This document shows positions 1-64,000 of a DNA stretch of 64,000 nucleotides, piece after piece. Where the stretch lies: assembly GCF_003057965.1 (NCBI RefSeq), contig NZ_CP020921.1, positions 755,001-819,000 on the forward strand, given 5' to 3'. Origin of the DNA: Thermodesulfobium acidiphilum. GTDB lineage: Bacteria > Thermodesulfobiota > Thermodesulfobiia > Thermodesulfobiales > Thermodesulfobiaceae. The translations under genes were made by a program, and so were the position numbers. The notes below the pieces were generated by a model that was given only the letters and a program-made list of their open reading frames with translations, searched no databases and was not told the origin of the DNA. The stretch's first letter is position 1, and each line of letters begins with the position of its first letter.

Positions 1-1410
<1,410 letters not shown>

Positions 1411-1446
1411 AACTATTCCTCTAGAAGAAGAGAGGAGAAATCTTCT

Positions 1447-1556
1447 TCTCCCGGTGACCATAGCAAAGGTGCCCCACCCGTTCCCATTCCGAACACGGAA
1501 GTGAAAGCCTTTAGCGCCGACGATACTATTTGGGAAAATAGGACGTTGCCGGGAGA
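1447..1556 (+). rRNA. 5S ribosomal RNA
   Basis: The 5' arm TCTCCCGG (1447-1454) pairs with CCGGGAGA (1549-1556) to form helix I. Between them are the conserved 5S blocks CCCACCCGTTCCCATTCCGAACACGG and the loop E/helix IV region. It lies about 37 nt after the 23S end, the usual 23S-5S order. The predicted length of about 110 nt is slightly short for 5S, so the mature ends may extend a few bases. The spacer arm GAAGAAGA (1424-1431) can pair with TCTTCTTC (1441-1448), a possible processing stem. Confidence 0.95.
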
Positions 1557-1568
1557 TTTTTTTTGTTT
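1541..1568 (+). terminator. possible rRNA operon terminator using the 5S end and T-run
   Basis: The GC-rich closing strand of 5S helix I is followed directly by a run of eight T from 1557 and then more T-rich sequence. This could act as an intrinsic terminator, but no independent hairpin is seen. The rest of the gap to 1721 is plain AT-rich DNA with no recognisable feature. Confidence 0.4.
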
Positions 1569-1721
1569 TGTTGAGAGGTTATTATTTATTAATTATTAAA
1601 TTAATATTGTGTTTTTAGTGTATGTTAAGAAATTTTAATAGAAAATTAATTTTTAAGATTTAATATTCTCTTCAGGTGTTTCACTTTTAATAATTTAAAC
1701 TTAAATGAAATTAAAATTAAC

Positions 1722-2702
1722 TTGAGTGTATTTAAATATCGATTTAATTTGAAAAAAGTTGTATTATACTGTATTTTTCAAATAGTGCTGGCATGTATAG
1801 TTATACCAGCGCTTGTTTTTTATGGTCCATTTTCGAATATTCGTAATATGTGGGTCGAATCAGCCATGACCACATCCAGTCATCAGTTCCTTGCAACACT
1901 CTTTCTCCCTGAGCAAAAAATAAAAAGCATTATGGATAAAACAAATTCTATTATTTTTGGAAATTCTAATCCAAATCTTCTTAATTTTGTGAATCATCAC
2001 GATAATACTATTGAATTATTTGAAGTTAAGAGCAAATATTTTGTTGGCAAAGTTATGTTAATAAAGGATCCGACCAGAGTAAAAGTTGGTATTTCAAGAC
2101 TTCTGCCAAATGAAGGACAAACTGTGAGTCAAATTGCGCAAGAAAACAACGCTGTTGCAGCTATTAATGCTGGAGGGTTTCTTGGTCTTGAAAATGGTTC
2201 CTGGAGCGCTACTGGAGGTGTTCCTGAAGGGATAATCATTCATGATGGAAAAATTTATTATAGTGATTTTGTTAACGATAAAATTAAAAGAGATATTGTT
2301 GGGTTCGATGCTGAAGGAAGACTTATAGTAGGAAAGTTTAATTTGAAAGAAATTAAAGCTATGGATATTAGAGAAGCTGTTAGCTTTGGACCTCCTCTTA
2401 TTGTAAATGGCCAACCAATGATAAAGAGTGGTGATGGTGGTTGGGGAATAGCACCCAGAACTGCAATTGGTCAGAAACCAGATGGAACTGTTATCTTTTT
2501 GACTATTGATGGAAGAGCACTAGAAAGTGTTGGAGCAACTCTTAGAGATGTTCAAGATATTATGCTAAAATATGGCGCTTATAATGCTGCCAATCTCGAT
2601 GGAGGCTCTTCTACCACAATGTATTATAAAGGACGAGTTATCAACAATCCTTCTAACCCTCTTGGTGAAAGAACCGTTCCAACAGTTTTTATGGTTAAAT
2701 AA
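1722..2702 (+). CDS. phosphodiester glycosidase (NAGPA/DUF2233) family, membrane-anchored
   Basis: A 326-residue protein with one N-terminal hydrophobic segment (about residues 12-34) and a C-terminal NAGPA-type domain. Family hallmarks are visible: an AAINAGGF-like motif about mid-protein, a GVPEGIII stretch, RTAIGQKPDGT, and NLDGGSSTTM at about 291-300 close to the C-terminus. Proteins of this family remove GlcNAc-1-phosphate-type caps or act on bacterial exopolysaccharides and spore or wall polymers; the substrate here is unknown. The start is TTG with no clear Shine-Dalgarno sequence, but the hydrophobic anchor lies close behind it, so the true start must be near. The next gene begins 10 nt downstream. 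It likely acts outside the inner membrane. Confidence 0.82.
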   Translation: MSVFKYRFNLKKVVLYCIFQIVLACIVIPALVFYGPFSNIRNMWVESAMTTSSHQFLATLFLPEQKIKSIMDKTNSIIFGNSNPNLLNFVNHHDNTIELFEVKSKYFVGKVMLIKDPTRVKVGISRLLPNEGQTVSQIAQENNAVAAINAGGFLGLENGSWSATGGVPEGIIIHDGKIYYSDFVNDKIKRDIVGFDAEGRLIVGKFNLKEIKAMDIREAVSFGPPLIVNGQPMIKSGDGGWGIAPRTAIGQKPDGTVIFLTIDGRALESVGATLRDVQDIMLKYGAYNAANLDGGSSTTMYYKGRVINNPSNPLGERTVPTVFMVK

Positions 2703-2712
2703 TTACAGTTAT

Positions 2713-3717
2713 ATGAAGAAAAAAATTTTAGTCTGGTTTATATTGCCTGTATTATTCCAATTTCTTATTTTAGTTTATATTAACAACGTTTTTCTCACTT
2801 CTGGCAATATCGATATAAAAAAAATTAATGAGAATTCAGATTTACCTAAAGAAATTAAAATTAAACTTAATTATAGTGCAAAAAATCTTAGTGCCTCATA
2901 TGATGGAAAATATGTTTCATTTTTAAATGATGGCAAGATTTTTATTTTAAACTCTAAAAATTCTAGTTTACAAAAAATTATTGATGTGGATAATGGATCC
3001 GTTGAATATTATACCTGGCTCCCGGATAGAGATAGAATTTTATATTTTTATAAAAAAAATCTGGGTTACGAATACGAGATTTCATTAGTGGCATATGATT
3101 TCAACAATTTCAATTATATGGAGGTTGGAAAGATATACGTTCGAGGAGGGTGGGATGTAAAAGATGTTACCTTATCAACTTTGACAAATATGATTTATGT
3201 AAATATTGTTAACAGATTTGGTGACAGCATGCTTTATAGAATTGATATAATGGGTCAATTTGTGCGCGTTAACCTTCCTTTTAATAGAATTATACGAATG
3301 TCTGAATTGAGACATAAGGATCAAATTTTTATCCAATCAACAGATGGAAGAATATATCTTTTTAGAAATATGATTGGAAGTTTATTCCTAAATAAAGGGT
3401 ATGAAATTCTTGGGATTGGTGCTGATGATAGAGTTTATATAGGAAAAGTTAATAATAGTAATGTAATTAAGATATTTGTTGGTAAGACAGATCAATCATT
3501 TAGTAAATGGAAGGAAATTAATTTAGAAACTCCAGTTAATGTAAATTCAATTTTAATTTTTCCAAAAAATAATGAAATTGGGCTGCTTAAGTACAATAAT
3601 GAAATTAAAATTCTTTCTTCAGGAAAAGTAATTTACCCAAATGGACAATATATTGGCCATAATGAAAACTATATTATTTATAAAAACTCAAATCATATTA
3701 TTTTGAAGCTTTATTAG
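2713..3717 (+). CDS. membrane-anchored protein, probable beta-propeller, unknown function
   Basis: A 334-residue protein. I place the start at the ATG at 2713 (MKKKILVW), which gives a lysine-rich N-terminus and one hydrophobic segment; a longer reading frame reaches back to 2572 but would overlap the upstream gene by 131 nt. After the anchor there are repeating blocks such as SYDGKYVSFLNDGKIFILN and later stretches with alternating strands and DGR/DGK turns. This looks like the blades of a TolB- or WD40-like propeller, though no family is firmly recognisable. Its 10-nt spacing from the NAGPA-type gene suggests they are co-transcribed. The function is not known. Confidence 0.75.
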   Translation: MKKKILVWFILPVLFQFLILVYINNVFLTSGNIDIKKINENSDLPKEIKIKLNYSAKNLSASYDGKYVSFLNDGKIFILNSKNSSLQKIIDVDNGSVEYYTWLPDRDRILYFYKKNLGYEYEISLVAYDFNNFNYMEVGKIYVRGGWDVKDVTLSTLTNMIYVNIVNRFGDSMLYRIDIMGQFVRVNLPFNRIIRMSELRHKDQIFIQSTDGRIYLFRNMIGSLFLNKGYEILGIGADDRVYIGKVNNSNVIKIFVGKTDQSFSKWKEINLETPVNVNSILIFPKNNEIGLLKYNNEIKILSSGKVIYPNGQYIGHNENYIIYKNSNHIILKLY

Positions 3718-3727
3718 CGACGCCTAC

Positions 3728-4822
3728 TTATTTTACCTGCTTTGGAAAAAGATATTTTCCGCTAAATGTTCCATAAATTGAGCTAATAAAAGTTAATATC
3801 CAAAGAAATGTTAAAAGCGTTGCAAGAACTACTGTGTACCAATATACGTATTCGACTTTGCAGTATTGATATATGCTATAGCTTGACAGTGTATATGCTG
3901 CAAGAGGAAATATAAATGCCCACCAAGAAAGTGTAAAAGGTATATGTCTTTCGCTTATCAAATATTTTAAGGTTATTAAAGCTACCAGTAAAAATGCCCA
4001 AATGCCAAAACTCCAAAATATTGCACCCATAAAACTAACTGTTTCTAATCCTGCTGATTCAATTATATTTAGAGATACTGAAACGTCTGCAATACCGAAC
4101 AGACTAAGCGTTCCTACTCCTATTGGACCAAGTATTATCCAGAAGGTAGGCGTCGCAACCGATCCTGGCAATTTGTGAACTATAAATCTATTTAATAGAA
4201 TGCTGTTTAGAAGGATAAATAAAGAGAGACCAATCCCAAAAAAGATGATGTCTGTAAAATTAATCGCACGTGCATAATCTATGTTTGTGCTTAGGTAAGA
4301 TTTTGCTACCATATTTCCCAAAAGAGGAACGACTATTGTTGCAACTGGGGGTATATACCATGAGAAATTTATAAATTCTGGTTCTATTTTTTCTTTAACA
4401 ACCATATTGTAAGTTACAAGAACGCCAAATATCAGACAAAGTATTACGCCATTTAGCCATAATAAATTACCTATAAATACAATATTTTTGTGGCTGAAAA
4501 AATCTTTGCCTATTAGAAAGAAGTTTGTTCCAAGTACGAGCCCTCCAACTGGCATTGTTGGGAAAAAATTTGATGTAATTGGATGACTCAAATCTTCTAA
4601 TAGCTTATTAATGTGTAAAAACCATCTCAATACCCATGGAATTATTAAAATCAGAAAAAGAAAGATATTTAAAAAAAACAGTGATTGAGCGACAATCTTT
4701 AAAAAGGTAAAATGTGTACTAAGCGAATATAGAACGTTTGCAAAACCGCCTGTGCCCATGACAGAGGCAAACCATGCTGGTGAAAAGTGCTTGATTAACG
4801 AGTTAAAATCATTTTCAGTCAT
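3728..4822 (-). CDS. TDT/SLAC1-family transporter (C4-dicarboxylate or anion channel)
   Basis: A 364-residue integral membrane protein with about ten hydrophobic segments. The N-terminal block SPAWFASVMGTGGFANVLY is the signature of the TehA/SLAC1/Mae1 (tellurite-resistance/dicarboxylate, TDT) family, and the length is normal. Bacterial relatives conduct anions, export sulfite, or carry C4-dicarboxylates; the sequence alone does not say which. An AGGAGGAAT Shine-Dalgarno sits before the ATG. It ends 10 nt from the convergent propeller gene. It is separated by 221 nt from the AOR gene upstream, so it probably has its own promoter. Confidence 0.85.
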   Translation of the reverse strand: MTENDFNSLIKHFSPAWFASVMGTGGFANVLYSLSTHFTFLKIVAQSLFFLNIFLFLILIIPWVLRWFLHINKLLEDLSHPITSNFFPTMPVGGLVLGTNFFLIGKDFFSHKNIVFIGNLLWLNGVILCLIFGVLVTYNMVVKEKIEPEFINFSWYIPPVATIVVPLLGNMVAKSYLSTNIDYARAINFTDIIFFGIGLSLFILLNSILLNRFIVHKLPGSVATPTFWIILGPIGVGTLSLFGIADVSVSLNIIESAGLETVSFMGAIFWSFGIWAFLLVALITLKYLISERHIPFTLSWWAFIFPLAAYTLSSYSIYQYCKVEYVYWYTVVLATLLTFLWILTFISSIYGTFSGKYLFPKQVK

Positions 4823-4846
4823 ATAGATTCCTCCTAATATTAGTTA

Positions 4847-4860
4847 TGAAATATATTTCA
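4847..4860. promoter_or_regulatory. 14-bp perfect palindrome in leader of TDT-family gene
   Basis: TGAAATATATTTCA is a perfect palindrome 25 nt upstream of the ATG at 4822. A TATAAT-like hexamer lies just upstream of it on the minus strand, so the palindrome would fall at or just after the transcription start, a repressor-type position. AT-richness makes chance palindromes fairly common. Confidence 0.35.
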
Positions 4861-5043
4861 TTAGTAAATTATATCATGATAATTATATAATGTAGCATTT
4901 TAATTAGATTTTTATATTTTTATAAACTTAAGAAGTTATAAAATATTTTGTTGAACCTGAATGAGTAAAATGTAAGAATAAATTTGTTCTAGATTATCTT
5001 TTAGATAATTTTTAACAAAGTTTTAAAACGAAGCCTTTAAATC

Positions 5044-6801
5044 TTATCGGAAATCCTTTTCTAATCTATTTCTAAAATAATCTACTGCCTTTCTCATATA
5101 ATCTTCAGAAATCTTTCCATAAGGAGTAGAAGTCTCATATATTCTTTTTGGGAGATCTAAGTGACTTGGTATCCATCCCTCTTGAGTTTTGTATGACATC
5201 TTTTGCCTATAAATTTCCATGCCCAGCTCTTTAAGCTCTTCCTTTGTTATATTTATGTTAACTGTTTTTAGGCAATTTATAGTATTATCAAGATTTAGAT
5301 ATATTGCTCTTGCAAAGAAGCAAACTACGAGGCTGGACAATATTTGTCTATTTGCTTCTTCTTCTATTAATTTATCTACCAATTTTTCTGGCTCTGGATA
5401 GTGGCCTTTTAAACTCTGATCCATGCTGTAGCCTGCATTGTCTAAATGGCTATGCCTTGCGCCTAAAAACCATCCAAGGTGAGTAGCAGCTCCAGTATGA
5501 TATCCTGGCATCTCATTTTTGCCAAAATTAAGCGCAAAATCTTTTCCGCCATAAATTTTTGATGCATAGCTTGTGCCTCTTGCAAGCGCTTTATAAAAGT
5601 CATTTGGCATTGATACAATATTTTCTAGACCTTCAATATATCCTTCCCATTCCCCAAAAGAAAATTTAACTAAAGTTTCTCTTTCATTAATAAGATTTTT
5701 GTTAAGCATTTCTGTAGCCCAGGCAAGAGCTACTCCTGATGACATTGCGTCAAGACCTAATTTTTCAGTTTTATCCATTAATTTTAGAAAACCTTTAGCG
5801 TCTTTAATTCCAAGCATTGTTCCAAGCGAATAAATAGGTTCGTAATCATATCCTATCATAGATGTTTTGTAAAAATATTTTTCTTCTTCGTGTGGTTCCC
5901 TAAATGTGGCAATATGAACGCATGCAACAGGACAACCGGTACAGGCTATCCTTCTTCCCAGATAATTTTGAGCAAGATTTTCTCCTGAGAGTTCAATTGC
6001 CCCTTCATAAGAAGTTCTGTTTAAGTTTTCAATAGGTAGACCGCCAATTTCATGAAGAGGAAGTACATTTGCAGCCGTTCCCAGGTCGTGATACTTTTTC
6101 ATGAGACTTGATGTTGTTTCATCCAGAATATTTTTGTACATCCTTAAATACATTTTTGGATCAGGTAAATTTATTGTTCTTTTGCCAGCTATTACAAGAG
6201 CTTTTAGGTTTTTGCTTCCAAAAACAGCTCCAAGACCTAATCTTCCAAAATGCCTATATGTTTCAGTATTCAGTGATGCAAAACTTACTAGATTTTCTCC
6301 AGCTCTTCCTATTCTCATTATACTTCTTTGGCCTGAAAAGGGTTCTCTTTGCCTGATTATTTTGCCAACGGTTATCGCATCCTTTATACCCCATATCGCC
6401 CTTGCATCATGAAATCTGACTTCATTGTCTAATATTGAAAGATAAACCGGAATGTCTGATTTACCCTTAATAACTATCGCACCATATCCAGCCATCATAA
6501 TGCTTACTGCGCTTCTACCACCTGCATGACTTTCACCAAGATTGCCTGTCAAAGGAGACTTAAATATAGCAACAGTTTTGGAGGCAAGAGGATAAAGAGA
6601 GGTAATAGGTCCGACTGCAAATATTATTGTGTTATCCGGGCTAAAGGGATCTACATTTTTTGGACACTCTTCCTTTAATATTTGAATTCCTACACCGGTT
6701 CCCCCAAACCACCTCTCGAATAAATCAGGCCTCGATTTTATAGTAAAGCTCTTTTTTGATAAATCTATATAAAGGACGCGAGTAAACTTGTCTTCAAACA
6801 T
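5044..6801 (-). CDS. aor: aldehyde:ferredoxin oxidoreductase (tungsten enzyme)
   Basis: A 585-residue member of the AOR family, near the usual length. It oxidises aldehydes to carboxylic acids and reduces ferredoxin through a tungsten-bispyranopterin centre and one [4Fe-4S] cluster. The cluster ligands are visible: C287-x2-C290-x3-C294 in the ACTGCPVAC stretch and a fourth cysteine at 494 in SLVVCFF. The N-terminal pterin domain shows the typical GGTGVG, FAVGPIT and SPLTGNLGESHAGG blocks. It overlaps the upstream ferredoxin gene by 8 nt, so the two are translationally coupled. The cognate aldehyde is unknown. Acetyl-CoA synthetase elsewhere in the window could use the acetate if acetaldehyde is a substrate (inference). 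Confidence 0.93.
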   Translation of the reverse strand: MFEDKFTRVLYIDLSKKSFTIKSRPDLFERWFGGTGVGIQILKEECPKNVDPFSPDNTIIFAVGPITSLYPLASKTVAIFKSPLTGNLGESHAGGRSAVSIMMAGYGAIVIKGKSDIPVYLSILDNEVRFHDARAIWGIKDAITVGKIIRQREPFSGQRSIMRIGRAGENLVSFASLNTETYRHFGRLGLGAVFGSKNLKALVIAGKRTINLPDPKMYLRMYKNILDETTSSLMKKYHDLGTAANVLPLHEIGGLPIENLNRTSYEGAIELSGENLAQNYLGRRIACTGCPVACVHIATFREPHEEEKYFYKTSMIGYDYEPIYSLGTMLGIKDAKGFLKLMDKTEKLGLDAMSSGVALAWATEMLNKNLINERETLVKFSFGEWEGYIEGLENIVSMPNDFYKALARGTSYASKIYGGKDFALNFGKNEMPGYHTGAATHLGWFLGARHSHLDNAGYSMDQSLKGHYPEPEKLVDKLIEEEANRQILSSLVVCFFARAIYLNLDNTINCLKTVNINITKEELKELGMEIYRQKMSYKTQEGWIPSHLDLPKRIYETSTPYGKISEDYMRKAVDYFRNRLEKDFR

Positions 6802-7207
6802 TCTTTTTCCCCCATTCTTTGTTAAAATAAAGTACGTGATGAGGGCAATTCATGGCGCAAAAACCGCAGTAAATACATATATTTGGTTTATTTGTTTCAT
6901 TATCCCAGAATATTGAATTTACAGTGCATGCTTCAACGCAATTTTTGCAACCGATGCACTTTTCTGAGATAAGATTTACCCCTCCATCTTTTCTTACCTC
7001 AAGAGCATCTGTAGGACATACTGCTGCACAAGGTGGTTCAAAACAGGCCCTACAAACTAGAACAGTAAAACCCTTTTCCATACCACCTGAGGAATGAACT
7101 GCGATCTTTGACTTAGCAAGTCCTGCAAATCCCTGCCTTCTAACGCAGGCAAGCATGCATATTTCACATCCAACACAGCGATCTGGATCTTTTATTTCTA
7201 TTCTCAA
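6794..7207 (-). CDS. four-cluster ferredoxin, AOR electron-transfer subunit
   Basis: A 137-residue iron-sulfur protein of the HycB/DmsB type. Sixteen cysteines form four [4Fe-4S] motifs: C11/14/17/21, C52/55/60/64, C84/87/90/94 and C111/114/117/121. The second and fourth groups end in the CP pair typical of these proteins. There is no signal peptide, so it is cytoplasmic. It overlaps aor by 8 nt and follows the cytochrome b5/DUF2231 gene by 18 nt. The natural reading is that it carries electrons between AOR and another partner, as AorA-like subunits do in multi-subunit AORs. No NADH-binding third subunit is present nearby. Confidence 0.92.
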   Translation of the reverse strand: MRIEIKDPDRCVGCEICMLACVRRQGFAGLAKSKIAVHSSGGMEKGFTVLVCRACFEPPCAAVCPTDALEVRKDGGVNLISEKCIGCKNCVEACTVNSIFWDNETNKPNICIYCGFCAMNCPHHVLYFNKEWGKKNV

Positions 7208-7225
7208 TAGATTATACCTCCTTAC

Positions 7226-7957
7226 TTACTTCGATTTTTTAGTAGGAAAGGCTAGTTCTCCTCCATTGTATCCAATGACTGCTGTGAGGGGCGTAAGGAG
7301 CAATATTAGAATAAGGTAAATATATGTTAAACAATGAACGTTGGTATGTATTGAAGAAAAAACAGTGGGTTCTCTTACTCTCATGTACAACAACGCTAGC
7401 GCATCGAGATCAACTAGAATGGTGAATAATATTTTAAGCTTTATATGTATTGAAGGTATTAACCTATAGTTAAGCCACCAGGTAAATAGTCCTGTTAATA
7501 TTGCAGGTATACTAAATATTAGTCCTGCTACAAAAAGATAAAAAGAAGTGGTTTCAAAAGATTTATAACCAAAAATTAAGAAAAGCAATGCAAAAAGGCT
7601 TGAACCCATCATATATGCAAGCGGTAAGTGTACTGAAATAGGGTGAGGATGTCTTTTCAAAGTTGGGTGTGTTTCTAAAATATTGTTTAGCCAATTTGGA
7701 ATTCTTTGGTCTTGGGAAGGGTCCTTATATACCCCTATAATGGTTAATCTTTCTAACATGCTTTCGTTATGTGGAGCGGCAAAAATTTCAGATGTAAGAT
7801 CCTTTCCAGAGTTGTGAATATTCATATGAGTTCCAGTTTTCCAGAATTTACTGTTTGTAGCATCATATACTTTACCTTTGTAAGCAATATATACTTTTTT
7901 TTCATCTTTTCCGTTAAATTTTTTAAGTGAACTTTCGTTGAACTCTTTCATATTCAC
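7226..7957 (-). CDS. cytochrome b5-like domain fused to DUF2231 membrane domain
   Basis: A 243-residue protein with two parts. Residues 1-80 resemble a short prokaryotic cytochrome b5-like heme/steroid-binding domain: KVYDATNSKFWKTGTH, then HNSGKDLTSEI, with candidate heme histidines at 44, 48 and 63. Residues from about 104 (HPHPISVHLPLAY) to 240 match the four-helix DUF2231 membrane domain. It is the first gene of the operon with the ferredoxin and AOR. I infer a membrane electron carrier linking AOR/ferredoxin to a quinone or other acceptor; this is not established for the family. A GAGGTGTG Shine-Dalgarno precedes the ATG. Confidence 0.8.
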   Translation of the reverse strand: MNMKEFNESSLKKFNGKDEKKVYIAYKGKVYDATNSKFWKTGTHMNIHNSGKDLTSEIFAAPHNESMLERLTIIGVYKDPSQDQRIPNWLNNILETHPTLKRHPHPISVHLPLAYMMGSSLFALLFLIFGYKSFETTSFYLFVAGLIFSIPAILTGLFTWWLNYRLIPSIHIKLKILFTILVDLDALALLYMRVREPTVFSSIHTNVHCLTYIYLILILLLTPLTAVIGYNGGELAFPTKKSK

Positions 7958-7961
7958 ACCT

Positions 7962-7997
7962 CACATTTATTAGGTTTATTATAACCTAAAAAATGTG
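7962..7997 (-). promoter_or_regulatory. strong dyad over a -10-like TATAAT, AOR operon operator candidate
   Basis: The 15-nt arms CACATTTATTAGGTT (7962-7976) and AACCTAAAAAATGTG (7983-7997) are inverted copies with one mismatch around a 6-nt centre. On the minus strand the centre reads TTAGGTT-ATAATA-AACCTAA, and a TATAAT (7983-7978) sits in the middle. The TTAGGTT/AACCTAA arms look like a DtxR/IdeR-type metal-regulator box, but with a 6-nt rather than 5-nt core. It ends just before the Shine-Dalgarno of the first AOR-operon gene. No good -35 was found. The alternative is an mRNA hairpin at the ribosome-binding site. Confidence 0.55.
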
Positions 7998-8083
7998 GAT
8001 TTATTTGTTATATGTGTTAATTAAAGTTTGTTTTAAATTAGAGTAATATTAATTAGGGCAATAATTGATAATGTTGTTAAGTA

Positions 8084-8890
8084 TTATTCATGTGAGTGAA
8101 AGTGCATGTGGTCATCGGTATGAACGTGCTTATGAAAGTGTTCATCGATTAAATTCACTTTTATAAGTAATTCTTTATTCTCCATAATTTCTTCCGGAGT
8201 TCCTGATGCAATAATTTTGTGATCTTCAGAAAAAACATAAACTTTACTAGCTAATTCATAAACAAGATCGAGATTGTGTGTAGATATAACTATAGTTTTA
8301 TTTTGCTTGTGAAAATCTTTTATGAAATTTATTAAGTGTCTTTGAGTTCTGGGATCTAAGCCATTGGTAGGTTCATCTAATAATAAGACCTCAGGTCCAA
8401 TAGAAAGTATGGAAGCTATTGCTTCTTTCTTTTTTTCACCCCCGCTTAATCTAAAAGGAGGCCTATCTTTAAGGTGTTTTAATTCTAAGCTTTCTAAAGT
8501 CTTTTCTACCCTATCTTTAACTGTAACTTTATCCAAACCCAACTGTAATGGTCCGTACGCTACCTCATCCCATACTGTTGGATTAAATAGTTGAACATCT
8601 GAATCTTGAAATAAAAATCCGATTTTTTTTCTAAAAGAATAGAAAAAATCTTCATTAGAAAGGGTTTCTTCAGTTATTAACTTACCAAAGGCGTAGAATT
8701 CTCCTTCTTGAGGAAATATTAATGCATCTAAGATTTTCAAAAGCGTTGATTTACCACACCCATTTGCTCCTAACAGAATTGATAAATCGCCCTCTTTTAT
8801 CTCTAAATTAATTTTTGAAAGAGCCTCTTCATTACTTGGGTACCTAAAACTTACATCCTTTAGCTTAAAAATAATATTATTTCCAGACAA
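8084..8890 (-). CDS. cbiO: Ni/Co ECF transporter ATPase with histidine-rich tail
   Basis: A 268-residue ABC ATPase. Walker A GANGCGKST at 41-49, Q-loop in FLFQDSD near 92-98, signature LSGGE at 148-152, Walker B LLLDEP near 169-174 and the switch histidine at 205 are all intact. The tail (251-267) has eight histidines in seventeen residues, suggesting metal binding. I choose the TTG at 8890 because GGAGGAG lies 8 nt upstream; a longer frame to 8926 has no such site. It overlaps cbiQ by 14 nt. With CbiM and CbiQ it makes an energy-coupling-factor importer for Ni2+ or Co2+. Which metal cannot be told from sequence alone. Confidence 0.92.
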   Translation of the reverse strand: MSGNNIIFKLKDVSFRYPSNEEALSKINLEIKEGDLSILLGANGCGKSTLLKILDALIFPQEGEFYAFGKLITEETLSNEDFFYSFRKKIGFLFQDSDVQLFNPTVWDEVAYGPLQLGLDKVTVKDRVEKTLESLELKHLKDRPPFRLSGGEKKKEAIASILSIGPEVLLLDEPTNGLDPRTQRHLINFIKDFHKQNKTIVISTHNLDLVYELASKVYVFSEDHKIIASGTPEEIMENKELLIKVNLIDEHFHKHVHTDDHMHFHSHE

Positions 8891-9791
8891 ATAAACGATC
8901 TCCTCCAATAAAGAATAGACACACAATTATTATAAAAATTAACCAAAGCCAGTCAAATAGTTTTACTTTAAATTCTGTTAAAACTAAAGCCTTTCCATTA
9001 TAACCTCTCGAGGTCATAGCTGAATATACTTCATTACTCATAAAATAGGATTTTCCAAGAAGTATTGACATTGAATTAGATAAAAATTGTCTTTGTTCGC
9101 CTGTAGTTGTACGCCCTACAGTTCGACTTTTCTTTGCTATAAACATATCAACTGTAGTTTGTAAAAGAAGATAAATGTATCTGTGAGCCATTTCTAAAAT
9201 TGATATGAATATAGGAGGTATACCTATTTTACTTAGAGCTTTTAGAAGCAACGACCACTTAGTTGTGAGAGTTAACAGTAGACTTAAAGAAACGCATATC
9301 CCAACTCTGAGCACCAATACAATAGCAGCAAAAATGCCTTGTTTTGTTATGGATATAACTTGTGGGATTTGCCAGAAAAGAAATTGAACTGGATGTGGCA
9401 AGTAAAATAAAACTAATAAAGGTTCACCTGGTAAAAATGGACTGAAAATACTTGGTATTACCATTATTACTGTGAAAAGTGGAACGATTAGCCATACCCT
9501 TTTTAAAAAGGACTTAATAGGAACTAATGAAACTTTTGCAAGCCAGATTACCCAGATATTAAAAAATAATAAAATAACAGGTTGATGAATAAAATTTGCT
9601 GTTATTATTAAAAGCAATGTAGATATTATGTTTATTCTAGGGTCAAGACTTTGTAAAAGTCCATGCCGGGAAGCTATCTTCCCGGCAATGAACTCCTCTT
9701 TCATTACGTTATTTAACTCATTAATTGTTTTTTCCATAAATCCTGGTTTAATAGATTTCGTAGAATTAGTTTTAAAGCAATTTAAACACAT
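8877..9791 (-). CDS. cbiQ: ECF transporter transmembrane subunit CbiQ
   Basis: A 304-residue membrane protein of the CbiQ/EcfT family. It has several hydrophobic helices, the LDPRINII block after the N-terminus, and two cytoplasmic coupling regions rich in Arg and Ala, including YSAMTSRGYNG, the typical A-R-G coupling motif. The N-terminal 35 residues with two cysteines are a slight extension; a second ATG at residue 19 would fit the family start equally well. It lies 17 nt after cbiM and overlaps cbiO. It links the ATPase to the substrate-binding CbiM subunit in the inner membrane. Confidence 0.92.
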   Translation of the reverse strand: MCLNCFKTNSTKSIKPGFMEKTINELNNVMKEEFIAGKIASRHGLLQSLDPRINIISTLLLIITANFIHQPVILLFFNIWVIWLAKVSLVPIKSFLKRVWLIVPLFTVIMVIPSIFSPFLPGEPLLVLFYLPHPVQFLFWQIPQVISITKQGIFAAIVLVLRVGICVSLSLLLTLTTKWSLLLKALSKIGIPPIFISILEMAHRYIYLLLQTTVDMFIAKKSRTVGRTTTGEQRQFLSNSMSILLGKSYFMSNEVYSAMTSRGYNGKALVLTEFKVKLFDWLWLIFIIIVCLFFIGGDRLFVWK

Positions 9792-9808
9792 ATAATCACC
9801 AATTTGAA

Positions 9809-10837
9809 TTATTTTGTTTCATGAGCTTCTTCATCTTTCCCCTTTAAAATTTTTCCGAATAAATACGTAATAAGACTTATAAGAATTATACCAACTACTG
9901 CTGCTACAATATATCCTATTGCAGATTGGAAAAAGCTTTGATCAAAACCAGGAATACCATAATCTTGCATAAGAGCATGCCATTTGTCAGACATTTTTTC
10001 AAGACCTTCTGGGACAAAACCAAGTTTTTCCTTTAGTTCGTCTGCTCCCCATTCTCCCCAGGCACTACCAGATGCAAGGAGCCCAAGTGGAGTAAGTATT
10101 GCAACTATTGCCATACCTATCCAAAGCTTTGCATAACTGAAGGCTTTTGATGGTGCTTTAATTTTTTCTATATTAAGCATTTCGGGATTGCTTACCTGTA
10201 AATACTTGATGGCGAGAGCAGTGATCACTCCTTCAACAGGACCTGCTACAGTCAAGTGTGCAAATGCCATTGCTGGTACTGCAAGGTTTAATGGGTATGG
10301 ACAGTATAGAGGCACGCCTGCAGCTGTGTGAAATAGTAGAGGTTGAAGTCCAAGTTCTATCCCTGCGCAGATTGCTGCAAGAACTATACCAATATAGCCT
10401 CCAATAAACCCAGCAACATATCTTCTTGCACTTGTTATTTCAGAATTTGTTGTTAATATTTTGTAAATATAATAAGAAGTAAACGGTAAAACAAATGCCA
10501 TATTAAAGCAGTTTGCACCGAAAGCAAGTATACCTCCATCACCAAAGAGAAGTGCTTGAATTGCAAGAGCAATTGTTATACATAATGTCGCAGCCCACGG
10601 CCCAAATATTATTGCAAGAAGCGAACCTCCAACTGCATGTGCAGTAGTGCCGTCTGGAATTGGAACGTTATACATCATTATTACAAATGAAAACGCTGCA
10701 CCAAGCGCCATTAATGGTACATACTTTTTATTGATAGTAGTTTGGACCTTTTTTACTGATGTCCACCACACAGGAAGCATAACAGCTCCCATTACAGCAC
10801 ATGTTTGCGGACTAAGATAACCATCTGGAATGTGCAT
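9809..10837 (-). CDS. cbiM: Ni/Co ECF transporter substrate-binding subunit CbiM, fused to a PDGLE/CbiN-like domain
   Basis: A 342-residue protein starting with MHIPDGYLSP, the exact N-terminus that forms the metal site in CbiM/NikM. Residues 1 to about 220 are the multi-helix CbiM domain with VPIPDGTTAHAVGG and FGDGGILAFGANCFNM blocks. After a linker, residues from about 235 hold two more membrane helices bracketing a GFVPEGLEKMSD loop, the PDGLE/CbiN-like domain that is a separate protein in some genomes. It heads the operon cbiM-cbiQ-cbiO. A GGGAGGAG Shine-Dalgarno precedes the ATG. The leader holds a promoter, a hairpin and a dyad (see those entries), so metal-dependent control is likely. 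Confidence 0.93.
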   Translation of the reverse strand: MHIPDGYLSPQTCAVMGAVMLPVWWTSVKKVQTTINKKYVPLMALGAAFSFVIMMYNVPIPDGTTAHAVGGSLLAIIFGPWAATLCITIALAIQALLFGDGGILAFGANCFNMAFVLPFTSYYIYKILTTNSEITSARRYVAGFIGGYIGIVLAAICAGIELGLQPLLFHTAAGVPLYCPYPLNLAVPAMAFAHLTVAGPVEGVITALAIKYLQVSNPEMLNIEKIKAPSKAFSYAKLWIGMAIVAILTPLGLLASGSAWGEWGADELKEKLGFVPEGLEKMSDKWHALMQDYGIPGFDQSFFQSAIGYIVAAVVGIILISLITYLFGKILKGKDEEAHETK

Positions 10838-10872
10838 TTAACTCCTCCCTTTCTAATTAATTTTTAAAGATC

Positions 10873-10891
10873 TGTAATCAATATGATTACA
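10873..10891. promoter_or_regulatory. 19-bp perfect dyad in cbiM leader
   Basis: TGTAATCA-ATA-TGATTACA is a perfect inverted repeat with 8-nt arms, 35 nt upstream of the cbiM ATG. It has the form of a binding site for a dimeric regulator. It matches no operator I can name with confidence (not NikR, Fur or a B12 box). Confidence 0.55.
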
Positions 10892-10930
10892 AAAATCTCT
10901 TTTTTTTTACACCCCCTTTATATGTGTATT

Positions 10931-10990
10931 AAAAAATAGAAGCCATGAAAGCTAACCTTTTCTAAGGTTAAAAGCCTTCATGGCTTCTAT
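10931..10990 (-). terminator. long hairpin followed by T-run (terminator or attenuator)
   Basis: ATAGAAGCCATGAA (10936-10949) pairs perfectly with TTCATGGCTTCTAT (10977-10990). Inside it AACCTT pairs with AAGGTT and GCT with AGC. On the minus strand the stem is followed by six T. It could terminate the upstream opu-type transcript. A promoter-like element lies just before it, so it could also be an attenuator at the start of the cbi mRNA. Confidence 0.7.
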
Positions 10991-10998
10991 TTGTAAAT

Positions 10999-11027
10999 AA
11001 ACTATCACTTAAGTGTTTGCTTGTCAA
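10999..11027 (-). promoter_or_regulatory. candidate promoter upstream of cbiM with palindrome in spacer
   Basis: On the minus strand TTGACA (11027-11022) is followed after exactly 17 nt by TAGTTT (11004-10999). The spacer contains the perfect palindrome CACTTAAGTG (11006-11015), a place where a repressor would block polymerase. The -35 is perfect but the -10 is weak. Transcription would start just before the hairpin at 10990. Confidence 0.45.
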
Positions 11028-11086
11028 GGATTTTGTAAGCTTTAAGTTGGATAATTAAAATTAAAAAATTTGCCTAAGAGCCTTTT

Positions 11087-11710
11087 CTAGGAATGATTTT
11101 TGTTTATGATATCTGGGTAAGTAAAGAATTTCTTTTCTATCATTGAAAAGCTTATGTCCATAAATAATGCAATAAGGATTGCTGGTATTGAGCCAGCCAG
11201 AATTTTATTTATGTTAAAACTTGCTAGACCTTCAAATATTATTGATCCAAGACCGCTGCTTCCAATTATAGCGGTCAATATAGCGACAGAATTTGACAAT
11301 ATAGCTGCAAACTTTATTCCAGCAAATATTGATGGATAGGCATTTGGAAATCTTATATATCTTAATATCTGCCACTCGCTCAAACCCATTCCTTTTGACG
11401 ACTCTAATACCAAAATATCTATGTTAATTAGTCCATAATAAGTGTTTTTTACAATAGGCATCAATATTCTTAAAAATATTGCTAATATTGCAGGTTTAAA
11501 TCCTATGCCAAATAATGGTACTACTATAGCTACCACTGCAAAGTTAGGTATTGCCTGGACTAAATTGCAAAATCCTATTATGAAATTTGCAATGTGGCGA
11601 TTTTTTAAAGATATTATCGCAAGAGGTATGTCTATGACTATGCTTAAGATTAAATATATATATGTAAGCAGTATGTGAACGTAAAATGAGCTTAATATTT
11701 CGTCAAACAT
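11087..11710 (-). CDS. osmoprotectant-type (OpuB/ProW) ABC permease, orphaned
   Basis: A 207-residue membrane protein with the ABC permease fold of the glycine betaine/choline (OpuBB/OpuCB/ProW) family: IPLAIISLK after helix 1, then QAIPNFAVVAIVVPLFGIGF and the EAA-like loop ESSKGMGLSEWQILRYIRFPNAYPSI. I use the ATG at 11710; a TTG ten codons upstream is possible. The frame itself is intact. However, its partner genes are broken or absent: the binding-protein gene upstream is truncated and no ATPase follows before the cbi leader. It is therefore probably not functional as a transporter unless it uses other subunits. Confidence 0.82.
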   Translation of the reverse strand: MFDEILSSFYVHILLTYIYLILSIVIDIPLAIISLKNRHIANFIIGFCNLVQAIPNFAVVAIVVPLFGIGFKPAILAIFLRILMPIVKNTYYGLINIDILVLESSKGMGLSEWQILRYIRFPNAYPSIFAGIKFAAILSNSVAILTAIIGSSGLGSIIFEGLASFNINKILAGSIPAILIALFMDISFSMIEKKFFTYPDIINKNHS

Positions 11711-11797
11711 TATTGAATCTCTTTTGTAAAAATCTTTCAACCAGATAGGCTAATGCGTCAAAAAAAGGGCCAATATCCCTACCCATACCGCTTGATC
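11703..11797 (-). pseudogene. 3' fragment of a second OpuB-type permease gene (deletion scar)
   Basis: In a frame different from the truncated binding protein, the minus strand reads an open stretch ending in [20 protein letters not shown] and a TGA that overlaps the ATG of the intact permease. The residues resemble the C-terminal helix of OpuB/ProW permeases, compare ALFMDISFSMIEKKFF at the end of the intact one. I infer that a deletion joined the 5' third of the binding-protein gene to the last codons of another permease gene. The match is short, so confidence is limited. Confidence 0.45.
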
Positions 11798-12034
11798 CTT
11801 TTTCAAGGCTTCAAAATTAATTAAAGACCCGCCCAGGCCTTCTTTTATCTCTACATTAAATCCATTTTCTTTCAATAGTGTTGCCATCATATTTGCAACT
11901 ATGTACTGTTCATTAAATGGTTTCGATCCAATGACTATAGTTTTAGTTTTACTGTTGTTAGAACAACCTATAGATACAAGTGAGGCAACTGCAATTACTA
12001 ACAAAAGAACAAAAATCTTTTTCACTAAGCCCAC
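11750..12034 (-). pseudogene. truncated OpuBC-type osmoprotectant-binding lipoprotein
   Basis: The 94-residue frame starts with a lipoprotein signal (lipobox VSIGC), then [40 protein letters not shown], the standard N-terminus of OpuBC/ProX-like binding proteins, which normally run to about 300 residues. After [11 protein letters not shown] the similarity stops and the frame ends within about ten codons, where the family would continue with the YPEYTGT-like block. About two thirds of the protein, including most ligand contacts, is missing. A good Shine-Dalgarno (AAAGGGGGGTGGG) remains in front of the ATG. It is best read as a decayed gene. Confidence 0.8.
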
Positions 12035-12100
12035 CCCCCTTTCTGATGATTAGATTTTATTATACATAAACTTAGTAAATTTTTGAAATAAGAAAGATTA

Positions 12101-13390
12101 CTATTTTGACTGTATGTTTTGCACTTTGTTGAAAATTCTGTAGATAATTTCTGCAATAATTGCTGATAGTAATCCAGTGCTAAAGCCATTTAAGAAAAGA
12201 CCTGATAAGATGTTTGACTCTGGCAGAGTAATTACTATTTTTTCGAAGATGTATGGAATGATTAAGTATCCCAAAAAAGAAATTATGCCTATGTGAAGAC
12301 TGTGATAACCCTTTTCTGATTTTGAAAGCTTTATCGCTGCCTCTATCTGGATATATCCCACCACTAGAAGAGAAGCTGCAATTACCTGAGTAGGTATCTG
12401 CACGAAAATCCCAACCAGAGTAGGGTATAGCGAGGCGAGTATAAATATTAGACCAACAAGGTAAAACGAATACTTTGATGCGTTTTGCGTCATTACTATC
12501 AAGGCAGGCGTAAGCGAATAGCTAACAGTTCCAACTGACCCAAAAATTCCAGAAAATATTCCAGATATAGCGTCAAATAGAATGCCTTTATTTGTTTTTT
12601 CAAGAGATGGGGGAATATTTAGCACTCCGAAAAGAGATTGAGTAGAGCCTATCTCGTTTATTACTACTCCAAGATAACAAAATAAAAAGGATATTGTTAT
12701 GACGGGATTGAATTTTGGCATTTGGAGTGAAAATAAATTAGCACTTAAAACAGGTTCTGTGTGCATAGGCTTTATAAATATTAATAAAATGATTGAAGAT
12801 ATGCTCATAAAAAAAAAGATCGAAAATTTTGATAGGGGAAAACTTTGCTTGGAAAAGAAAATCGTAATTATCGATAATATCAGAATAAAAGTGATGTTTT
12901 CAGTAAAAGTAAATGAAGCTGATGAAAAGGCTAGATTTATTGCTATGGGAATAAGAGAAATCCCTATTAATAGTAGTACACTTACTGTAATGCCCTTGGA
13001 TTGAAGTATTGAAAATCTCTTTATTATATTACTCTTTGCAAGAAGTAGTATGAATACACCTACTGATATTGAAGCAAACGAAATTTCTTCTAAAGAGGCA
13101 CCCGGATTCAAAACAAAACCTAGCATTAAAGCAGTAGATGGTCCAATCAAAAGAGGAAGTTTGTGACCATATTTTAATTGAAGTATCTGAAAAATTCCTG
13201 AAATTAGAAATATTTTTGTGAGAAAACTTACTTCTTCTGAATATGAAAAGTTGTCTAGTTTTGCTATGGTACTTGCTACAATTACTAAGGGAGGAAGTAT
13301 TAAGACTAGCCATTGCAAGCCTTGAAGAAAGATTATATATAATGGAGGTTTATCATCAAAATTATATTTTAAGCTTACCTTTTCAGCCAT
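12101..13390 (-). CDS. xanthine/uracil permease (NCS2) family transporter
   Basis: A 429-residue membrane protein with about 12-14 hydrophobic segments. The N-terminal block PPLYIIFLQGLQWLVLILPPLVIVAS and the HKLPLLIGPSTALMLGF stretch are typical of NCS2 nucleobase:cation symporters. Later there is INEIGSTQSLFGVL, at the position of the family's substrate-binding acidic region, followed by GIFGSVGTVSYS. The protein is likely an inner-membrane importer of uracil, xanthine or a related compound, but the substrate is not determined. It stands alone: the next gene upstream is on the other strand (tRNA and prepilins) and the opu remnant downstream is unrelated. Confidence 0.85.
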   Translation of the reverse strand: MAEKVSLKYNFDDKPPLYIIFLQGLQWLVLILPPLVIVASTIAKLDNFSYSEEVSFLTKIFLISGIFQILQLKYGHKLPLLIGPSTALMLGFVLNPGASLEEISFASISVGVFILLLAKSNIIKRFSILQSKGITVSVLLLIGISLIPIAINLAFSSASFTFTENITFILILSIITIFFSKQSFPLSKFSIFFFMSISSIILLIFIKPMHTEPVLSANLFSLQMPKFNPVITISFLFCYLGVVINEIGSTQSLFGVLNIPPSLEKTNKGILFDAISGIFSGIFGSVGTVSYSLTPALIVMTQNASKYSFYLVGLIFILASLYPTLVGIFVQIPTQVIAASLLVVGYIQIEAAIKLSKSEKGYHSLHIGIISFLGYLIIPYIFEKIVITLPESNILSGLFLNGFSTGLLSAIIAEIIYRIFNKVQNIQSK

Positions 13391-13481
13391 AGTTTATATT
13401 AAAACATAATATATCTAAATTGACATAATAGGGTTATTTTGGTAACTTAATATAAGTATTTATTTTATTATTAAGTTAAGT

Positions 13482-13558
13482 GTCCACGTAGCTCAGTAGG
13501 ATAGAGCATCGGATTCCTAATCCGGGGGTCACAGGTTCGATTCCTGTCGTGGACACCA
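13482..13558 (+). tRNA. tRNA-Arg (anticodon CCU)
   Basis: A full cloverleaf is visible: acceptor GTCCACG/CGTGGAC, D-arm GCTC..GAGC, anticodon stem TCGGA/TCCGG with loop TTCCTAA, T-arm ACAGG-TTCGATT-CCTGT, and encoded CCA (13556-13558). The anticodon CCT reads AGG. Confidence 0.97.
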
Positions 13559-13586
13559 CTTTTTGTACTGGGGGTAAATAAGGTTT

Positions 13587-13937
13587 TTGATTGATAGAGA
13601 TGGTATTACTTTATTGGAGATTGTAGTAAGTATCTTTATTTTATCTATTTTTATGCTAATCTCTTTTGGTAGTCTATCTCGTTCTCTAATTATAGAAAAA
13701 GATTTACATATATACAACAAAGCTCTTGAAATTGCGCAAAGTAGTTTTGAGAGAGCATTATCAGACAAAACTAATCAGGATTTAAATATTGTAGAAACTT
13801 ACTGTTTTGATAAAGACTGTTTTAAAGTAAATATTAAAAAGACAATTAATTACAGTAAAAAATTGATAATTGTAAATGTTTTTGATAGTGGAATTCCTAA
13901 AAGATTTGAAGATGTTACCTTGCAAACCGAAATTTGA
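13587..13937 (+). CDS. type IV prepilin-like protein (minor pseudopilin 1)
   Basis: A 116-residue protein with a class III prepilin signal: short leader MIDRDG, then cleavage after G6 giving ITLLE with the conserved Glu at mature position 5, and a long hydrophobic helix. The C-terminal domain is small and has two cysteines near ETYCFDKDCF that may form a disulfide. The start is TTG with AAGG upstream. It is the first of three overlapping prepilin-like genes and overlaps the next by 26 nt. The size and the trio arrangement suggest a GspI/PilV-like minor pilin that primes a pilus or type II secretion pseudopilus. No assembly ATPase or secretin is in the window. Confidence 0.75.
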   Translation: MIDRDGITLLEIVVSIFILSIFMLISFGSLSRSLIIEKDLHIYNKALEIAQSSFERALSDKTNQDLNIVETYCFDKDCFKVNIKKTINYSKKLIIVNVFDSGIPKRFEDVTLQTEI

Positions 13938-14499
13938 AAATAGTTTTAAAGATGGGGTTTCCTTTTTAGAAATTTTGTTGTCAGTGCTACTTAGTTGTGT
14001 GATAGTATTAACTCTAGCAATAAATCTTTATAATTCTTCCAAAGTTTTAACAAAAATACAGGGTAAAGATGAAATAATTTCTGAAAGTTCGTTTATGATG
14101 CTAAGAATTGAACAGGAAATTAGACAGAGCGGCTATAAAAATATGTTATTAGCAAAAAATAATATAGTAGATCCGGGAATAGTCATAAACCAGAATGCTA
14201 TATTCTTTAATCTTGATTTATCTAACATCCCAAATGAAAGTTATCCAGAAGGAGATGGTAACTATGAAAGGGTAGGGTATTTTGTTTCAGATGGCTTTTT
14301 AATGAGATATGTAAATGGCAATACCGAACCAATGAATGCTCCTGATGTACACGTATCTGGTCTTGCTGCTTATAGAGGTAGAGTAGAAGAGGGAAATTTT
14401 ATAGAAGACTCTTCAGGCGATATGGTAAAGATATTAATTGATATTGACGCGCCGGAGAAAACATGCTTTGAAAAATATATTAAACTGCGAAATATCTAA
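13912..14499 (+). CDS. type IV prepilin-like protein (PilW/GspJ-like minor pseudopilin 2)
   Basis: A 195-residue protein from the ATG at 13912. The leader is lysine-rich and ends in DG, followed by VSFLE (Glu at mature position 5) and a hydrophobic helix. The block SSFMMLRIEQEIRQSGYKN is typical of PilW/GspJ minor pseudopilins, which share MLRIEqeIRQAGY-like sequences. The rest of the protein is the globular domain exported to the periplasm. It overlaps the gene before by 26 nt and the gene after by about 32 nt. A longer frame back to 13876 exists but would add an odd N-terminal extension before the prepilin signal. Confidence 0.78.
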   Translation: MLPCKPKFENSFKDGVSFLEILLSVLLSCVIVLTLAINLYNSSKVLTKIQGKDEIISESSFMMLRIEQEIRQSGYKNMLLAKNNIVDPGIVINQNAIFFNLDLSNIPNESYPEGDGNYERVGYFVSDGFLMRYVNGNTEPMNAPDVHVSGLAAYRGRVEEGNFIEDSSGDMVKILIDIDAPEKTCFEKYIKLRNI

Positions 14500-15952
14500 A
14501 AGGGGTTTTACTCTCCTCTTTGTTGTGCTTACAATGTTTTTTATAATTATTGCACTATCTATTACGTTTTTTGCTATTAAAAATTCATTAAATACCAATA
14601 TTGTAGTCAAAACAAACGCCAATTATCTTATTGCTTGTGAAAAGGCTATAAACGATGCTGTTTTGAAACTTTCCCTTGATCCAGAATATTCTGGAGAAAA
14701 CGTAGTAGTAAATTCAATACCTGTGAAGATTGTTGTAAATGATATCGGCTTATATAAAAAATTAACTGCAAGTTCTATGGGTAAAAGTGTGGAGGTTTTA
14801 GTAAAAAAAGAGCTTTCGATTCCCAAATATGCTTTAGCAGTAAGAAAAAGTTTTTCTTCAATAGGCCACGTGAAGGTTATAACCAAAACAAGCGATAGTG
14901 CTTTGAGTGGAGTTTTAATTAATTATCTTGATGACTCTTATCCTAATATTTTTTTTGAATCAAATACTGATGGAATATTAAGATTATCTCAACCAACTAA
15001 AATAAACTTTGATGAAAGCTTACCATTTTGGCAAGAGTATTTAGAGAATTTAAAAAATTTACCTTCTGGGCTCGTTATCAACTATCTAGATCCTGCAAAC
15101 AATGCACCTGTAGTTAATTTTCTGAATTGTAACCAGACTTATTTGGTTCCTTTAAGATTAGGTACTAATTTGAAGATAAATAATCTTCAAAGCAATTGTA
15201 AAATAACGTTTTTTTCTGATGTTTCTACTTATGGGGACTTATTTCTCCCATCCAATGTTAATTTTGATTTCAATGGGCAACTTTTTGTAAAGGGGAATCT
15301 TTTTTTGGGCAGTAAAGAGGTAAATATTAAAAATGGCTTAATTGTTTTATCTGATCTAAACTTCTTAAATTCTAGTACTCTGAACGTTGGTGACTCTCTT
15401 TTTGTTAAAAAAAATCTAAACCTGACCAATCCCTCTAAATTGATTGTAAATAATGGAGTTCAGATTAAAGGAGATCTTCAGGTAGAGAATAATTCTTATA
15501 TGAGTGTAAATAAAGCTTTGAATGTAGAAGGAGATTCTAAGATATATGGACAGTTAGTATCTAACAATTCTCAGTTAAACTTTGATAATTTATATATTTT
15601 GGATGCTGGATCTGTTGATTTAGCAGGTTCGAACGTATATATTAATAAGATTTTTAATATTAGCTCGTCAGATTCGAGTTTAAAAGGTTTTCTTAAGAGT
15701 TCTTCACTATACGCTAGTTCAATATATGTAGGACTTAACGAAACGGTTAATTCAAACGTTGTTGTGCTAAACTCCGCTGATATATCAGGAAATATTTTGG
15801 GATCTTTATTAATTTTGAATGAAGATCCCAATTCTAGTAGTTTGTTTAACGATGGTTCTACAATAACCTTCTCTTTAATAACAGATAATTGGGTTGGTCC
15901 ACCTCTTGGATTGAGGTTTAAGATTGTAAAAGGATCCTGGAGAGAATTTTAG
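14468..15952 (+). CDS. PilX/GspK-like prepilin with large beta-helix-like C-terminal domain
   Basis: About 494 residues. I favour the TTG at 14468, with GGAG 10 nt upstream; TTG codons at 14438 and 14444 are alternatives. The leader ends KRG, followed by FTLLF: position 5 of the mature protein is Phe, not Glu, as in GspK-type tip pseudopilins. From about residue 250 onward the protein is a long run of short strands with recurring N, G and V (for example VNNGVQIKGDLQVENNSYMSVN), as in bactofilin-like or right-handed beta-helix folds. It is the third gene of the prepilin trio. I infer a tip or adhesin-like minor pilin; the helix fold is judged by eye. Confidence 0.7.
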   Translation: MKNILNCEISKRGFTLLFVVLTMFFIIIALSITFFAIKNSLNTNIVVKTNANYLIACEKAINDAVLKLSLDPEYSGENVVVNSIPVKIVVNDIGLYKKLTASSMGKSVEVLVKKELSIPKYALAVRKSFSSIGHVKVITKTSDSALSGVLINYLDDSYPNIFFESNTDGILRLSQPTKINFDESLPFWQEYLENLKNLPSGLVINYLDPANNAPVVNFLNCNQTYLVPLRLGTNLKINNLQSNCKITFFSDVSTYGDLFLPSNVNFDFNGQLFVKGNLFLGSKEVNIKNGLIVLSDLNFLNSSTLNVGDSLFVKKNLNLTNPSKLIVNNGVQIKGDLQVENNSYMSVNKALNVEGDSKIYGQLVSNNSQLNFDNLYILDAGSVDLAGSNVYINKIFNISSSDSSLKGFLKSSSLYASSIYVGLNETVNSNVVVLNSADISGNILGSLLILNEDPNSSSLFNDGSTITFSLITDNWVGPPLGLRFKIVKGSWREF

Positions 15953-15979
15953 TTTTTTAATTTATCTGAAAAATTTGAA

Positions 15980-16008
15980 TTGACTTTAATTATTAGATAA
16001 TTTAGACT
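15980..16008 (+). promoter_or_regulatory. candidate promoter for the aminotransferase gene
   Basis: TTGACT (15980-15985) and TAGACT (16003-16008) are separated by 17 nt, and the ATG follows 36 nt later. Confidence 0.5.
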
Positions 16009-16044
16009 TTTTTATATGTTTATGACTTAATTATTGGAGGGTTA

Positions 16045-17382
16045 ATGATGGGTAATTCGAAGGTATCTATGAGTGACTTTTTTAACTCTATTGCGCCTTC
16101 TTGTATTAGAAAGTCAAGTATAGTCTTTTCAAATAGGCTTAAAAGTACAGGAGAATATGTAAATGCCATTAATGTTGCGATAGGAAATATTTCCCTTCCT
16201 ACACATCCGGCAATGTTAAAAAGATTATTGTTTGTAGAGGATGAAAATTTAAAAAAGGGAATATGGAGATATACTCAAACAGAGGGTATTGATTCTGTGA
16301 ATCAGACTTTTAAAAAGATAATAAAATCTTTTTTAAAACCTGGTATAGATCCTGAACTCTTTACTTTGGTAGATACTGGAGCTTCGCATATTATGAAGCT
16401 AGTAATACTTGGAGCTTGTGGTAAATTTGCAGGTGTTAATAAACCTCTTATGATGCTAGACCCTGTTTATACTAACTATATTTCAATTTCTGATGAACTT
16501 GGCAGGGACATAGTGGCAATAGATAGGGAATTGAACTCTGACGGGATATTTAGCGATATAGACATCGATACTATCGAAAGGGTAATTAAAGAAAAAAATC
16601 CTTCAGCTTTTTTGATAATACCTTATGACAATCCATCAGGAACACTAATGACTCAGGAAACCATAAACAAGTTTGCTAAAATTTGTATTAAGCATAATAT
16701 ATTTTTTATAAGTGATGAGGCATATAGAGGACTTTATTATAGAGATGATATAAAATTTGCACCTTCTATATGGAATATTTCTGAAGATGAAGTCCCTGGG
16801 ATTACTTCAGCAAAAATAAGAATTAGCATAGAATCTTTTTCTAAGCTCTTTAATGCCTGTGGGCTTCGAATGGGAGCGTTGGTTACAGATAACCAATTGT
16901 TTTTTGAACAAGCTAGAGCTGCTAATACTACTTATCTGTGTCCCTCTTCTATTGACCAGTATATAGCTTCGGCAATTAATGAAGAAACTGAAAAAGACAT
17001 TCAAGGTTGGGTTGCATCTTTAAGATTTTATTATAAAAGGATTTTAAGTGAATTGTATATGGGTCTGAAATCACTTATGCCAGAACTAATAGTAACTCGA
17101 CCGGAAGCAGCAATATATTCTATGGTAGATGTTAGAAATGTGGTAAAACCTGGATTCGATGCGAACGATTTTGTTATGTATTGTGCTAGTGAGGGTAGTG
17201 TAGAAATTAATGGTGTAAATTATACCTTGCTTGTAGCCCCTGCAGAAGGCTTTTATAAAAACAATAATCCATATGCCAATACGCAAATGAGAATCGCTTG
17301 TGTGTTGAGTGATAGGGAAATGAAATTAGTTCCTGATCTTTTTGTGAAATTACTTAAAGAATATGAGAATAAAAGAAATTAG
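16045..17382 (+). CDS. PLP-dependent aminotransferase, class I/II
   Basis: A 445-residue fold-type I aminotransferase. The PLP-binding lysine is K267 in the SIESFSKLFNACGLRMGAL stretch, with the conserved Arg/Gly after it. Upstream motifs are DTGASHIMKLV (phosphate loop), PYDNPSGT (the NP motif) and ISDEAYRGLYY (Asp that contacts the pyridine nitrogen and Tyr stacking region). GGAGGG precedes two tandem ATG codons. The amino acid substrate is unknown; the general layout resembles aspartate/alanine/valine-pyruvate aminotransferases. It is a stand-alone gene with its own promoter-like element. Confidence 0.88.
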   Translation: MMGNSKVSMSDFFNSIAPSCIRKSSIVFSNRLKSTGEYVNAINVAIGNISLPTHPAMLKRLLFVEDENLKKGIWRYTQTEGIDSVNQTFKKIIKSFLKPGIDPELFTLVDTGASHIMKLVILGACGKFAGVNKPLMMLDPVYTNYISISDELGRDIVAIDRELNSDGIFSDIDIDTIERVIKEKNPSAFLIIPYDNPSGTLMTQETINKFAKICIKHNIFFISDEAYRGLYYRDDIKFAPSIWNISEDEVPGITSAKIRISIESFSKLFNACGLRMGALVTDNQLFFEQARAANTTYLCPSSIDQYIASAINEETEKDIQGWVASLRFYYKRILSELYMGLKSLMPELIVTRPEAAIYSMVDVRNVVKPGFDANDFVMYCASEGSVEINGVNYTLLVAPAEGFYKNNNPYANTQMRIACVLSDREMKLVPDLFVKLLKEYENKRN

Positions 17383-17556
17383 ATAAATCTATTAAGTTAT
17401 AATAAATTTTCTAATATTGTAAACAAGGAGAATTCAATACTTTTTTAGTGGGCATGAAAGTAAATTACATAATATCATAATGTTATTAAAAAATTTTAAT
17501 TTATTTTATAATAATTATTATTAAAACTTTTTTGTTGTAATTTAAGGAGGCATAGA

Positions 17557-18810
17557 CTGTTTGTTTTAATATGTGAATACAGCAAGTTTATATCGAAGTA
17601 TCTTTATAGTGCTATTAAACAGGATACAGATCTGGAGCCATTAATTTTTAATTCTTTTAAAGAACTTGAAGATTTTATTGATAAAAATGTAGAAAGGATT
17701 TTATGTGCTATTTTAGGTCTGGTTTTGCCAGATGCACCAAACGCAGAAGCTGTGGATATTTGTATTAAACATAAAATTCCAACGATAGTTTTTACTTCTA
17801 CTATAAACGATGATATTAGAGATACTTTAATAAAAAAGGGGGTAGCAGACTACGTATTAAAGGATAGTAATAATAGCCTGGATTATGTTATTAAAATTGT
17901 TAAAAGATTATATAAGAATAAAAAATTAAAAGTTCTTATAGTTGATGATTCTTCTGTTGCTAGAAAGTTTATGGAAGATATTTTGAGTTTACATAATCTT
18001 CAAGTTTTTACTGCTATTAATTCTGATGAGACTCTATCTATTTTAGAGAAAAATAAAGATATTAAATTAATGTTGATTGATGAGAATATGCCTGGTATGA
18101 GAGGTTCAGATCTAGTAAATGAGGTTAGAAAAATTTACACAAAGGAACAAATGGCTATTATTGGTATAAGTTCATATTCAAATAGTATATTGACTGTTGA
18201 ATTTTTAAAACGTGGTGCTAATGATTTTATTTTAAAACCCTTTAATAAAGAAGAATTTTGTTTAAGAGTAATGCAAAACTTAGAAATCTTAGAAATGTTC
18301 GAATCTCAAAGAATTTATGCTACTACAGATTTTCTTACAGGGCTATATAATAGAAGATTTTTATTTGATATTGGTGAAAAGCTATTAGAGAATGCAAAGA
18401 GAAATAATCTGTCCATTTCTTTAGCAATAATTGATATTGATAACTTTAAATATATAAATGATACATATGGCCATCTTTTTGGGGATTTTGTGCTAAAAAC
18501 TCTTGCAAAAATTTTAAAAGATAGATTTAGAGCAGGTGATATTGTTGCCAGATTAGGTGGAGATGAATTTTGTGTTATGGGAGTCATGGGAGAAAGTTCC
18601 TATAATGTTTTTGATTCTTTGAGGCAAAAAGTTTCATGTTATGAATTTAAAGACCAGGATAGAAGCATAAAAATTACATTATCAATTGGAATATCAAATA
18701 GGCTAGAAGATAAAGTGGAATTGATGTTGAAAAATGCTGATAAAATGCTTTACAAATCTAAGAATTTAGGTAGAAACATTGTTAGTGTAGATATTGATGA
18801 TTTTAATTAG
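17557..18810 (+). CDS. two-receiver GGDEF diguanylate cyclase (PleD-like), CTG start
   Basis: 417 residues. The best start is the CTG at 17557, because AAGGAGG lies 6 nt upstream and the frame from there completes a first receiver domain (FVLICEYSK onward). A TTG at 17725 would cut that domain in half. Receiver 1 (about 1-120) is degenerate: the phospho-acceptor position is G54 in ILGLVLPD. Receiver 2 is intact: D130/D131, phospho-acceptor D175 in LMLIDENMPG, and K227. The GGDEF domain has GGDEF at 344-348 and an RAGD inhibitory site at 335-338, so it should make cyclic-di-GMP with product inhibition. No sensor kinase is adjacent. Confidence 0.85.
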   Translation: MFVLICEYSKFISKYLYSAIKQDTDLEPLIFNSFKELEDFIDKNVERILCAILGLVLPDAPNAEAVDICIKHKIPTIVFTSTINDDIRDTLIKKGVADYVLKDSNNSLDYVIKIVKRLYKNKKLKVLIVDDSSVARKFMEDILSLHNLQVFTAINSDETLSILEKNKDIKLMLIDENMPGMRGSDLVNEVRKIYTKEQMAIIGISSYSNSILTVEFLKRGANDFILKPFNKEEFCLRVMQNLEILEMFESQRIYATTDFLTGLYNRRFLFDIGEKLLENAKRNNLSISLAIIDIDNFKYINDTYGHLFGDFVLKTLAKILKDRFRAGDIVARLGGDEFCVMGVMGESSYNVFDSLRQKVSCYEFKDQDRSIKITLSIGISNRLEDKVELMLKNADKMLYKSKNLGRNIVSVDIDDFN

Positions 18811-18851
18811 TACCTTTAAGTTTAATTGGTATATTAAATTATTTTTATATC

Positions 18852-18971
18852 TTAATGCTTATTAAGAAGGGATATAATATTTTTAACAGTACTTATATAT
18901 GTCTTAGTTGCTCCTTGATCCTGTTCGATCTTGATCAGGTTTTTATTCTTATTCTTTAAGAGTGTCTTCAT
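18852..18971 (-). CDS. possible 39-residue small protein, weak evidence
   Basis: On the minus strand ATG at 18971 opens 39 codons (MKTLLKNKNK...) ending with TAA. The product would be a lysine- and isoleucine-rich basic peptide. AAGAAGGG lies directly against the ATG, too close for a normal Shine-Dalgarno, and ORFs of this size arise by chance in AT-rich DNA. I list it only because it fills most of a gene-free gap. Confidence 0.15.
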   Translation of the reverse strand: MKTLLKNKNKNLIKIEQDQGATKTYISTVKNIISLLNKH

Positions 18972-19103
18972 CCCTTCTTACTTTATTCCTTTGTGGCAAT
19001 AAAAGATATTATTATGTCTATATATATCTGTCACTTGTATAAATAAAAAATAATTATCTGTATTTCGAATAGTAATTTTAAATTTTTAATTTAATCAATT
19101 AAC

Positions 19104-19132
19104 TTGACTATTTTTTTTAAATAATTTTAAAT
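19104..19132 (+). promoter_or_regulatory. possible promoter for the RND efflux operon
   Basis: TTGACT (19104-19109) and TTAAAT (19127-19132) are 17 nt apart. TATAAT hexamers just downstream give alternative -10 boxes but without a good -35. Confidence 0.3.
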
Positions 19133-19220
19133 ATAATTATGTATAAAAAGAAAATTAGATATAATATTCATTTTTTATTGTAAAATATTATCAATTGAAG
19201 TTAATTTATGGAGGAAAGTA

Positions 19221-20555
19221 ATGAGATTTATTTTTTTTATACTTTTATTTATTTTTTTAACTCCTCAAATTTCTTTTTCAGAACCAATAAGTTTAGACTT
19301 AAATGAAGCTATACAGTATGCATTAGTAAATAATCACGAGCTAAAATTTCTTTCTGAGTCTATTATTTCAAAGGAAGCAGATTTGGGAATTGCTCGAAGC
19401 AGTTATTTACCTAAACTTTCTTTTAGTGAGACCTACCTGAGGACAAACAATCCTACATACGCATTTATGGCGAAATTAAATGAAGGAAGATTTACACAAA
19501 ACGATTTTGAAATAAACTCTTTAAACAATCCTTCATCTATTAACGATTATCAGACAACTTTTACTGTCGATCAGTTGATCTTTTCAAAAAAGGCCTTACT
19601 GGCTATTGATATGGCGAAAAAAGAACTTCAAGCACAAAAACTTAGTTACAAGAGAAAAAAAGAAGAAGTTGTTTATAACGTTATAAAAAGTTATTTAGAA
19701 GTTCAAACTGCTAAAGAATATTTAAATGTAGCCCAAAAAGCTCTTGACGATGCTTTAGAACATGAAAAGATTGCAAAAATTAATTATAAAGTAGGTTTAA
19801 GCGTTTATTCAGATGTTTTAAGGGCTGAAACCTCTGTTTTAGCAGCAAAAGAAAGACTTGTAAGTGCCAGGAAGAATTTTGAAATATCACAAAGGACTTT
19901 TGGTCTTGTGTTAGGCATTAAAGAAAATGTAATTCCATCTGGAAATTTTGATTTACCCATTAAGCTTCAAAACGAAGATTATTATAAAAATGCAAGCCTT
20001 AATCGGGCTGATTTAAGGGCAATTGAATTAAGAAACAAAATTGCAAAAAAGAATATAGAATTGACAACCTCTGGATATTTGCCTTATATAGGACTTTCAT
20101 TTACTTATCAGATGAACGATCACAGTAATATTTTTGGTTCTGAAGGGAGTAGCTATCAATTTTTAACATATTTAAGCTGGAACATATTTGATGGGGCAAA
20201 AAGAGAAAATGAAATAAAAAAGGCTAAAGCTGAACAAAAAATGGTTGAAGAAAATTTAAAGGCTTTAGAAGATGCTATTTCTTTAGAAGTTTATAGTTCT
20301 TATCTTGGAGTGAAAGAGGCTAAAGAGAATTTAGAGCTTGCAAAAGGTGCTCTAGCTAGTGCAGAAGAAGACACAAAAATTATTTTACACAGATATCAAA
20401 ATGCTCTTTCACCTTTTATTGATTTATTAGATGCACAAACAAATTTGGATAACATAAGGGCAAATCTGGTTGATAAAGAGAATAAATATTTTATGTCTTT
20501 AGTTGATTTAGATTACAAAAGTGGAATTTTGCTTTCGGAATTGGGAATCAAGTAA
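19221..20555 (+). CDS. TolC-family outer-membrane efflux channel
   Basis: A 444-residue protein with a cleavable signal peptide (MRFIFFILLFIFLTPQISFS). The mature part has the two-fold repeated alpha-helical coiled-coil architecture of TolC/OEP proteins: SLDLNEAIQYALVNNHELK at the start, VYSDVLRAETSVLAAKERL in the first repeat, and ALSPFIDLLDAQTNLDNIRANLVDKENKYFMSLVDLDYKSG near the end, the classic C-terminal OEP block. It forms the outer-membrane exit duct. GGAGG precedes the ATG. The adaptor gene follows 23 nt later and the RND pump after that, so this is a complete tripartite efflux operon and proof of an outer membrane. Confidence 0.93.
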   Translation: MRFIFFILLFIFLTPQISFSEPISLDLNEAIQYALVNNHELKFLSESIISKEADLGIARSSYLPKLSFSETYLRTNNPTYAFMAKLNEGRFTQNDFEINSLNNPSSINDYQTTFTVDQLIFSKKALLAIDMAKKELQAQKLSYKRKKEEVVYNVIKSYLEVQTAKEYLNVAQKALDDALEHEKIAKINYKVGLSVYSDVLRAETSVLAAKERLVSARKNFEISQRTFGLVLGIKENVIPSGNFDLPIKLQNEDYYKNASLNRADLRAIELRNKIAKKNIELTTSGYLPYIGLSFTYQMNDHSNIFGSEGSSYQFLTYLSWNIFDGAKRENEIKKAKAEQKMVEENLKALEDAISLEVYSSYLGVKEAKENLELAKGALASAEEDTKIILHRYQNALSPFIDLLDAQTNLDNIRANLVDKENKYFMSLVDLDYKSGILLSELGIK

Positions 20556-20578
20556 GTCTTTTAAAGGGAGGATATAAG

Positions 20579-21661
20579 ATGTTTAAAGATTTGAAATTAT
20601 TCCGTTTTTATTTCATATTTTTCTTGATATTATTGTTTGCTGTTTTTCTTGTTTCAGGATGTTCTTCAAATCGTCCAGAGAAAATGGAAAATAAAACTAT
20701 AGAGGGCGTAAAGCTTCAAACGGTAAATGAAGTTGACTTGCCGAAGTATTTAGAGGCTACAGGTACTGTAAAGGCTAAAGTAATAAGTGTTATTACCAGT
20801 AAAGTAATGGGAACTATTACTTCTGTTAACGTTAAAGATGGAGATAGGGTTTCGGAAGGACAGGTGCTTTTGACAATCTATGATCAGGATGCATCTGAAA
20901 GAGTAAGACAGGCAGAAAAAAATCTTGATGCTGCGAAACTAAATTTATCATTAAGTAATGCTACCTATATGAGATATAAGGCACTATATGATGAGAAGGC
21001 TTTGAGCCAACAAGAGATGGATCAAATTACCACACAAAAAGAATTAGCTCAAACTAATTATGAAAGGGCAAAGGCAGCTTTAGATGAGGCAAGAGTTGTA
21101 AGAAGTTTTTATACCGTAACTTCACCTATTTCTGGGGTTGTATCATCCAAAAAGGTTGATGTTGGTACTACTGCAATGCCTGGTATGCCTTTACTTAATG
21201 TAGAGAACACTTCTAGTTTTGAATTAGATGCTAACGTTGATTCCAAATACTCTCAAGATTTAAAAGTTGGTTCAATTGTAAAAGTAAAAATTGATTCTAT
21301 GCCTGAAATCGAGGGAAAGATATCAGAAATTGTTCCTTCAGTAGATCCAATGTCTAGGTCCTTTGTGGTAAAAATTGATCTTGGCTCGGGTGATTTTAAA
21401 AGTGGAATGTATGGGAAGGCATATTTTAATATAGGTACAAAAAGAGCAATTGCTATCCCGGAAACAGCTATTGTGAGAAAGGGTGGGTTAATTGGTGTGT
21501 ATGTTGTGGATGACAAAGGGTTGGTAAGCTATAGAATGGTTAAGCTAGGTGAAAAATACAAAAATACGGTAGAAGTATTATCAGGACTTTCAAACGGAGA
21601 AAAAATAATTGTTGAAGGCACTGAAAATGCTTTTGACGGTGCGATTGTAAAAGGAAGTTAG
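20579..21661 (+). CDS. RND efflux periplasmic adaptor (membrane fusion protein), lipoprotein
   Basis: 360 residues. A lipoprotein signal ends in LVSGC, so the protein is probably lipid-anchored in the periplasm. The order of domains is typical of HlyD/AcrA-type adaptors: first lipoyl half near VISVITSKVMGTITSVNVKDGDRVSEGQVL, a coiled-coil hairpin (about 100-170), second lipoyl half FYTVTSPISGVVSSKKVDVGT, beta-barrel with VDPMSRSFVVKIDL, and a membrane-proximal domain with AIPETAIVRKGGLIGVYVV. It connects the TolC channel and the RND pump on either side. GGGAGG lies before the ATG. Confidence 0.93.
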   Translation: MFKDLKLFRFYFIFFLILLFAVFLVSGCSSNRPEKMENKTIEGVKLQTVNEVDLPKYLEATGTVKAKVISVITSKVMGTITSVNVKDGDRVSEGQVLLTIYDQDASERVRQAEKNLDAAKLNLSLSNATYMRYKALYDEKALSQQEMDQITTQKELAQTNYERAKAALDEARVVRSFYTVTSPISGVVSSKKVDVGTTAMPGMPLLNVENTSSFELDANVDSKYSQDLKVGSIVKVKIDSMPEIEGKISEIVPSVDPMSRSFVVKIDLGSGDFKSGMYGKAYFNIGTKRAIAIPETAIVRKGGLIGVYVVDDKGLVSYRMVKLGEKYKNTVEVLSGLSNGEKIIVEGTENAFDGAIVKGS

Positions 21662-21671
21662 GGGAAAAATT

Positions 21672-24600
21672 ATGAAGTTTGGTTTAGCTGGTAAAATTGC
21701 ACAACTTTTTATAAGATCTAAGCTTACTCCTTTGATAGTTATAACAGCTTTAATTTTAGGCGTTTTTGCTGTAATTGTTACTCCCAGAGAAGAGGATCCG
21801 CAAATAGTTGTCCCTATGATTGACGTTTTTGTTCAATATCCTGGAGCCTCAGCAAAAGAAGTTGAGGAAAGGGTAACAAAGCCTATGGAAAAATTTTTAT
21901 GGGAAATTAAGGGTGTAGAGTATATATATTCTGTTTCTAAGCCAGGGTTAAGCATGGTAACGGTTAGATATAAAGTTGGAGAAGATATGGAAAAGAGTAT
22001 TACAAACCTTTACACAAAACTCTTTTCTCATCTTGATTTAATTCCTCCCGGAGTTTCAATGCCTATTGTAAAGCCGAAATCTATTGATGATGTTCCGGTT
22101 TTGGCTCTAACTTTATGGAGTAATGAGTATGATAGCTATGAACTTAGAAAAATCGCTTTGGAAACTTGTGACTATCTGAAAAAAGATTCTGATGTGGCAG
22201 AAACGCACATAATAGGTGGTCCAAAAAGAGAGGTAAGGGTTGATATTGACCCAATAAAGCTAAAATCCTACCATATATCACCTATGCAAATTTCTCAAAT
22301 GATAAGTTCTGCTAACGTTTCACTTTCTTCAGGATCTTTTCCTTTAAATAACTACGAATATTTAGTTGAAACCGGAACTTTTCTTAAAGATGCAAATGAT
22401 GTAGGAAACGTGATTGTTGGGGTTTTTGATGGCAGACCTGTTAAACTTAGTGATGTTGCTACTATTACTGATGGTCCTCAGGAAGCAAAAAATTATGTAT
22501 TTATGGGTTTTGGTCCATCCTGGAAAAAAGATATACCTGGTATAGAAAAATCTAGTATTTACCCTGCAGTTACTATAACGATTGCAAAAAAGAAAGGTAC
22601 AAATGCTACTGAGCTAGCAGGGAGATTATTAAACGATATTTCTAGATTAAAAGGTAATGTTATACCAAATGGCGTTGTTGTAACTACGACTAGAAATTAC
22701 GGAAATACAGCCAACGAGAAATCAAATGAGTTGTTAGAGCATATGCTGCTTGCTGCAGTTTCAGTTACAGTCCTTATAGGTTTAAGTCTTGGAATTAGAG
22801 AGGCCTTAGTTGTTGCTGTAGCAATTCCTGTTACTTTAGCTCTCACTCTTTTGGCAACTTATTTATTTGGTTTTACTTTAAACAGGGTTACTCTATTTGC
22901 TTTGATATTTTCTATAGGTATTTTAGTAGATGATGCTATTGTTGTTGTAGAAAACATACACAGACACTTTAGAGAGAAAGAGGTTTCTGTACTTGTTGCT
23001 CTTCAGGCAGTTAATGAAGTAGGTAATCCTACAATTCTTGCTACTTTTACGGTAATAGCAGCACTTTTACCCATGGCATTTGTTTCTGGTATGATGGGTC
23101 CATATATGAAACCGATTCCTATTGGCGCTTCTGCTGCCATGATAATTTCACTGCTTATTGCATTTATAATTAGTCCATGGCTTAGCTATATTGTTTTGAA
23201 AAACGTTAAAAGAACACAAAAAGAGAAAGAAAATAGGATAATATCATCTTTTAATAAAATATACAGGAAAAATCTTACATTAATGTTAGAAAGTGGTAAA
23301 AAAAGAACTACATTTATAATTTTTACTATTGTATGTCTTTTAGCTGCTGTGGCACTTTTGCCCTTAAAAATAGTTATGGTAAAAATGTTGCCATTTGATA
23401 ACAAAAGTGAAATTCAGGTTTTAATAGACACTCCAAAGGGTACTACTCTTGAAACTACAAATGCTCTTGCTGAAAAAATAGCTGAATATATTAGAACTGT
23501 TCCTGAAGTTGAAAATTATCAAATATATTCTGGGACAGCTTCCCCAATAACCTTTAATGGACTTGTAAGACACTATTTTCTTAGAAAGGGCGATGATGTA
23601 GCTGATATTCAAATAAATTTGGTACCTAAGGATGAGAGAAGTGCCCAAAGTCACGATATTGCAAAAAGAATTAGGAAACCTATCGATCAAATTGCCAGTG
23701 CTTATAATGCGAGAATAAAAATTGTTGAAGTGCCTCCTGGACCTCCTGTATTAAGTACCCTTGTTGCAGAAGTTTATGGCCCTAGTTTTAACGAACAATT
23801 AAAGATTGCTTCTAAGATCGAAGATATTTTCAAAAAAACGCGTGATGTTGTGGACGTTGATTGGTTGCAAAATGAGGAACAAACAAAATATATTTTTAAG
23901 GTTGATAAAGAAAAGGCTATGTATAATGGTATTTCAACTTATGCTATCGCACAAAGTCTTCAGATGGCACTTCACGGAAGCGATGCAGGACTTTTGCATA
24001 CCGATCACAGTAGAGAGCCTGTAGAGATTTGGGTTCAGGCTCCTTTGAAAAATAGGGCAAGCCTTGATGGTTTACAAAGTATTTCGCTTCCTTCAGCAAC
24101 AAATCATATGGTTTCGCTTGCTGAATTGGTGACACTAGAGAAAACTAGTGAAGATCAACCCATATACAGAAAAAATCTTAGACGAGTTGTTTATGTTATT
24201 GGTGATGTAGCTGGAAGAGAAGAAAGTCCTATATATGCAATTTTGAGAATGAATAAACCTATTTCTGAGATAAAAGTGCCAGGCAATAATCCTCTTAAGC
24301 TTTATTTTACACACGAGCCTCCACTTGGCTTAAATTATTCAGTAAAGTGGGATGGTGAATGGCAGATAACTTATGAAGTATTTAGAGACCTTGGAATAGC
24401 CTTTGCGGTGGTCTTAATTATAATTTATGTAATGATAGTCGGTTGGTTTAAGTCGTATATTACTCCTCTTATTATTATGGCTCCTATACCTCTTTCTTTG
24501 ATAGGTATTTTGCCTGCACATGCACTTTTGAACGCATTTTTTACTGCTACTTCAATGATAGGATTCATTGCAGGTGCTGGTATAGTAGTTAGAAATTCGA

Positions 24601-24911
24601 TTATTTTAGTGGATTTTATAGAGATGAAATTAAATGAAGGAGTTCCTTTGAAAGAGTCAATAATTGAGGGTTGTCTGGTTAGGTTTAGACCGATGTTTTT
24701 AACTGCAGCTGCGGTGGTAGTTGGTTCAAGCGTAATACTCTTTGATCCTATATTTCAAGGAATGGCTATATCGTTAATGGCAGGAGAAGTAGCAGTTACG
24801 ATTTTTTCCTGGACATTGCTTCCTATTCTTTACTTTATCTACAAGGATACTGAAATTAAGATTAAAGAAGGAAAAATAAAGTTTGACATAAAAAAGATTT
24901 TTAAGAGGTGA
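21672..24911 (+). CDS. RND-family efflux pump (AcrB/CzcA superfamily)
   Basis: A 1079-residue inner-membrane proton-driven pump, of normal RND length. It has the two-fold repeated topology: a first helix near residues 15-35, a large periplasmic loop with YPGASAKEVEERVTKPMEK, then helices 2-7 with FALIFSIGILVDDAIVVVENIHRH, which carries the two adjacent aspartates of the proton relay. The second half repeats the plan with GFIAGAGIVVRNSIILVDFIE and VRFRPMFLTAAAVVVG. The second half has no paired acidic residues, as expected. The substrate is unknown; the sequence looks closer to the hydrophobe/metal-like AcrB/D/F branch with long loops. It follows the adaptor by 10 nt and precedes a DUF2892 gene by 7 nt. 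Confidence 0.95.
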   Translation: MKFGLAGKIAQLFIRSKLTPLIVITALILGVFAVIVTPREEDPQIVVPMIDVFVQYPGASAKEVEERVTKPMEKFLWEIKGVEYIYSVSKPGLSMVTVRYKVGEDMEKSITNLYTKLFSHLDLIPPGVSMPIVKPKSIDDVPVLALTLWSNEYDSYELRKIALETCDYLKKDSDVAETHIIGGPKREVRVDIDPIKLKSYHISPMQISQMISSANVSLSSGSFPLNNYEYLVETGTFLKDANDVGNVIVGVFDGRPVKLSDVATITDGPQEAKNYVFMGFGPSWKKDIPGIEKSSIYPAVTITIAKKKGTNATELAGRLLNDISRLKGNVIPNGVVVTTTRNYGNTANEKSNELLEHMLLAAVSVTVLIGLSLGIREALVVAVAIPVTLALTLLATYLFGFTLNRVTLFALIFSIGILVDDAIVVVENIHRHFREKEVSVLVALQAVNEVGNPTILATFTVIAALLPMAFVSGMMGPYMKPIPIGASAAMIISLLIAFIISPWLSYIVLKNVKRTQKEKENRIISSFNKIYRKNLTLMLESGKKRTTFIIFTIVCLLAAVALLPLKIVMVKMLPFDNKSEIQVLIDTPKGTTLETTNALAEKIAEYIRTVPEVENYQIYSGTASPITFNGLVRHYFLRKGDDVADIQINLVPKDERSAQSHDIAKRIRKPIDQIASAYNARIKIVEVPPGPPVLSTLVAEVYGPSFNEQLKIASKIEDIFKKTRDVVDVDWLQNEEQTKYIFKVDKEKAMYNGISTYAIAQSLQMALHGSDAGLLHTDHSREPVEIWVQAPLKNRASLDGLQSISLPSATNHMVSLAELVTLEKTSEDQPIYRKNLRRVVYVIGDVAGREESPIYAILRMNKPISEIKVPGNNPLKLYFTHEPPLGLNYSVKWDGEWQITYEVFRDLGIAFAVVLIIIYVMIVGWFKSYITPLIIMAPIPLSLIGILPAHALLNAFFTATSMIGFIAGAGIVVRNSIILVDFIEMKLNEGVPLKESIIEGCLVRFRPMFLTAAAVVVGSSVILFDPIFQGMAISLMAGEVAVTIFSWTLLPILYFIYKDTEIKIKEGKIKFDIKKIFKR

Positions 24912-24918
24912 TAATATT

Positions 24919-25140
24919 ATGTATAGAGCTCCTACACAGAACTGGTATCTTGAAAGGATTATATTTCTTGTAGCAGGTATATTTGTATTGGTTAGTCTTT
25001 TCTTAGGACTTTTTTTGAATCCTTACTGGTTTATATTAACTTTTTTAGTAGGAATTAATTTGATAATATTTGCTTTGACAGGTTTTTGTATAATGGCAAA
25101 CATTCTTTATAAATTAGGAGCAAAATCTAGATTGAAATAA
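24919..25140 (+). CDS. DUF2892 small membrane protein
   Basis: A 73-residue protein with two hydrophobic segments (about 13-33 and 36-58) and the pattern RIIFLVAGIFVLVSLFLG..NPYWFILTFLVGINLIIFALTGFCIMANILYKLGA. This is the DUF2892 (YgaP-like membrane) domain, here with a Cys in the second half. It starts only 7 nt after the RND pump stop with a GGTGATAATATT leader, so it belongs to the efflux operon. DUF2892 proteins often sit next to RND pumps or sulfurtransferases, and their role is unknown. A helper role for the pump is a guess. Confidence 0.82.
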   Translation: MYRAPTQNWYLERIIFLVAGIFVLVSLFLGLFLNPYWFILTFLVGINLIIFALTGFCIMANILYKLGAKSRLK

Positions 25141-25165
25141 TTTACTATTAGAAAAGGGGTGAATA

Positions 25166-26932
25166 GTGCAAGAGGTTTTATTTTATAATGAATTAAATAT
25201 AGCTTTATCTTTAGCTAAAGATGTTGGATCATACTTCGATAAATTATTTATAGAAAATCCAAAATTAGCTTTGAACAAAGTTGAGGATATTGAAGAGAAA
25301 ATTTACTTATCTTTAAAGAAAAAATTTCCAGAATATGGATTTCACTGTGAATCTATGGGAATAGTATCACAATCAGCCCATGAAAACAATATATATTGGA
25401 TAGTTTCAGCTCTTTCTGGTTTAGAACCATTTATAAAAGGTTACAGGGGTGCATGCGTTTCAATTGCGCTTTTGTCCAATAAAGAATTGGTTTTGGGAGT
25501 GGTTAACTCATTTAATTTTGATGATTTATTTTATTGGACAAAGGGTTTAGATTGTGTGTATAGAAATGAACAGAAAACGAATTGTAATCTTAAATCTAAT
25601 GTCATTCTTACCTCATATGAAGCTGATAAAAATAGTAGGACTAATTCAATTCTTTGTTATCCTTTTAAATATAAATGTGTTCCATCTTTTTCTTATAGAT
25701 TAGCTCTATGCTCAGTGGGTGAAGGGGTTTTTGCAATTGATTGTTCAAGTCCAACAACATTTTCATATGCTGCATCTCATGCTCTTTTAATTGGAAATGG
25801 GTTAAATCTTTACGACGAAATGGGTAAAGAAATCGTATACTCAAAGCAAGGTTATAGCGGATGCGGCCAGGTGTGTTTTGGAGGGAAGTATGAAGTAATA
25901 AGAGATTTTATTGGCAAGAATTGGAAGAGTGTACTCTATAGGCCACTGCTTGAAAATATTCTTAATCTTAATCAGACAGAAGTTCCTAAGCTTGGCAGGA
26001 GTGTTAAGGATAAAGAATTGCTTTCTAAGGTTCAAGGTACCCTGATTGGTTTGGTGATTGGCGATTCGTTTGGATATTCTAATAGTAACGAAAAAATTAT
26101 TGACTTTACTATTGAAAATCAAATGTTAGAACCTGTAAATTCTGAAATTGTTATTATTTTGTCAAGAGTTTTATCAAAATATTGCCTGTATGAGCCTAAA
26201 AAAGTTATAGAATCTTATTTATATTGGTATAATTCTGAACCAGTAGAAGTTAGTTTTTCAGAGTCAAGCGCTTTTAGCGTCCTTAATTCTTTGTCTCATA
26301 TTCCAAAAAACTATGTTTCTGAATCTATTGATGATATTTCGAATTCTTTTTTGTTAAGAGTTATTCCTATAGCAATATTTACTTTAAATTTTTCGTTCGA
26401 AGAGGCTTTTGATATCGTGGAAACTGATTGTAAGATAACTAATCCAAATTCTCTTTGTTTAGAGTGTGCAAAAATATTTTTATATAGCATAAGGTTAGCT
26501 TTAAAAAGAAAACTATCAAAAGAAGATTTATATAAATATATTGTTAGATTTGTAAGTGAAAGTGATTTTTCTGATAATGTAAAGAATGCTTTGATTGATG
26601 CGAAAATACGAGTTCATTCAGATCACAATAAAAACTCTGAAAACGTTTTAGTTTGCATTCAAAATTTGTTCTATGAAGTATTAAACTCAAATACCTTTGA
26701 GGAATCAATCATAAAAACATCAATAAGAGGAGGAGACACTTCCAAAAATTGTGCTTTAGTAGGTTCTTTGTTTGGTGCTTTATATGGGTTAGAAAATATT
26801 CCTATATATTTTAAAGATAAAATTCTTTCAAGTAGGTCTGTAAAAGGTTTGCCAAAGGTTGCATATCCTAGGCCTCAAGTATTTTGGCCTGTTGATATTC
26901 TAATTATTGCTGAAAATCTTTTAAAATGTTGA
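25166..26932 (+). CDS. inositol-monophosphatase-like / ADP-ribosylglycohydrolase-like fusion, both active sites degenerate
   Basis: 588 residues. The N-terminal half follows the IMPase/FBPase fold. The motif normally WIVDPLDGT reads WIVSALSGL (78-86), and the WDxAAG block reads FSYAAS (199-204), so all three metal-binding aspartates are serines (81, 84, 200). From about 288 the protein follows ADP-ribosylglycohydrolase (DraG/ARH): GTLIGLVIGDSFG at 291-303. The DDT metal motif is VNSE (324-327). The late GGDTD motif is GGDTS (522-526), then the conserved GSLFGALYGLENIP tail. Catalysis by either domain is doubtful; a binding role is more likely. It follows the DUF2892 gene by 25 nt. The start is GTG after AAAAGGGGTG. 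Confidence 0.75.
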   Translation: MQEVLFYNELNIALSLAKDVGSYFDKLFIENPKLALNKVEDIEEKIYLSLKKKFPEYGFHCESMGIVSQSAHENNIYWIVSALSGLEPFIKGYRGACVSIALLSNKELVLGVVNSFNFDDLFYWTKGLDCVYRNEQKTNCNLKSNVILTSYEADKNSRTNSILCYPFKYKCVPSFSYRLALCSVGEGVFAIDCSSPTTFSYAASHALLIGNGLNLYDEMGKEIVYSKQGYSGCGQVCFGGKYEVIRDFIGKNWKSVLYRPLLENILNLNQTEVPKLGRSVKDKELLSKVQGTLIGLVIGDSFGYSNSNEKIIDFTIENQMLEPVNSEIVIILSRVLSKYCLYEPKKVIESYLYWYNSEPVEVSFSESSAFSVLNSLSHIPKNYVSESIDDISNSFLLRVIPIAIFTLNFSFEEAFDIVETDCKITNPNSLCLECAKIFLYSIRLALKRKLSKEDLYKYIVRFVSESDFSDNVKNALIDAKIRVHSDHNKNSENVLVCIQNLFYEVLNSNTFEESIIKTSIRGGDTSKNCALVGSLFGALYGLENIPIYFKDKILSSRSVKGLPKVAYPRPQVFWPVDILIIAENLLKC

Positions 26933-26959
26933 TAAAACTTTTATTATGGAGGTAATTAT

Positions 26960-27469
26960 ATGGATGCTATAGAAGCGTTGTTTAACAGAAGAAGTATAAG
27001 GATGTATACAGATAAAGAAATTCCTCAAGAAGATATAGAAACTATTTTAAGAGCGGCAATGTCTGCCCCTTCAGCAGGTGGGAGTAATGTTTGTCACTAT
27101 ATAGTAGTGAAGGATAAGAATTTACTAAAAGAAGTTATTAACTATCATCAATATGCTCATATGCTTCTTAAAGCTAATGTTGCAATAGTTGTAGTTGCAG
27201 ATCCATCTCTTGAAAAATATCCTGGCAGATGGCCTCTAAATTGTTCAGCGGCAATGGAAAACATTCTTATTGCGGCAACAGCGCTTGGTATAGGATCTTG
27301 CTGGGTTGGCATTTACCCTGTAGAAGAGAGGATGAACGGTTTGAGAAAAATATTTAATATTCCTGATAATTTAATTCCATTTGCAATTGCTTCATTGGGT
27401 TATCCTGCAGAGAAGAAAAAACCTCATGGTGAATTAGATAAGTCAATTATTCACAACAATAAGTGGTAA
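26960..27469 (+). CDS. nitroreductase-family FMN protein
   Basis: A 169-residue single-domain nitroreductase. FMN-binding residues of the family are visible in the N-terminal FNRRSIRMYTDKEIP and the AAMSAPSAGGSNVCHYIVVKD block, and in the C-terminal GIGSCWVGIYP and IASLGYPAEKK stretches. The start ATG has TGGAGGTAA upstream. It lies 27 nt after the fusion gene and 13 nt before dppD, so it may be part of a long transcript. Members reduce nitro compounds, quinones or act in cofactor metabolism; the substrate cannot be read from sequence. Confidence 0.88.
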   Translation: MDAIEALFNRRSIRMYTDKEIPQEDIETILRAAMSAPSAGGSNVCHYIVVKDKNLLKEVINYHQYAHMLLKANVAIVVVADPSLEKYPGRWPLNCSAAMENILIAATALGIGSCWVGIYPVEERMNGLRKIFNIPDNLIPFAIASLGYPAEKKKPHGELDKSIIHNNKW

Positions 27470-27482
27470 TTAGAATTTATTA

Positions 27483-28460
27483 ATGTCATTACTGGAGATA
27501 AAAAATTTGTCTTTAGGAATTTATTCTGAAAAGAAAAAAAGATGGTCAAAAGTTTTAAATAATGTAAATTTTAGTCTTAATCAAAATGAATTTTTAGGTG
27601 TTGTAGGAGAATCAGGTTCTGGTAAAACAATTCTTGCAAATTCGATTTTAAAATTAATGCCAAAAAATTCAAAATTATTTTCAGGTTCTATACTTTTTAA
27701 TGATAAAAATATTTTGAAACTCAGCGAAAATCAAGTTAGGGAAATTAGAGGGAGAGATATTTCAATAATTTTTCAGGATCCAATGAGCTCTCTTCATCCG
27801 CTCTTGACTGTAAAAGAACAAATAACTGAAATACTTTTAGCGCATGGAATTTATAAAAGGTCCAAGGCAGTTGAAGTTGCTTTAAATCTTTTGAAGGATG
27901 TAAAAATTGATCAACCTGAATTGGTTTTAAGTAAATATCCATTTATGCTTAGTGGTGGTATTAGACAAAGAGTAATGATTGCCATTGCAATTTCTTGTAA
28001 TCCTAAGGTTGTTATAGCCGATGAGCCAACAACTGCTCTGGACGTAACGGTGCAGAAAGATATTTTAGATTTGATAAAGGCCTTTAAGAAGAGATTGAAT
28101 TTTTCTCTTATACTTATCTCCCATGATTTAGGAGTTATTTGGGAAAATACAGATAGGGTAGTAGTAATGTATTGTGGAAGAATAGTAGAAAGCGGCAAAA
28201 CAAAGGACGTGTTAAGAAATCCTTTGCATCCTTATACATTTGGCCTTCTATCTTCTATGCCAAGAAGAATTAATAACAAATTGGAAATTGTAAAGGGAAT
28301 CAAAGGCAGCATCTTATCTTTAGATGAATTTCCTAATGATACATGCCCTTTTTTGCCCAGATGCGACTTTGCAACAAAAAGATGTAACGAACCTATATCT
28401 TTAGAACCTGTAGACAACGATAGATTTGTAGCCTGTTTTAATAAGGCTGCATTCAAGTGA
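27483..28460 (+). CDS. dppD: peptide/Ni ABC transporter ATPase, DppD/OppD type
   Basis: A 325-residue ABC ATPase of the oligopeptide group. Walker A GESGSGKT is near 40-47, the Q-loop IIFQDPMSSLHPLL near 98-111, the signature MLSGGIRQRV near 155 and Walker B VVIADEPTTALD near 178; the switch histidine is in LISHDLGV. The C-terminal oligo_HPY block HPYTFGLLSSMPR and a Cys pattern (DTCPFLPRC, RC, AC) suggest the [4Fe-4S]-like cysteine motif common in DppD proteins. It overlaps dppF by 4 nt. No permease or binding-protein genes are nearby, so the pair is orphaned and must serve a transporter encoded elsewhere. Confidence 0.9.
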   Translation: MSLLEIKNLSLGIYSEKKKRWSKVLNNVNFSLNQNEFLGVVGESGSGKTILANSILKLMPKNSKLFSGSILFNDKNILKLSENQVREIRGRDISIIFQDPMSSLHPLLTVKEQITEILLAHGIYKRSKAVEVALNLLKDVKIDQPELVLSKYPFMLSGGIRQRVMIAIAISCNPKVVIADEPTTALDVTVQKDILDLIKAFKKRLNFSLILISHDLGVIWENTDRVVVMYCGRIVESGKTKDVLRNPLHPYTFGLLSSMPRRINNKLEIVKGIKGSILSLDEFPNDTCPFLPRCDFATKRCNEPISLEPVDNDRFVACFNKAAFK

Positions 28461-29419
28461 TGTTATTCCAAGCAAAAAATATTTATAAAAATTTTTTTAG
28501 AAAAAGTTTTTTTGGAATTAAGAATGATAGATCAAATGTTTTAACCAATATAAATATTAATATTCATGATAGGGATATTTTAGGGGTAGTTGGAGAAACC
28601 GGATCGGGCAAGAGTACACTTGGAAAAATTTTTGTAGGGTTAGAAAAACCATCAAGTGGTACTCTTTACTACTATAACAATGATATTTTTAAATTAAATA
28701 AAAGAGATTTTAGGAAGTTTCAAAAAAACACTGCTTTCATATTTCAAGATCCTTATTCGTCTTTTAACCCTAGGATGAAGGTTTTAGATATACTCCAGGA
28801 ACCACTTATTCTCAATGGTGTTGAAAGAATTAAAAGGAGAGAGATAATTAATGAAATAATCGATAAGGTTGAATTAAGAATCGAGGATCTTGTAAAGTTT
28901 CCGTATCAATTTAGCGGTGGCCAAAGGCAAAGAATAGCAATAGCTAGATCTTTAATTCTTAAACCAAAGTTCTTAGTTGCCGATGAGCCTGTTTCTTCAC
29001 TGGATCTCTCTGTAAAGGCTCAAATTTTGAAGTTATTTGAAGATATATATACTAAAAGCGATCTTACAATGATGATAATATCTCACGATCTCTCTATTGT
29101 TGAATATCTGTGTAACAAATCAATAGTTCTCTACAAAGGTGTCATGATGGAAGAGGCTTTAACTGATATGTTATTTAGAAATCCCTTGCATCCCTACACA
29201 AGGCTCTTGATAGAATCAGCTCCATCTTTGTATTCTGATAAAACTAAGGATATAGAATTGGAAACTTTTGAATCATCAAGTAATCTTGAAAGCGCGAAAC
29301 CAGGATTGTGTCCATTTTTGGAAAGATGTAAATTAAAAGTTGATAAGTGTAGAGAAAATTTTCCTGAGATTATAGAAGTAGAGAAAAATCATAAAGTAAG
29401 GTGCTTCAAGTATATTTAA
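28457..29419 (+). CDS. dppF: peptide/Ni ABC transporter ATPase, DppF/OppF type
   Basis: A 320-residue ABC ATPase and partner of the DppD-type protein before it (ATGA overlap). Walker A GETGSGKST, the Q-loop AFIFQDPYSSFNPRM, the signature QFSGGQRQRI and Walker B FLVADEPVSSLD are intact, as is the oligo_HPY tail HPYTRLLIESAPS. The C-terminus also has spaced cysteines (LCPFLERCKLKVDKC, RC). DppD-DppF heterodimers drive import of peptides or nickel complexes. Its stop overlaps by 4 nt the stop of the convergent HD-GYP gene, so the two transcripts meet tail to tail with no room for a terminator. Confidence 0.9.
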   Translation: MMLFQAKNIYKNFFRKSFFGIKNDRSNVLTNININIHDRDILGVVGETGSGKSTLGKIFVGLEKPSSGTLYYYNNDIFKLNKRDFRKFQKNTAFIFQDPYSSFNPRMKVLDILQEPLILNGVERIKRREIINEIIDKVELRIEDLVKFPYQFSGGQRQRIAIARSLILKPKFLVADEPVSSLDLSVKAQILKLFEDIYTKSDLTMMIISHDLSIVEYLCNKSIVLYKGVMMEEALTDMLFRNPLHPYTRLLIESAPSLYSDKTKDIELETFESSSNLESAKPGLCPFLERCKLKVDKCRENFPEIIEVEKNHKVRCFKYI

Positions 29420-30606
29420 TATTCCCAGAGCATAAGCAAATTATAGGGTATACTCTTTACAATCTCCATATCTATCTTTCCAATTTTTGCCATTTTTTCC
29501 AATATTTCAATGGCTTCTTCATGCTTTATTCTATCTGTTCTATATGGTCTTTGCTGTCTAAGTGCAGCATAGACGTCTGCAACTGCCATAATTCTTTGTA
29601 GTTTACTAAGATCATTCCCCTCCAAACCAAATGGATAACCGCTGCCATCTAAACATTCGTGATGAAAAGATGCTATATCTACAATTTCTTTATCTAATCC
29701 CAGAGAGTTTAAAAATGAATATGTATAATAAGCGTGCGATTTCATGGTTAGCCATTCACTTCCTGTTAATTTATCAGGTTTTTCTAGAATATCAAGCGGG
29801 ATAAAAATTTTTCCAATATCGTGCAAAAAGCCAGCGGTTTCTAATTTTTGGCAATCCGCTGGAGTAAATCCCATTGTTTTAGCAATTGAAACAGCAGTAT
29901 ATGTTACATCGATTGAGTGAGATTTTGTAAATTCACTCTTTGCATCGATGAAGTTTTTCGCAATAGCTTTTACCATGCTTAATAATTGTTCATTATTCAA
30001 TATTTCAAATCTATCACCAACTAATAAGGAGTTTTCCTTCTTTAATTCATCAATATTGTTCATCAGAATTAAAAAGACATCGTTTTTTGATATTTTATTA
30101 AATGCATCAAACACATCTTTAAATGATTTTTTATCTTTAAAAAGGGAATAGGTTTTTAGACTGAGCTCCTTTGTAGTAGTAAACTTGTTATTTCTAAATA
30201 AAACTTCAATTTCATCAGCAAAGTAAATAATTTTTGAAAGTAGGTTTTGCGTATTTTCATTGTGATGATCTTTTATGATAGGTGCGAAGGTTTCGAAAAA
30301 AGGTATATCACGTAGCAATTCATAACCAGCATATGCATGCCTTCGAATATTTATGTCTTTCCTTTTGTTAATTTCAAGTAGCAAAGATCTTTCTTGAGTA
30401 TATGCTCCTATGTCGTGCATTAAACAAGCATGATTCAGGTTTATTCTATCTTGCTTTTCTAAGTTCATTTCTTTAGATATTAAATTTGCGATGAAGCTAA
30501 CCCTTAAACAGTGTTCGTATAGCAAAGTATTTGAGAAAAATAAAGTTTGTGTTTGTGAAATGGTTTCAACTAATTTTGTTAGATTAATTTTTCTATTATT
30601 AATCAT
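29416..30606 (-). CDS. HD-GYP domain protein (cyclic-di-GMP phosphodiesterase candidate) with an extra HD domain
   Basis: 396 residues with two HD-type domains. The first (about 1-130) has HCLRVSF, HACLMHDIGAY and DHHNE, an HD domain without a GYP motif. The second (about 215-396) is a full HD-GYP: HSIDVTYTAVSIA, FLHDIGKIFIP, HHECLDGSGYPFGLEG and RIMAVADVYAALRQQRPYR, with the GYP triad intact. HD-GYP proteins hydrolyse cyclic-di-GMP, so this may oppose the GGDEF protein at 17557. It has no receiver or sensor domain. The start overlaps the HAD phosphatase gene upstream by 8 nt. Confidence 0.88.
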   Translation of the reverse strand: MINNRKINLTKLVETISQTQTLFFSNTLLYEHCLRVSFIANLISKEMNLEKQDRINLNHACLMHDIGAYTQERSLLLEINKRKDINIRRHAYAGYELLRDIPFFETFAPIIKDHHNENTQNLLSKIIYFADEIEVLFRNNKFTTTKELSLKTYSLFKDKKSFKDVFDAFNKISKNDVFLILMNNIDELKKENSLLVGDRFEILNNEQLLSMVKAIAKNFIDAKSEFTKSHSIDVTYTAVSIAKTMGFTPADCQKLETAGFLHDIGKIFIPLDILEKPDKLTGSEWLTMKSHAYYTYSFLNSLGLDKEIVDIASFHHECLDGSGYPFGLEGNDLSKLQRIMAVADVYAALRQQRPYRTDRIKHEEAIEILEKMAKIGKIDMEIVKSIPYNLLMLWEY

Positions 30607-31267
30607 TGTTTAAGATAGAGATTATGTCTTTTGGCTGATTAATATTTAAGACATTTTTTTCTTTTAGAATTTCATCTGGTCTGAATCCCCAAAGAACGCC
30701 GATTGGTAAAATTTCCGCATTTTTAGCTGTACATATGTCTATAAAGGTATCACCAACCATTGACCAATTTTCTTTCTCCAAATTTGAAAGTGAAATTATC
30801 TCGTAAATTGCTTTTGGATGTGGTTTTTTTGGTATTTGTGGCCTTGCTCCCAAAACTTTTAGAAAGGGAAAATTAGGAAAAAAGAAATCTGCCATCTCTT
30901 TTGTGAAAGAATCTGGCTTGTTTGAGAGTATTGCAACCCTATAGTTTTTTTCTTTTAAATAACCTAAAACTTCATATATTCCTTCATATGGCTTGCTGTT
31001 TTTTGACCAATTTTTCATATAGATTTCGCTGTAGGCTTTAAGTAATTTTGACTTTAACTCTTCTGAATATAGCTTTTTAGGGATGATCCGTTCTATTAAA
31101 ACTTCCGAACCCTCGCCAACAAAATCTTTATAACTTTCTATTGGATATGGATCTAAATTATTTTCTAAAAGGGCTTGATTTGCACTTGTTGCAATGTCCT
31201 CGAGCGTGTTCACGAGCGTTCCATCAAAGTCAAAAATTATACCCTTAATTTTATTTTTTAGAGGCAT
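30599..31267 (-). CDS. HAD-superfamily phosphatase, phosphoglycolate phosphatase-like
   Basis: A 222-residue HAD hydrolase. Motif I is IIFDFDGTLVNT (nucleophile Asp and acid/base Asp), motif II is VAILSNK, motif III includes KKPHPK, and motif IV is SMVGDTFIDICTAKNA. The four-helix cap inserted after motif I places it in the Gph/PGP subfamily. The role is probably removal of 2-phosphoglycolate or similar small phosphate esters in the cytoplasm. It overlaps the HD-GYP gene by 8 nt and follows the TPR gene by 20 nt, so the three are likely one operon on the minus strand. Confidence 0.88.
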   Translation of the reverse strand: MPLKNKIKGIIFDFDGTLVNTLEDIATSANQALLENNLDPYPIESYKDFVGEGSEVLIERIIPKKLYSEELKSKLLKAYSEIYMKNWSKNSKPYEGIYEVLGYLKEKNYRVAILSNKPDSFTKEMADFFFPNFPFLKVLGARPQIPKKPHPKAIYEIISLSNLEKENWSMVGDTFIDICTAKNAEILPIGVLWGFRPDEILKEKNVLNINQPKDIISILNND

Positions 31268-31287
31268 ATTTATTATAGTGTACTATA

Positions 31288-32310
31288 TTAATAGTTATAC
31301 TTATAAATCTCTATAAATAGTTTGTTTGCAAGATCTGGATTTAGACTCTTTAGTATCCTTTCTTCTATCATTGCAAAATGTTTTTCTCCAAGCTTTGCTA
31401 GAGCAACTCCCACATAGTAGTGATAATTTGCATTATCAGGATCAAGCCTTATTGCATTTTTATATGCTTGAAAGATTAAACCGTTATCTGATCTTTTCCA
31501 AAAGATCTCTCCAAGTCTTGTTGACGCTAATAAATTGTCAGGGGCTTTAATTAAAACGTTTTCATATAAAGTTATAGCCCGGTCGTAATTTTTCTTTTCA
31601 AATGCAGTATTTGCATTTTTTAGAAGTTGTTCAACGCTCTGATCATTAATTACGTTGACTGGATACAAACTTGCTAAGTTTTTTATGGTATATATTTTAT
31701 CGAAAAGAGAATTTGCAAGAGAGGAATTCAAGTCCTTTAGGGCTCTGAATTGAAGGTATGAATTATACAAGTCATCTGTGGCTAAATATGAAAGGCCAAG
31801 CTGATACCTTGCATCCGAAAAGTTAGGATTAAGACTAACTGCTTTTGTATAATTTTTAATTGCCTGAAGATCATCATGCTGATTAGAATAAACTAATCCT
31901 AAATTGTAATAAATATTAGCATTTGATGGATCTTTTTGAATAGCATCAGACAAAATAATTATAGCATCACTATTTCTTCCCAATCTCCTTAATGCTATTC
32001 CTTTGGTAAGCATTGCATCAGTAAAGTTTGGATCTATGCTTAGGGCTTTTGAGGCAATATCAATGGCAGTAGAAAGTTGATTGGTACCAATGTAACACTT
32101 TGCTAATTCATCATATGCTTGAACATAAGTTTGATCCGTGTCTATTGCTTGCCGGAAAAACATTTTTGCTTTATCAAAATTTGACTCACTTAAATATTTT
32201 TCACCCAATAAAAAGTATTCTTTTGCAAGATCACTTTGAACAGATGCAAAAGAAGTGCTTGCAAAAACAAATAAAATCGAAAATAAAATTAACAAGGTTT
32301 TCTTAAGCAC
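31288..32310 (-). CDS. exported TPR-repeat protein
   Basis: 340 residues. I choose the GTG at 32310 because TAGGAGGACTAAGA precedes it at proper distance; an ATG six codons upstream lies inside that Shine-Dalgarno. A signal peptide (LKKTLLILFSILFVFASTSFA) leads into seven or so tetratricopeptide repeats, with recurring A..LG..Y......A......A...DP patterns, for example NIYYNLGLVYSNQHDDLQAIKNYTKAVSLNPNFSDA in pieces. TPR arrays hold protein partners. It is likely periplasmic or outer-membrane associated, with partner unknown. Confidence 0.82.
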   Translation of the reverse strand: MLKKTLLILFSILFVFASTSFASVQSDLAKEYFLLGEKYLSESNFDKAKMFFRQAIDTDQTYVQAYDELAKCYIGTNQLSTAIDIASKALSIDPNFTDAMLTKGIALRRLGRNSDAIIILSDAIQKDPSNANIYYNLGLVYSNQHDDLQAIKNYTKAVSLNPNFSDARYQLGLSYLATDDLYNSYLQFRALKDLNSSLANSLFDKIYTIKNLASLYPVNVINDQSVEQLLKNANTAFEKKNYDRAITLYENVLIKAPDNLLASTRLGEIFWKRSDNGLIFQAYKNAIRLDPDNANYHYYVGVALAKLGEKHFAMIEERILKSLNPDLANKLFIEIYKYNY

Positions 32311-32337
32311 TCTTAGTCCTCCTATCATAAAAATAAT

Positions 32338-33090
32338 TTAAACTACTTTATTAGTGAGTGTTCCAATGTTTTCAATTACAACGCTCACCTCGTCACCAGC
32401 TTTCATCGGACCTACTCCAGAAGGTGTTCCGGTCATAATTACGTCTCCAGGCAGTAGCGTCATAACCGAACTAATAAAGCTAACTAAAAAATTTGGTTTG
32501 AATATTAAATTTGAGGTATTAGATCTTTGTTTTATTTCATTATTTAGAATCAATTTTATGTATAACGAATTGGGATCAATTTCTGTTTCAATCCAAGGAC
32601 CAATTGGAGCAAATGAGTCAAAGGATTTTGACCTTGTCCATTGAACATCCTTTCTCTGCAGGTCTCTTGCAGTAACATCATTACCGCAAGTATATCCTAA
32701 TATATAGTTGTTTGCTTCTTCGATCTTAACATCTTTTGCAGGTTTTCCAATTACCACAACTAATTCTGCCTCGTAATGAAGTTCTTTTGTTTGTTTAGGA
32801 TAAAAAATTGGATATTCGGGATGATTAACTGATGTAGATGGCTTTAAAAATAAGACAGGTTCTGAAGGAAGAGGTTCTTTCATTTCATTTGCATGATCCA
32901 TATAGTTTAAGCCTACACATACAAACTTTGAAGGTAAAACGGGAGAAAGAAGTTCAACTTCATTAAGACTTAATCTAATCGAAGTTTTTTTAACAGAGTT
33001 TAAAAAATTTTCTTCCAAAGTTACTATTTCATTTCTTTCCATAATTCCGAATTTTATTTCGTTGTTGTGTTTAAATCTAAGTAATTTCAA
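32338..33090 (-). CDS. fumarylacetoacetate hydrolase (FAH) family protein
   Basis: A 250-residue FAH-superfamily protein. The core blocks are present: CVGLNYMDHANEM, PVLFLKPSTSV, LHYEAELVVVIGK (metal-binding Glu residues), YTCGNDVTARDLQ, RSKSFDSFAPIGPWI and MTGTPSGVGPM. Family members act as acylpyruvate hydrolases, oxaloacetate decarboxylase/tautomerases or in aromatic degradation, using Mg2+ or Mn2+. The specific substrate cannot be read here. It sits 27 nt upstream of the TPR gene and 36 nt after the MerR-like gene, all on the minus strand. Confidence 0.88.
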   Translation of the reverse strand: MKLLRFKHNNEIKFGIMERNEIVTLEENFLNSVKKTSIRLSLNEVELLSPVLPSKFVCVGLNYMDHANEMKEPLPSEPVLFLKPSTSVNHPEYPIFYPKQTKELHYEAELVVVIGKPAKDVKIEEANNYILGYTCGNDVTARDLQRKDVQWTRSKSFDSFAPIGPWIETEIDPNSLYIKLILNNEIKQRSNTSNLIFKPNFLVSFISSVMTLLPGDVIMTGTPSGVGPMKAGDEVSVVIENIGTLTNKVV

Positions 33091-33126
33091 TTTTTTGCCT
33101 CCTTTAGTTTTGAAATAATTTCAATC

Positions 33127-33759
33127 TTACTTAGGAAAAAGTTTTTTCCACCAGGATTTTTGCCCCTCTTTATTTTGTTCTAATTTTAAATTGTTAAAAA
33201 GTTCCATCAAAGTATTGTCTGACTCCTTTTTTAGTTTGTTTAATTCTTTTTCATAAGAATTGATTTTTTCTTCTAACCTGTTCAAATATTCTTTTAGCTC
33301 AAAATTTTCTCTTTTTAAATTTGCGATTTCAACTTCTTTTTTGCTAACTTCTCCTTTTAGAGAATCAATATCTTCTAAAACTTTTATGTTATCTTTTATT
33401 TCTTCGAGAAGTAAAATCTGTTTTAAAAGTAAATTTTTTAAACTTTCTTCTGTATTACACTTTTTTTCACATATAAAACTTTCTAATTGGGCATTAGTTA
33501 TTTTATTTTTGTTAACTAAATTAGTTTTATTCTTAACGTCAATATTAAGAGATTTTTTTATCTCTTCTGTAGTAAATCCCTTTTTATACATTTCGTTAAT
33601 TTTAATTAATTGTGGGATGCAACTTTTGTTATATCTTTTAGATCTTTTTTCGTTATTAATGTCAAAAAGAGATTCGAATTTATTTATATATCTTCTAATC
33701 GTAGATTCCGCAATATTGGTCTCCTTTGAAAGCTGTTCTAAAGTTATATAATTTTCCAT
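33127..33759 (-). CDS. MerR-like helix-turn-helix protein with long coiled coil
   Basis: 210 residues. The N-terminal 70 residues hold a MerR-type winged helix (YITLEQLSKETNIAESTIRRYINKF, then RYNKSCIPQLIKINEMYKKGFTTEEIKKSL). Residues about 105-190 are a lysine/glutamate-rich coiled coil (LKGEVSKKEVEIANLKRENFELKEYLNRL). The end KSWWKKLFPK is basic-aromatic and could touch membrane. This layout is like RacA/chromosome-anchoring or phage-type MerR proteins more than like metal-sensing MerR. It has no Shine-Dalgarno and a -10 box 6 nt before the ATG, so it is a candidate leaderless mRNA. Confidence 0.75.
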   Translation of the reverse strand: MENYITLEQLSKETNIAESTIRRYINKFESLFDINNEKRSKRYNKSCIPQLIKINEMYKKGFTTEEIKKSLNIDVKNKTNLVNKNKITNAQLESFICEKKCNTEESLKNLLLKQILLLEEIKDNIKVLEDIDSLKGEVSKKEVEIANLKRENFELKEYLNRLEEKINSYEKELNKLKKESDNTLMELFNNLKLEQNKEGQKSWWKKLFPK

Positions 33760-33765
33760 ACTTTA

Positions 33766-33793
33766 ATTATATGATCTTTTTTAAATATATCAA
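33766..33793 (-). promoter_or_regulatory. promoter for MerR-like gene; predicted leaderless transcript
   Basis: On the minus strand TTGATA (33793-33788) and TATAAT (33771-33766) are 16 nt apart. TATAAT ends 6 nt before the ATG at 33759, so the expected transcription start falls on or next to the A of the start codon. No Shine-Dalgarno exists. Confidence 0.6.
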
Positions 33794-33822
33794 ATTTGCA
33801 AATTTTTTAAAAAACATTTATA

Positions 33823-33838
33823 ATACAAAAAATTGTAT
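33823..33838. promoter_or_regulatory. inverted repeat between MerR-like gene and gdh
   Basis: ATACAA-AAAA-TTGTAT is a dyad with perfect 6-nt arms in the divergent region. It is a candidate site for the adjacent MerR-like protein. It is weak because of the AT-rich background. Confidence 0.3.
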
Positions 33839-33878
33839 GGTATAAAAAATTTTATTTAAAATATATGTATTTTGTTAT

Positions 33879-33907
33879 TTGTGAAAGTGTTAAAAGAATA
33901 TTAGAAT
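33879..33907 (+). promoter_or_regulatory. candidate promoter for glutamate dehydrogenase family gene
   Basis: TTGTGA (33879-33884) and TAGAAT (33902-33907) are exactly 17 nt apart, about 52 nt before the TTG start. Confidence 0.5.
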
Positions 33908-33958
33908 GTAAGATGTAAAGAAGAGTTTTAAGGCTTAAAATATAAGGAGGCGGGTAAG

Positions 33959-35206
33959 TTGAACTTTATTAATCCGTTTGAAGTTGTTCAAGATCAGCTA
34001 GACGAGGTTATGCAGATTTTGAAAATAGATAGTAATGTAATGCAAATTCTAAGAACTCCTATGAGAGAGATTCACGTGTCTATACCTGTAAGGATGGATA
34101 ATGGTGATCTCAAAGTTTTTCATGGCTTTAGAGTTCAGTATAACAATGCTCTGGGTCCATGTAAAGGAGGAATAAGATTTCATCCTGAAGAAACTATTGA
34201 TACTATTAGAGCTTTGGCTGCTTGGATGACGTGGAAAACGGCATGTATTGGTTTGCCTCTTGGAGGTGCAAAAGGCGGTGTAATATGTAATCCTAAAGAA
34301 ATGTCCGTTAACGAACTTGAAAGATTGGCAAGAGGTTATATTGACAAAATTTGGCAGCTTATAGGCCCCGATCAGGACATACCTGCTCCAGATGTTTACA
34401 CTAATCCTCAAATTATGGCATGGATGATGGATGAATATTCTAAAATCATTGGCAAAAACCAGTTTGGAGTTATTACTGGCAAACCAATTAAGATGGGAGG
34501 GTCATTAGGTAGAGAAGATGCTACAGCAAGGGGTGGGATGTCTGTTTTAAGAGAAGCCGCAAAATATTTAGGACTTGACCTTGCAAAATCTACAATAGCT
34601 ATTCAGGGGTTTGGTAATGCAGGTTATTATACAGCTGTGCTTGCTAAAAAAATGTTTGGCATGAAAGTAATAGCAGTTAGCGATAGTAATGGCGGAGTCT
34701 TTAACTCAAATGGTATTGATATTAAGGCTTTGAAAGAGTATAAAGAAAAAACTGGTCATGTAAGCGGTTTTAGTGGTGCAAAAGACATAACAAACGAAGA
34801 GCTTTTATTATTGGATGTAGATGTTCTGGCGCCATCTGCTATTGAAGAAGTTATTACAAAAAATAATGCGAATGATATTAAAGCAAAAATTGTTCTCGAA
34901 CTCGCCAATGGACCAACTACACCTGACGCTGATAAGATTTTGTTCAAAAAGGGAGTTCATCTTGTGCCTGATTTTCTTGCAAATGCTGGAGGTGTAACTG
35001 TATCTTATTTTGAGATGGTCCAAAATTTTTATATGTATTACTGGGACGAAGATCTGGTTTATAAAAGACTTGATCACAGAATGACTGAAGCCTATAGAAA
35101 TGTTTTAAAGGCTGCAAAGGAACATAATATTAGCATGAGACAAGCTGCTTACTTAGTGGCAATTAAAAGAATTTTCGAAGTAATGAAATTAAGAGGGTGG
35201 TGGTAA
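33959..35206 (+). CDS. gdhA: Glu/Leu/Phe/Val dehydrogenase family enzyme, probably glutamate dehydrogenase
   Basis: A 415-residue enzyme, the common length for hexameric thermophile GDHs. The catalytic core is visible: GPCKGGIRFHP, LPLGGAKGGVICNP (catalytic Lys), GPDQDIPAPDVYTN, then the Rossmann motif IAIQGFGNAG and the tail LANAGGVTVSYFEMVQN. It reversibly deaminates glutamate to 2-oxoglutarate with NAD(P). The start is TTG after AAGGAGGCGGGTAAG. It stands alone with its own promoter, before the dipeptidase gene. I prefer glutamate over leucine or phenylalanine as substrate from overall length and motif fit, but this is not proven. Confidence 0.9.
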   Translation: MNFINPFEVVQDQLDEVMQILKIDSNVMQILRTPMREIHVSIPVRMDNGDLKVFHGFRVQYNNALGPCKGGIRFHPEETIDTIRALAAWMTWKTACIGLPLGGAKGGVICNPKEMSVNELERLARGYIDKIWQLIGPDQDIPAPDVYTNPQIMAWMMDEYSKIIGKNQFGVITGKPIKMGGSLGREDATARGGMSVLREAAKYLGLDLAKSTIAIQGFGNAGYYTAVLAKKMFGMKVIAVSDSNGGVFNSNGIDIKALKEYKEKTGHVSGFSGAKDITNEELLLLDVDVLAPSAIEEVITKNNANDIKAKIVLELANGPTTPDADKILFKKGVHLVPDFLANAGGVTVSYFEMVQNFYMYYWDEDLVYKRLDHRMTEAYRNVLKAAKEHNISMRQAAYLVAIKRIFEVMKLRGWW

Positions 35207-35280
35207 GTGGTTTTTTATAAGCTTTTAAATTTTTATCTATTTTAAAATTCTTAATTAAGAGTATGTAAAGGAGAATTTGC

Positions 35281-36666
35281 GTGGATTATTTGTCTTTTAT
35301 TGGAAACAAAAAAGCAGAATTTTTGGAAGACCTAAAAAAAATTTTATCTTATCCAAGTGTAAATCAGGAAAAGTCTGAGGGAGCACCATTTGGGATTGAG
35401 GTTAGAAAGTGTTTGGATGAGACTTTAAATATTGCTAAGAGAATGGGTTTTAAAACTTTTGTAGTTAACGATGCTGTAGGGGTAGTTGAGTATGGAGATT
35501 CAGAAGAGTATGTAGGTTGTTTAGCGCACCTTGACGTTGTTCCTGCTGGAGAAGGCTGGGATAGTGATCCCTTTGTAGCTAGAATTGACGGGGATAGGAT
35601 TTACGCAAGAGGCGCAATTGATGACAAAGGACCAGCTATGGCATCTCTTTATTCACTTTATGCCATAAAAGAGTTAGGAGTAAAAATAGGAAAAAAAATT
35701 AGGCTTTTGTTTGGTACAAATGAAGAAGAGGGTTCAAAAGATATGCCTTTGTATCTTGCAAAAGAAAAACCACCTATTTATGCATTTTCACCTGATGCTG
35801 AATTTCCAGTGGTTCATTCTGAAAAGGGTATGGTTTTTGCCAGGGTTTCCTGGAAGTTCGATCAAAGTTCTGATGGAGTGATTATAGAAGAAATTACTGG
35901 CGGTACTAAAGTTAATGTGGTTCCAAATAAAGCAACTGCAATTTTAAAAAATGCTGATGAGAAAATTGTTTTTGAACTCATAAAAAAATTTAATTCAGAA
36001 AGGCCATTTAAATGGAACGTTAAATATGGTAAAGGAATGTTTGTCGAGTGTATTGGTAAAAGTTCTCATGCAGCGCATCCAGAACTGGGTTTAAATGCAA
36101 TTATGGGTTTAATTGAGTTCCTTTCAAAGTTATCTTTAAATTCTAAAGTAAAAGGTACAATTGATTGGCTTGCTGCCTATATTGATGGTGAGACAGATGC
36201 AAAAAAATTTGGGATCTTTTGTGAAGATAAATATGGTAGGCTGACGTTCAATGTCGGCATTGTTAGTTTGAAAGATAATGTATTTTCTTTGGATATCAAT
36301 TATAGAACACCTGTAACTTTAGATTATGATGCAATTAATGAAAAATTTGTGAAAATTTTTGAAAAAACTGGCGCAAAGGTTGAGTTTTTATTAAGGGATA
36401 GACCATTGTTTTATCCTGAAGATCATTTTTTGGTTAAAACCTTGCTGGAAGTTTATAGAAAGTATGTTAATTCGAACACACCTCCTCTTTCAATAGGCGG
36501 TGGTACCTATTCTAAGCATATACCGAACACTGTTTCTTTTGGACCACTCTTTGAAGACAAGCAAGACATGTGTCATGAGGCGAATGAATATGCAAGTATT
36601 TCAGACTTAATTACGTGTTCTGCAATATATGCTGAAGCCATGGTGAAATTATCTGTTAATAAATAG
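35281..36666 (+). CDS. pepV: M20-family dipeptidase (PepV/Sapep type)
   Basis: A 461-residue zinc dipeptidase. The M20 metal sites are visible: AHLDVVPAGEGW (His, then catalytic Asp), RGAIDDKGP (bridging Asp), FGTNEEEGSKD (catalytic Glu pair), SPDAEFPVVHSEKG and the C-terminal MCHEANEYAS histidine. The lid domain with GKSSHAAHPELGLNA lies between. PepV-type enzymes cleave a wide range of dipeptides in the cytoplasm. The start is GTG after AAAGGAGA. It is next to an oligopeptide transporter of the OPT family, so imported peptides could be processed here. Confidence 0.9.
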   Translation: MDYLSFIGNKKAEFLEDLKKILSYPSVNQEKSEGAPFGIEVRKCLDETLNIAKRMGFKTFVVNDAVGVVEYGDSEEYVGCLAHLDVVPAGEGWDSDPFVARIDGDRIYARGAIDDKGPAMASLYSLYAIKELGVKIGKKIRLLFGTNEEEGSKDMPLYLAKEKPPIYAFSPDAEFPVVHSEKGMVFARVSWKFDQSSDGVIIEEITGGTKVNVVPNKATAILKNADEKIVFELIKKFNSERPFKWNVKYGKGMFVECIGKSSHAAHPELGLNAIMGLIEFLSKLSLNSKVKGTIDWLAAYIDGETDAKKFGIFCEDKYGRLTFNVGIVSLKDNVFSLDINYRTPVTLDYDAINEKFVKIFEKTGAKVEFLLRDRPLFYPEDHFLVKTLLEVYRKYVNSNTPPLSIGGGTYSKHIPNTVSFGPLFEDKQDMCHEANEYASISDLITCSAIYAEAMVKLSVNK

Positions 36667-36729
36667 TTTGTAGCTTTTAGTAAAAATCTATTAAAAACTA
36701 GCAGTATATTATTATGAAAGGTGATTGAT

Positions 36730-38646
36730 ATGGAAGAGAGAAAAAAGTTAAATTATCTTAATGTTTCAGGGGAAGACTACGTACCTTATATATCTGCAGA
36801 TAAGGTTATTCCTGAGTTTACTATAACTGCTATTGCCATTGGTGTTTTTTTGGCGATATTATTCGGAGCTGCAGATGCGTATCTCGGAATGAAAGCAGGA
36901 TTGACAGTTAGTGCGAGTATCCCTGCTGCAGTAATGTCTATGGGTGTTCTGAAGGGGATATTCAGAAGGGGTACTATTCTTGAAAATACTATTGCTCAGA
37001 CAATTGCATCTGCTGGTGAAGCAATTGCATCAGGTGTAATATTTACATTGCCTGCTTTATTTATTTGGGGATACAATCCAGGTCTTTTAGAGCTTAATAC
37101 TATGGCTCTATTAGGTGGAATATTGGGCGTTGTTTTAATGGTGCCTCTTAGAAAGCTTTTGATAGTAAACGAACACCACAACTTGCCTTATCCAGAAGGC
37201 ACAGCTTGTGCTGAGGTTTTGGTTGCTGGAGATCAAGGTGGAAGTAGCGCAAAAACTGTATTTTGTGGCATCGGAATTGGTGCATTGTACCAATTTCTAA
37301 TGGATGGTTTAGGACTTTGGAACGAGAGCCCTGACTGGGGTATTCCTGGTCTTAAGGGAGCTGGTATCGGTTTTGATACGCTGCCTGCTCTTTTAGGCGT
37401 AGGATTTATTATAGGTCCTAAGGCATCTTTTTATATGTTTGCAGGCGGCATACTTAGCTGGCTTGTGTTAATGCCTTTGATTTCATATTTCGGTAGTGGT
37501 TTGACAACCCCAATTTATCCATCGACAGTGCCTATATCTCAGATGGGTTATTGGGCTCTATGGAGCACATATATTCGTTACGTAGGTGCTGGAGCTGTTG
37601 CAGTAGGTGGCTTTATTACTCTTATAAGGTCCTTGCCTACTATACTTGGTTCTTTTGACGCTACAATCAAAGGTCTAAGCAAAAATAAGGGAACTAATGT
37701 TGTAAAAGACATTCGTACTCAAAGAGATACGCCATTTTTGATACTTCTCATTATTGTGGGTATCATATTTTTCTATACTGCTCTTACCCCTCAGTTTAAC
37801 ATTGGATTCTTAGGCGCGTTCCTTATGCTAATATTTGCTTTCTTCTTTACGACTGTGTCTTCTAGAATCGTAGGCATTATCGGTTCATCTAGCAACCCTG
37901 TGTCCGGTATGACGATAGGAACCATTATTTTGGTAGCTGTAATATTTAGGTTATGCGGATGGATCGGAGATACTGCAATGGTAGCAACCCTTATAACAGG
38001 CGCCCTTGTCTGTATTTCTATTTGTGTTGCGGGTGATACATCTCAAGACCTTAAAACTGCATTCCTAGTAGGTGGTACTCCAAGAGCACAGCAATATGGA
38101 ATGATCATAGGCGCTATTGCTTCATCATTTGTAATCGGTTCAGTCTTGGTTATGCTTGGTCATGCATACGGTTTTGGTACGAAGGACTTGCCTGCTCCTC
38201 AAGCTATGCTTATGGCTTTGATTATCAAGGGAGTAATCGGTGGCACTATGCCTTGGGCTCTCGTAGCTATAGGTGGTTTTGTCGCAATTGCTGCTGAGCT
38301 CTTAGGAATTTCTGTATTAGCTTTTGCTGTAGGAATGTATTTGCCAATTTCAACTTCTGCAGCAATTGCCACTGGTGGCTTTTTGCATCTGATTCTTTCT
38401 AAAACAGTTAACAACAAGGAGAAGTTAAGAGCAAAGATAGAAGAAGGTGTTCTCTTGAATTCGGGATTAATAGCTGGCGGTTCTCTAATGGGTGTAATCC
38501 TTGCATTCTTGGTCTATGAAAATATTAATATTTCAGTTAACTTTACCTGGGGTGGCTTTGTGAATCCTATTTCTCTGCTATTCTACTTCCTTTTAGCTAT
38601 CGGTGTTTATGTCTATTTGATGAACAAAAAAGTTGAGGTAGAGTAA
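36730..38646 (+). CDS. OPT-family oligopeptide transporter
   Basis: 638 residues and about 14-16 membrane helices. The N-terminal block FLAILFGAADAYLGMKAGLTVSASIPAAVMSMG, then HHNLPYPEGTACAEVLVAGDQGG, are diagnostic of the EspB/YSL-like OPT branch found in bacteria. I use the ATG at 36730 with AAAGGTGA upstream rather than the GTG inside that sequence at 36721. OPT proteins import oligopeptides or metal-chelate complexes with protons. A PqqD-like gene and a winged-helix-like gene follow after 4 and 10 nt, so the three form an operon. The M20 dipeptidase lies just upstream. Confidence 0.92.
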   Translation: MEERKKLNYLNVSGEDYVPYISADKVIPEFTITAIAIGVFLAILFGAADAYLGMKAGLTVSASIPAAVMSMGVLKGIFRRGTILENTIAQTIASAGEAIASGVIFTLPALFIWGYNPGLLELNTMALLGGILGVVLMVPLRKLLIVNEHHNLPYPEGTACAEVLVAGDQGGSSAKTVFCGIGIGALYQFLMDGLGLWNESPDWGIPGLKGAGIGFDTLPALLGVGFIIGPKASFYMFAGGILSWLVLMPLISYFGSGLTTPIYPSTVPISQMGYWALWSTYIRYVGAGAVAVGGFITLIRSLPTILGSFDATIKGLSKNKGTNVVKDIRTQRDTPFLILLIIVGIIFFYTALTPQFNIGFLGAFLMLIFAFFFTTVSSRIVGIIGSSSNPVSGMTIGTIILVAVIFRLCGWIGDTAMVATLITGALVCISICVAGDTSQDLKTAFLVGGTPRAQQYGMIIGAIASSFVIGSVLVMLGHAYGFGTKDLPAPQAMLMALIIKGVIGGTMPWALVAIGGFVAIAAELLGISVLAFAVGMYLPISTSAAIATGGFLHLILSKTVNNKEKLRAKIEEGVLLNSGLIAGGSLMGVILAFLVYENINISVNFTWGGFVNPISLLFYFLLAIGVYVYLMNKKVEVE

Positions 38647-38650
38647 AATA

Positions 38651-39004
38651 TTGTTTGGTTTTAATAAGAATAAAGGCAATCTTTTAACGATGTATCCTGT
38701 TAAAAGTGTAAATGTTTCAGATGAAATGATAGACGGGCAGCTTCGGCTGACCGTCTATCATGCTGGTTTCTTCCGTAGAATATTTGAGAAATGGTTTCCA
38801 AATTATGGAAAGAGCTTTATTAATTTAGATAAATACGGTCAATTTGTTTGGCAACACTGCGATGGAAATTTTACTATAAAAGATATCCTAATTGATATGC
38901 AAAAACAATTTGATGACAATTCAGAATTTGCCCTTGAAAGGCTTATCGTTTTTATTAGGATTCTTGCTAGCAATAAACTAATTAAGCTAATCAGATCAAA
39001 ATGA
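38651..39004 (+). CDS. PqqD-like protein downstream of OPT transporter
   Basis: 117 residues. After a basic N-terminus, FINLDKYGQFVWQHCDGNFTIKDILIDMQKQF matches the PqqD/RiPP-recognition-element-like fold (winged helix with the L-D..G..vW...DG..t...i pattern). PqqD domains usually present peptides to radical-SAM enzymes, but no such enzyme or precursor is seen here. The start is TTG only 4 nt after the OPT stop. A loader or regulatory role for the transporter is a guess. The assignment rests on this one motif. Confidence 0.7.
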   Translation: MFGFNKNKGNLLTMYPVKSVNVSDEMIDGQLRLTVYHAGFFRRIFEKWFPNYGKSFINLDKYGQFVWQHCDGNFTIKDILIDMQKQFDDNSEFALERLIVFIRILASNKLIKLIRSK

Positions 39005-39014
39005 GGTATGCGTT

Positions 39015-39386
39015 ATGAATATTGAGGTGTATATTTTAGGGACTCTTTCTTTTGCCGTTATGGGTGCGCTTCTTTATATATATGGATATAGGCGTTCTTA
39101 TAAAATGCCGCAAGAGCTTCAAAAGCAGATTGCTATAAAGCTCGAAAAAAAAGCTATGTCATTTATCACTAAGAACGCTCAAGGAGTTACGGCAAAGTCT
39201 ATTGCTAATGAGATTAAAGATGTAAAAGTTGGGAGTCATTTTCAAGGATATAAGTTTAGCGTAAAAGATTCGTTGGTTACTGCTCAGGCAGTTCTGGACA
39301 GATTGCTGGCAGCCAATAAGATTAAAAAAGTGATTGATGGTAAAATAGTGAAGTATTATCCTATCAGCGATGAGGAAGAAAAATAA
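39015..39386 (+). CDS. membrane-anchored winged-helix-like protein
   Basis: 123 residues. One N-terminal membrane helix (about 6-26, ILGLSFAVMGALLYIYGY-like) is followed by a cytoplasmic domain that reads like a winged helix: GVTAKSIANEIKD, later VTAQAVLDRLLAANKIKKVIDGKIVKYYP, a helix-helix-wing pattern. I recognise no named family. It is the third gene of the OPT operon, 10 nt after the PqqD-like gene. Both small proteins seem to be transporter accessories; whether it binds DNA or a peptide is not known. Confidence 0.6.
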   Translation: MNIEVYILGTLSFAVMGALLYIYGYRRSYKMPQELQKQIAIKLEKKAMSFITKNAQGVTAKSIANEIKDVKVGSHFQGYKFSVKDSLVTAQAVLDRLLAANKIKKVIDGKIVKYYPISDEEEK

Positions 39387-39406
39387 TGTTTATGGAGGGT
39401 TAAAGA

Positions 39407-40501
39407 GTGGATATCGCTTATACCTTGAAAAACGCATCTGAGAGAAGAAATGAACAGTTTAGGCCTGAAGGACAGCTTTCTTTTGGTCAATTAAGAACAG
39501 ATCATATGTTTTTGCTAAATTATGAAGACTCAAAATGGCAAAATGCCAGAATAGTACCATATTCAGATATTCCAGTTTCCCCGGGTGCAATCGCAATACA
39601 CTATGGACAAGCTCTTTTTGAAGGAGCAAAAGCTTTTATGCATGAAGATGGTGAAATATATTCATTTAGAATCGATAAGAATGCTAAAAGGTTAAACGTA
39701 TCTGCTGAAATTCTTTGTATGCCTCGGCTTGACGAAGAAATACAAATAAAAGCTATTCATACTCTTATAGATGTCGATAGATTATGGTTTCCGCTCCAAG
39801 AAGGAGCTTCACTTTACATAAGGCCATTTATGTTTGCGACTGAAGATTCCCTTGGGGTACATCCATCTAGTAAATATATTTTTGCTGTTATACTTTCGCC
39901 TAGTGGTCCTTATTATCCAGCTGGATTTACTAAGCCCATAAAACTTTTAATTACAAAAAAATTTCATAGGGCTGTAAGTGGAGGAACAGGTGCTGCAAAG
40001 GCTGCAGGAAATTATGCTGCTTCTTTAAGAGCTGGAGAATTTGCAAAGAAATTTGGTGCTAGTCAGGTATTGTATTTGGATTCTGAAAACAAATATATAG
40101 AAGAAGCAGGAGCGATGAACCATTTTCACATCGAAAAGGATGGCACGGTTGTTATACCTGAATTTACAGATACTATTTTAAGAAGTATTACTTCAGAATC
40201 TATTCTTGAACTGCAAAATGCTTTAGGTTTAAAAGTTGTACAAAGAAGGGTTTTATTGAACGAATTTGTTGATAAAATTAAATCAGGTGAAATAATAGAA
40301 GCAGGAGGATTTGGTACTGCAGCTGTTATTTCACCAGTTGGAGAATATGTTTTTGAAGATGGTTCGTCGATAACAGTAGGTGATGGGGGAGTAGGGAAAT
40401 ATACGAGGAAAATTTATGAATATTATACTGGCATACAAAACGGCAAAATAAAAGCTCCAGATGGGTGGTTAAGAAAAGTTGAAAGGATCAGTAAAGATTA
40501 A
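39407..40501 (+). CDS. ilvE: branched-chain amino acid aminotransferase
   Basis: A 364-residue fold-type IV PLP enzyme of the long BCAT class. The PLP lysine is in GGTGAAKAAGNYAAS, with the conserved VLYLDSENKYIEEAGAMNHF and TDTILRSITSESILEL blocks following, and the FGTAAVISPVG tail motif. It interconverts leucine, isoleucine and valine with their 2-oxo acids using glutamate/2-oxoglutarate. The start is GTG after TGGAGGGTT. It follows the OPT accessory gene by 20 nt and precedes addA by 26 nt. Together with the GDH family gene it fits amino-acid turnover. Confidence 0.92.
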   Translation: MDIAYTLKNASERRNEQFRPEGQLSFGQLRTDHMFLLNYEDSKWQNARIVPYSDIPVSPGAIAIHYGQALFEGAKAFMHEDGEIYSFRIDKNAKRLNVSAEILCMPRLDEEIQIKAIHTLIDVDRLWFPLQEGASLYIRPFMFATEDSLGVHPSSKYIFAVILSPSGPYYPAGFTKPIKLLITKKFHRAVSGGTGAAKAAGNYAASLRAGEFAKKFGASQVLYLDSENKYIEEAGAMNHFHIEKDGTVVIPEFTDTILRSITSESILELQNALGLKVVQRRVLLNEFVDKIKSGEIIEAGGFGTAAVISPVGEYVFEDGSSITVGDGGVGKYTRKIYEYYTGIQNGKIKAPDGWLRKVERISKD

Positions 40502-40527
40502 TAATTACTTTGTGTGGATAGTATTCT

Positions 40528-43500
40528 TTGGAAGATGAAATAAAAAGAGTATGTAGATTACAAAGAGATGATGAACTAACTTTCCCTCACTTTTATATAG
40601 TAAGTGCATCTGCAGGTTCTGGCAAAACTTATACTTTGTGTATGAGGGTTTGCCAGTTTTTGTTATCAAAATGTATACAATATAATGACCTATCAAATAT
40701 CCTTGCTTTAACATTTACAAAAAATGCTGCAAATGAAATGAAGCAGAGAATTTTAGAATGGTTGAAAAAAATATCTTTAGGTTTGTTAAGCGAAAAGGAT
40801 AAAAATAATTTGATTGAATTACTATCTCTTTCCTTTGAAGAAATTGTTGTTCGATCTGAAAAAATAATAGATTTAATATTTAATAATTTTTATGAATTTC
40901 AAGTAAGCACGATCGACAGCTTTATGTCGAAAATTTTTAAGGTGATGCCATTTGAGACCAATATTTTAGCAAGTAATATAAAAATTGATATTGAAGAAAT
41001 AATTGATTTTGCTATTGATAAATTCATACAAGAGATTGATTTTCTTGAACTTGAAGAGTTTATAAAAGTTATTTCTTTAAACAACTTTATAAGTTTCAAT
41101 CCAAAGGAAGATTTGAAAAAAAATTTATTAACTTTATTGAATTTAGAAAATAAGAAACTAGGATATTTTAAAGAAAACAAAGATATCGAACTTACTTTAG
41201 ATAAAGTAAAGTTGTTGATGAAAAATTTAGCTTTATTGGCTGAGGAATCTTTAAAAAGGAATTTCAAATTAAATGGAAAAATTAAAGAAGAGAATTTTTA
41301 TAAAATTATAGAGAAATTAAAAAAGCCTGAAAAAAATATAATCAATGTCATTAAAAGTATTTATAAAACCTTCCCCTTTAATAAAGAAAATGGCGATGAT
41401 TACATCCATTTGAAATCTGAATGGGAAAAAAATATTTCTGAAATATACGCATATTTACCAATTTTGAGTCAAATAAGATTTCAACCATATATTAAATTGT
41501 TTAGCAAATTCAAACTATCTTTGGAAAATTGTTATAAAGATCTCGGTGCTGTTTATATTGGTAACATGAATAAGATGATTTTTGAAAATCTTAATGAAGA
41601 AAATATTGTAAAGGTTCAGTTTTGTTTAGGAAGTCATATTTATCATATTTTAATAGATGAATTTCAGGATACAGATGAAGTTCAATGGGCCTGTATAAAA
41701 AAATTTTGTGATGATCTTTTGTCCAGAAATGGTTCGGTTTTTACTGTTGGCGACATAAAGCAATCTATTTATAGTTTTAGAGGGGCAGATTATAAGATTA
41801 TGAAGGAAACAATAGAGAAGCCAATTAAAAATACTTTTTTGTTAAGTCTTGAAAAGAATTTTAGAACTGATGGAGTTATAATTGAAAATATCAAAAATTT
41901 TTTTCAAAAAAATATATCTGACAAAGTATTGGAAACAAATAATATTTCAGGTTTAAAAGATTTTACCCAGCTGCCATCAGAAGAAAGAAAAAGTTCAGGA
42001 TTTTTTAAAAGTCAAATAGTTTTTTTTGATGAGCCTGAAGATAAAGAAATTTTAGGCAATAAAGATATTAAGGTAGGTACTTTAAAAACTGAGTTACTAA
42101 ATTTAGTTTATGAATTAAGTAAAAGATATAAATTAAGCGATATTGCAGTATTGGCTAGATCAAATTCCCAGGTAAACTTGGTTGCCATGTGGCTTATAGA
42201 GAATGGATATAACGTAGTTTCAGAAAGTTCAATGGATATCAGAGATAGAAAAATAATTCAAGAAATTATTTCGTTACTAAAATTTATAGAATCGCCTACA
42301 GACAACTTGAATTTTTCTATTTTTATTTTAGGCAAGATAATGAATAAAATTTTTTTTGATAATAATACTTCTCAAGACGAAATAAGAGAATTTATATTCT
42401 TAAACAGGAATAAAAATTTATTTAATTCATTCAAGAATAATTATATAAATTTATGGAACGAATATTTTAAAGAAATATACTTTAAATCTGGCCATATTTC
42501 AATGTATAGTCTTATTGTTTTAATTTATTCAACTTTTAAAATTCCCGAAAACTTTCCAGAGGAATCAGCTTATTTAGTAAAATTGTTAGAAATTATTTCT
42601 GAAATAGAATCGAAAGGGTATGTAGACGTAAATAAACTATTATATCTTATTGAAAAAGATAAAAACGAATTTTTTAAAGTTGAAATTTCTAATTTTACTG
42701 ATGCAATAAAATTAATGACCGTTCATAAAGCGAAGGGCTTAGAGTTTCCTGTTGTAATTAATGTGATTGATGCTGAAAATAATTATGCCCTTCTTGATAA
42801 GAAAAAATTGGACTATAATTTCTTTATTTATGAAGAGAAAACTAATTCTGAAATAAGTAAGAACTTGCTTTCACTGCTTCATATTACAAAAGAAATGGCG
42901 CAAAAAAATAACTTTTTAAATGAAATTTTTTGTGCCAAAGAAGTTGATTGTATTTTAGATGATTTAAATCTTCTATATGTTGCAATGACGAGAGCAAAAT
43001 TTGAGCTTTATAATTTTATATGTGTTAAGAAAATAAAAAATAGCGAGAGTTTATATAACCTGGAAAGAGAAGCTGGGGAAAAAAGGAATGTAATTGATTT
43101 TAGAGCAAATAAATTTGAGTTTGATAATTTTAAAGTTGATTGTGAATCCCTGTCTGAACCTTTAGATATAGAAAAAAATTGGAAGAAAAAGGATATAGCA
43201 AGTATTAAAAGAGGGATCTTATTTCATAAAATTTTGGAAAGAATAAGGTATAAAGAGGACCTCTTAAATTTGGATAATATAACCGAACTTTATAAAGATG
43301 ATATTGAACTTTTTGAGCCAGAAATAGCAAGAAAAATTTCATCTATAGTGATGAACGAACAATTTTCTAAATTTTTTAGCTCTCTTAACGAAGTTTTTAC
43401 AGAAGTTAATTTTATTGATAAAAGGGGCAATCTTTTTAGAATCGATAGATTAGTAATAGAAAAAGATACTATTTATGTTGTTGATTATAAAACAAGTTTG

Positions 43501-43650
43501 AAGGAGTATTACAAAAATTTTGAAAGAGAATACTATCTTAGACAAATTAAGTTCTATATGAAAGTTGTGAAAAGCTTTTACAGAAAAAATACTATAGGAA
43601 TAATATTAGATATTGATAATATGTCACAAGAAATTATAAAAGATGGATAA
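40528..43650 (+). CDS. addA: AddA-type UvrD helicase-nuclease
   Basis: 1040 residues. Helicase motifs: Walker A SASAGSGKT near residue 28, motif II HILIDEFQDTDEVQW, motif III-like TVGDIKQSIYSFRGAD, motif IV ELEKNFRT-like, motif V VHKAKGLEFPVV and motif VI LYVAMTRAK. The C-terminal 200 residues hold a PD-(D/E)XK nuclease: RGILFHKIL, then RIDRLVIEKD and VVDYKTS, with the Q in RQIKFYM. It processes double-strand breaks with AddB. The start is TTG. It overlaps addB by 8 nt, the usual pair. Confidence 0.9.
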   Translation: MEDEIKRVCRLQRDDELTFPHFYIVSASAGSGKTYTLCMRVCQFLLSKCIQYNDLSNILALTFTKNAANEMKQRILEWLKKISLGLLSEKDKNNLIELLSLSFEEIVVRSEKIIDLIFNNFYEFQVSTIDSFMSKIFKVMPFETNILASNIKIDIEEIIDFAIDKFIQEIDFLELEEFIKVISLNNFISFNPKEDLKKNLLTLLNLENKKLGYFKENKDIELTLDKVKLLMKNLALLAEESLKRNFKLNGKIKEENFYKIIEKLKKPEKNIINVIKSIYKTFPFNKENGDDYIHLKSEWEKNISEIYAYLPILSQIRFQPYIKLFSKFKLSLENCYKDLGAVYIGNMNKMIFENLNEENIVKVQFCLGSHIYHILIDEFQDTDEVQWACIKKFCDDLLSRNGSVFTVGDIKQSIYSFRGADYKIMKETIEKPIKNTFLLSLEKNFRTDGVIIENIKNFFQKNISDKVLETNNISGLKDFTQLPSEERKSSGFFKSQIVFFDEPEDKEILGNKDIKVGTLKTELLNLVYELSKRYKLSDIAVLARSNSQVNLVAMWLIENGYNVVSESSMDIRDRKIIQEIISLLKFIESPTDNLNFSIFILGKIMNKIFFDNNTSQDEIREFIFLNRNKNLFNSFKNNYINLWNEYFKEIYFKSGHISMYSLIVLIYSTFKIPENFPEESAYLVKLLEIISEIESKGYVDVNKLLYLIEKDKNEFFKVEISNFTDAIKLMTVHKAKGLEFPVVINVIDAENNYALLDKKKLDYNFFIYEEKTNSEISKNLLSLLHITKEMAQKNNFLNEIFCAKEVDCILDDLNLLYVAMTRAKFELYNFICVKKIKNSESLYNLEREAGEKRNVIDFRANKFEFDNFKVDCESLSEPLDIEKNWKKKDIASIKRGILFHKILERIRYKEDLLNLDNITELYKDDIELFEPEIARKISSIVMNEQFSKFFSSLNEVFTEVNFIDKRGNLFRIDRLVIEKDTIYVVDYKTSLKEYYKNFEREYYLRQIKFYMKVVKSFYRKNTIGIILDIDNMSQEIIKDG

Positions 43651-46492
43651 GCCTAATTTTTGGATAAAGAATCGTGAAAGAATAATATGGGTCAAAGAAA
43701 AAAGCGATCTAATTGATGAAATAGTTAATTACACAATTAACAATTTAATTTCTGAAGACTGTATGGTTATTTTCCCTAATAGAAGAGCAATTCATTATTT
43801 TTACTCAAAAATTTCTAAGCGTTTGAAAAAAGCATTCAAAGTTCCATTAGCTTATTCTATTGATGATTTTATTGATTATATATATGAAAAAAAGTTTAGT
43901 GCTTTTAGAAAAATCAATATTTTAGAGTCAATTGATGTAATCTATTTGTTATTAAATAATACAGAAAGATTTGATTCTTTTAGAAAAATTCACAATTCTT
44001 TTGAAGAATTTATTCCTTGGGGTGAAGAATTTTTTAAAAATTTTGAGGAACTCTTAATTAATAATGTAAGTTTTAATAGCTTTGATAAAATAAATATTTT
44101 TTCTAATTCTAATTTATATAAAAATTCTTTAATTTATAAAGTCCTAGAAACTGATTTTGTTTATATTATTAAAGATTTCTTTGATTTATATAAAGACTTT
44201 TATTCAGAACTGAAAAACAGAAAACTTTCTACAAGGGCATCAAGATATAACTCTGTCCAGAGGGTAGATTTGCCAGAAAAAACTTATATAATTGGTGGTT
44301 TTTCGTACTTAAATAAATGCGAAGAAGAACTTTTTAGAAATATATTAAGTAGTAGAAAATCACACTTTTTTGTGAAAAGAAGTTTTAATTTTTATGATTT
44401 GGAAAACAAAAAATTTTATATATATCAATCCCAAACTCTCAATGGTCAGGTTATTAAGTTAAAAGATATATTAGAGCAAAAAAAGCCTTTAAGCTATAAT
44501 GATGTTATTGTATTAACTTCTGAAAATAGTTTATTCCCTGTCTTATATAACGCTATTCCCAAAGGGGAGAAATACAATATTTCTGTAGGATATCCTCTTT
44601 CAAGAACGCCAATATATTCCCTGTTTGACATGATTTCAGTTTTGTTATCCAGAATGAATAACTTAAAATTTTATGCTAAAGATTATGTAAATCTACTTTT
44701 TCACCCATATATAAAAACTTTAAAATTTGATAAATTCCCTATCACATCTGAAAATTTTCCAAATATAGAAAATTTTGTTGCCAGAATTATTTTTCAAAAA
44801 ATTCAGGAAAATATTAAGTATAAAAACAAAATTTTTGTTTCATTGTTTGAATTTGAAAAGAATTTAGAAATTTTCAAAGGAGTTCTTGATGTTATCAAGT
44901 CTTTTGAAATAGAAATCCATTCAGAAGATGATTTTATATCTTCTTTAAGTGAGTTTTTAGTTGAAATTCATGATAAAGTAATTAAATTGTTCTTAAATAT
45001 AAAAAATTTTCCTGATTTTATAGAGAAAGCAATTGATTTATTAGACTATATATCAATAAAATCTTTAGGACACCTAAATCTCTATGGGAATAACTTTTTT
45101 AGGTATACATATGAAACTCTCTTTGATTTATATTCTACCAAGATCTCACACGCTAAGTTTAAGAATTTTAACCAATACTTTGATTTGTTGAAATTTTTTA
45201 TGCAAAATTCCAGGATTCCATTTTCTTCTTCTATCCTGGAGGGTATTCAGATTTTGGGTGCGCTCGAAACAAGAAATATTAACTTTAATAGAGTTTTTTA
45301 TATGGATATTAGCGACGATAAATTGCCAAATGTAAATAAGGAAGAACTTTTTTTGACTCAGGATATTAGAAAAATTTTAGATCTGCCTACTGTAAAAGAA
45401 AGCGAAGAAGTCCAGAGAGCTAACTTTGTTGATTTAATAAACACAGCTAAAGAAGTTTATTTTTTCTATTCCAATTCCGATGCCAGATCTATTTCGAGGT
45501 TTGTAGAAAACATAATTTGGGAGTTACAAAAGATAAGAAAGTCTGTAGAGATGCCTATTGATAGTAAAGGTATAAATTTTCAGGCTTCATTCGCCCAAGA
45601 AAATCCTGTTTTTATCGAAAAAAATGATAATATTATAAGGTTTCTTAAAAACTTTGAGTTTAGTCCTACATCTATTGATAGTTATTTAAGATGTCCACTT
45701 TCCTTTTACTTTGCTTACGTGTTGAATTTGAAGGAGTATAAAGAGATAGAAGAAGATATTAGCAGCGTGGAAATAGGTAATATAGTTCATGATGTTTTAC
45801 ACCTTTATTTTAAAAAATGGCTTAACGTTGAATTTACAAATGTTGATTTTGAAAATGAGTTAAAAGAAATATATAAAATTTTAGATAAAAAATTTCAAGA
45901 GAATGATTCAAAGGGAGTTTTGCTTCAGAAGGAGCAGTGTAGATTAGCATTAAGGAATGTTTTAGAAAAAAATATTAAGGAACTTACTAATATGAAGATC
46001 TTATTCCTTGAAAAGGAATTTACTAGGGAAGTTTCTCATAATAAATTGAAGGTAAAGTTGATTGGAAGAGTCGATAGAATACATAAGTTAAAAGATGAAT
46101 ATTTTTTGATAGATTATAAAACAGGTGCATCTAAAATCCCTAAATCAAATTTTTTGCCAACGATAGAGAATAGAAAGTTGTGGTTTGAGAACGTTAGGTC
46201 TTTTCAGTTACCATTTTATATATTTTTGTTTGAGAAATTTCAAAAAATAAACTTTGAACAAATAATAGCTGGTACATGGAGTTTAAAAAGTATTGATGAG
46301 GAGAAATACTTTAAGTTTAATGATGAAACTTACGATGCTTATTTTAAAGCTTTGAAATATCTCATTTCAGAAATTTTTAATAAAGATATACCCTTTTTCC
46401 CTGTTTCTAATAAAATTGAACAAAGATGTGCTTTTTGCTTGTACCAGAGTATTTGTTCAAGACAGTGGGTAAAAAATAGAAAGTTTTATTAA
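43643..46492 (+). CDS. addB: AddB-type nuclease subunit with Fe-S motif
   Basis: 949 residues. The N-terminus lacks a normal Walker A and looks like an inactive helicase core (MVIFPNRRAIHYFY), as in some AddB branches. The C-terminal third is a PD-(D/E)XK nuclease (LIGRVDRIHKLKDEYFLIDYKTG) flanked by four cysteines: C684 in SYLRCPLSF and C929-x2-C932-x5-C938 near the end, the AddB [4Fe-4S] pattern. So both AddA and AddB carry a nuclease and the complex should cut both strands during recombination repair. The gene order addA-addB is reversed from Bacillus addB-addA. Confidence 0.88.
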   Translation: MDKPNFWIKNRERIIWVKEKSDLIDEIVNYTINNLISEDCMVIFPNRRAIHYFYSKISKRLKKAFKVPLAYSIDDFIDYIYEKKFSAFRKINILESIDVIYLLLNNTERFDSFRKIHNSFEEFIPWGEEFFKNFEELLINNVSFNSFDKINIFSNSNLYKNSLIYKVLETDFVYIIKDFFDLYKDFYSELKNRKLSTRASRYNSVQRVDLPEKTYIIGGFSYLNKCEEELFRNILSSRKSHFFVKRSFNFYDLENKKFYIYQSQTLNGQVIKLKDILEQKKPLSYNDVIVLTSENSLFPVLYNAIPKGEKYNISVGYPLSRTPIYSLFDMISVLLSRMNNLKFYAKDYVNLLFHPYIKTLKFDKFPITSENFPNIENFVARIIFQKIQENIKYKNKIFVSLFEFEKNLEIFKGVLDVIKSFEIEIHSEDDFISSLSEFLVEIHDKVIKLFLNIKNFPDFIEKAIDLLDYISIKSLGHLNLYGNNFFRYTYETLFDLYSTKISHAKFKNFNQYFDLLKFFMQNSRIPFSSSILEGIQILGALETRNINFNRVFYMDISDDKLPNVNKEELFLTQDIRKILDLPTVKESEEVQRANFVDLINTAKEVYFFYSNSDARSISRFVENIIWELQKIRKSVEMPIDSKGINFQASFAQENPVFIEKNDNIIRFLKNFEFSPTSIDSYLRCPLSFYFAYVLNLKEYKEIEEDISSVEIGNIVHDVLHLYFKKWLNVEFTNVDFENELKEIYKILDKKFQENDSKGVLLQKEQCRLALRNVLEKNIKELTNMKILFLEKEFTREVSHNKLKVKLIGRVDRIHKLKDEYFLIDYKTGASKIPKSNFLPTIENRKLWFENVRSFQLPFYIFLFEKFQKINFEQIIAGTWSLKSIDEEKYFKFNDETYDAYFKALKYLISEIFNKDIPFFPVSNKIEQRCAFCLYQSICSRQWVKNRKFY

Positions 46493-46554
46493 AGTTTTTT
46501 GTAAAAAATATTTATGATATAATGACAATTATAAAACATTTAGGAGGGTTTAAC

Positions 46555-47564
46555 TTGGGGAATTTTAAAACTCTATCATTTCTTTCTATTTTTCTATTTT
46601 CATTTATATTTTTTCAGAATACAGGATTTGCTATTCAAAGTTCTGCTACCGATCCCAAAACAATTGCCAGGTGCTTTGGTCATCTGACAGCTATAAAATT
46701 ATTTCTGTTAATTGGGATGGTGATTGTGTAAATGGTAAAGCTCAGGGTAAGGGTAAGATAAGTTTGATTTTGCAGGATAATAAAGGTTTAGGTTACAAAG
46801 GAAGTGGTGTCGGCGAATTTGATAATGGCTACCTCAACGGTCACGCTGTTATGAATTTTTCAAATGGTGACTCCTTTAATGCAGATTTTAAAAACGGGCT
46901 GATGAATGGAAACGGAATGTATAAATTTTCAGATGGGGGTACCTATGAGGGCGAGTTCAAAAATAACAAACTAAATGGACAGGGCACTTATACCTGGGCT
47001 GATGGAAGAATTTATAAAGGCGAGTGGTTAAATGGCTTTATCGCAAGGGATTTAAATGGTTTTATAGGAATTCAATGGGGTTCATCTATCAAAGAAATGA
47101 AAGATGTTATAAAGAATCGACCAAATACAAATCTCATGCATGAGTGGGAAGATGATAGTGATAAAACTTCTACTTACATTTATCATACAACAAATTTTTC
47201 AGGTAAAGGAGCAAATTTATTTTTATATTTTATCGACAACAAGTTTTATTGTGGCACCGCTTTAATTAATATTAGCACAAATGAAACCACTCAGAACGAT
47301 ATAATGGATTATTTTTCTAATTTAAGAGATTCTATAACTCAAAAATATGGTCCTTATGATTATTGTACAGGCAAAGATTTTGATACTTTTTGCATTTAAA
47401 ACTTTGCTACAAAGTCAAATTTTCCAAACGCTATTCATTTGAGTTTCCATAAGATAGAGCCTTCTACTTTGAATTTTCCATACGAAATAAGATTAGATTA
47501 TGTAAATGGTGAAATGTACAATAAAATTGAAAAAGCTACTTCAAAACCTCCTAGTGATTTGTAA
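46555..47564 (+). pseudogene. exported MORN-repeat protein gene, broken by a frameshift and an in-frame stop
   Basis: A TTG at 46555, with GGAGGG upstream, opens a signal peptide (GNFKTLSFLSIFLFSFIFFQNTGFA). Near 46650 the frame must shift by -1 (one base missing) to continue as SQNNCQVLWSSDS and into four MORN repeats (about 46780-47030, e.g. GTYEGEFKNNKLNGQGTYTW). That frame hits TAA at 47397-47399, then stays open for 54 more coherent codons (NFATKSNFPNA... to DL) and stops at 47562-47564. Two independent lesions make it a pseudogene unless the sequence has errors. MORN proteins bind membrane lipids or act in signalling; this one would have been periplasmic. Confidence 0.72.
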
Positions 47565-47671
47565 ATTTTAAATTTTAAATTATTTTATAAATAATTTTTG
47601 CTCGTTGAATATCTATTTTTATTGAAGAATCTGCTATTGTTGGGTCGACTGTAAGTTTACTATTTATTGCA

Positions 47672-48154
47672 TTATTTATCAGGATTTTCAAAGTATCTTA
47701 AAATAGCATTGACATGACCCTTTGCTCTGACATTTCGCCATGCTTTTTTCAATATCATGTCAGGTGTAATTAAAAATGTAGATCTAATAACTCCCATACT
47801 TGTTTTTCCATACGTTTTCTTTTCGCCGTAAGCGCCAAAAAGATTTAAGATTTTTTTCTCAGGATCAGAGAGAAGAGGAAAGTTTAAACCATGCTTCTTT
47901 TGAAAATTTTTGTGTGACACAATGGAGTCAGGACTAACCCCAGCAACTGCAGCATACTTTAATATGAAGTTCATATTATCTCTAAAATCGCATGCTTCTG
48001 TGGTGCAGCCGGGCGTATTGTCTTTTGGATAGAAGTAAAGAATAAGATTTTTTCTATCTTGTATTAAGTCTTTAAAACAAAAAACTTTTTCATTTGAGCC
48101 TTCATCTATTCCATTAAGACAAAAATCATCAATTTTATCTCCTTCATTAAACAT
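47672..48154 (-). CDS. bcp: thioredoxin-dependent peroxiredoxin Bcp/PrxQ
   Basis: 160 residues. The peroxidatic site is YPKDNTPGCTTEACDFRDN, with the peroxidatic Cys in PGCT and the resolving Cys five residues later in EAC, the PrxQ pattern. The SDPEKKILNLFGAYGEKK and GVIRSTFLITPDMILKKAW blocks are normal. It reduces peroxides in the cytoplasm using thioredoxin. GGGAGG precedes the ATG. It is divergent from acs, and the 137-nt gap between them holds a dyad (48192-48209) that may control one or both. Oxidative-stress control is plausible but not shown. Confidence 0.92.
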   Translation of the reverse strand: MFNEGDKIDDFCLNGIDEGSNEKVFCFKDLIQDRKNLILYFYPKDNTPGCTTEACDFRDNMNFILKYAAVAGVSPDSIVSHKNFQKKHGLNFPLLSDPEKKILNLFGAYGEKKTYGKTSMGVIRSTFLITPDMILKKAWRNVRAKGHVNAILRYFENPDK

Positions 48155-48191
48155 TTATAAACCTCCCTTTTTGATATTATACTTTTTCTTT

Positions 48192-48209
48192 ACAAAATAT
48201 TTATTTTGT
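48192..48209. promoter_or_regulatory. 18-bp dyad in the bcp/acs divergent region
   Basis: ACAAAATA-TT-TATTTTGT is a perfect inverted repeat. It would overlap the -35 area for bcp (TATAAT at 48181-48176 on the minus strand) and lies about 10 nt upstream of the acs -35-like element, so it could control both. It resembles ACAAATATTTGT upstream of fhs. Confidence 0.4.
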
Positions 48210-48218
48210 TGTAAAATT

Positions 48219-48246
48219 CTGACAATTTGATTCTCAATGATATACC
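48219..48246 (+). promoter_or_regulatory. candidate acs promoter
   Basis: CTGACA (48219-48224) and TATACC (48241-48246) are 16 nt apart, 45 nt before the ATG. It is a moderate match. Confidence 0.35.
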
Positions 48247-48291
48247 AATAAGTTAATTAATTTTCTAAAAATATATTTTAGGAGGTCTAAG

Positions 48292-50253
48292 ATGTCTATT
48301 GAAGCTAAAAATGAAACTTTAAATATGATTAAAGAAAGTAAAATAATATTGCCAAATAAAGATAAAGTTAAGAATACTAATGCGGGCAGTATTGATGGTT
48401 TTAATAATCTACTGAAAAAATCATGGGTTGACCCTGAAAAATTTTGGGAAGAAGTGGCAAATGAATTATTTTGGTTTCACCCATGGTCAAAGACAATGGA
48501 AGGAGATTTCCCAAACTTTAAGTTTTTTATTGGTGGAATAACAAATCCGGCTTATAATATGTTGGACAGGAATATTGAGAAAGGATATGCAAACAAACTT
48601 GCACTTATATGGGAGGGTGAAAATTATGAAACAAAGTTTTTCACATATAAAATGCTTCTTTGTGAGGTTAATAAATTTTGTAATATTTTAAAAAACTTTG
48701 GTTTGAAGAAAGGCGATAGAGTATCGATTTATCTTCCGAACCTTGCCGAAACGGTTATTGCGGTTCTTGCTTGTTATAGAATGGGAGTTTTGTTTAATAC
48801 TGTATTTTCAGGATTTTCTGCTAATGCACTTAGGGAAAGACTAAATCATTTTGAACCGCAAATATTTATTACTGCAGATGGAATTTATAGGAGGGGAAAA
48901 GTTATTGCTCTCAAAGAACAGGCTGATATTGCGATTGAAAAAGTAAGCAGTATAAAAGCAACAATTGTGGTTAAAAGGGCCGGAAACCCTATTAGTATGA
49001 AATCTGGTAGAGATTATTGGTGGAATGAACTAATGAAAAAATCTGATGCTGAATTCCAACCAGAACTTATTGAAGCAAATGAACCCGGTTTAGTTTTTTA
49101 TACAAGTGGAACTACCGGTAAACCGAAAGGCGTGGTTCATTCAGGGAATGCTTTTGTAATAAACAATTATATTTATGCTAAGTACCACTTAGACTTGCAT
49201 CAGGATGATGTTTTTTGGTGTATGGCAGATATTGGTTGGTTGACAATGCATATTTGGGGTATAGTTGGGGCGCTGTCAAATGGTATTACAACTATTTTTT
49301 ATGAAGGAGCAATAGATTATCCTGAACAGGATAGAGTTTATCAAATTTTGGAAAAGTATAGGGTTAATAAATGGTGGACTTCTCCAACTGCTACTAGAAT
49401 GTTGATGAAATTTGGGGAAGAAAAATTAAACTCTTACGATCTAAATTCGTTAGATGTAGTTGCTTTTGTGGGAGAGCCTTTAAATCCTGAGGCCTGGAAA
49501 TGGGTTTATGAAAAAATTGGAAAGAGGAGAATATATCTTAATAACACTTATGGCCAAACAGAAACTGCAGGATGTCCCTTGGCAGGTGCTGCATGGCTTA
49601 CCCCTATGAAACCAGGATCATGTGGTATCCAATTTTTAGGAGCACACTTAGATATAGTTGATGATTTTGGCAATCCGGTCGGACCTATGACAGTAGGAAA
49701 TCTGGTCTTTAGAAAACCAATCCCAATGTTGATTAGAGACCTTTGGAAAGATCACGAGAGGTATCTTGATACTTATTTTTACAAGGTGCCAGGTACGTAT
49801 TTTACGTATGATGCTGCTGTGAGAGATAATGATGGCCACATATGGGTGCTTTCTCGAACTGATGACGTTATAAATGTATCAGGGCATAGAATCAGTACCA
49901 TGGAGATTGAAAGTGCAGTTATGGAGGTTGAAGGTGTGGTAGAGTCGGCGGTTATAGGCACTCCTGATGAAGTTAAGGGTATGATGCCTGTTGTTTTTGT
50001 TACAGTTAGAGAAGAGAATAACGAAGAAGATATAATAAATAAAATTAAATCAAAAATTGTTGAAAAAATTGGTAAGATAGCTCTTCCTAAAGATGTTTTT
50101 TGTGTTCCAACTACTCCGAAAACTCCTAGTGGAAAAATTATGAGAAGGTTTTTAAGAGAATTGGTTATAAAGGGAAAAATTGTAAGCGACACTACAAGCT
50201 TAGAAAATCCTGATAGCATAGAGATTATAAGCAAAATAATTTCAGGGATATAG
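48292..50253 (+). CDS. acs: acetyl-CoA synthetase (AMP-forming)
   Basis: 653 residues, the usual length. The ATP-binding P-loop VFYTSGTTGKPKGV, YGQTETAGCPLAG, and the C-terminal hinge WVLSRTDDVINVSGHRIST are present. The C-terminal TPSGKIMRRFLREL carries the lysine that makes the adenylate and is acetylated in regulation. It converts acetate, ATP and CoA to acetyl-CoA, in two steps through acetyl-AMP. AGGAGGTCTAAG precedes the ATG. It is monocistronic or paired with the thioesterase gene 142 nt downstream. Use of acetate made by AOR is an inference. Confidence 0.95.
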   Translation: MSIEAKNETLNMIKESKIILPNKDKVKNTNAGSIDGFNNLLKKSWVDPEKFWEEVANELFWFHPWSKTMEGDFPNFKFFIGGITNPAYNMLDRNIEKGYANKLALIWEGENYETKFFTYKMLLCEVNKFCNILKNFGLKKGDRVSIYLPNLAETVIAVLACYRMGVLFNTVFSGFSANALRERLNHFEPQIFITADGIYRRGKVIALKEQADIAIEKVSSIKATIVVKRAGNPISMKSGRDYWWNELMKKSDAEFQPELIEANEPGLVFYTSGTTGKPKGVVHSGNAFVINNYIYAKYHLDLHQDDVFWCMADIGWLTMHIWGIVGALSNGITTIFYEGAIDYPEQDRVYQILEKYRVNKWWTSPTATRMLMKFGEEKLNSYDLNSLDVVAFVGEPLNPEAWKWVYEKIGKRRIYLNNTYGQTETAGCPLAGAAWLTPMKPGSCGIQFLGAHLDIVDDFGNPVGPMTVGNLVFRKPIPMLIRDLWKDHERYLDTYFYKVPGTYFTYDAAVRDNDGHIWVLSRTDDVINVSGHRISTMEIESAVMEVEGVVESAVIGTPDEVKGMMPVVFVTVREENNEEDIINKIKSKIVEKIGKIALPKDVFCVPTTPKTPSGKIMRRFLRELVIKGKIVSDTTSLENPDSIEIISKIISGI

Positions 50254-50395
50254 GATATTTTTTAGTTTTTTTAATAAAAATATTTTCTACTGATTGTTTT
50301 TAGTTTTGTTATTGTGTCGTGATTTGTTAAAATATAGTGAACTTAATTTATAAAATTAATTTTTTTATCTAATTTTAAATTTAGGAGATAATATC

Positions 50396-50806
50396 GTGGA
50401 TGAGAGAATTGTTAAATTTATGAGAGACAACGATAAGGTTGCAGTATGGCTTAATGTTAAAATACTTGAAGTTAGAACTGGATATTCAAGAATTTCTATG
50501 ATTGTAAGAGAAGATATGTTAAATTCTGTAAAGATCTGTCAGGGAGGGGCTATATTTTCATTTGCAGATTTTGCTTTTGCCTTAGCTTCAAACTCTCATG
50601 GCAAAATTGCTGTAGGGATATCTGCAAATATAAACTACTTAAATCCAGCCTTTTTAGGAGAAGAACTTATTGCTGAATGCTTTGAATCGGGCAGATCGAG
50701 AAAGTTAGGTCTTTATGATGTTAAAGTATATAAGGATGAAAATAAAAAGTTTGTTGCTTCTTTTACTGGGCAGGTGTATATAAAAGAAGAGAAATTTGAA
50801 GTATAA
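50396..50806 (+). CDS. PaaI-like hotdog thioesterase
   Basis: 136 residues with the hotdog fold. The hallmark is CQGGAIFSFADFAFALASNSHG (the helix with HGG/QGG and catalytic Asp/Glu pattern of PaaI thioesterases; here QGG). The strands VGISANINYLNPAFLGEELIAECFESGRSRKLGLYDVKVY follow. It would hydrolyse acyl- or phenylacetyl-CoA-type thioesters in the cytoplasm. The start is GTG after TAGGAGATAATATC. It comes 142 nt after acs. The IS21 remnant starts just downstream. Confidence 0.85.
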   Translation: MDERIVKFMRDNDKVAVWLNVKILEVRTGYSRISMIVREDMLNSVKICQGGAIFSFADFAFALASNSHGKIAVGISANINYLNPAFLGEELIAECFESGRSRKLGLYDVKVYKDENKKFVASFTGQVYIKEEKFEV

Positions 50807-50829
50807 TTTTTATTTATATATTTAAAATC

Positions 50830-50878
50830 TGTTAATGGTGCTATAAATTCCCCAGGTAGGGAGCTTTTAAATTCCCCA
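50830..50878 (+). repeat. left terminal inverted repeat of IS21-like element
   Basis: Starts TGTTAA, contains AAATTCCCCA twice (50854-50863 and, with one change, ending 50878) separated by GAGCTTTTA. It pairs with 51664-51712 on the other strand. Confidence 0.8.
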
Positions 50879-50908
50879 CAATAAAATATAAAATACCTCC
50901 TATGTTAA

Positions 50909-51282
50909 GAGGTAAAAAATGGTTCTTTGCTAAGAATATATGATAAACACTTAAGAGAAGTTGCGGTCCACTTGATATCTTTATCTCAAGGTGAATTCAT
51001 AACAAACAAAATTTACAATCCAAAGCTGGAACGCTTTTTATCAAGGCCATATGAATACGAAGAAGATATGAGAGAAATTGGTAAAGATGTCAAAGATTTT
51101 TTCTTCAAATTAAAATCTTTAAAACCTAATAGCTATCATAGAATTATCTCTGGTATCTTACACCTATAAAAGATATATACAGCAATGAAGTTATTAACAA
51201 ATCTTTAAAAAGAGCAAATCTCTATGGCATATATAACTATCTATCCATTGCAATTGAATCTAATTTAAGCTATATAGATTTT
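50909..51282 (+). pseudogene. istA: istA remnant (IS21 transposase C-terminus)
   Basis: The frame from 50909 to the TAA at 51167 reads LLRIYDKHLREVAVHLIS...RPYEYEEDMREIGKDVKDFFFKLKSLKPNSYHRIISGILHL. This matches the last part of IstA, where the strand-rich domain and the final helices lie. After a frameshift near 51167 it continues as KDIYSNEVINKSLKRANLYGIYNYLSIAIE, the typical end of IstA. The N-terminal HTH and DDE catalytic core are missing. Confidence 0.75.
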
Positions 51283-51652
51283 TTGTCTCTATTAATAAAA
51301 GTTATTATGATACACACGAGCGATCTTTTAAACAAACTCTTAATTGCAAAAAAAGATGGTACTTATTACAACACTTTAAAAGAGCTACTTGATGTTTATC
51401 TATTAATTATTGACGAAATAGGGTTTAAAAGGATAGATACAAATGCAGTAGATGAGTTCTTTGAAATAAATAAGAAAAAGGTATGAGAATGGCTCAATTA
51501 TAATAACCACGAATAGACCGTTTGAGGAATGGGCAAATGTATTTGGGGATGCAGTTCTCGCATCTGCTATAGCAGATAGAATCATACAACACTGCTATTT
51601 TTTTAAAATAACTGGTAAGAGCTACATGATGAAGGAGTTGATAAAAAAGTAA
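51283..51652 (+). pseudogene. istB: istB remnant (IS21 helper ATPase, C-terminal half)
   Basis: HTSDLLNKLLIAKKDGTYYNTLKELLDVYLLIIDEIGFKRID holds the IstB Walker B (LLIIDEIG). After a frameshift in an A-run near 51475 it goes on as YENGSIIITTNRPFEEWANVFGDAVLASAIADRIIQHCYFFKITGKSYMMKEL and a TAA at 51650, the normal IstB C-terminus. The Walker A half is deleted, and the frame before it runs on directly from the IstA tail, which marks the deletion joint near 51270-51300. Confidence 0.78.
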
Positions 51653-51663
51653 GTAAGACAAAC

Positions 51664-51712
51664 TGGGGAAAATAAAAGCTCCACAGGTGGGGAATTTAAA
51701 TTGACTTTAACA
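51664..51712 (-). repeat. right terminal inverted repeat of IS21-like element
   Basis: On the minus strand it reads TGTTAA, AAATTCCCCA, GAGCTTTTA and TTCCCCA in the same order and spacing as the left end. Confidence 0.8.
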
Positions 51713-51931
51713 AAAATTCGCTTTCTATATCTTCTGTAGGTTTTTTACACTAGTAAGGTGAAGTTTTCTATTTTATTTTTCTTGCTTCCTTTTCAAATAG
51801 ATAATTTCTAAAATATCTCTTTGCTTAAATTTTGTAGACAATTCTGAATATTTATATAAGAAGTTTTTATATTATATATAAGTAAAATTTATTGTATAAT
51901 AAAATCAATAAAGGGTAAAGGAGGGAGAAGG

Positions 51932-52138
51932 ATGAATCTTTATATGGTGTGTTTAAAGTGTAATCCTGATATCTGTGTGGTTGTGAATGCACAAAATGAA
52001 GATTTGGCCAAGTTAAAGGGATTGGATATAATACGTTCTAATGGTTACAAATGTGATTATGCTTCTATTGAAGTTTGTTGCTTAAACACATTTTCACCTG
52101 ATGGAGAGGAATATATGGTAATACCCTTTGCATCTTAA
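51932..52138 (+). CDS. cysteine-rich 68-residue protein, unknown
   Basis: 68 residues with six cysteines: C7, C10 and C15 near the N-terminus (MVCLKCNPDIC), C41, and the pair C49-C50. The spacing CxxCx4C is suggestive of a metal or Fe-S site but matches no family I recognise. The ATG has AAAGGAGGGAGAAGG before it. TATAAT at 51895-51900 is a possible -10, and a clear terminator follows at 52181. So this is a stand-alone transcription unit, just after the IS21 remnant. There is no signal peptide. Confidence 0.7.
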   Translation: MNLYMVCLKCNPDICVVVNAQNEDLAKLKGLDIIRSNGYKCDYASIEVCCLNTFSPDGEEYMVIPFAS

Positions 52139-52180
52139 GTTTAGTATTCTTATTGAGCTGAATTGATCATTTAAAAGTTT

Positions 52181-52224
52181 AAAAAGACAGGCACAAAATA
52201 TATATTGTTGCTTGTCTTTTTTTT
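52181..52224 (+). terminator. intrinsic terminator after the Cys-rich gene
   Basis: AAAAAGACAGGCA (52181-52193) pairs with TGCTTGTCTTTTT (ending near 52221), with one G-T pair, around a loop of about 15 nt, and the stem runs into a T-tract of eight or more. Confidence 0.8.
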
Positions 52225-52269
52225 CTGTAAATTGCATAATTTAACTATTACTATGAATATTTTTTCAGG

Positions 52270-52301
52270 AGAATAATGTATATATAGAATAATGTATATA
52301 T
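52270..52301 (+). repeat. 16-bp tandem duplication between ribosome-binding site and start codon
   Basis: AGAATAATGTATATAT occurs twice in a row (52270-52285, 52286-52301). Each copy carries a mini-ORF ATG-TAT-ATA-stop. The second one's TGA overlaps the ATG of the next gene as ATGA. AGGAG (52267-52271) fits the first ATG, not the main start. Confidence 0.75.
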
Positions 52302-52872
52302 GAATAATTTACCTATTAATAGAAAATTAAGAGAATCAGTTAAAGAGCTTATTAGCATTTCAAAAAAGTTTGAGTTAGCCAAAACTTTTTCTTTTGAAAA
52401 GTATGATATAAATAAAATTTTAAAAAGAGAACAAAATCTTCCAAAGAATTTATTATGCTTTTCAACTAAAATTATAAAACACGTTTTTAAGTACAATTTT
52501 CAAGTTGTAAATGAAAAAGATAGTTATCTAATAGGTTTCTTAAGCGAAGCTGGTAGGGATAAATTAAATTTTGCAAACAAACTTTTAATTAAGTGTTCTG
52601 AAAATCTTAAGTTGCAAAAGGACTTAAGTCTTTCCAGGTTTGAAAAAAATTATTTTTCTTTTGATGAAGAGTTTAGACTATTAGCCTATCTGCTAATAAT
52701 TTATAAAATTGGGTTAAAGGTTGAATTATTTAATTTTTGTAAAAATTTTCCAATTAAATTAAATGAATTTAAAAATTATGAAAAAATAAATATTTTAGAA
52801 CAAATAAAAAAAATTAACGTTAATACTGATAAAAGTATAAAAATGCCATTTATTAAAGATCTTATTTTCTGA
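52300..52872 (+). CDS. 190-residue protein of unknown function
   Basis: A lysine-, leucine- and asparagine-rich protein, mostly helical by composition. No signal peptide or membrane segment is seen, and no family is recognised. Four cysteines occur (in LLCFST, IKCSEN, FNFCKNF), without a clear metal pattern. The ATG at 52300 overlaps a preceding mini-ORF stop, while the only good Shine-Dalgarno lies 28 nt upstream because of a tandem duplication. It follows a terminator and precedes fhs by 160 nt. It may be a real gene restricted to this lineage, based on its length of 190 codons in a stop-rich AT background. Confidence 0.6.
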   Translation: MNNLPINRKLRESVKELISISKKFELAKTFSFEKYDINKILKREQNLPKNLLCFSTKIIKHVFKYNFQVVNEKDSYLIGFLSEAGRDKLNFANKLLIKCSENLKLQKDLSLSRFEKNYFSFDEEFRLLAYLLIIYKIGLKVELFNFCKNFPIKLNEFKNYEKINILEQIKKINVNTDKSIKMPFIKDLIF

Positions 52873-52974
52873 GAATCTATTCATTTTTATAAATATTTTC
52901 CTTTTTATAAAATATTACTATTTAAAGCAATAAAATATTCTAATAGTAAAAAACTTTTTAAATATTACAAATAT

Positions 52975-53002
52975 TTGTTAAAATTTAATAATAATATATA
53001 AC
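52975..53002 (+). promoter_or_regulatory. candidate fhs promoter with overlapping palindrome
   Basis: TTGTTA (52975-52980) and TATAAC (52997-53002) are 16 nt apart. The perfect 12-bp palindrome ACAAATATTTGT (52967-52978) overlaps the -35. The rest of the 159-nt gap is AT-rich. Confidence 0.45.
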
Positions 53003-53031
53003 TAGTATATTTCAGAAATAGGAGACAGAAT

Positions 53032-54687
53032 ATGACTGACTATGAAATTTCAAAAAACGCTAAATTAAAAAAAATTTTTGATATTGCAAAAAAATATGAA
53101 ATACCTGAAGATTCATTAAGGCCATATGGTGATTATATAGCAAAAGTAGATTACAGACTTCTGTATGAGTCTAAAAAAGATTTTGGAAAACTTATATTTG
53201 TTACTGGAATTACACCTACTCCATATGGTGAGGGTAAAACTACTACAGTTATTGGATTAATAGATGCTCTTAATAGATTAGGGTATAAATCTGTCGCTTC
53301 TATAAGACAACCATCACTTGGTCCAATTTTTGGAATCAAAGGGGGAGCTGCAGGTGGAGGATATGCCCAGGTTGTGCCCATGGACGATATAAACCTTCTT
53401 TTTACGGGTGATTTTCCTGCTATAGAGTATGCAAATAATCTTTTGGCATCTCTAATTGATAATCATATTTTTCATGGAAATGAGTTAGGAATTGATTCTA
53501 GAAAGATTAGGTTTAGAAGGGCTATAGATATGAATGACAGGTCTCTTAGAAGTGTAGTTGTTGGTTTGGGTGGAAGCGCTAATGGATTTCCTAGAGAAGC
53601 AGGTTTTGATATTACTGCAGCTTCTGAAATCATGGCTATATTTGGTCTTTCATTAAACATCAACGATTTAAAAAAGAAATTAGGAGATATTTTAGTTGGT
53701 TTTTCATATGACAAAAAGCCAATTTATGCCAGAAATCTAAAAGCTGAAGGTGCCATGGCAGTAATACTAAAAAGAGCAATTAATCCAAATTTGGTTCAAA
53801 CTCTTGAAAATAGTCTCGCTTTTGTGCACGGTGGGCCATTTGCAAATATAGCTCATGGTACTTCTTCTATTTTATCTATTAAACTTGCTTTAAAATTTTC
53901 AGATTATGCTGTAGTAGAAGGGGGATTTGCTACTGATCTTGGTGGCGAAAAATTTTTAGATATTATTGCAAGGCTTGGAGATTTGAAAGTATGTGCAGTG
54001 GTGATAGTAGCTACTACTAGAGCACTAAAATACCATGGTGGCTTAAATGTAGATTATATTGAAGATGGCAGTAAAAATCTTATAAGAGGTTTACAAAACT
54101 TAGAGAAACATATTGAGAATATGCAAGTATTTGGGTTAAAAGTCGTTGTTGCATTGAATAAGTTTAGTGAAGATACACAAGAAGAAATTAAAATCGTGAA
54201 GGATTTTGTTGAGTCTATGGGAGTTGGATTTGCTCTTTCAGACGTTTGGGCTCAAGGTGGTAAAGGAGGAGAAGAGTTAGCTAAGAAAATTATTGAGGTT
54301 GAGGAGGAGAGGACTCCAAGATTTATATATAAGCTTGAACAATCTCCAAAAGAGAAAATTGAAAGAATTGCCAAAACTATTTACGGTGCAAGTTTAGTAG
54401 AATATTCTCAAGAAGCAGAGGCAGATCTTAAAGATGTTTCTTTAGTGGGGATGGATAATTCCTTTGTTTGTATGGCAAAAACTCCTTTGTCGTTATCAGC
54501 TGATCCAAAGTTAATTGGTAGACCAGAGGATTTTAAGATTATGGTTAGAGAAGTTAGAATTTCTCATGGAGCCAATTTTATCGTTCCAGTGCTTGGTAAA
54601 ATAATGACTATGCCTGGTCTTCCAAAAGTACCCCAGGCTGTAAAATTCGATATATTTGAAAGTGGCGAGATACAAGGAATATATTAA
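53032..54687 (+). CDS. fhs: formate-tetrahydrofolate ligase
   Basis: 551 residues, the normal size. It has the P-loop TPTPYGEGKTTT, the SIRQPSLGPIFGIKGGAAGGGYAQVVPMDDINLLFTGD block, VVVGLGGSANGFPREAGFDITAASEIMAI and FVHGGPFANIAHG, all FTHFS signatures. It joins formate to tetrahydrofolate with ATP, the entry to the methyl branch of the Wood-Ljungdahl pathway or a source of formyl groups for purines and fMet. No folD, metF or other C1 genes are nearby, so acetogenic or autotrophic use is not proven by this window. TAGGAGACAG lies before the ATG. Confidence 0.96.
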   Translation: MTDYEISKNAKLKKIFDIAKKYEIPEDSLRPYGDYIAKVDYRLLYESKKDFGKLIFVTGITPTPYGEGKTTTVIGLIDALNRLGYKSVASIRQPSLGPIFGIKGGAAGGGYAQVVPMDDINLLFTGDFPAIEYANNLLASLIDNHIFHGNELGIDSRKIRFRRAIDMNDRSLRSVVVGLGGSANGFPREAGFDITAASEIMAIFGLSLNINDLKKKLGDILVGFSYDKKPIYARNLKAEGAMAVILKRAINPNLVQTLENSLAFVHGGPFANIAHGTSSILSIKLALKFSDYAVVEGGFATDLGGEKFLDIIARLGDLKVCAVVIVATTRALKYHGGLNVDYIEDGSKNLIRGLQNLEKHIENMQVFGLKVVVALNKFSEDTQEEIKIVKDFVESMGVGFALSDVWAQGGKGGEELAKKIIEVEEERTPRFIYKLEQSPKEKIERIAKTIYGASLVEYSQEAEADLKDVSLVGMDNSFVCMAKTPLSLSADPKLIGRPEDFKIMVREVRISHGANFIVPVLGKIMTMPGLPKVPQAVKFDIFESGEIQGIY

Positions 54688-54741
54688 TCTTAAGGTTTTT
54701 AAATATTTTGATTCATTTGGCTAAAATAGCAAGTTAAAATT

Positions 54742-56247
54742 TTATAACATATCTATACTTTCAAAGTTTTGTTTTATTAAATCTGTTCTTCTAATACTCT
54801 TTTTAGTAAATGATATTATTACAGCTATTATGCATACTACCAAAAGACTTATCATTGTTACTGAAAAACCTTTCATAAAGGCTATCTTATAGATTGTAAA
54901 CGGAGCTTTTGATTCAATAATATACCCGTGTTGTGCAAGAGTATTTAGTTTTAATGATGTAAATATCATACTTGATATGTCTACTCCGAATATAAGACCC
55001 AGTGCTCTCATCATGTTTAACACTCCACCGGCAACGCCAAGCTTGTCTTCTGGAGCCGAAAGCATTATTGCGCTGTTGTTGGGTGGAGTGAAAATGCCCA
55101 TTCCTAAACCAAGTATTACAAATACAAATGTTAAAAAATAAATATTAATATTATTATTTAAAAAAGATAAAAGAAAGGTCGCTACTACACACACCATCAT
55201 TCCAATAGTAGTCATAATTCTCGATCCAATTTTATCTGATATGGCTCCTGCGAATGGAGCTATCAAAGCCATGGCAAGCGGTATAGGTGTTAATATAGAT
55301 CCTACGATTTCTGCATCGTAGTGCATAATATCTTCAAGATAAAATGGCATCAAGAATAGAACTGCAAAAAGCACATAGTATGATAAAAAGCCTGTAATGT
55401 TTCCAGTAGAAAAATCCCAATTTTTAAAAATTCTTAAGTCTAACATAGGATTAGCAGTTTTCAATTCCCTATATATAAACAAAGGCAGTATTATAAGGAA
55501 AGCTAAAAAGCAAAATATAATAAATGGTGATGTCCAACCTATTTTAGTCCCCTGATCTATTGCCAGTACAAGAGATCCTAATCCCAAAGCACACAAAATA
55601 ACCCCGAGAAAATCAATTTTGTTGTCCTTCTTTAAGCTGGGCTTGCTGGCTGGCAAGATAAATAGTGCCATTAATGTGCCAATAATTCCTATTGGTACAT
55701 TAATGTAAAATATCAGCCTCCAATTTAAAAGAGAGATAAGTATACCGCTGATAAACGGACCTATAGACATTGCTATAGCTTGGACTGCTCCCTGTATTCC
55801 TATAGCTCTGCCTAATTCATTCTTTGGAAATGACTGTGTAATGATCGCTACTGAGTTTGCCTGGAGCATCCCAGCACCTACTGCCTGAAGTACACGAGAG
55901 AATATCAAAAAATAAGCATTTGGAGAAATTCCACAAAGAGCTGAACCTATTGTGAATATGATAAATCCTATGTTATACATCTTGGTTCTTCCGAACATAT
56001 CGGCAAGTCTTCCAAAAAATGGTAGAAAAACCGTTAAGGTTAACATATAACCCATTACGACCCATTCAACTAATGCCATTGGAACTTCAAATCTGTTTTC
56101 GATTGTTGGAGTAGCTACGTTTACTATACTTACGTCTAATGCAGACATTGTAGCACCAATTAGAACGGTTAGTAGGATAAACCATTTCCACTTTGGATTT
56201 GAAGAAAAATATGGATGAGGAAACACTATCTCTTTTGTCATAAGCAT
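54742..56247 (-). CDS. MFS drug exporter, DHA2 (EmrB/QacA) family
   Basis: A 501-residue transporter with 14 hydrophobic helices. The N-terminal TMSALDVSIVNVATPTIENRFEVP and the FGRLADMFGRTKMYNIGFIIFTIGSALCGISPN loop are diagnostic of DHA2; motif C-like GAVQAIAMSIGPFISGILI also fits. It exports drugs or other amphiphiles using the proton gradient. Two ATG codons (56247, 56241) are possible starts behind AAAAGGGGAC. Unlike many DHA2 pumps it has no adjacent EmrA-type adaptor or TetR regulator. It ends 54 nt from the convergent fhs stop. Confidence 0.88.
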   Translation of the reverse strand: MLMTKEIVFPHPYFSSNPKWKWFILLTVLIGATMSALDVSIVNVATPTIENRFEVPMALVEWVVMGYMLTLTVFLPFFGRLADMFGRTKMYNIGFIIFTIGSALCGISPNAYFLIFSRVLQAVGAGMLQANSVAIITQSFPKNELGRAIGIQGAVQAIAMSIGPFISGILISLLNWRLIFYINVPIGIIGTLMALFILPASKPSLKKDNKIDFLGVILCALGLGSLVLAIDQGTKIGWTSPFIIFCFLAFLIILPLFIYRELKTANPMLDLRIFKNWDFSTGNITGFLSYYVLFAVLFLMPFYLEDIMHYDAEIVGSILTPIPLAMALIAPFAGAISDKIGSRIMTTIGMMVCVVATFLLSFLNNNINIYFLTFVFVILGLGMGIFTPPNNSAIMLSAPEDKLGVAGGVLNMMRALGLIFGVDISSMIFTSLKLNTLAQHGYIIESKAPFTIYKIAFMKGFSVTMISLLVVCIIAVIISFTKKSIRRTDLIKQNFESIDML

Positions 56248-56410
56248 TGTCCCCTTTTGTTTTGTTTAGATTATTTTAAAACTAAACTATGTTTAATGTA
56301 TGAAATTTGAATTATAATCAGATTAAAATTAATTTAACTTCATATTAGAAAATATAATTTATTTTAATAATATTTTAATTATTAAATTTTAATTGGTTTT
56401 ACTAATAATC

Positions 56411-56959
56411 TTAATCAAAATCAAATAGCGAATTTTTGACTTTTGGATTTTTGATTGAGTCAGGCATAGTGAAAAAGGCGATAGATAATAGAATCCATGA
56501 TATGAACATTCCAATAAATCCTATAGCTAAAATTGTTAATATTGCACTCCAGAACATTACGTCTCCTGATGTTTTGAAAAGTTCAGTGTCCGTAAATAAA
56601 GCTATTAGAATTAAACTCTTTCGAAAAAAAACAGCAGAGGCAATTATAAATGAATAAAAAATTATAAGACTTAAAAAAATATTTGTTCCAAAATACCAAT
56701 GCTCAGAAAATACTGATAAAACGGTATATAGACCAAGAAAGAGAGAGATAGTAACTCCTATAATGCTTATTAAAAAAGATTTTATAATATTTGAGTAAAT
56801 TTCACCTTCTTTTAGGAGTCGTGATATATTGTATATTGATATCATAAACATTATTACACCAATTATGAAAAATATATGACCTATACCGGGAATTAGAGCA
56901 AATGCAATTAAACCAGAACCTAATCCGCCAAGTATTTTTTCTTTTGAGAAATTTAGCAT
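56411..56959 (-). CDS. DUF996-family membrane protein
   Basis: 182 residues with about five hydrophobic helices. LGGLGSGLIAFALIPGIGHIFFIIGVIMFMISIYNISRLLKEGEIYSNIIKSFL is close to the DUF996 pattern, known mainly from archaea and thermophilic bacteria; in this protein the stretch is at residues 10-65. The function is unknown. No Shine-Dalgarno is clear in front of the ATG. It stands alone between the MFS exporter and def, in 160-nt AT-rich flanks. Confidence 0.65.
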   Translation of the reverse strand: MLNFSKEKILGGLGSGLIAFALIPGIGHIFFIIGVIMFMISIYNISRLLKEGEIYSNIIKSFLISIIGVTISLFLGLYTVLSVFSEHWYFGTNIFLSLIIFYSFIIASAVFFRKSLILIALFTDTELFKTSGDVMFWSAILTILAIGFIGMFISWILLSIAFFTMPDSIKNPKVKNSLFDFD

Positions 56960-57068
56960 TTCTACTCCATAAAAATTTATAAAATGTTATAAAGTATATT
57001 TTACTATAAAATTTATATGATAATCCTTTCGGAGAGATTCAAGAATAGCTATATTTTGAATCAATATT

Positions 57069-57097
57069 TTGATCCTTATTCTTATGTTTACTAATAT
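57069..57097 (+). promoter_or_regulatory. possible promoter for the def-fmt-rsmB-rlmN run
   Basis: TTGATC (57069-57074) and TAATAT (57092-57097) are 17 nt apart, 40 nt before def. Confidence 0.3.
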
Positions 57098-57137
57098 GTT
57101 AAAATAAACTATATATCTTGAGAGGAGAAGTTTTCAG

Positions 57138-57635
57138 TTGATTTGCAAAAGAAAAATTATCACGCATCCTAATTCACTTTTAAGAAAAAGAAGTTTTCCA
57201 GTATTGCAATTCGATAAAAATCTTGAGAATTTGGTTGAAGAGATGGAATATCTGATGGTTTCAAATAATGGTGTAGGTCTTGCTGCTCCTCAAGTTGGAG
57301 AATTGAGCAGATTATTTATATACAAGATTAATGATATACTACAGGTAGTTGTGAATCCTGAAATAATTGAAAAAGTAGGTTCAGAAGTTGATGTTGAGGG
57401 ATGTTTATCTGTCCCTGGGGTTTTTGGTCCTGTAGAGAGAGCTTTTAAAGTGATTGTTCAGGCTCAGGATATATATGGTGATACAATAATTCTAAACAAA
57501 GAGGGTTATGAAGCTAGAGTTATTCAACACGAACTTGACCACCTTAACGGCGACCTCTTTATTGATAAGGCAAAATACTTAGAGACTGCTGAAGAAAGAT
57601 CGAGAAAAGAAAAAGAAAAACTTGGAAAGGATTAG
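57138..57635 (+). CDS. def: peptide deformylase
   Basis: 165 residues. The three deformylase motifs are intact: GVGLAAPQVG, EGCLSVPG (metal-binding Cys) and QHELDHLNGDLF (HExxH metal and catalytic residues). It removes the N-formyl group from new proteins, normally with Fe2+ in anaerobes. The start is TTG with GAGAGGAG upstream. The gene for methionyl-tRNA formyltransferase follows directly, the classical def-fmt pair, so formylation and deformylation are co-expressed. Confidence 0.95.
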   Translation: MICKRKIITHPNSLLRKRSFPVLQFDKNLENLVEEMEYLMVSNNGVGLAAPQVGELSRLFIYKINDILQVVVNPEIIEKVGSEVDVEGCLSVPGVFGPVERAFKVIVQAQDIYGDTIILNKEGYEARVIQHELDHLNGDLFIDKAKYLETAEERSRKEKEKLGKD

Positions 57636-57666
57636 TTATTAAAGTTTTTTGGGAGGAAAATTTTTT

Positions 57667-58584
57667 TTGGATTTATTTTTTTTTGGCACACCTACTTATT
57701 CTGTGAACGTTTTAGAAAGGTTGAAACGCTCAAAACATCAAATTGTAGGGATAGTTACGAAAAAACCTTCTTTTTTTGGGAGAAAAAAGATTCTAAAACC
57801 GTCTCCAGTGGAAGCATTTGCGAGGCAGAATTATATCCCCCTTTACAGTGGGAAAACTAAAGATAAAGAATTTATAGATTTTTTTAAAGAATTAAACCCT
57901 GAAATTGGAATAGTAGCTTTTTTTGGAGAAATAATTCCAACGAGAGTAATAGATTTATTTAAATATAAGATGATTAATCTCCATCCCTCTTTATTGCCAA
58001 AATATAGAGGTATAGCTCCAGTGCCAAGGACTATTTTAAACGGCGAAGATATCTTTGGGGTAACAATACATGAAGTTATTAAAGAACTGGATGCGGGGGA
58101 TATATACGATCAGATTTCATTTAAAATTCATGAAAAGAAGAGTTCAGGGGAGTTATTAGATTTTTTGTCAAAAAAGGGCTCTGACCTGCTTGTTCAGGTG
58201 TTAGACAATATTGAAAAAGGTGATTTAAAAAAGATTCCTCAAAATAATGAAGAGGCAACATATGCTGAAGTTTTAAGATTTGATGAAGTAATATTCTCTT
58301 TTAATGAAAAAGCAATCGAAATTGAAAGGAAGGTTTTAGCAGCAAATCCAGATCCTATTGCTAGAACAAAAATTAGTAAAGGCGATCTTTTAGTTTATAA
58401 GGCTTTTGCTATTGAGGGGGTGGGGGAGCCGTCTAAAATCGTTGGTATTGAAGGGGATGCTTTAAAGGTTGGAACTGGTGAAGGAATTATTTTGCTATTA
58501 GAAGTTCAATTTCCAGGGAAAAAGAGGATAAAAGGAAAAGATTTGTTAAACGGTTTAAGATTGAAAATTGGAGATTTTCTTTAG
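57667..58584 (+). CDS. fmt: methionyl-tRNA formyltransferase
   Basis: 305 residues. I use the TTG at 57667 (MDLFFFGTP) with GGGAGG 10 nt upstream; a TTG at 57649 would put the Shine-Dalgarno inside the gene. Family motifs are FFGTPTYSVNVLERL, the catalytic MINLHPSLLPKYRGIAPVPRTILNGE (Asn, His) and HEVIKELDAGDIYDQ. The C-terminal beta-barrel (about 205-305) binds tRNA. It formylates Met-tRNA for initiation using formyl-THF, which the fhs product can supply. Its stop is 3 nt before the rsmB start. Confidence 0.94.
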   Translation: MDLFFFGTPTYSVNVLERLKRSKHQIVGIVTKKPSFFGRKKILKPSPVEAFARQNYIPLYSGKTKDKEFIDFFKELNPEIGIVAFFGEIIPTRVIDLFKYKMINLHPSLLPKYRGIAPVPRTILNGEDIFGVTIHEVIKELDAGDIYDQISFKIHEKKSSGELLDFLSKKGSDLLVQVLDNIEKGDLKKIPQNNEEATYAEVLRFDEVIFSFNEKAIEIERKVLAANPDPIARTKISKGDLLVYKAFAIEGVGEPSKIVGIEGDALKVGTGEGIILLLEVQFPGKKRIKGKDLLNGLRLKIGDFL

Positions 58585-58587
58585 AGT

Positions 58588-59850
58588 TTGAGCATTACAA
58601 ATTCAAGACTTTATGCATTCAAAACTTTAAAAAGAATAATTTATCAAGGTGCTTATCTACACCTAGTTACAAAATATGTTAATTTAAGTGGTAGAGATAG
58701 GGCCTTCTTTAAATTAATAGTTAATTTAGTTTTAAAGAGTGGATATAAATTATTTGAGAAACTTTCCAAAGAAAAATTATCAAAAAGTGAAATAATAGCA
58801 CTAATGATGGTATTTGTTGAACTCAAACTTCTTAGAAAAGAAAGATATGTTGTATTTAGTCAATACAAAACACTTCCAGAAAAAGATTTTAGTGAAAAAA
58901 GATTTCTTAAAGCATTAACAAAATTTGAAAATGAAAAAAGCTTAATTAAAAACGATATTAGCCTTCCCAATTTCATAGTCGACCAAATAATCAATTCAAA
59001 ACTAGATATAAGCGGTTTTACTCGCAATTTTATATCAACTCCATTAACCGGTTTTTTCATATTATCTAGGACTGAAAAAACTTTAGATTTATTAAAATCG
59101 TTATCAGGAAAACTTTATCCAGGTAAGATTTTTAAAAATTATTATTATACTGAATCTTTTTCTGAAGTATTAGAAATTTTGCCTCAAGATAGTTATATTG
59201 TTATCTCTGAGAGTTCAATGTTGTCTGTTTTACTTCTGAATCCAAAACCTGGTGAAAAAATTATAGAAGTAGGCGCTTCACCTGGGGGGAAAAGTGTGTT
59301 TTTGGAATATATACTAAAAGATTATAAAGATAAATTAAACAGACTTAAAAAGATTATTTCAGTTGATATTTCAAAAAATAGAATTAGTGCATTGAAAAAA
59401 ACCTGTGAAAAATATAACTTAAAACTGATTAGTCCAACTTTATACACTGAAAAAACAGTTTTTGACGTTTCTGATAAAATTCTTATAGATGCCCCTTGCA
59501 GCGGCCTTTCTACACTTGGTAGTAAACCTGATATTATTTTTCACTTAAAAGAAAGTGACATAAAATTGCTAGCTAAAAAGCAGGAAGATATTTTAAATTT
59601 TTACAAAGACTTTATTAAAGTAAAGGGAAAATTAGTTTATTCAGTTTGCACCTTCACTGAAATGGAAGGTAAAATTCAAATTGAAAAATTTTTACATAAA
59701 AACAAAAACTTTAAGACTTTTGAGGGCGTTTTGTCTTCTAAGTATATTAATCAGGATATAATTATTAAAAATGGGATGTTAGACATTGACTGGGTTGCAC
59801 TTTCTCTGGAACCCTTTTTTATTTGTTGTTTGGAGAAAGTAGATGAATAA
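58588..59850 (+). CDS. rsmB: RsmB-like 16S rRNA (cytosine-5) methyltransferase
   Basis: 420 residues. The N-terminal 130 residues look like the NusB-type RNA-binding domain. The methyltransferase part has the SAM loop EVGASPGGKS (usually DACAAPGGKT), DAPCSGLSTLGSKPD with the first catalytic Cys, and YSVCTFTEMEG with the second Cys (usually YSTCS..PEEN). So both cysteines are kept, but motifs differ more than usual from RsmB. The start is TTG. The place in the def-fmt-rsmB-rlmN order agrees with RsmB, which methylates C967 of 16S rRNA. It overlaps rlmN by 8 nt. Confidence 0.85.
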   Translation: MSITNSRLYAFKTLKRIIYQGAYLHLVTKYVNLSGRDRAFFKLIVNLVLKSGYKLFEKLSKEKLSKSEIIALMMVFVELKLLRKERYVVFSQYKTLPEKDFSEKRFLKALTKFENEKSLIKNDISLPNFIVDQIINSKLDISGFTRNFISTPLTGFFILSRTEKTLDLLKSLSGKLYPGKIFKNYYYTESFSEVLEILPQDSYIVISESSMLSVLLLNPKPGEKIIEVGASPGGKSVFLEYILKDYKDKLNRLKKIISVDISKNRISALKKTCEKYNLKLISPTLYTEKTVFDVSDKILIDAPCSGLSTLGSKPDIIFHLKESDIKLLAKKQEDILNFYKDFIKVKGKLVYSVCTFTEMEGKIQIEKFLHKNKNFKTFEGVLSSKYINQDIIIKNGMLDIDWVALSLEPFFICCLEKVDE

Positions 59851-60904
59851 AAATAATTTTTTTGAATTATCTTTTGATGAGCTTGAAAATTTTTTTACAA
59901 ATTTAGGTTTTCCTAGATATAGAGCTAGACAGGTATTTTCCTGGATATACAAAAATAATGTTTACGATTTTAAACAAATGTCAAATCTAAGTTTGGATTT
60001 AAGGGAGCTGTTGAATTCAAGTTTTGATTTATCATTTCCAAAAATTCAGAATTTAGTTGAATCTGTAGATAATAGCTTAAAATTTTTGTTTAATTTGGGC
60101 GAAGACAATTTTATTGAAACCGTTTTTATTAAGCACAGAAACAGGAACACGGTATGTGTTTCTTCTCAGATAGGTTGTCCAGTTGGATGTATGATGTGTT
60201 CGACTGGTAAAATTGGGTTTAAAAGAAACTTAAAGGTATCAGAAATTGTTCTTCAAGTTTTAGCTGTTGAAAGTTTTGTTAAGTCTAAAATGGGAAAAAT
60301 TGACAATTTAGTTTTTATGGGGATGGGTGAACCCATGCTAAATTTTGATAATGTAATAAAGGCCATTAAAATTTTATCAGACAAAAATGGCAAATCTTTT
60401 AGTCCTAGAAGAGTGGTAATCTCTACAAGTGGATTTGTAGATGGAATAAAAAAATTAAAAGCAGTTAACCTCCCAATAAAATTGGCTGTATCATTACATG
60501 CTACTACTAATGAACTAAGATCTAAACTTATACCTATTAATAAAACCTTTAATATAGATGAGCTTATTAAGGCCTCTGAGGAATATGCATTAGCCTCTAA
60601 AAGGCGAGTAACCTTTGAATATGTTCTGATGGAGTCAATAAACGATAGCGATCAAGATATTATTAGGTTAAAGGATCTTTTAAAAGGGCTTCATGCTCAT
60701 GTTAATCTTGTAAAGTATAATCAATCGTTATCTGATGTTAAAATAAAAACAAATATTCACAGGATAAAGTTATTTGAGAAAATGCTTAATAATTTTGGTA
60801 TTAAGACTACTATAAGATTTTCTAAAGGAGAGGATATAAATGGGGCCTGTGGTCAGCTGGCTCTTTTGACCGAGTTAAGTAGTAGTCTGGACGATGAACT
60901 GTAA
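59843..60904 (+). CDS. rlmN: dual-specificity rRNA/tRNA adenine C2-methyltransferase
   Basis: 353 residues. The radical-SAM triad is C-x3-C-x2-C in SQIGCPVGCMMCSTG. The GMGEPMLNFDNVIKAI motif and the C-terminal block INGACGQL, with the mCys-forming cysteine, are present, and so is RVTFEYVLMESINDS. RlmN methylates A2503 of 23S rRNA and A37 of some tRNAs. The N-terminal domain has the HhH-like region FTNLGFPRYRARQVFSWIYK. It overlaps rsmB by 8 nt, in the translation-related run. Confidence 0.96.
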   Translation: MNKNNFFELSFDELENFFTNLGFPRYRARQVFSWIYKNNVYDFKQMSNLSLDLRELLNSSFDLSFPKIQNLVESVDNSLKFLFNLGEDNFIETVFIKHRNRNTVCVSSQIGCPVGCMMCSTGKIGFKRNLKVSEIVLQVLAVESFVKSKMGKIDNLVFMGMGEPMLNFDNVIKAIKILSDKNGKSFSPRRVVISTSGFVDGIKKLKAVNLPIKLAVSLHATTNELRSKLIPINKTFNIDELIKASEEYALASKRRVTFEYVLMESINDSDQDIIRLKDLLKGLHAHVNLVKYNQSLSDVKIKTNIHRIKLFEKMLNNFGIKTTIRFSKGEDINGACGQLALLTELSSSLDDEL

Positions 60905-60945
60905 GCTATTTTTAGATAATAGAAAAGGGGGTAGAAGGTACAATT

Positions 60946-62064
60946 ATGTCGGGAAAAGACTTTAACGATGAAATGATTTTGCATCAATCTTTTATGAAAA
61001 AGGCTTTAGATCTTGCATTAAATGGCAGATATTATACATCTCCCAATCCGATGGTGGGCTGTGTTGTTGTAAAGAACAAAAAAATTATTTCGCAGGGCTT
61101 TCACAGAGCTTACGGTGAACTACATGCTGAAGCAAATGCTTTAAAACCTAAAGATATAGATTTTAGTGGTGCTGATTTATATGTTACTTTGGAACCATGT
61201 CTTCATTATGGTAAAACTCCATCTTGTACTTCAAAAATAATTTCTTCCGGGATAAAAAGAGTGTTTATAGCCACGCTTGACCCGAATCCTAAAATGAACG
61301 GAAAATCCGTTGAAATACTAAAATATGCTGGCATAGAAGTCTATACAGGTATCTTAGAAAAAGAAGCCAGGTTTATTAATAGACACTTTTTTAAGGCAAT
61401 GGAAAAATCAATGCCATGGTTGATATATAAGTGTGCCATGACTTTAGACGGTAAAACTGCAGACCATAATTTTAAAAGTAAATATATATCTTCTGTTAAA
61501 TCAAGAAAATATGTTCATGAGCTTCGGGCTGAATGTGATGCAATTATAATTGGTTATAGGACTGCAATCTTCGATGATCCACTTTTAAATATAAGACTGA
61601 AGGGAGTACAAAAGAAGATTAATAGAATAATAATAGACCCAAAGGCTGCACTTCCAAAAGATTTATTGGTTTTTAATACCCCTAATGAGGGCAATACAAT
61701 TCTTGTGATCCAAAAAGGTTTTAGAAATAAGGTTACAGATCAAATAGAAAGTCAGGGTGTAGAAATACTTGAAATAGAAGAAAAAAGTTTTTATATCGAA
61801 CTAATGAAAGAATTGTTTAAAAAAAACCTTATAAAAATTTTACTTGAAGGAGGAGGCACCCTTGCCTGTCATATGTTGAAAAATAGATTGATTGACGAAT
61901 TAAACTTTTTCATTGCTCCAAAGATTTTGGGTGGAAAAAATTCACCTACACCTTTTTCAGGAGTAGGATTTGAGATTGATCAGAATACTGTTGTGCTGGA
62001 TTCGTTGAGGACAAAGAAAATAGGCAATGACATTCTGATAACATCCCTTATAAAATATAATTAA
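60946..62064 (+). CDS. ribD: bifunctional riboflavin deaminase-reductase RibD
   Basis: 372 residues. The deaminase half (1-145) has the zinc site HAEANAL and EPCLHYGKTPSC. The reductase half begins at WLIYKCAMTLDGKTADHNFKSKYISS and ends with LLEGGGTLACHMLKNRLIDELNFFIAPKILGG. It runs steps 2 and 3 of riboflavin synthesis from GTP. The usual neighbours ribE, ribBA and ribH are not next to it; nadE follows instead. GGGGGTAGAAGG precedes the ATG. No FMN riboswitch is seen in the 41-nt gap. Confidence 0.95.
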   Translation: MSGKDFNDEMILHQSFMKKALDLALNGRYYTSPNPMVGCVVVKNKKIISQGFHRAYGELHAEANALKPKDIDFSGADLYVTLEPCLHYGKTPSCTSKIISSGIKRVFIATLDPNPKMNGKSVEILKYAGIEVYTGILEKEARFINRHFFKAMEKSMPWLIYKCAMTLDGKTADHNFKSKYISSVKSRKYVHELRAECDAIIIGYRTAIFDDPLLNIRLKGVQKKINRIIIDPKAALPKDLLVFNTPNEGNTILVIQKGFRNKVTDQIESQGVEILEIEEKSFYIELMKELFKKNLIKILLEGGGTLACHMLKNRLIDELNFFIAPKILGGKNSPTPFSGVGFEIDQNTVVLDSLRTKKIGNDILITSLIKYN

Positions 62065-62116
62065 TTATGAAAAAAAGTTTTGAGTTAATAGTAGGTATTG
62101 AAAATGGAGGAAAATA

Positions 62117-63775
62117 TTGAAGATAGTTATTGGTCAAGTTAATCCTACTATTGGAGATTTTGAATACAATTTTAAATTAATAAAGAATACCTATAAAAAG
62201 GGAATAGAATTTGCTGCTGATCTTGTAGTATTGCCTGAAATGGTAATAACGGGTTATCCACCTAAGGATTTATTAGAAAGGGACAATTTTTGCAAAAGGG
62301 CTTTCGAATATAACGAACTAATCGTTGATCTCACTGAAGATATTCCAATCCTTTTTGGTTCTATTCAAAAAAACGATAAAATAGGCAGAAAAATTTATAA
62401 TGTAGGGATTTTGGCTAAAAATAAAAAGATTGTAGGTTGTGCAAGGAAGATTTTGTTACCATACTATGATGTATTTGATGAAACAAGATACTTTGAACCT
62501 GGAGATAGCCCATTTTTTATAAATATAGCAAATAAAAATATTCTTATAACAATTTGTGAAGATTTATGGGGTTTGGGAGAGGGTGGATGTCTATACGGCA
62601 AAAATCCTATTAAAGATGTATTATGTAGAAATAAAGATAAACAGAAAATTGATTTAGCAATTAATATATCTGCATCACCATATCACTATATGAAGTTTAA
62701 TCAAAGAAAAGAAATTTTTTCAAATATTGCTAAAGAATTTGAATTTGACTTGCTCTATGTAAATTGTGTTGGAGCAAATGATGAATTAATTTTTGATGGT
62801 GCGAGTTTTTTTATGACGAGTACAGGTCAACTAAAGTTTTTAGCATCATTTTTTGAAGAGAATATTTCATATATAGATACTGACATGTTAAGTTTTGAAA
62901 ATAAATCTTTTGATGATAATTTTGATGTGACTGAACTAATGTATAAGGCTTTGGTATTTGGTTTAAAGGAGTATGGGAAGAAGACGCATTTTAACGGAGC
63001 AGTATTGGGACTTAGTGGCGGAATTGATTCTTCATTGACTGCTTGTATAGCATGCGATGCTTTTGGCAATGAAAATGTAATGGGTCTCATAATGAATTCT
63101 CCTTATAACTCAAAAGAAAGTTTAGAAGATGCCTTAGAGCTTTCTAAAAATCTAAATATTAAGTCTGTTATAATTCCAATAGAGCCATTAATGAAATCTT
63201 ATGATGAATCTTTAGCAGATATTTTTAGGGGTTACGATAAAGACGTTACAGAAGAGAACCTTCAAGCACGAATAAGGGGAAACTTACTAATGGCTGTTTC
63301 AAATAAATTCGGAAAAATTTTGTTGAGTACTGGGAATAAGTCTGAAATGGCTGTAGGTTATACGACGTTATATGGCGATTTAACAGGTGGTTTGGCTGTA
63401 ATTTCAGATGTATACAAAGAAGATGTTTACAAAATTGCAAAATGGTTAAATTCCAAGAAAAAAGTTATACCTGAAAGAGTTTTCACAAAAAAACCATCTG
63501 CTGAACTTAGACCTGGGCAATATGATCAAGAGAAATTGCCTCCTTATGAAATCCTGGATAAAATTTTGAAATTATTTATTGAAGAAGCTAAATCAATAAA
63601 TGAAATTGTTTCTTATGGTTTTGATCGAAATACTGTGAGAGAAGTAGTTTCGATGATTGTTAAGAATGAGTATAAAAGAAGACAGGCTCCTCCTACTTTA
63701 AAGGTTACAGGAAAAGCTTTTGGTTATGGCAGGAGATATCCAATAGCAATGAAACCTAAATTAGATGATTTATAA
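62117..63775 (+). CDS. nadE: glutamine-dependent NAD+ synthetase
   Basis: 552 residues in two domains. The N-terminal nitrilase-like glutaminase has the catalytic Glu in LPEMVITGYPPKDLLER, the Lys in ARKILLPYYDVFDE and the Cys in ITICEDLWG. The C-terminal synthetase has the PP-loop LGLSGGIDSSLTACIA, then TGNKSEMAVGYTTLYGD and PSAELRPGQ. It converts deamido-NAD to NAD+ with glutamine as nitrogen source. The start is TTG behind GGAGG. A GTG-started homoserine dehydrogenase gene follows after 19 nt. Confidence 0.96.
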   Translation: MKIVIGQVNPTIGDFEYNFKLIKNTYKKGIEFAADLVVLPEMVITGYPPKDLLERDNFCKRAFEYNELIVDLTEDIPILFGSIQKNDKIGRKIYNVGILAKNKKIVGCARKILLPYYDVFDETRYFEPGDSPFFINIANKNILITICEDLWGLGEGGCLYGKNPIKDVLCRNKDKQKIDLAINISASPYHYMKFNQRKEIFSNIAKEFEFDLLYVNCVGANDELIFDGASFFMTSTGQLKFLASFFEENISYIDTDMLSFENKSFDDNFDVTELMYKALVFGLKEYGKKTHFNGAVLGLSGGIDSSLTACIACDAFGNENVMGLIMNSPYNSKESLEDALELSKNLNIKSVIIPIEPLMKSYDESLADIFRGYDKDVTEENLQARIRGNLLMAVSNKFGKILLSTGNKSEMAVGYTTLYGDLTGGLAVISDVYKEDVYKIAKWLNSKKKVIPERVFTKKPSAELRPGQYDQEKLPPYEILDKILKLFIEEAKSINEIVSYGFDRNTVREVVSMIVKNEYKRRQAPPTLKVTGKAFGYGRRYPIAMKPKLDDL

Positions 63776-63794
63776 AATTTAAGGAGGCTTTTAA

Positions 63795-64000
63795 GTGATT
63801 AAAATAGCTATCTTGGGATTAGGGAATGTAGGAACAAGTGTCTTAAACATTATTAGAAATAATCAAGATCTAATTTATCAAAAAATTGGGGAAAATTTTG
63901 AAATAGTAGGTGCTCTTGTTAGAGATAAAACTAAACATTTAGAAAAAGGGGTATATTTAGCATCTTCTTTTGAAGAAATATTGTCTTTGAGGCCAGATAT
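63795..64000 (+). CDS. hom: homoserine dehydrogenase, N-terminal part (runs off the window)
   Basis: The frame from GTG at 63795 (AAGGAGG 7 nt upstream) reads VIKIAILGLGNVGTSVLNII and then EIVGALVRDKTKHLEKG, the Rossmann N-terminus of homoserine dehydrogenase (IGLLGLGTVGxGV pattern). It is open to the last base of the window. Only about 68 residues are visible, so the assignment rests on the nucleotide-binding region and its order. The enzyme makes homoserine for threonine and methionine. It is probably co-transcribed with nadE. Confidence 0.8.
   Translation, partial: MIKIAILGLGNVGTSVLNIIRNNQDLIYQKIGENFEIVGALVRDKTKHLEKGVYLASSFEEILSLRPD

Follow-up and report, generated by a model that had tools for sequence, protein, structure and literature searches.

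The inositol monophosphatase (IMPase) and ADP-ribosylglycohydrolase (ARH) families need metals for catalysis. SuhB, a protein of the IMPase fold, retains the IMPase catalytic motif, unlike the Thermodesulfobium acidiphilum protein described here (the focus protein). The two are alike in their IMPase fold, and SuhB has a binding role in transcription, where it acts as a transcription factor with Nus factors (PMC4807359, PMC6614801), but it is without an ARH domain. Vertebrate ADPRHL1, on the other hand, is a dead ARH, and heart myofibrils depend on its ancestral cleft (PMC7390403). It resembles the focus protein in having Asn and non-acidic residues at the metal positions and a remodelled cleft, but is without an IMPase domain and has an unrelated role in the vertebrate heart. 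Fusions of the two domains are already present in public records as 'inositol monophosphatase family protein' (for example, WP_096787630.1 of Rhodobacter sp. CZR27 and WP_167517143.1 of Pseudomonas luteola; loci L070-L121). These share with the focus protein the domain order, a similar length, 25-33% identity and a C-terminal PRPxxFWPVDxLxxAExLL motif, but they keep both metal sites, whereas the genus Thermodesulfobium has lost both. The preliminary description of the locus, which had put it forward as something undescribed, is thus right in part: the fusion stands in public records under the IMPase name, but no paper in the literature searched names it, as none mentions ADP-ribosylglycohydrolase together with inositol monophosphatase or pairs the term pseudoenzyme with inositol monophosphatase.

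Locus and predicted folds of the fusion protein

The focus gene lies on the forward strand at 25166..26932 of the window, i.e., the whole 64,000-nucleotide stretch that was analysed, and has a GTG start and a coding capacity of 588 amino acids (stop included in the coordinates). It is preceded by genes for an outer-membrane efflux protein, TolC-like as inferred from sequence and position (19221..20555, +), an HlyD-type membrane fusion protein (MFP; 20579..21661, +), an RND transporter of the AcrB family (21672..24911, +; upstream operon) and a small DUF2892 transmembrane protein (24919..25140, +; the Pfam family is now YgaP-like_TM), and is followed after 27 nt by a gene for a nitroreductase-family protein (26960..27469, +). 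Its frame, open for 588 codons, and its spacing of 25 nt from the DUF2892 gene behind the pump genes agree with the preliminary description. Thermodesulfobium is placed in a phylum of its own, Thermodesulfobiota, which in our collection consists of this one genus with four genomes, and the focus gene is found between the pump genes and the nitroreductase gene in all four. The three orthologues are 76-87% identical to it, occupy the identical locus and carry the same substitutions; this agreement among four genomes rules out chance or an assembly or frame error. The RND/DUF2892 neighbourhood, whose conservation the preliminary description had raised, is conserved within the genus but absent among the nearest neighbours scanned of the relatives.

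Profile searches of the genome from which the window comes gave no match to a second ARH, the focus gene being the only one, and one further IMPase, with its motif intact, is encoded elsewhere in that genome. A DraT partner had no match in the genus in a search whose positive control was also silent. All four genomes encode a macrodomain protein (G000:C1:305503-305853), a possible partner in ADP-ribose handling. A dsrA match above the cut-off is present in 4/4 genomes, and the members of the genus are therefore dissimilatory sulfate reducers. In the window, an Rfam scan found rRNA and tRNA only, and scans for promoters and terminators gave signals at chance level. Downstream, at 28457-30606, genes for an OppF-like ATPase and an HD-domain protein diverge discordantly from their neighbours, with a dS of ~1.2 against genome G001 (neighbouring genes ~0.5-0.7) and of ~0.75 against genome G003 (neighbouring genes ~1.3), which suggests recombination between species lineages.

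Pfam detects Inositol_P (PF00459) at residues 40-229 of the focus protein with an E-value of 6.5e-12 and ADP_ribosyl_GH (PF03747) at residues 325-546 with an E-value of 3.3e-23, both above the gathering score. An AlphaFold model built on an alignment of 51 fusion sequences has a pLDDT of 92.0 and a pTM of 0.92, with residues 307-320 as the single low-confidence stretch. Foldseek matched the N-terminal half (residues 1-256; 25166..25933, +) to histidinol-phosphate phosphatase (PDB identifier 5eq9), SuhB (among the matches PDB identifiers 6tqn and 6ib8) and human IMPase with TM-scores, by target, of 0.69-0.81, and the C-terminal half, of the ARH/DraG fold (residues 285-588; 26018..26929, +), to MJ1187 (1t5j), DraG (2woc) and a Thermus thermophilus protein (2yzw) with TM-scores of 0.77-0.82. 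The two-fold assignment made in the preliminary description is borne out by these three lines of evidence, and both folds are predicted to be retained. The focus protein can be aligned with the IMPase-ARH fusion family over its full length, with both domains in the same order and including the C-terminal WPVD motif. In NCBIfam, its scores against the equivalogs for DraG (TIGR02662; 51.1 bits) and Tri1 (NF041672; 39.8 bits) fall short of the curated cut-offs of 337.05 and 490, respectively.

Loss of both metal sites within a mostly intact family

In the IMPase half, the segment WIVSALSGLEP (residues 78-88; 25397..25429, +) aligns with the WxVDPxDGT motif and has Ser81 and Ser84 in place of the metal-binding Asp residues, and the former WDxAAGH motif (residues 194-206; 25745..25783, +) has Ser200 in place of the late Asp. 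Position 200 is Ser in the window species and Thr in the three others, so that what is conserved is the loss and not the Ser. The three Asp to Ser changes had been recognized earlier, over WIVSALSGL at residues 78-86, but the loss is larger than was then stated, as the fourth ligand, the Glu of the GEE motif, is replaced by Ser63 within FHCESMGI (residues 59-66; 25340..25363, +). The Thr of the phosphate site is also replaced, by Leu86. In the ARH half, the region that formerly held GDALG, the VEF loop and TDDS (residues 299-330; 26060..26155, +) has V324-N325 in place of T-D-D, with one residue deleted, and the VEF loop with its Glu is deleted throughout the genus. In the former GGDTDTN region (residues 517-541; 26714..26788, +), DTDT has become D524-T525-S526-K527, of which only the first Asp is retained. 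The loss of both ARH motifs is as originally described, and the substrate motifs NGxLMR and THPxxxC are altered as well. Thus, the protein matches both families in fold and profile, while the Glu, WxxDPxDGT and WDxAAG ligands of an active IMPase and the binuclear TDD/DTDT site of an active ADP-ribosylglycohydrolase are absent, and the sequence predicts that catalysis is absent too.

An alignment with 64 fusion relatives from outside the genus, one of which is a fragment, places these changes in columns that are otherwise nearly invariant. The four IMPase ligand columns hold Glu in 63 relatives, Asp in 63, Asp in 61 (with one Glu and one Arg) and Asp in 62, and in the genus they hold Ser, Ser, Ser and Ser/Thr/Thr/Thr. 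The ARH columns read Thr, Asp, Asp, Asp, Asp and Thr in 63/64 relatives, and Val, gap, Asn, Asp, Ser and Lys in the genus. Counted per metal-ligand site, 62-63 of 63-64 relatives have an acidic residue, while all four IMPase carboxylates and three of the four ARH metal Asp are missing in 4/4 genomes of the genus. Displaced Asp ligands, which the preliminary description had named as grounds for abandoning the idea, are not seen, the ligand columns being unambiguous in ~60 homologues.

A genome scan recovered 55 two-domain IMPase-ARH fusions from Acidobacteriota, Planctomycetota, Chloroflexota, Myxococcota, Hydrogenedentota, Krumholzibacteriota, Spirochaetota, Pseudomonadota and other phyla, a census biased towards members with the motif GGDT[SD][TK]N, which is among the scan patterns. 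Four more fusions are on plasmids and others came from genome searches (G010, G063, G190, G092 and G423), the phylum surveys around G190 and G092 covering only 2 and 5 genomes. Nearly all of these ~60 relatives, spread over many phyla, have both sites intact. Damage outside the genus was seen in three, one ARH-dead and two IMPase-damaged, and none of the 64 aligned relatives has lost both sites. The ARH-dead fusion, from genome G010 (L006:1468-3357), is 31% identical to the focus protein and has likewise lost its ARH ligands (Thr, Ala, Lys and Ser at the four Asp positions), but differs in that its IMPase ligands are intact (EDDD); it is an independent or intermediate single-domain pseudoenzyme. 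The opposite single loss is seen in a fusion from a Bryobacteraceae MAG (L082:5968-7818), where the IMPase half is damaged as in the focus protein (VDVSRGT, with Arg for the second motif Asp, and Gly for the late Asp) but the ARH site is intact. In a further relative (L071), one IMPase Asp is altered, possibly a matter of alignment. The substitutions thus hold across 4/4 genomes of the genus, but intact homologues dominate the family; the fusion architecture is already known and widespread, and the double loss, as judged from the alignment, appears to be confined to Thermodesulfobium.

The IMPase half of the intact fusions has CysQ, a nucleotide phosphatase, as its best NCBIfam phosphatase match, under the cut-off. 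An attempt to deduce their function from gene neighbours led nowhere, as the nearest neighbours are not conserved and YbjN is the only Pfam family that recurs among them (2/85). Three intact proteobacterial fusions on plasmids (L063, L064 and L065) lie near genes for WYL, restriction endonuclease, TM0106 RecB-like nuclease, HD or NUDIX proteins, a setting that resembles a defence island in these three annotated loci.

Tempo of change and renewed constraint

In the fusion tree, the stem of the genus measures 2.82 substitutions per site and the crown distance is 0.29, while the intact IMPase encoded by these four genomes gives 1.2 and 0.33. The fusion stem is thus ~2.3 times that of the intact IMPase at a similar crown depth, though the comparison of stems is rough since sampling and depth of search were not the same for the two trees. 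At that level of approximation, a long stem with a similar crown is what one would see if the protein changed in a burst when catalysis was lost and then came under constraint again. Support for where the genus attaches in the fusion tree is weak (77/93). A stepwise loss via an ancestor like the G010 fusion was also considered, and a common clade of the latter and the focus gene lacks support but is not rejected by the AU test (p 0.09).

Pairwise dN/dS of the focus gene is 0.09-0.135 (residues 1-256, 0.06-0.12; residues 285-588, 0.11-0.14), values that come from only four genomes, the wider pairs having dS > 1. Among the neighbouring genes, the RND gene is lowest at 0.03 and the HD-domain gene highest at 0.18, and the focus gene is similar to the adjacent OppD/OppF ATPases. 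There are no indels or stops in the 588 codons across the four species. The relaxed selection that the preliminary description had listed as a possible refutation is therefore not seen, a dN/dS of ~0.1 being that of purifying selection, and the protein has the features of a pseudoenzyme, with catalytic residues lost and fold and purifying selection kept.

Constraint is concentrated in the former active sites. Variable sites number 17/129 in the former active-site segments vs 154/459 elsewhere (p 1.8e-6 by Fisher test, with p 4.7e-6 for the ARH half and p 0.04 for the IMPase half), although the segments were picked from family motifs and burial, which is uncontrolled, may partly explain their conservation. 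Residues 59-66 have 0/8 variable sites, residues 78-88 have 1/11, and residues 299-330, which include the low-confidence loop 307-320, have one. The longest invariant run in the genus, of 25 amino acids, is formed by residues 517-541, where 12 codons vary synonymously only. Pocket positions that do vary in the genus include 86, 200, 204, 363 and 365. Synonymous changes occur in the conserved segments, and it is therefore the protein, and not an overlapping RNA or DNA element, that is constrained there. Positions conserved in the family (>=80%) but lost in the genus are variable at 18/75, vs 96/251 at family-variable positions (p 0.015), while the family-conserved positions that were kept are variable at 14/112 (12%, vs 24% at the lost ones); the lost positions are therefore constrained again, though less than the kept ones.

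Proposed role and alternatives

Based on these observations, we hypothesize, with a probability of roughly 0.68, that the focus protein is a repurposed double pseudoenzyme that descends from an IMPase-ARH fusion and acts by binding. The ancestor would have been a fusion of an IMPase/CysQ-like phosphatase with an ARH, as still found intact in many phyla. The metal ligands of both sites were, as the alignment shows, lost on the stem of the genus, and new constraint followed, as seen in the low dN/dS, the lack of indels and the conserved former active-site segments. The present protein is likely cytoplasmic and would work by binding. The site of binding would most plausibly be the ARH cleft in its remodelled form (residues ~299-330 and 517-541), while the IMPase half may provide a fixed platform. 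Selection for a non-catalytic role, as originally suggested, is in keeping with the double loss in retained folds and the dN/dS of ~0.1, and the role itself is likely. The operon position might hint that the protein acts in concert with the nitroreductase or the RND pump, but a link to the pump is speculative, as is ADP-ribose as the ligand. The altered NGxLMR and THPxxxC motifs and the deleted VEF loop lend no support to the binding of ADP-ribose or a nucleotide that the preliminary description had suggested. A more specific version is a long shot: here the protein would be a ligand sensor that detects a signal of the ADP-ribose or nucleotide type in its remodelled ARH cleft and regulates or aids the efflux pump and the nitroreductase next to it.

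Among the alternatives, a structural or scaffolding role carried by the outer faces of the two folds, with neither former cleft liganded, is unlikely but survives best. It has precedents in the transcriptional role of SuhB, two structures of which were matched by the focus protein, and in the requirement for ADPRHL1 in myofibril assembly, but the best-conserved segments are the former active sites, including loop 307-320, as use of the cleft region would predict. Slightly less probable is a re-wired enzyme, in which D192, E62, D120, D300, D524 and H205 would allow another reaction, which might need no metal, to proceed in the existing clefts. A new Asp192 near the IMPase site replaces a Ser found in 89% of the family, D300, D524, E62 and H205 are retained and the cleft segments are conserved, as such a reading would have it. 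Against this, all four IMPase ligands and three of the four ARH ligands are lost, as are the VEF loop and the phosphate-site Thr (now Leu86), in two families whose catalysis is established to be metal-dependent. A decaying relic under relaxed selection, with which the stem of 2.82 substitutions per site and the lost catalytic residues would agree, is highly improbable given the conserved locus and the absence of stops and indels in four species, and neutral decay is ruled out by the dN/dS of ~0.1.

Dead enzymes with new roles have usually been described domain by domain, whereas in the repurposed double pseudoenzyme proposed here both sites of one fusion are lost. Should the ligand-sensor reading prove true, it would represent a new kind of efflux-associated regulator derived from two enzymes at once. 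The fusion family, with members in many phyla, itself merits biochemical work, and it provides a natural series, from fusions with both sites alive through those with a dead ARH or a damaged IMPase to the doubly dead protein, for testing how a dead enzyme acquires a new role.
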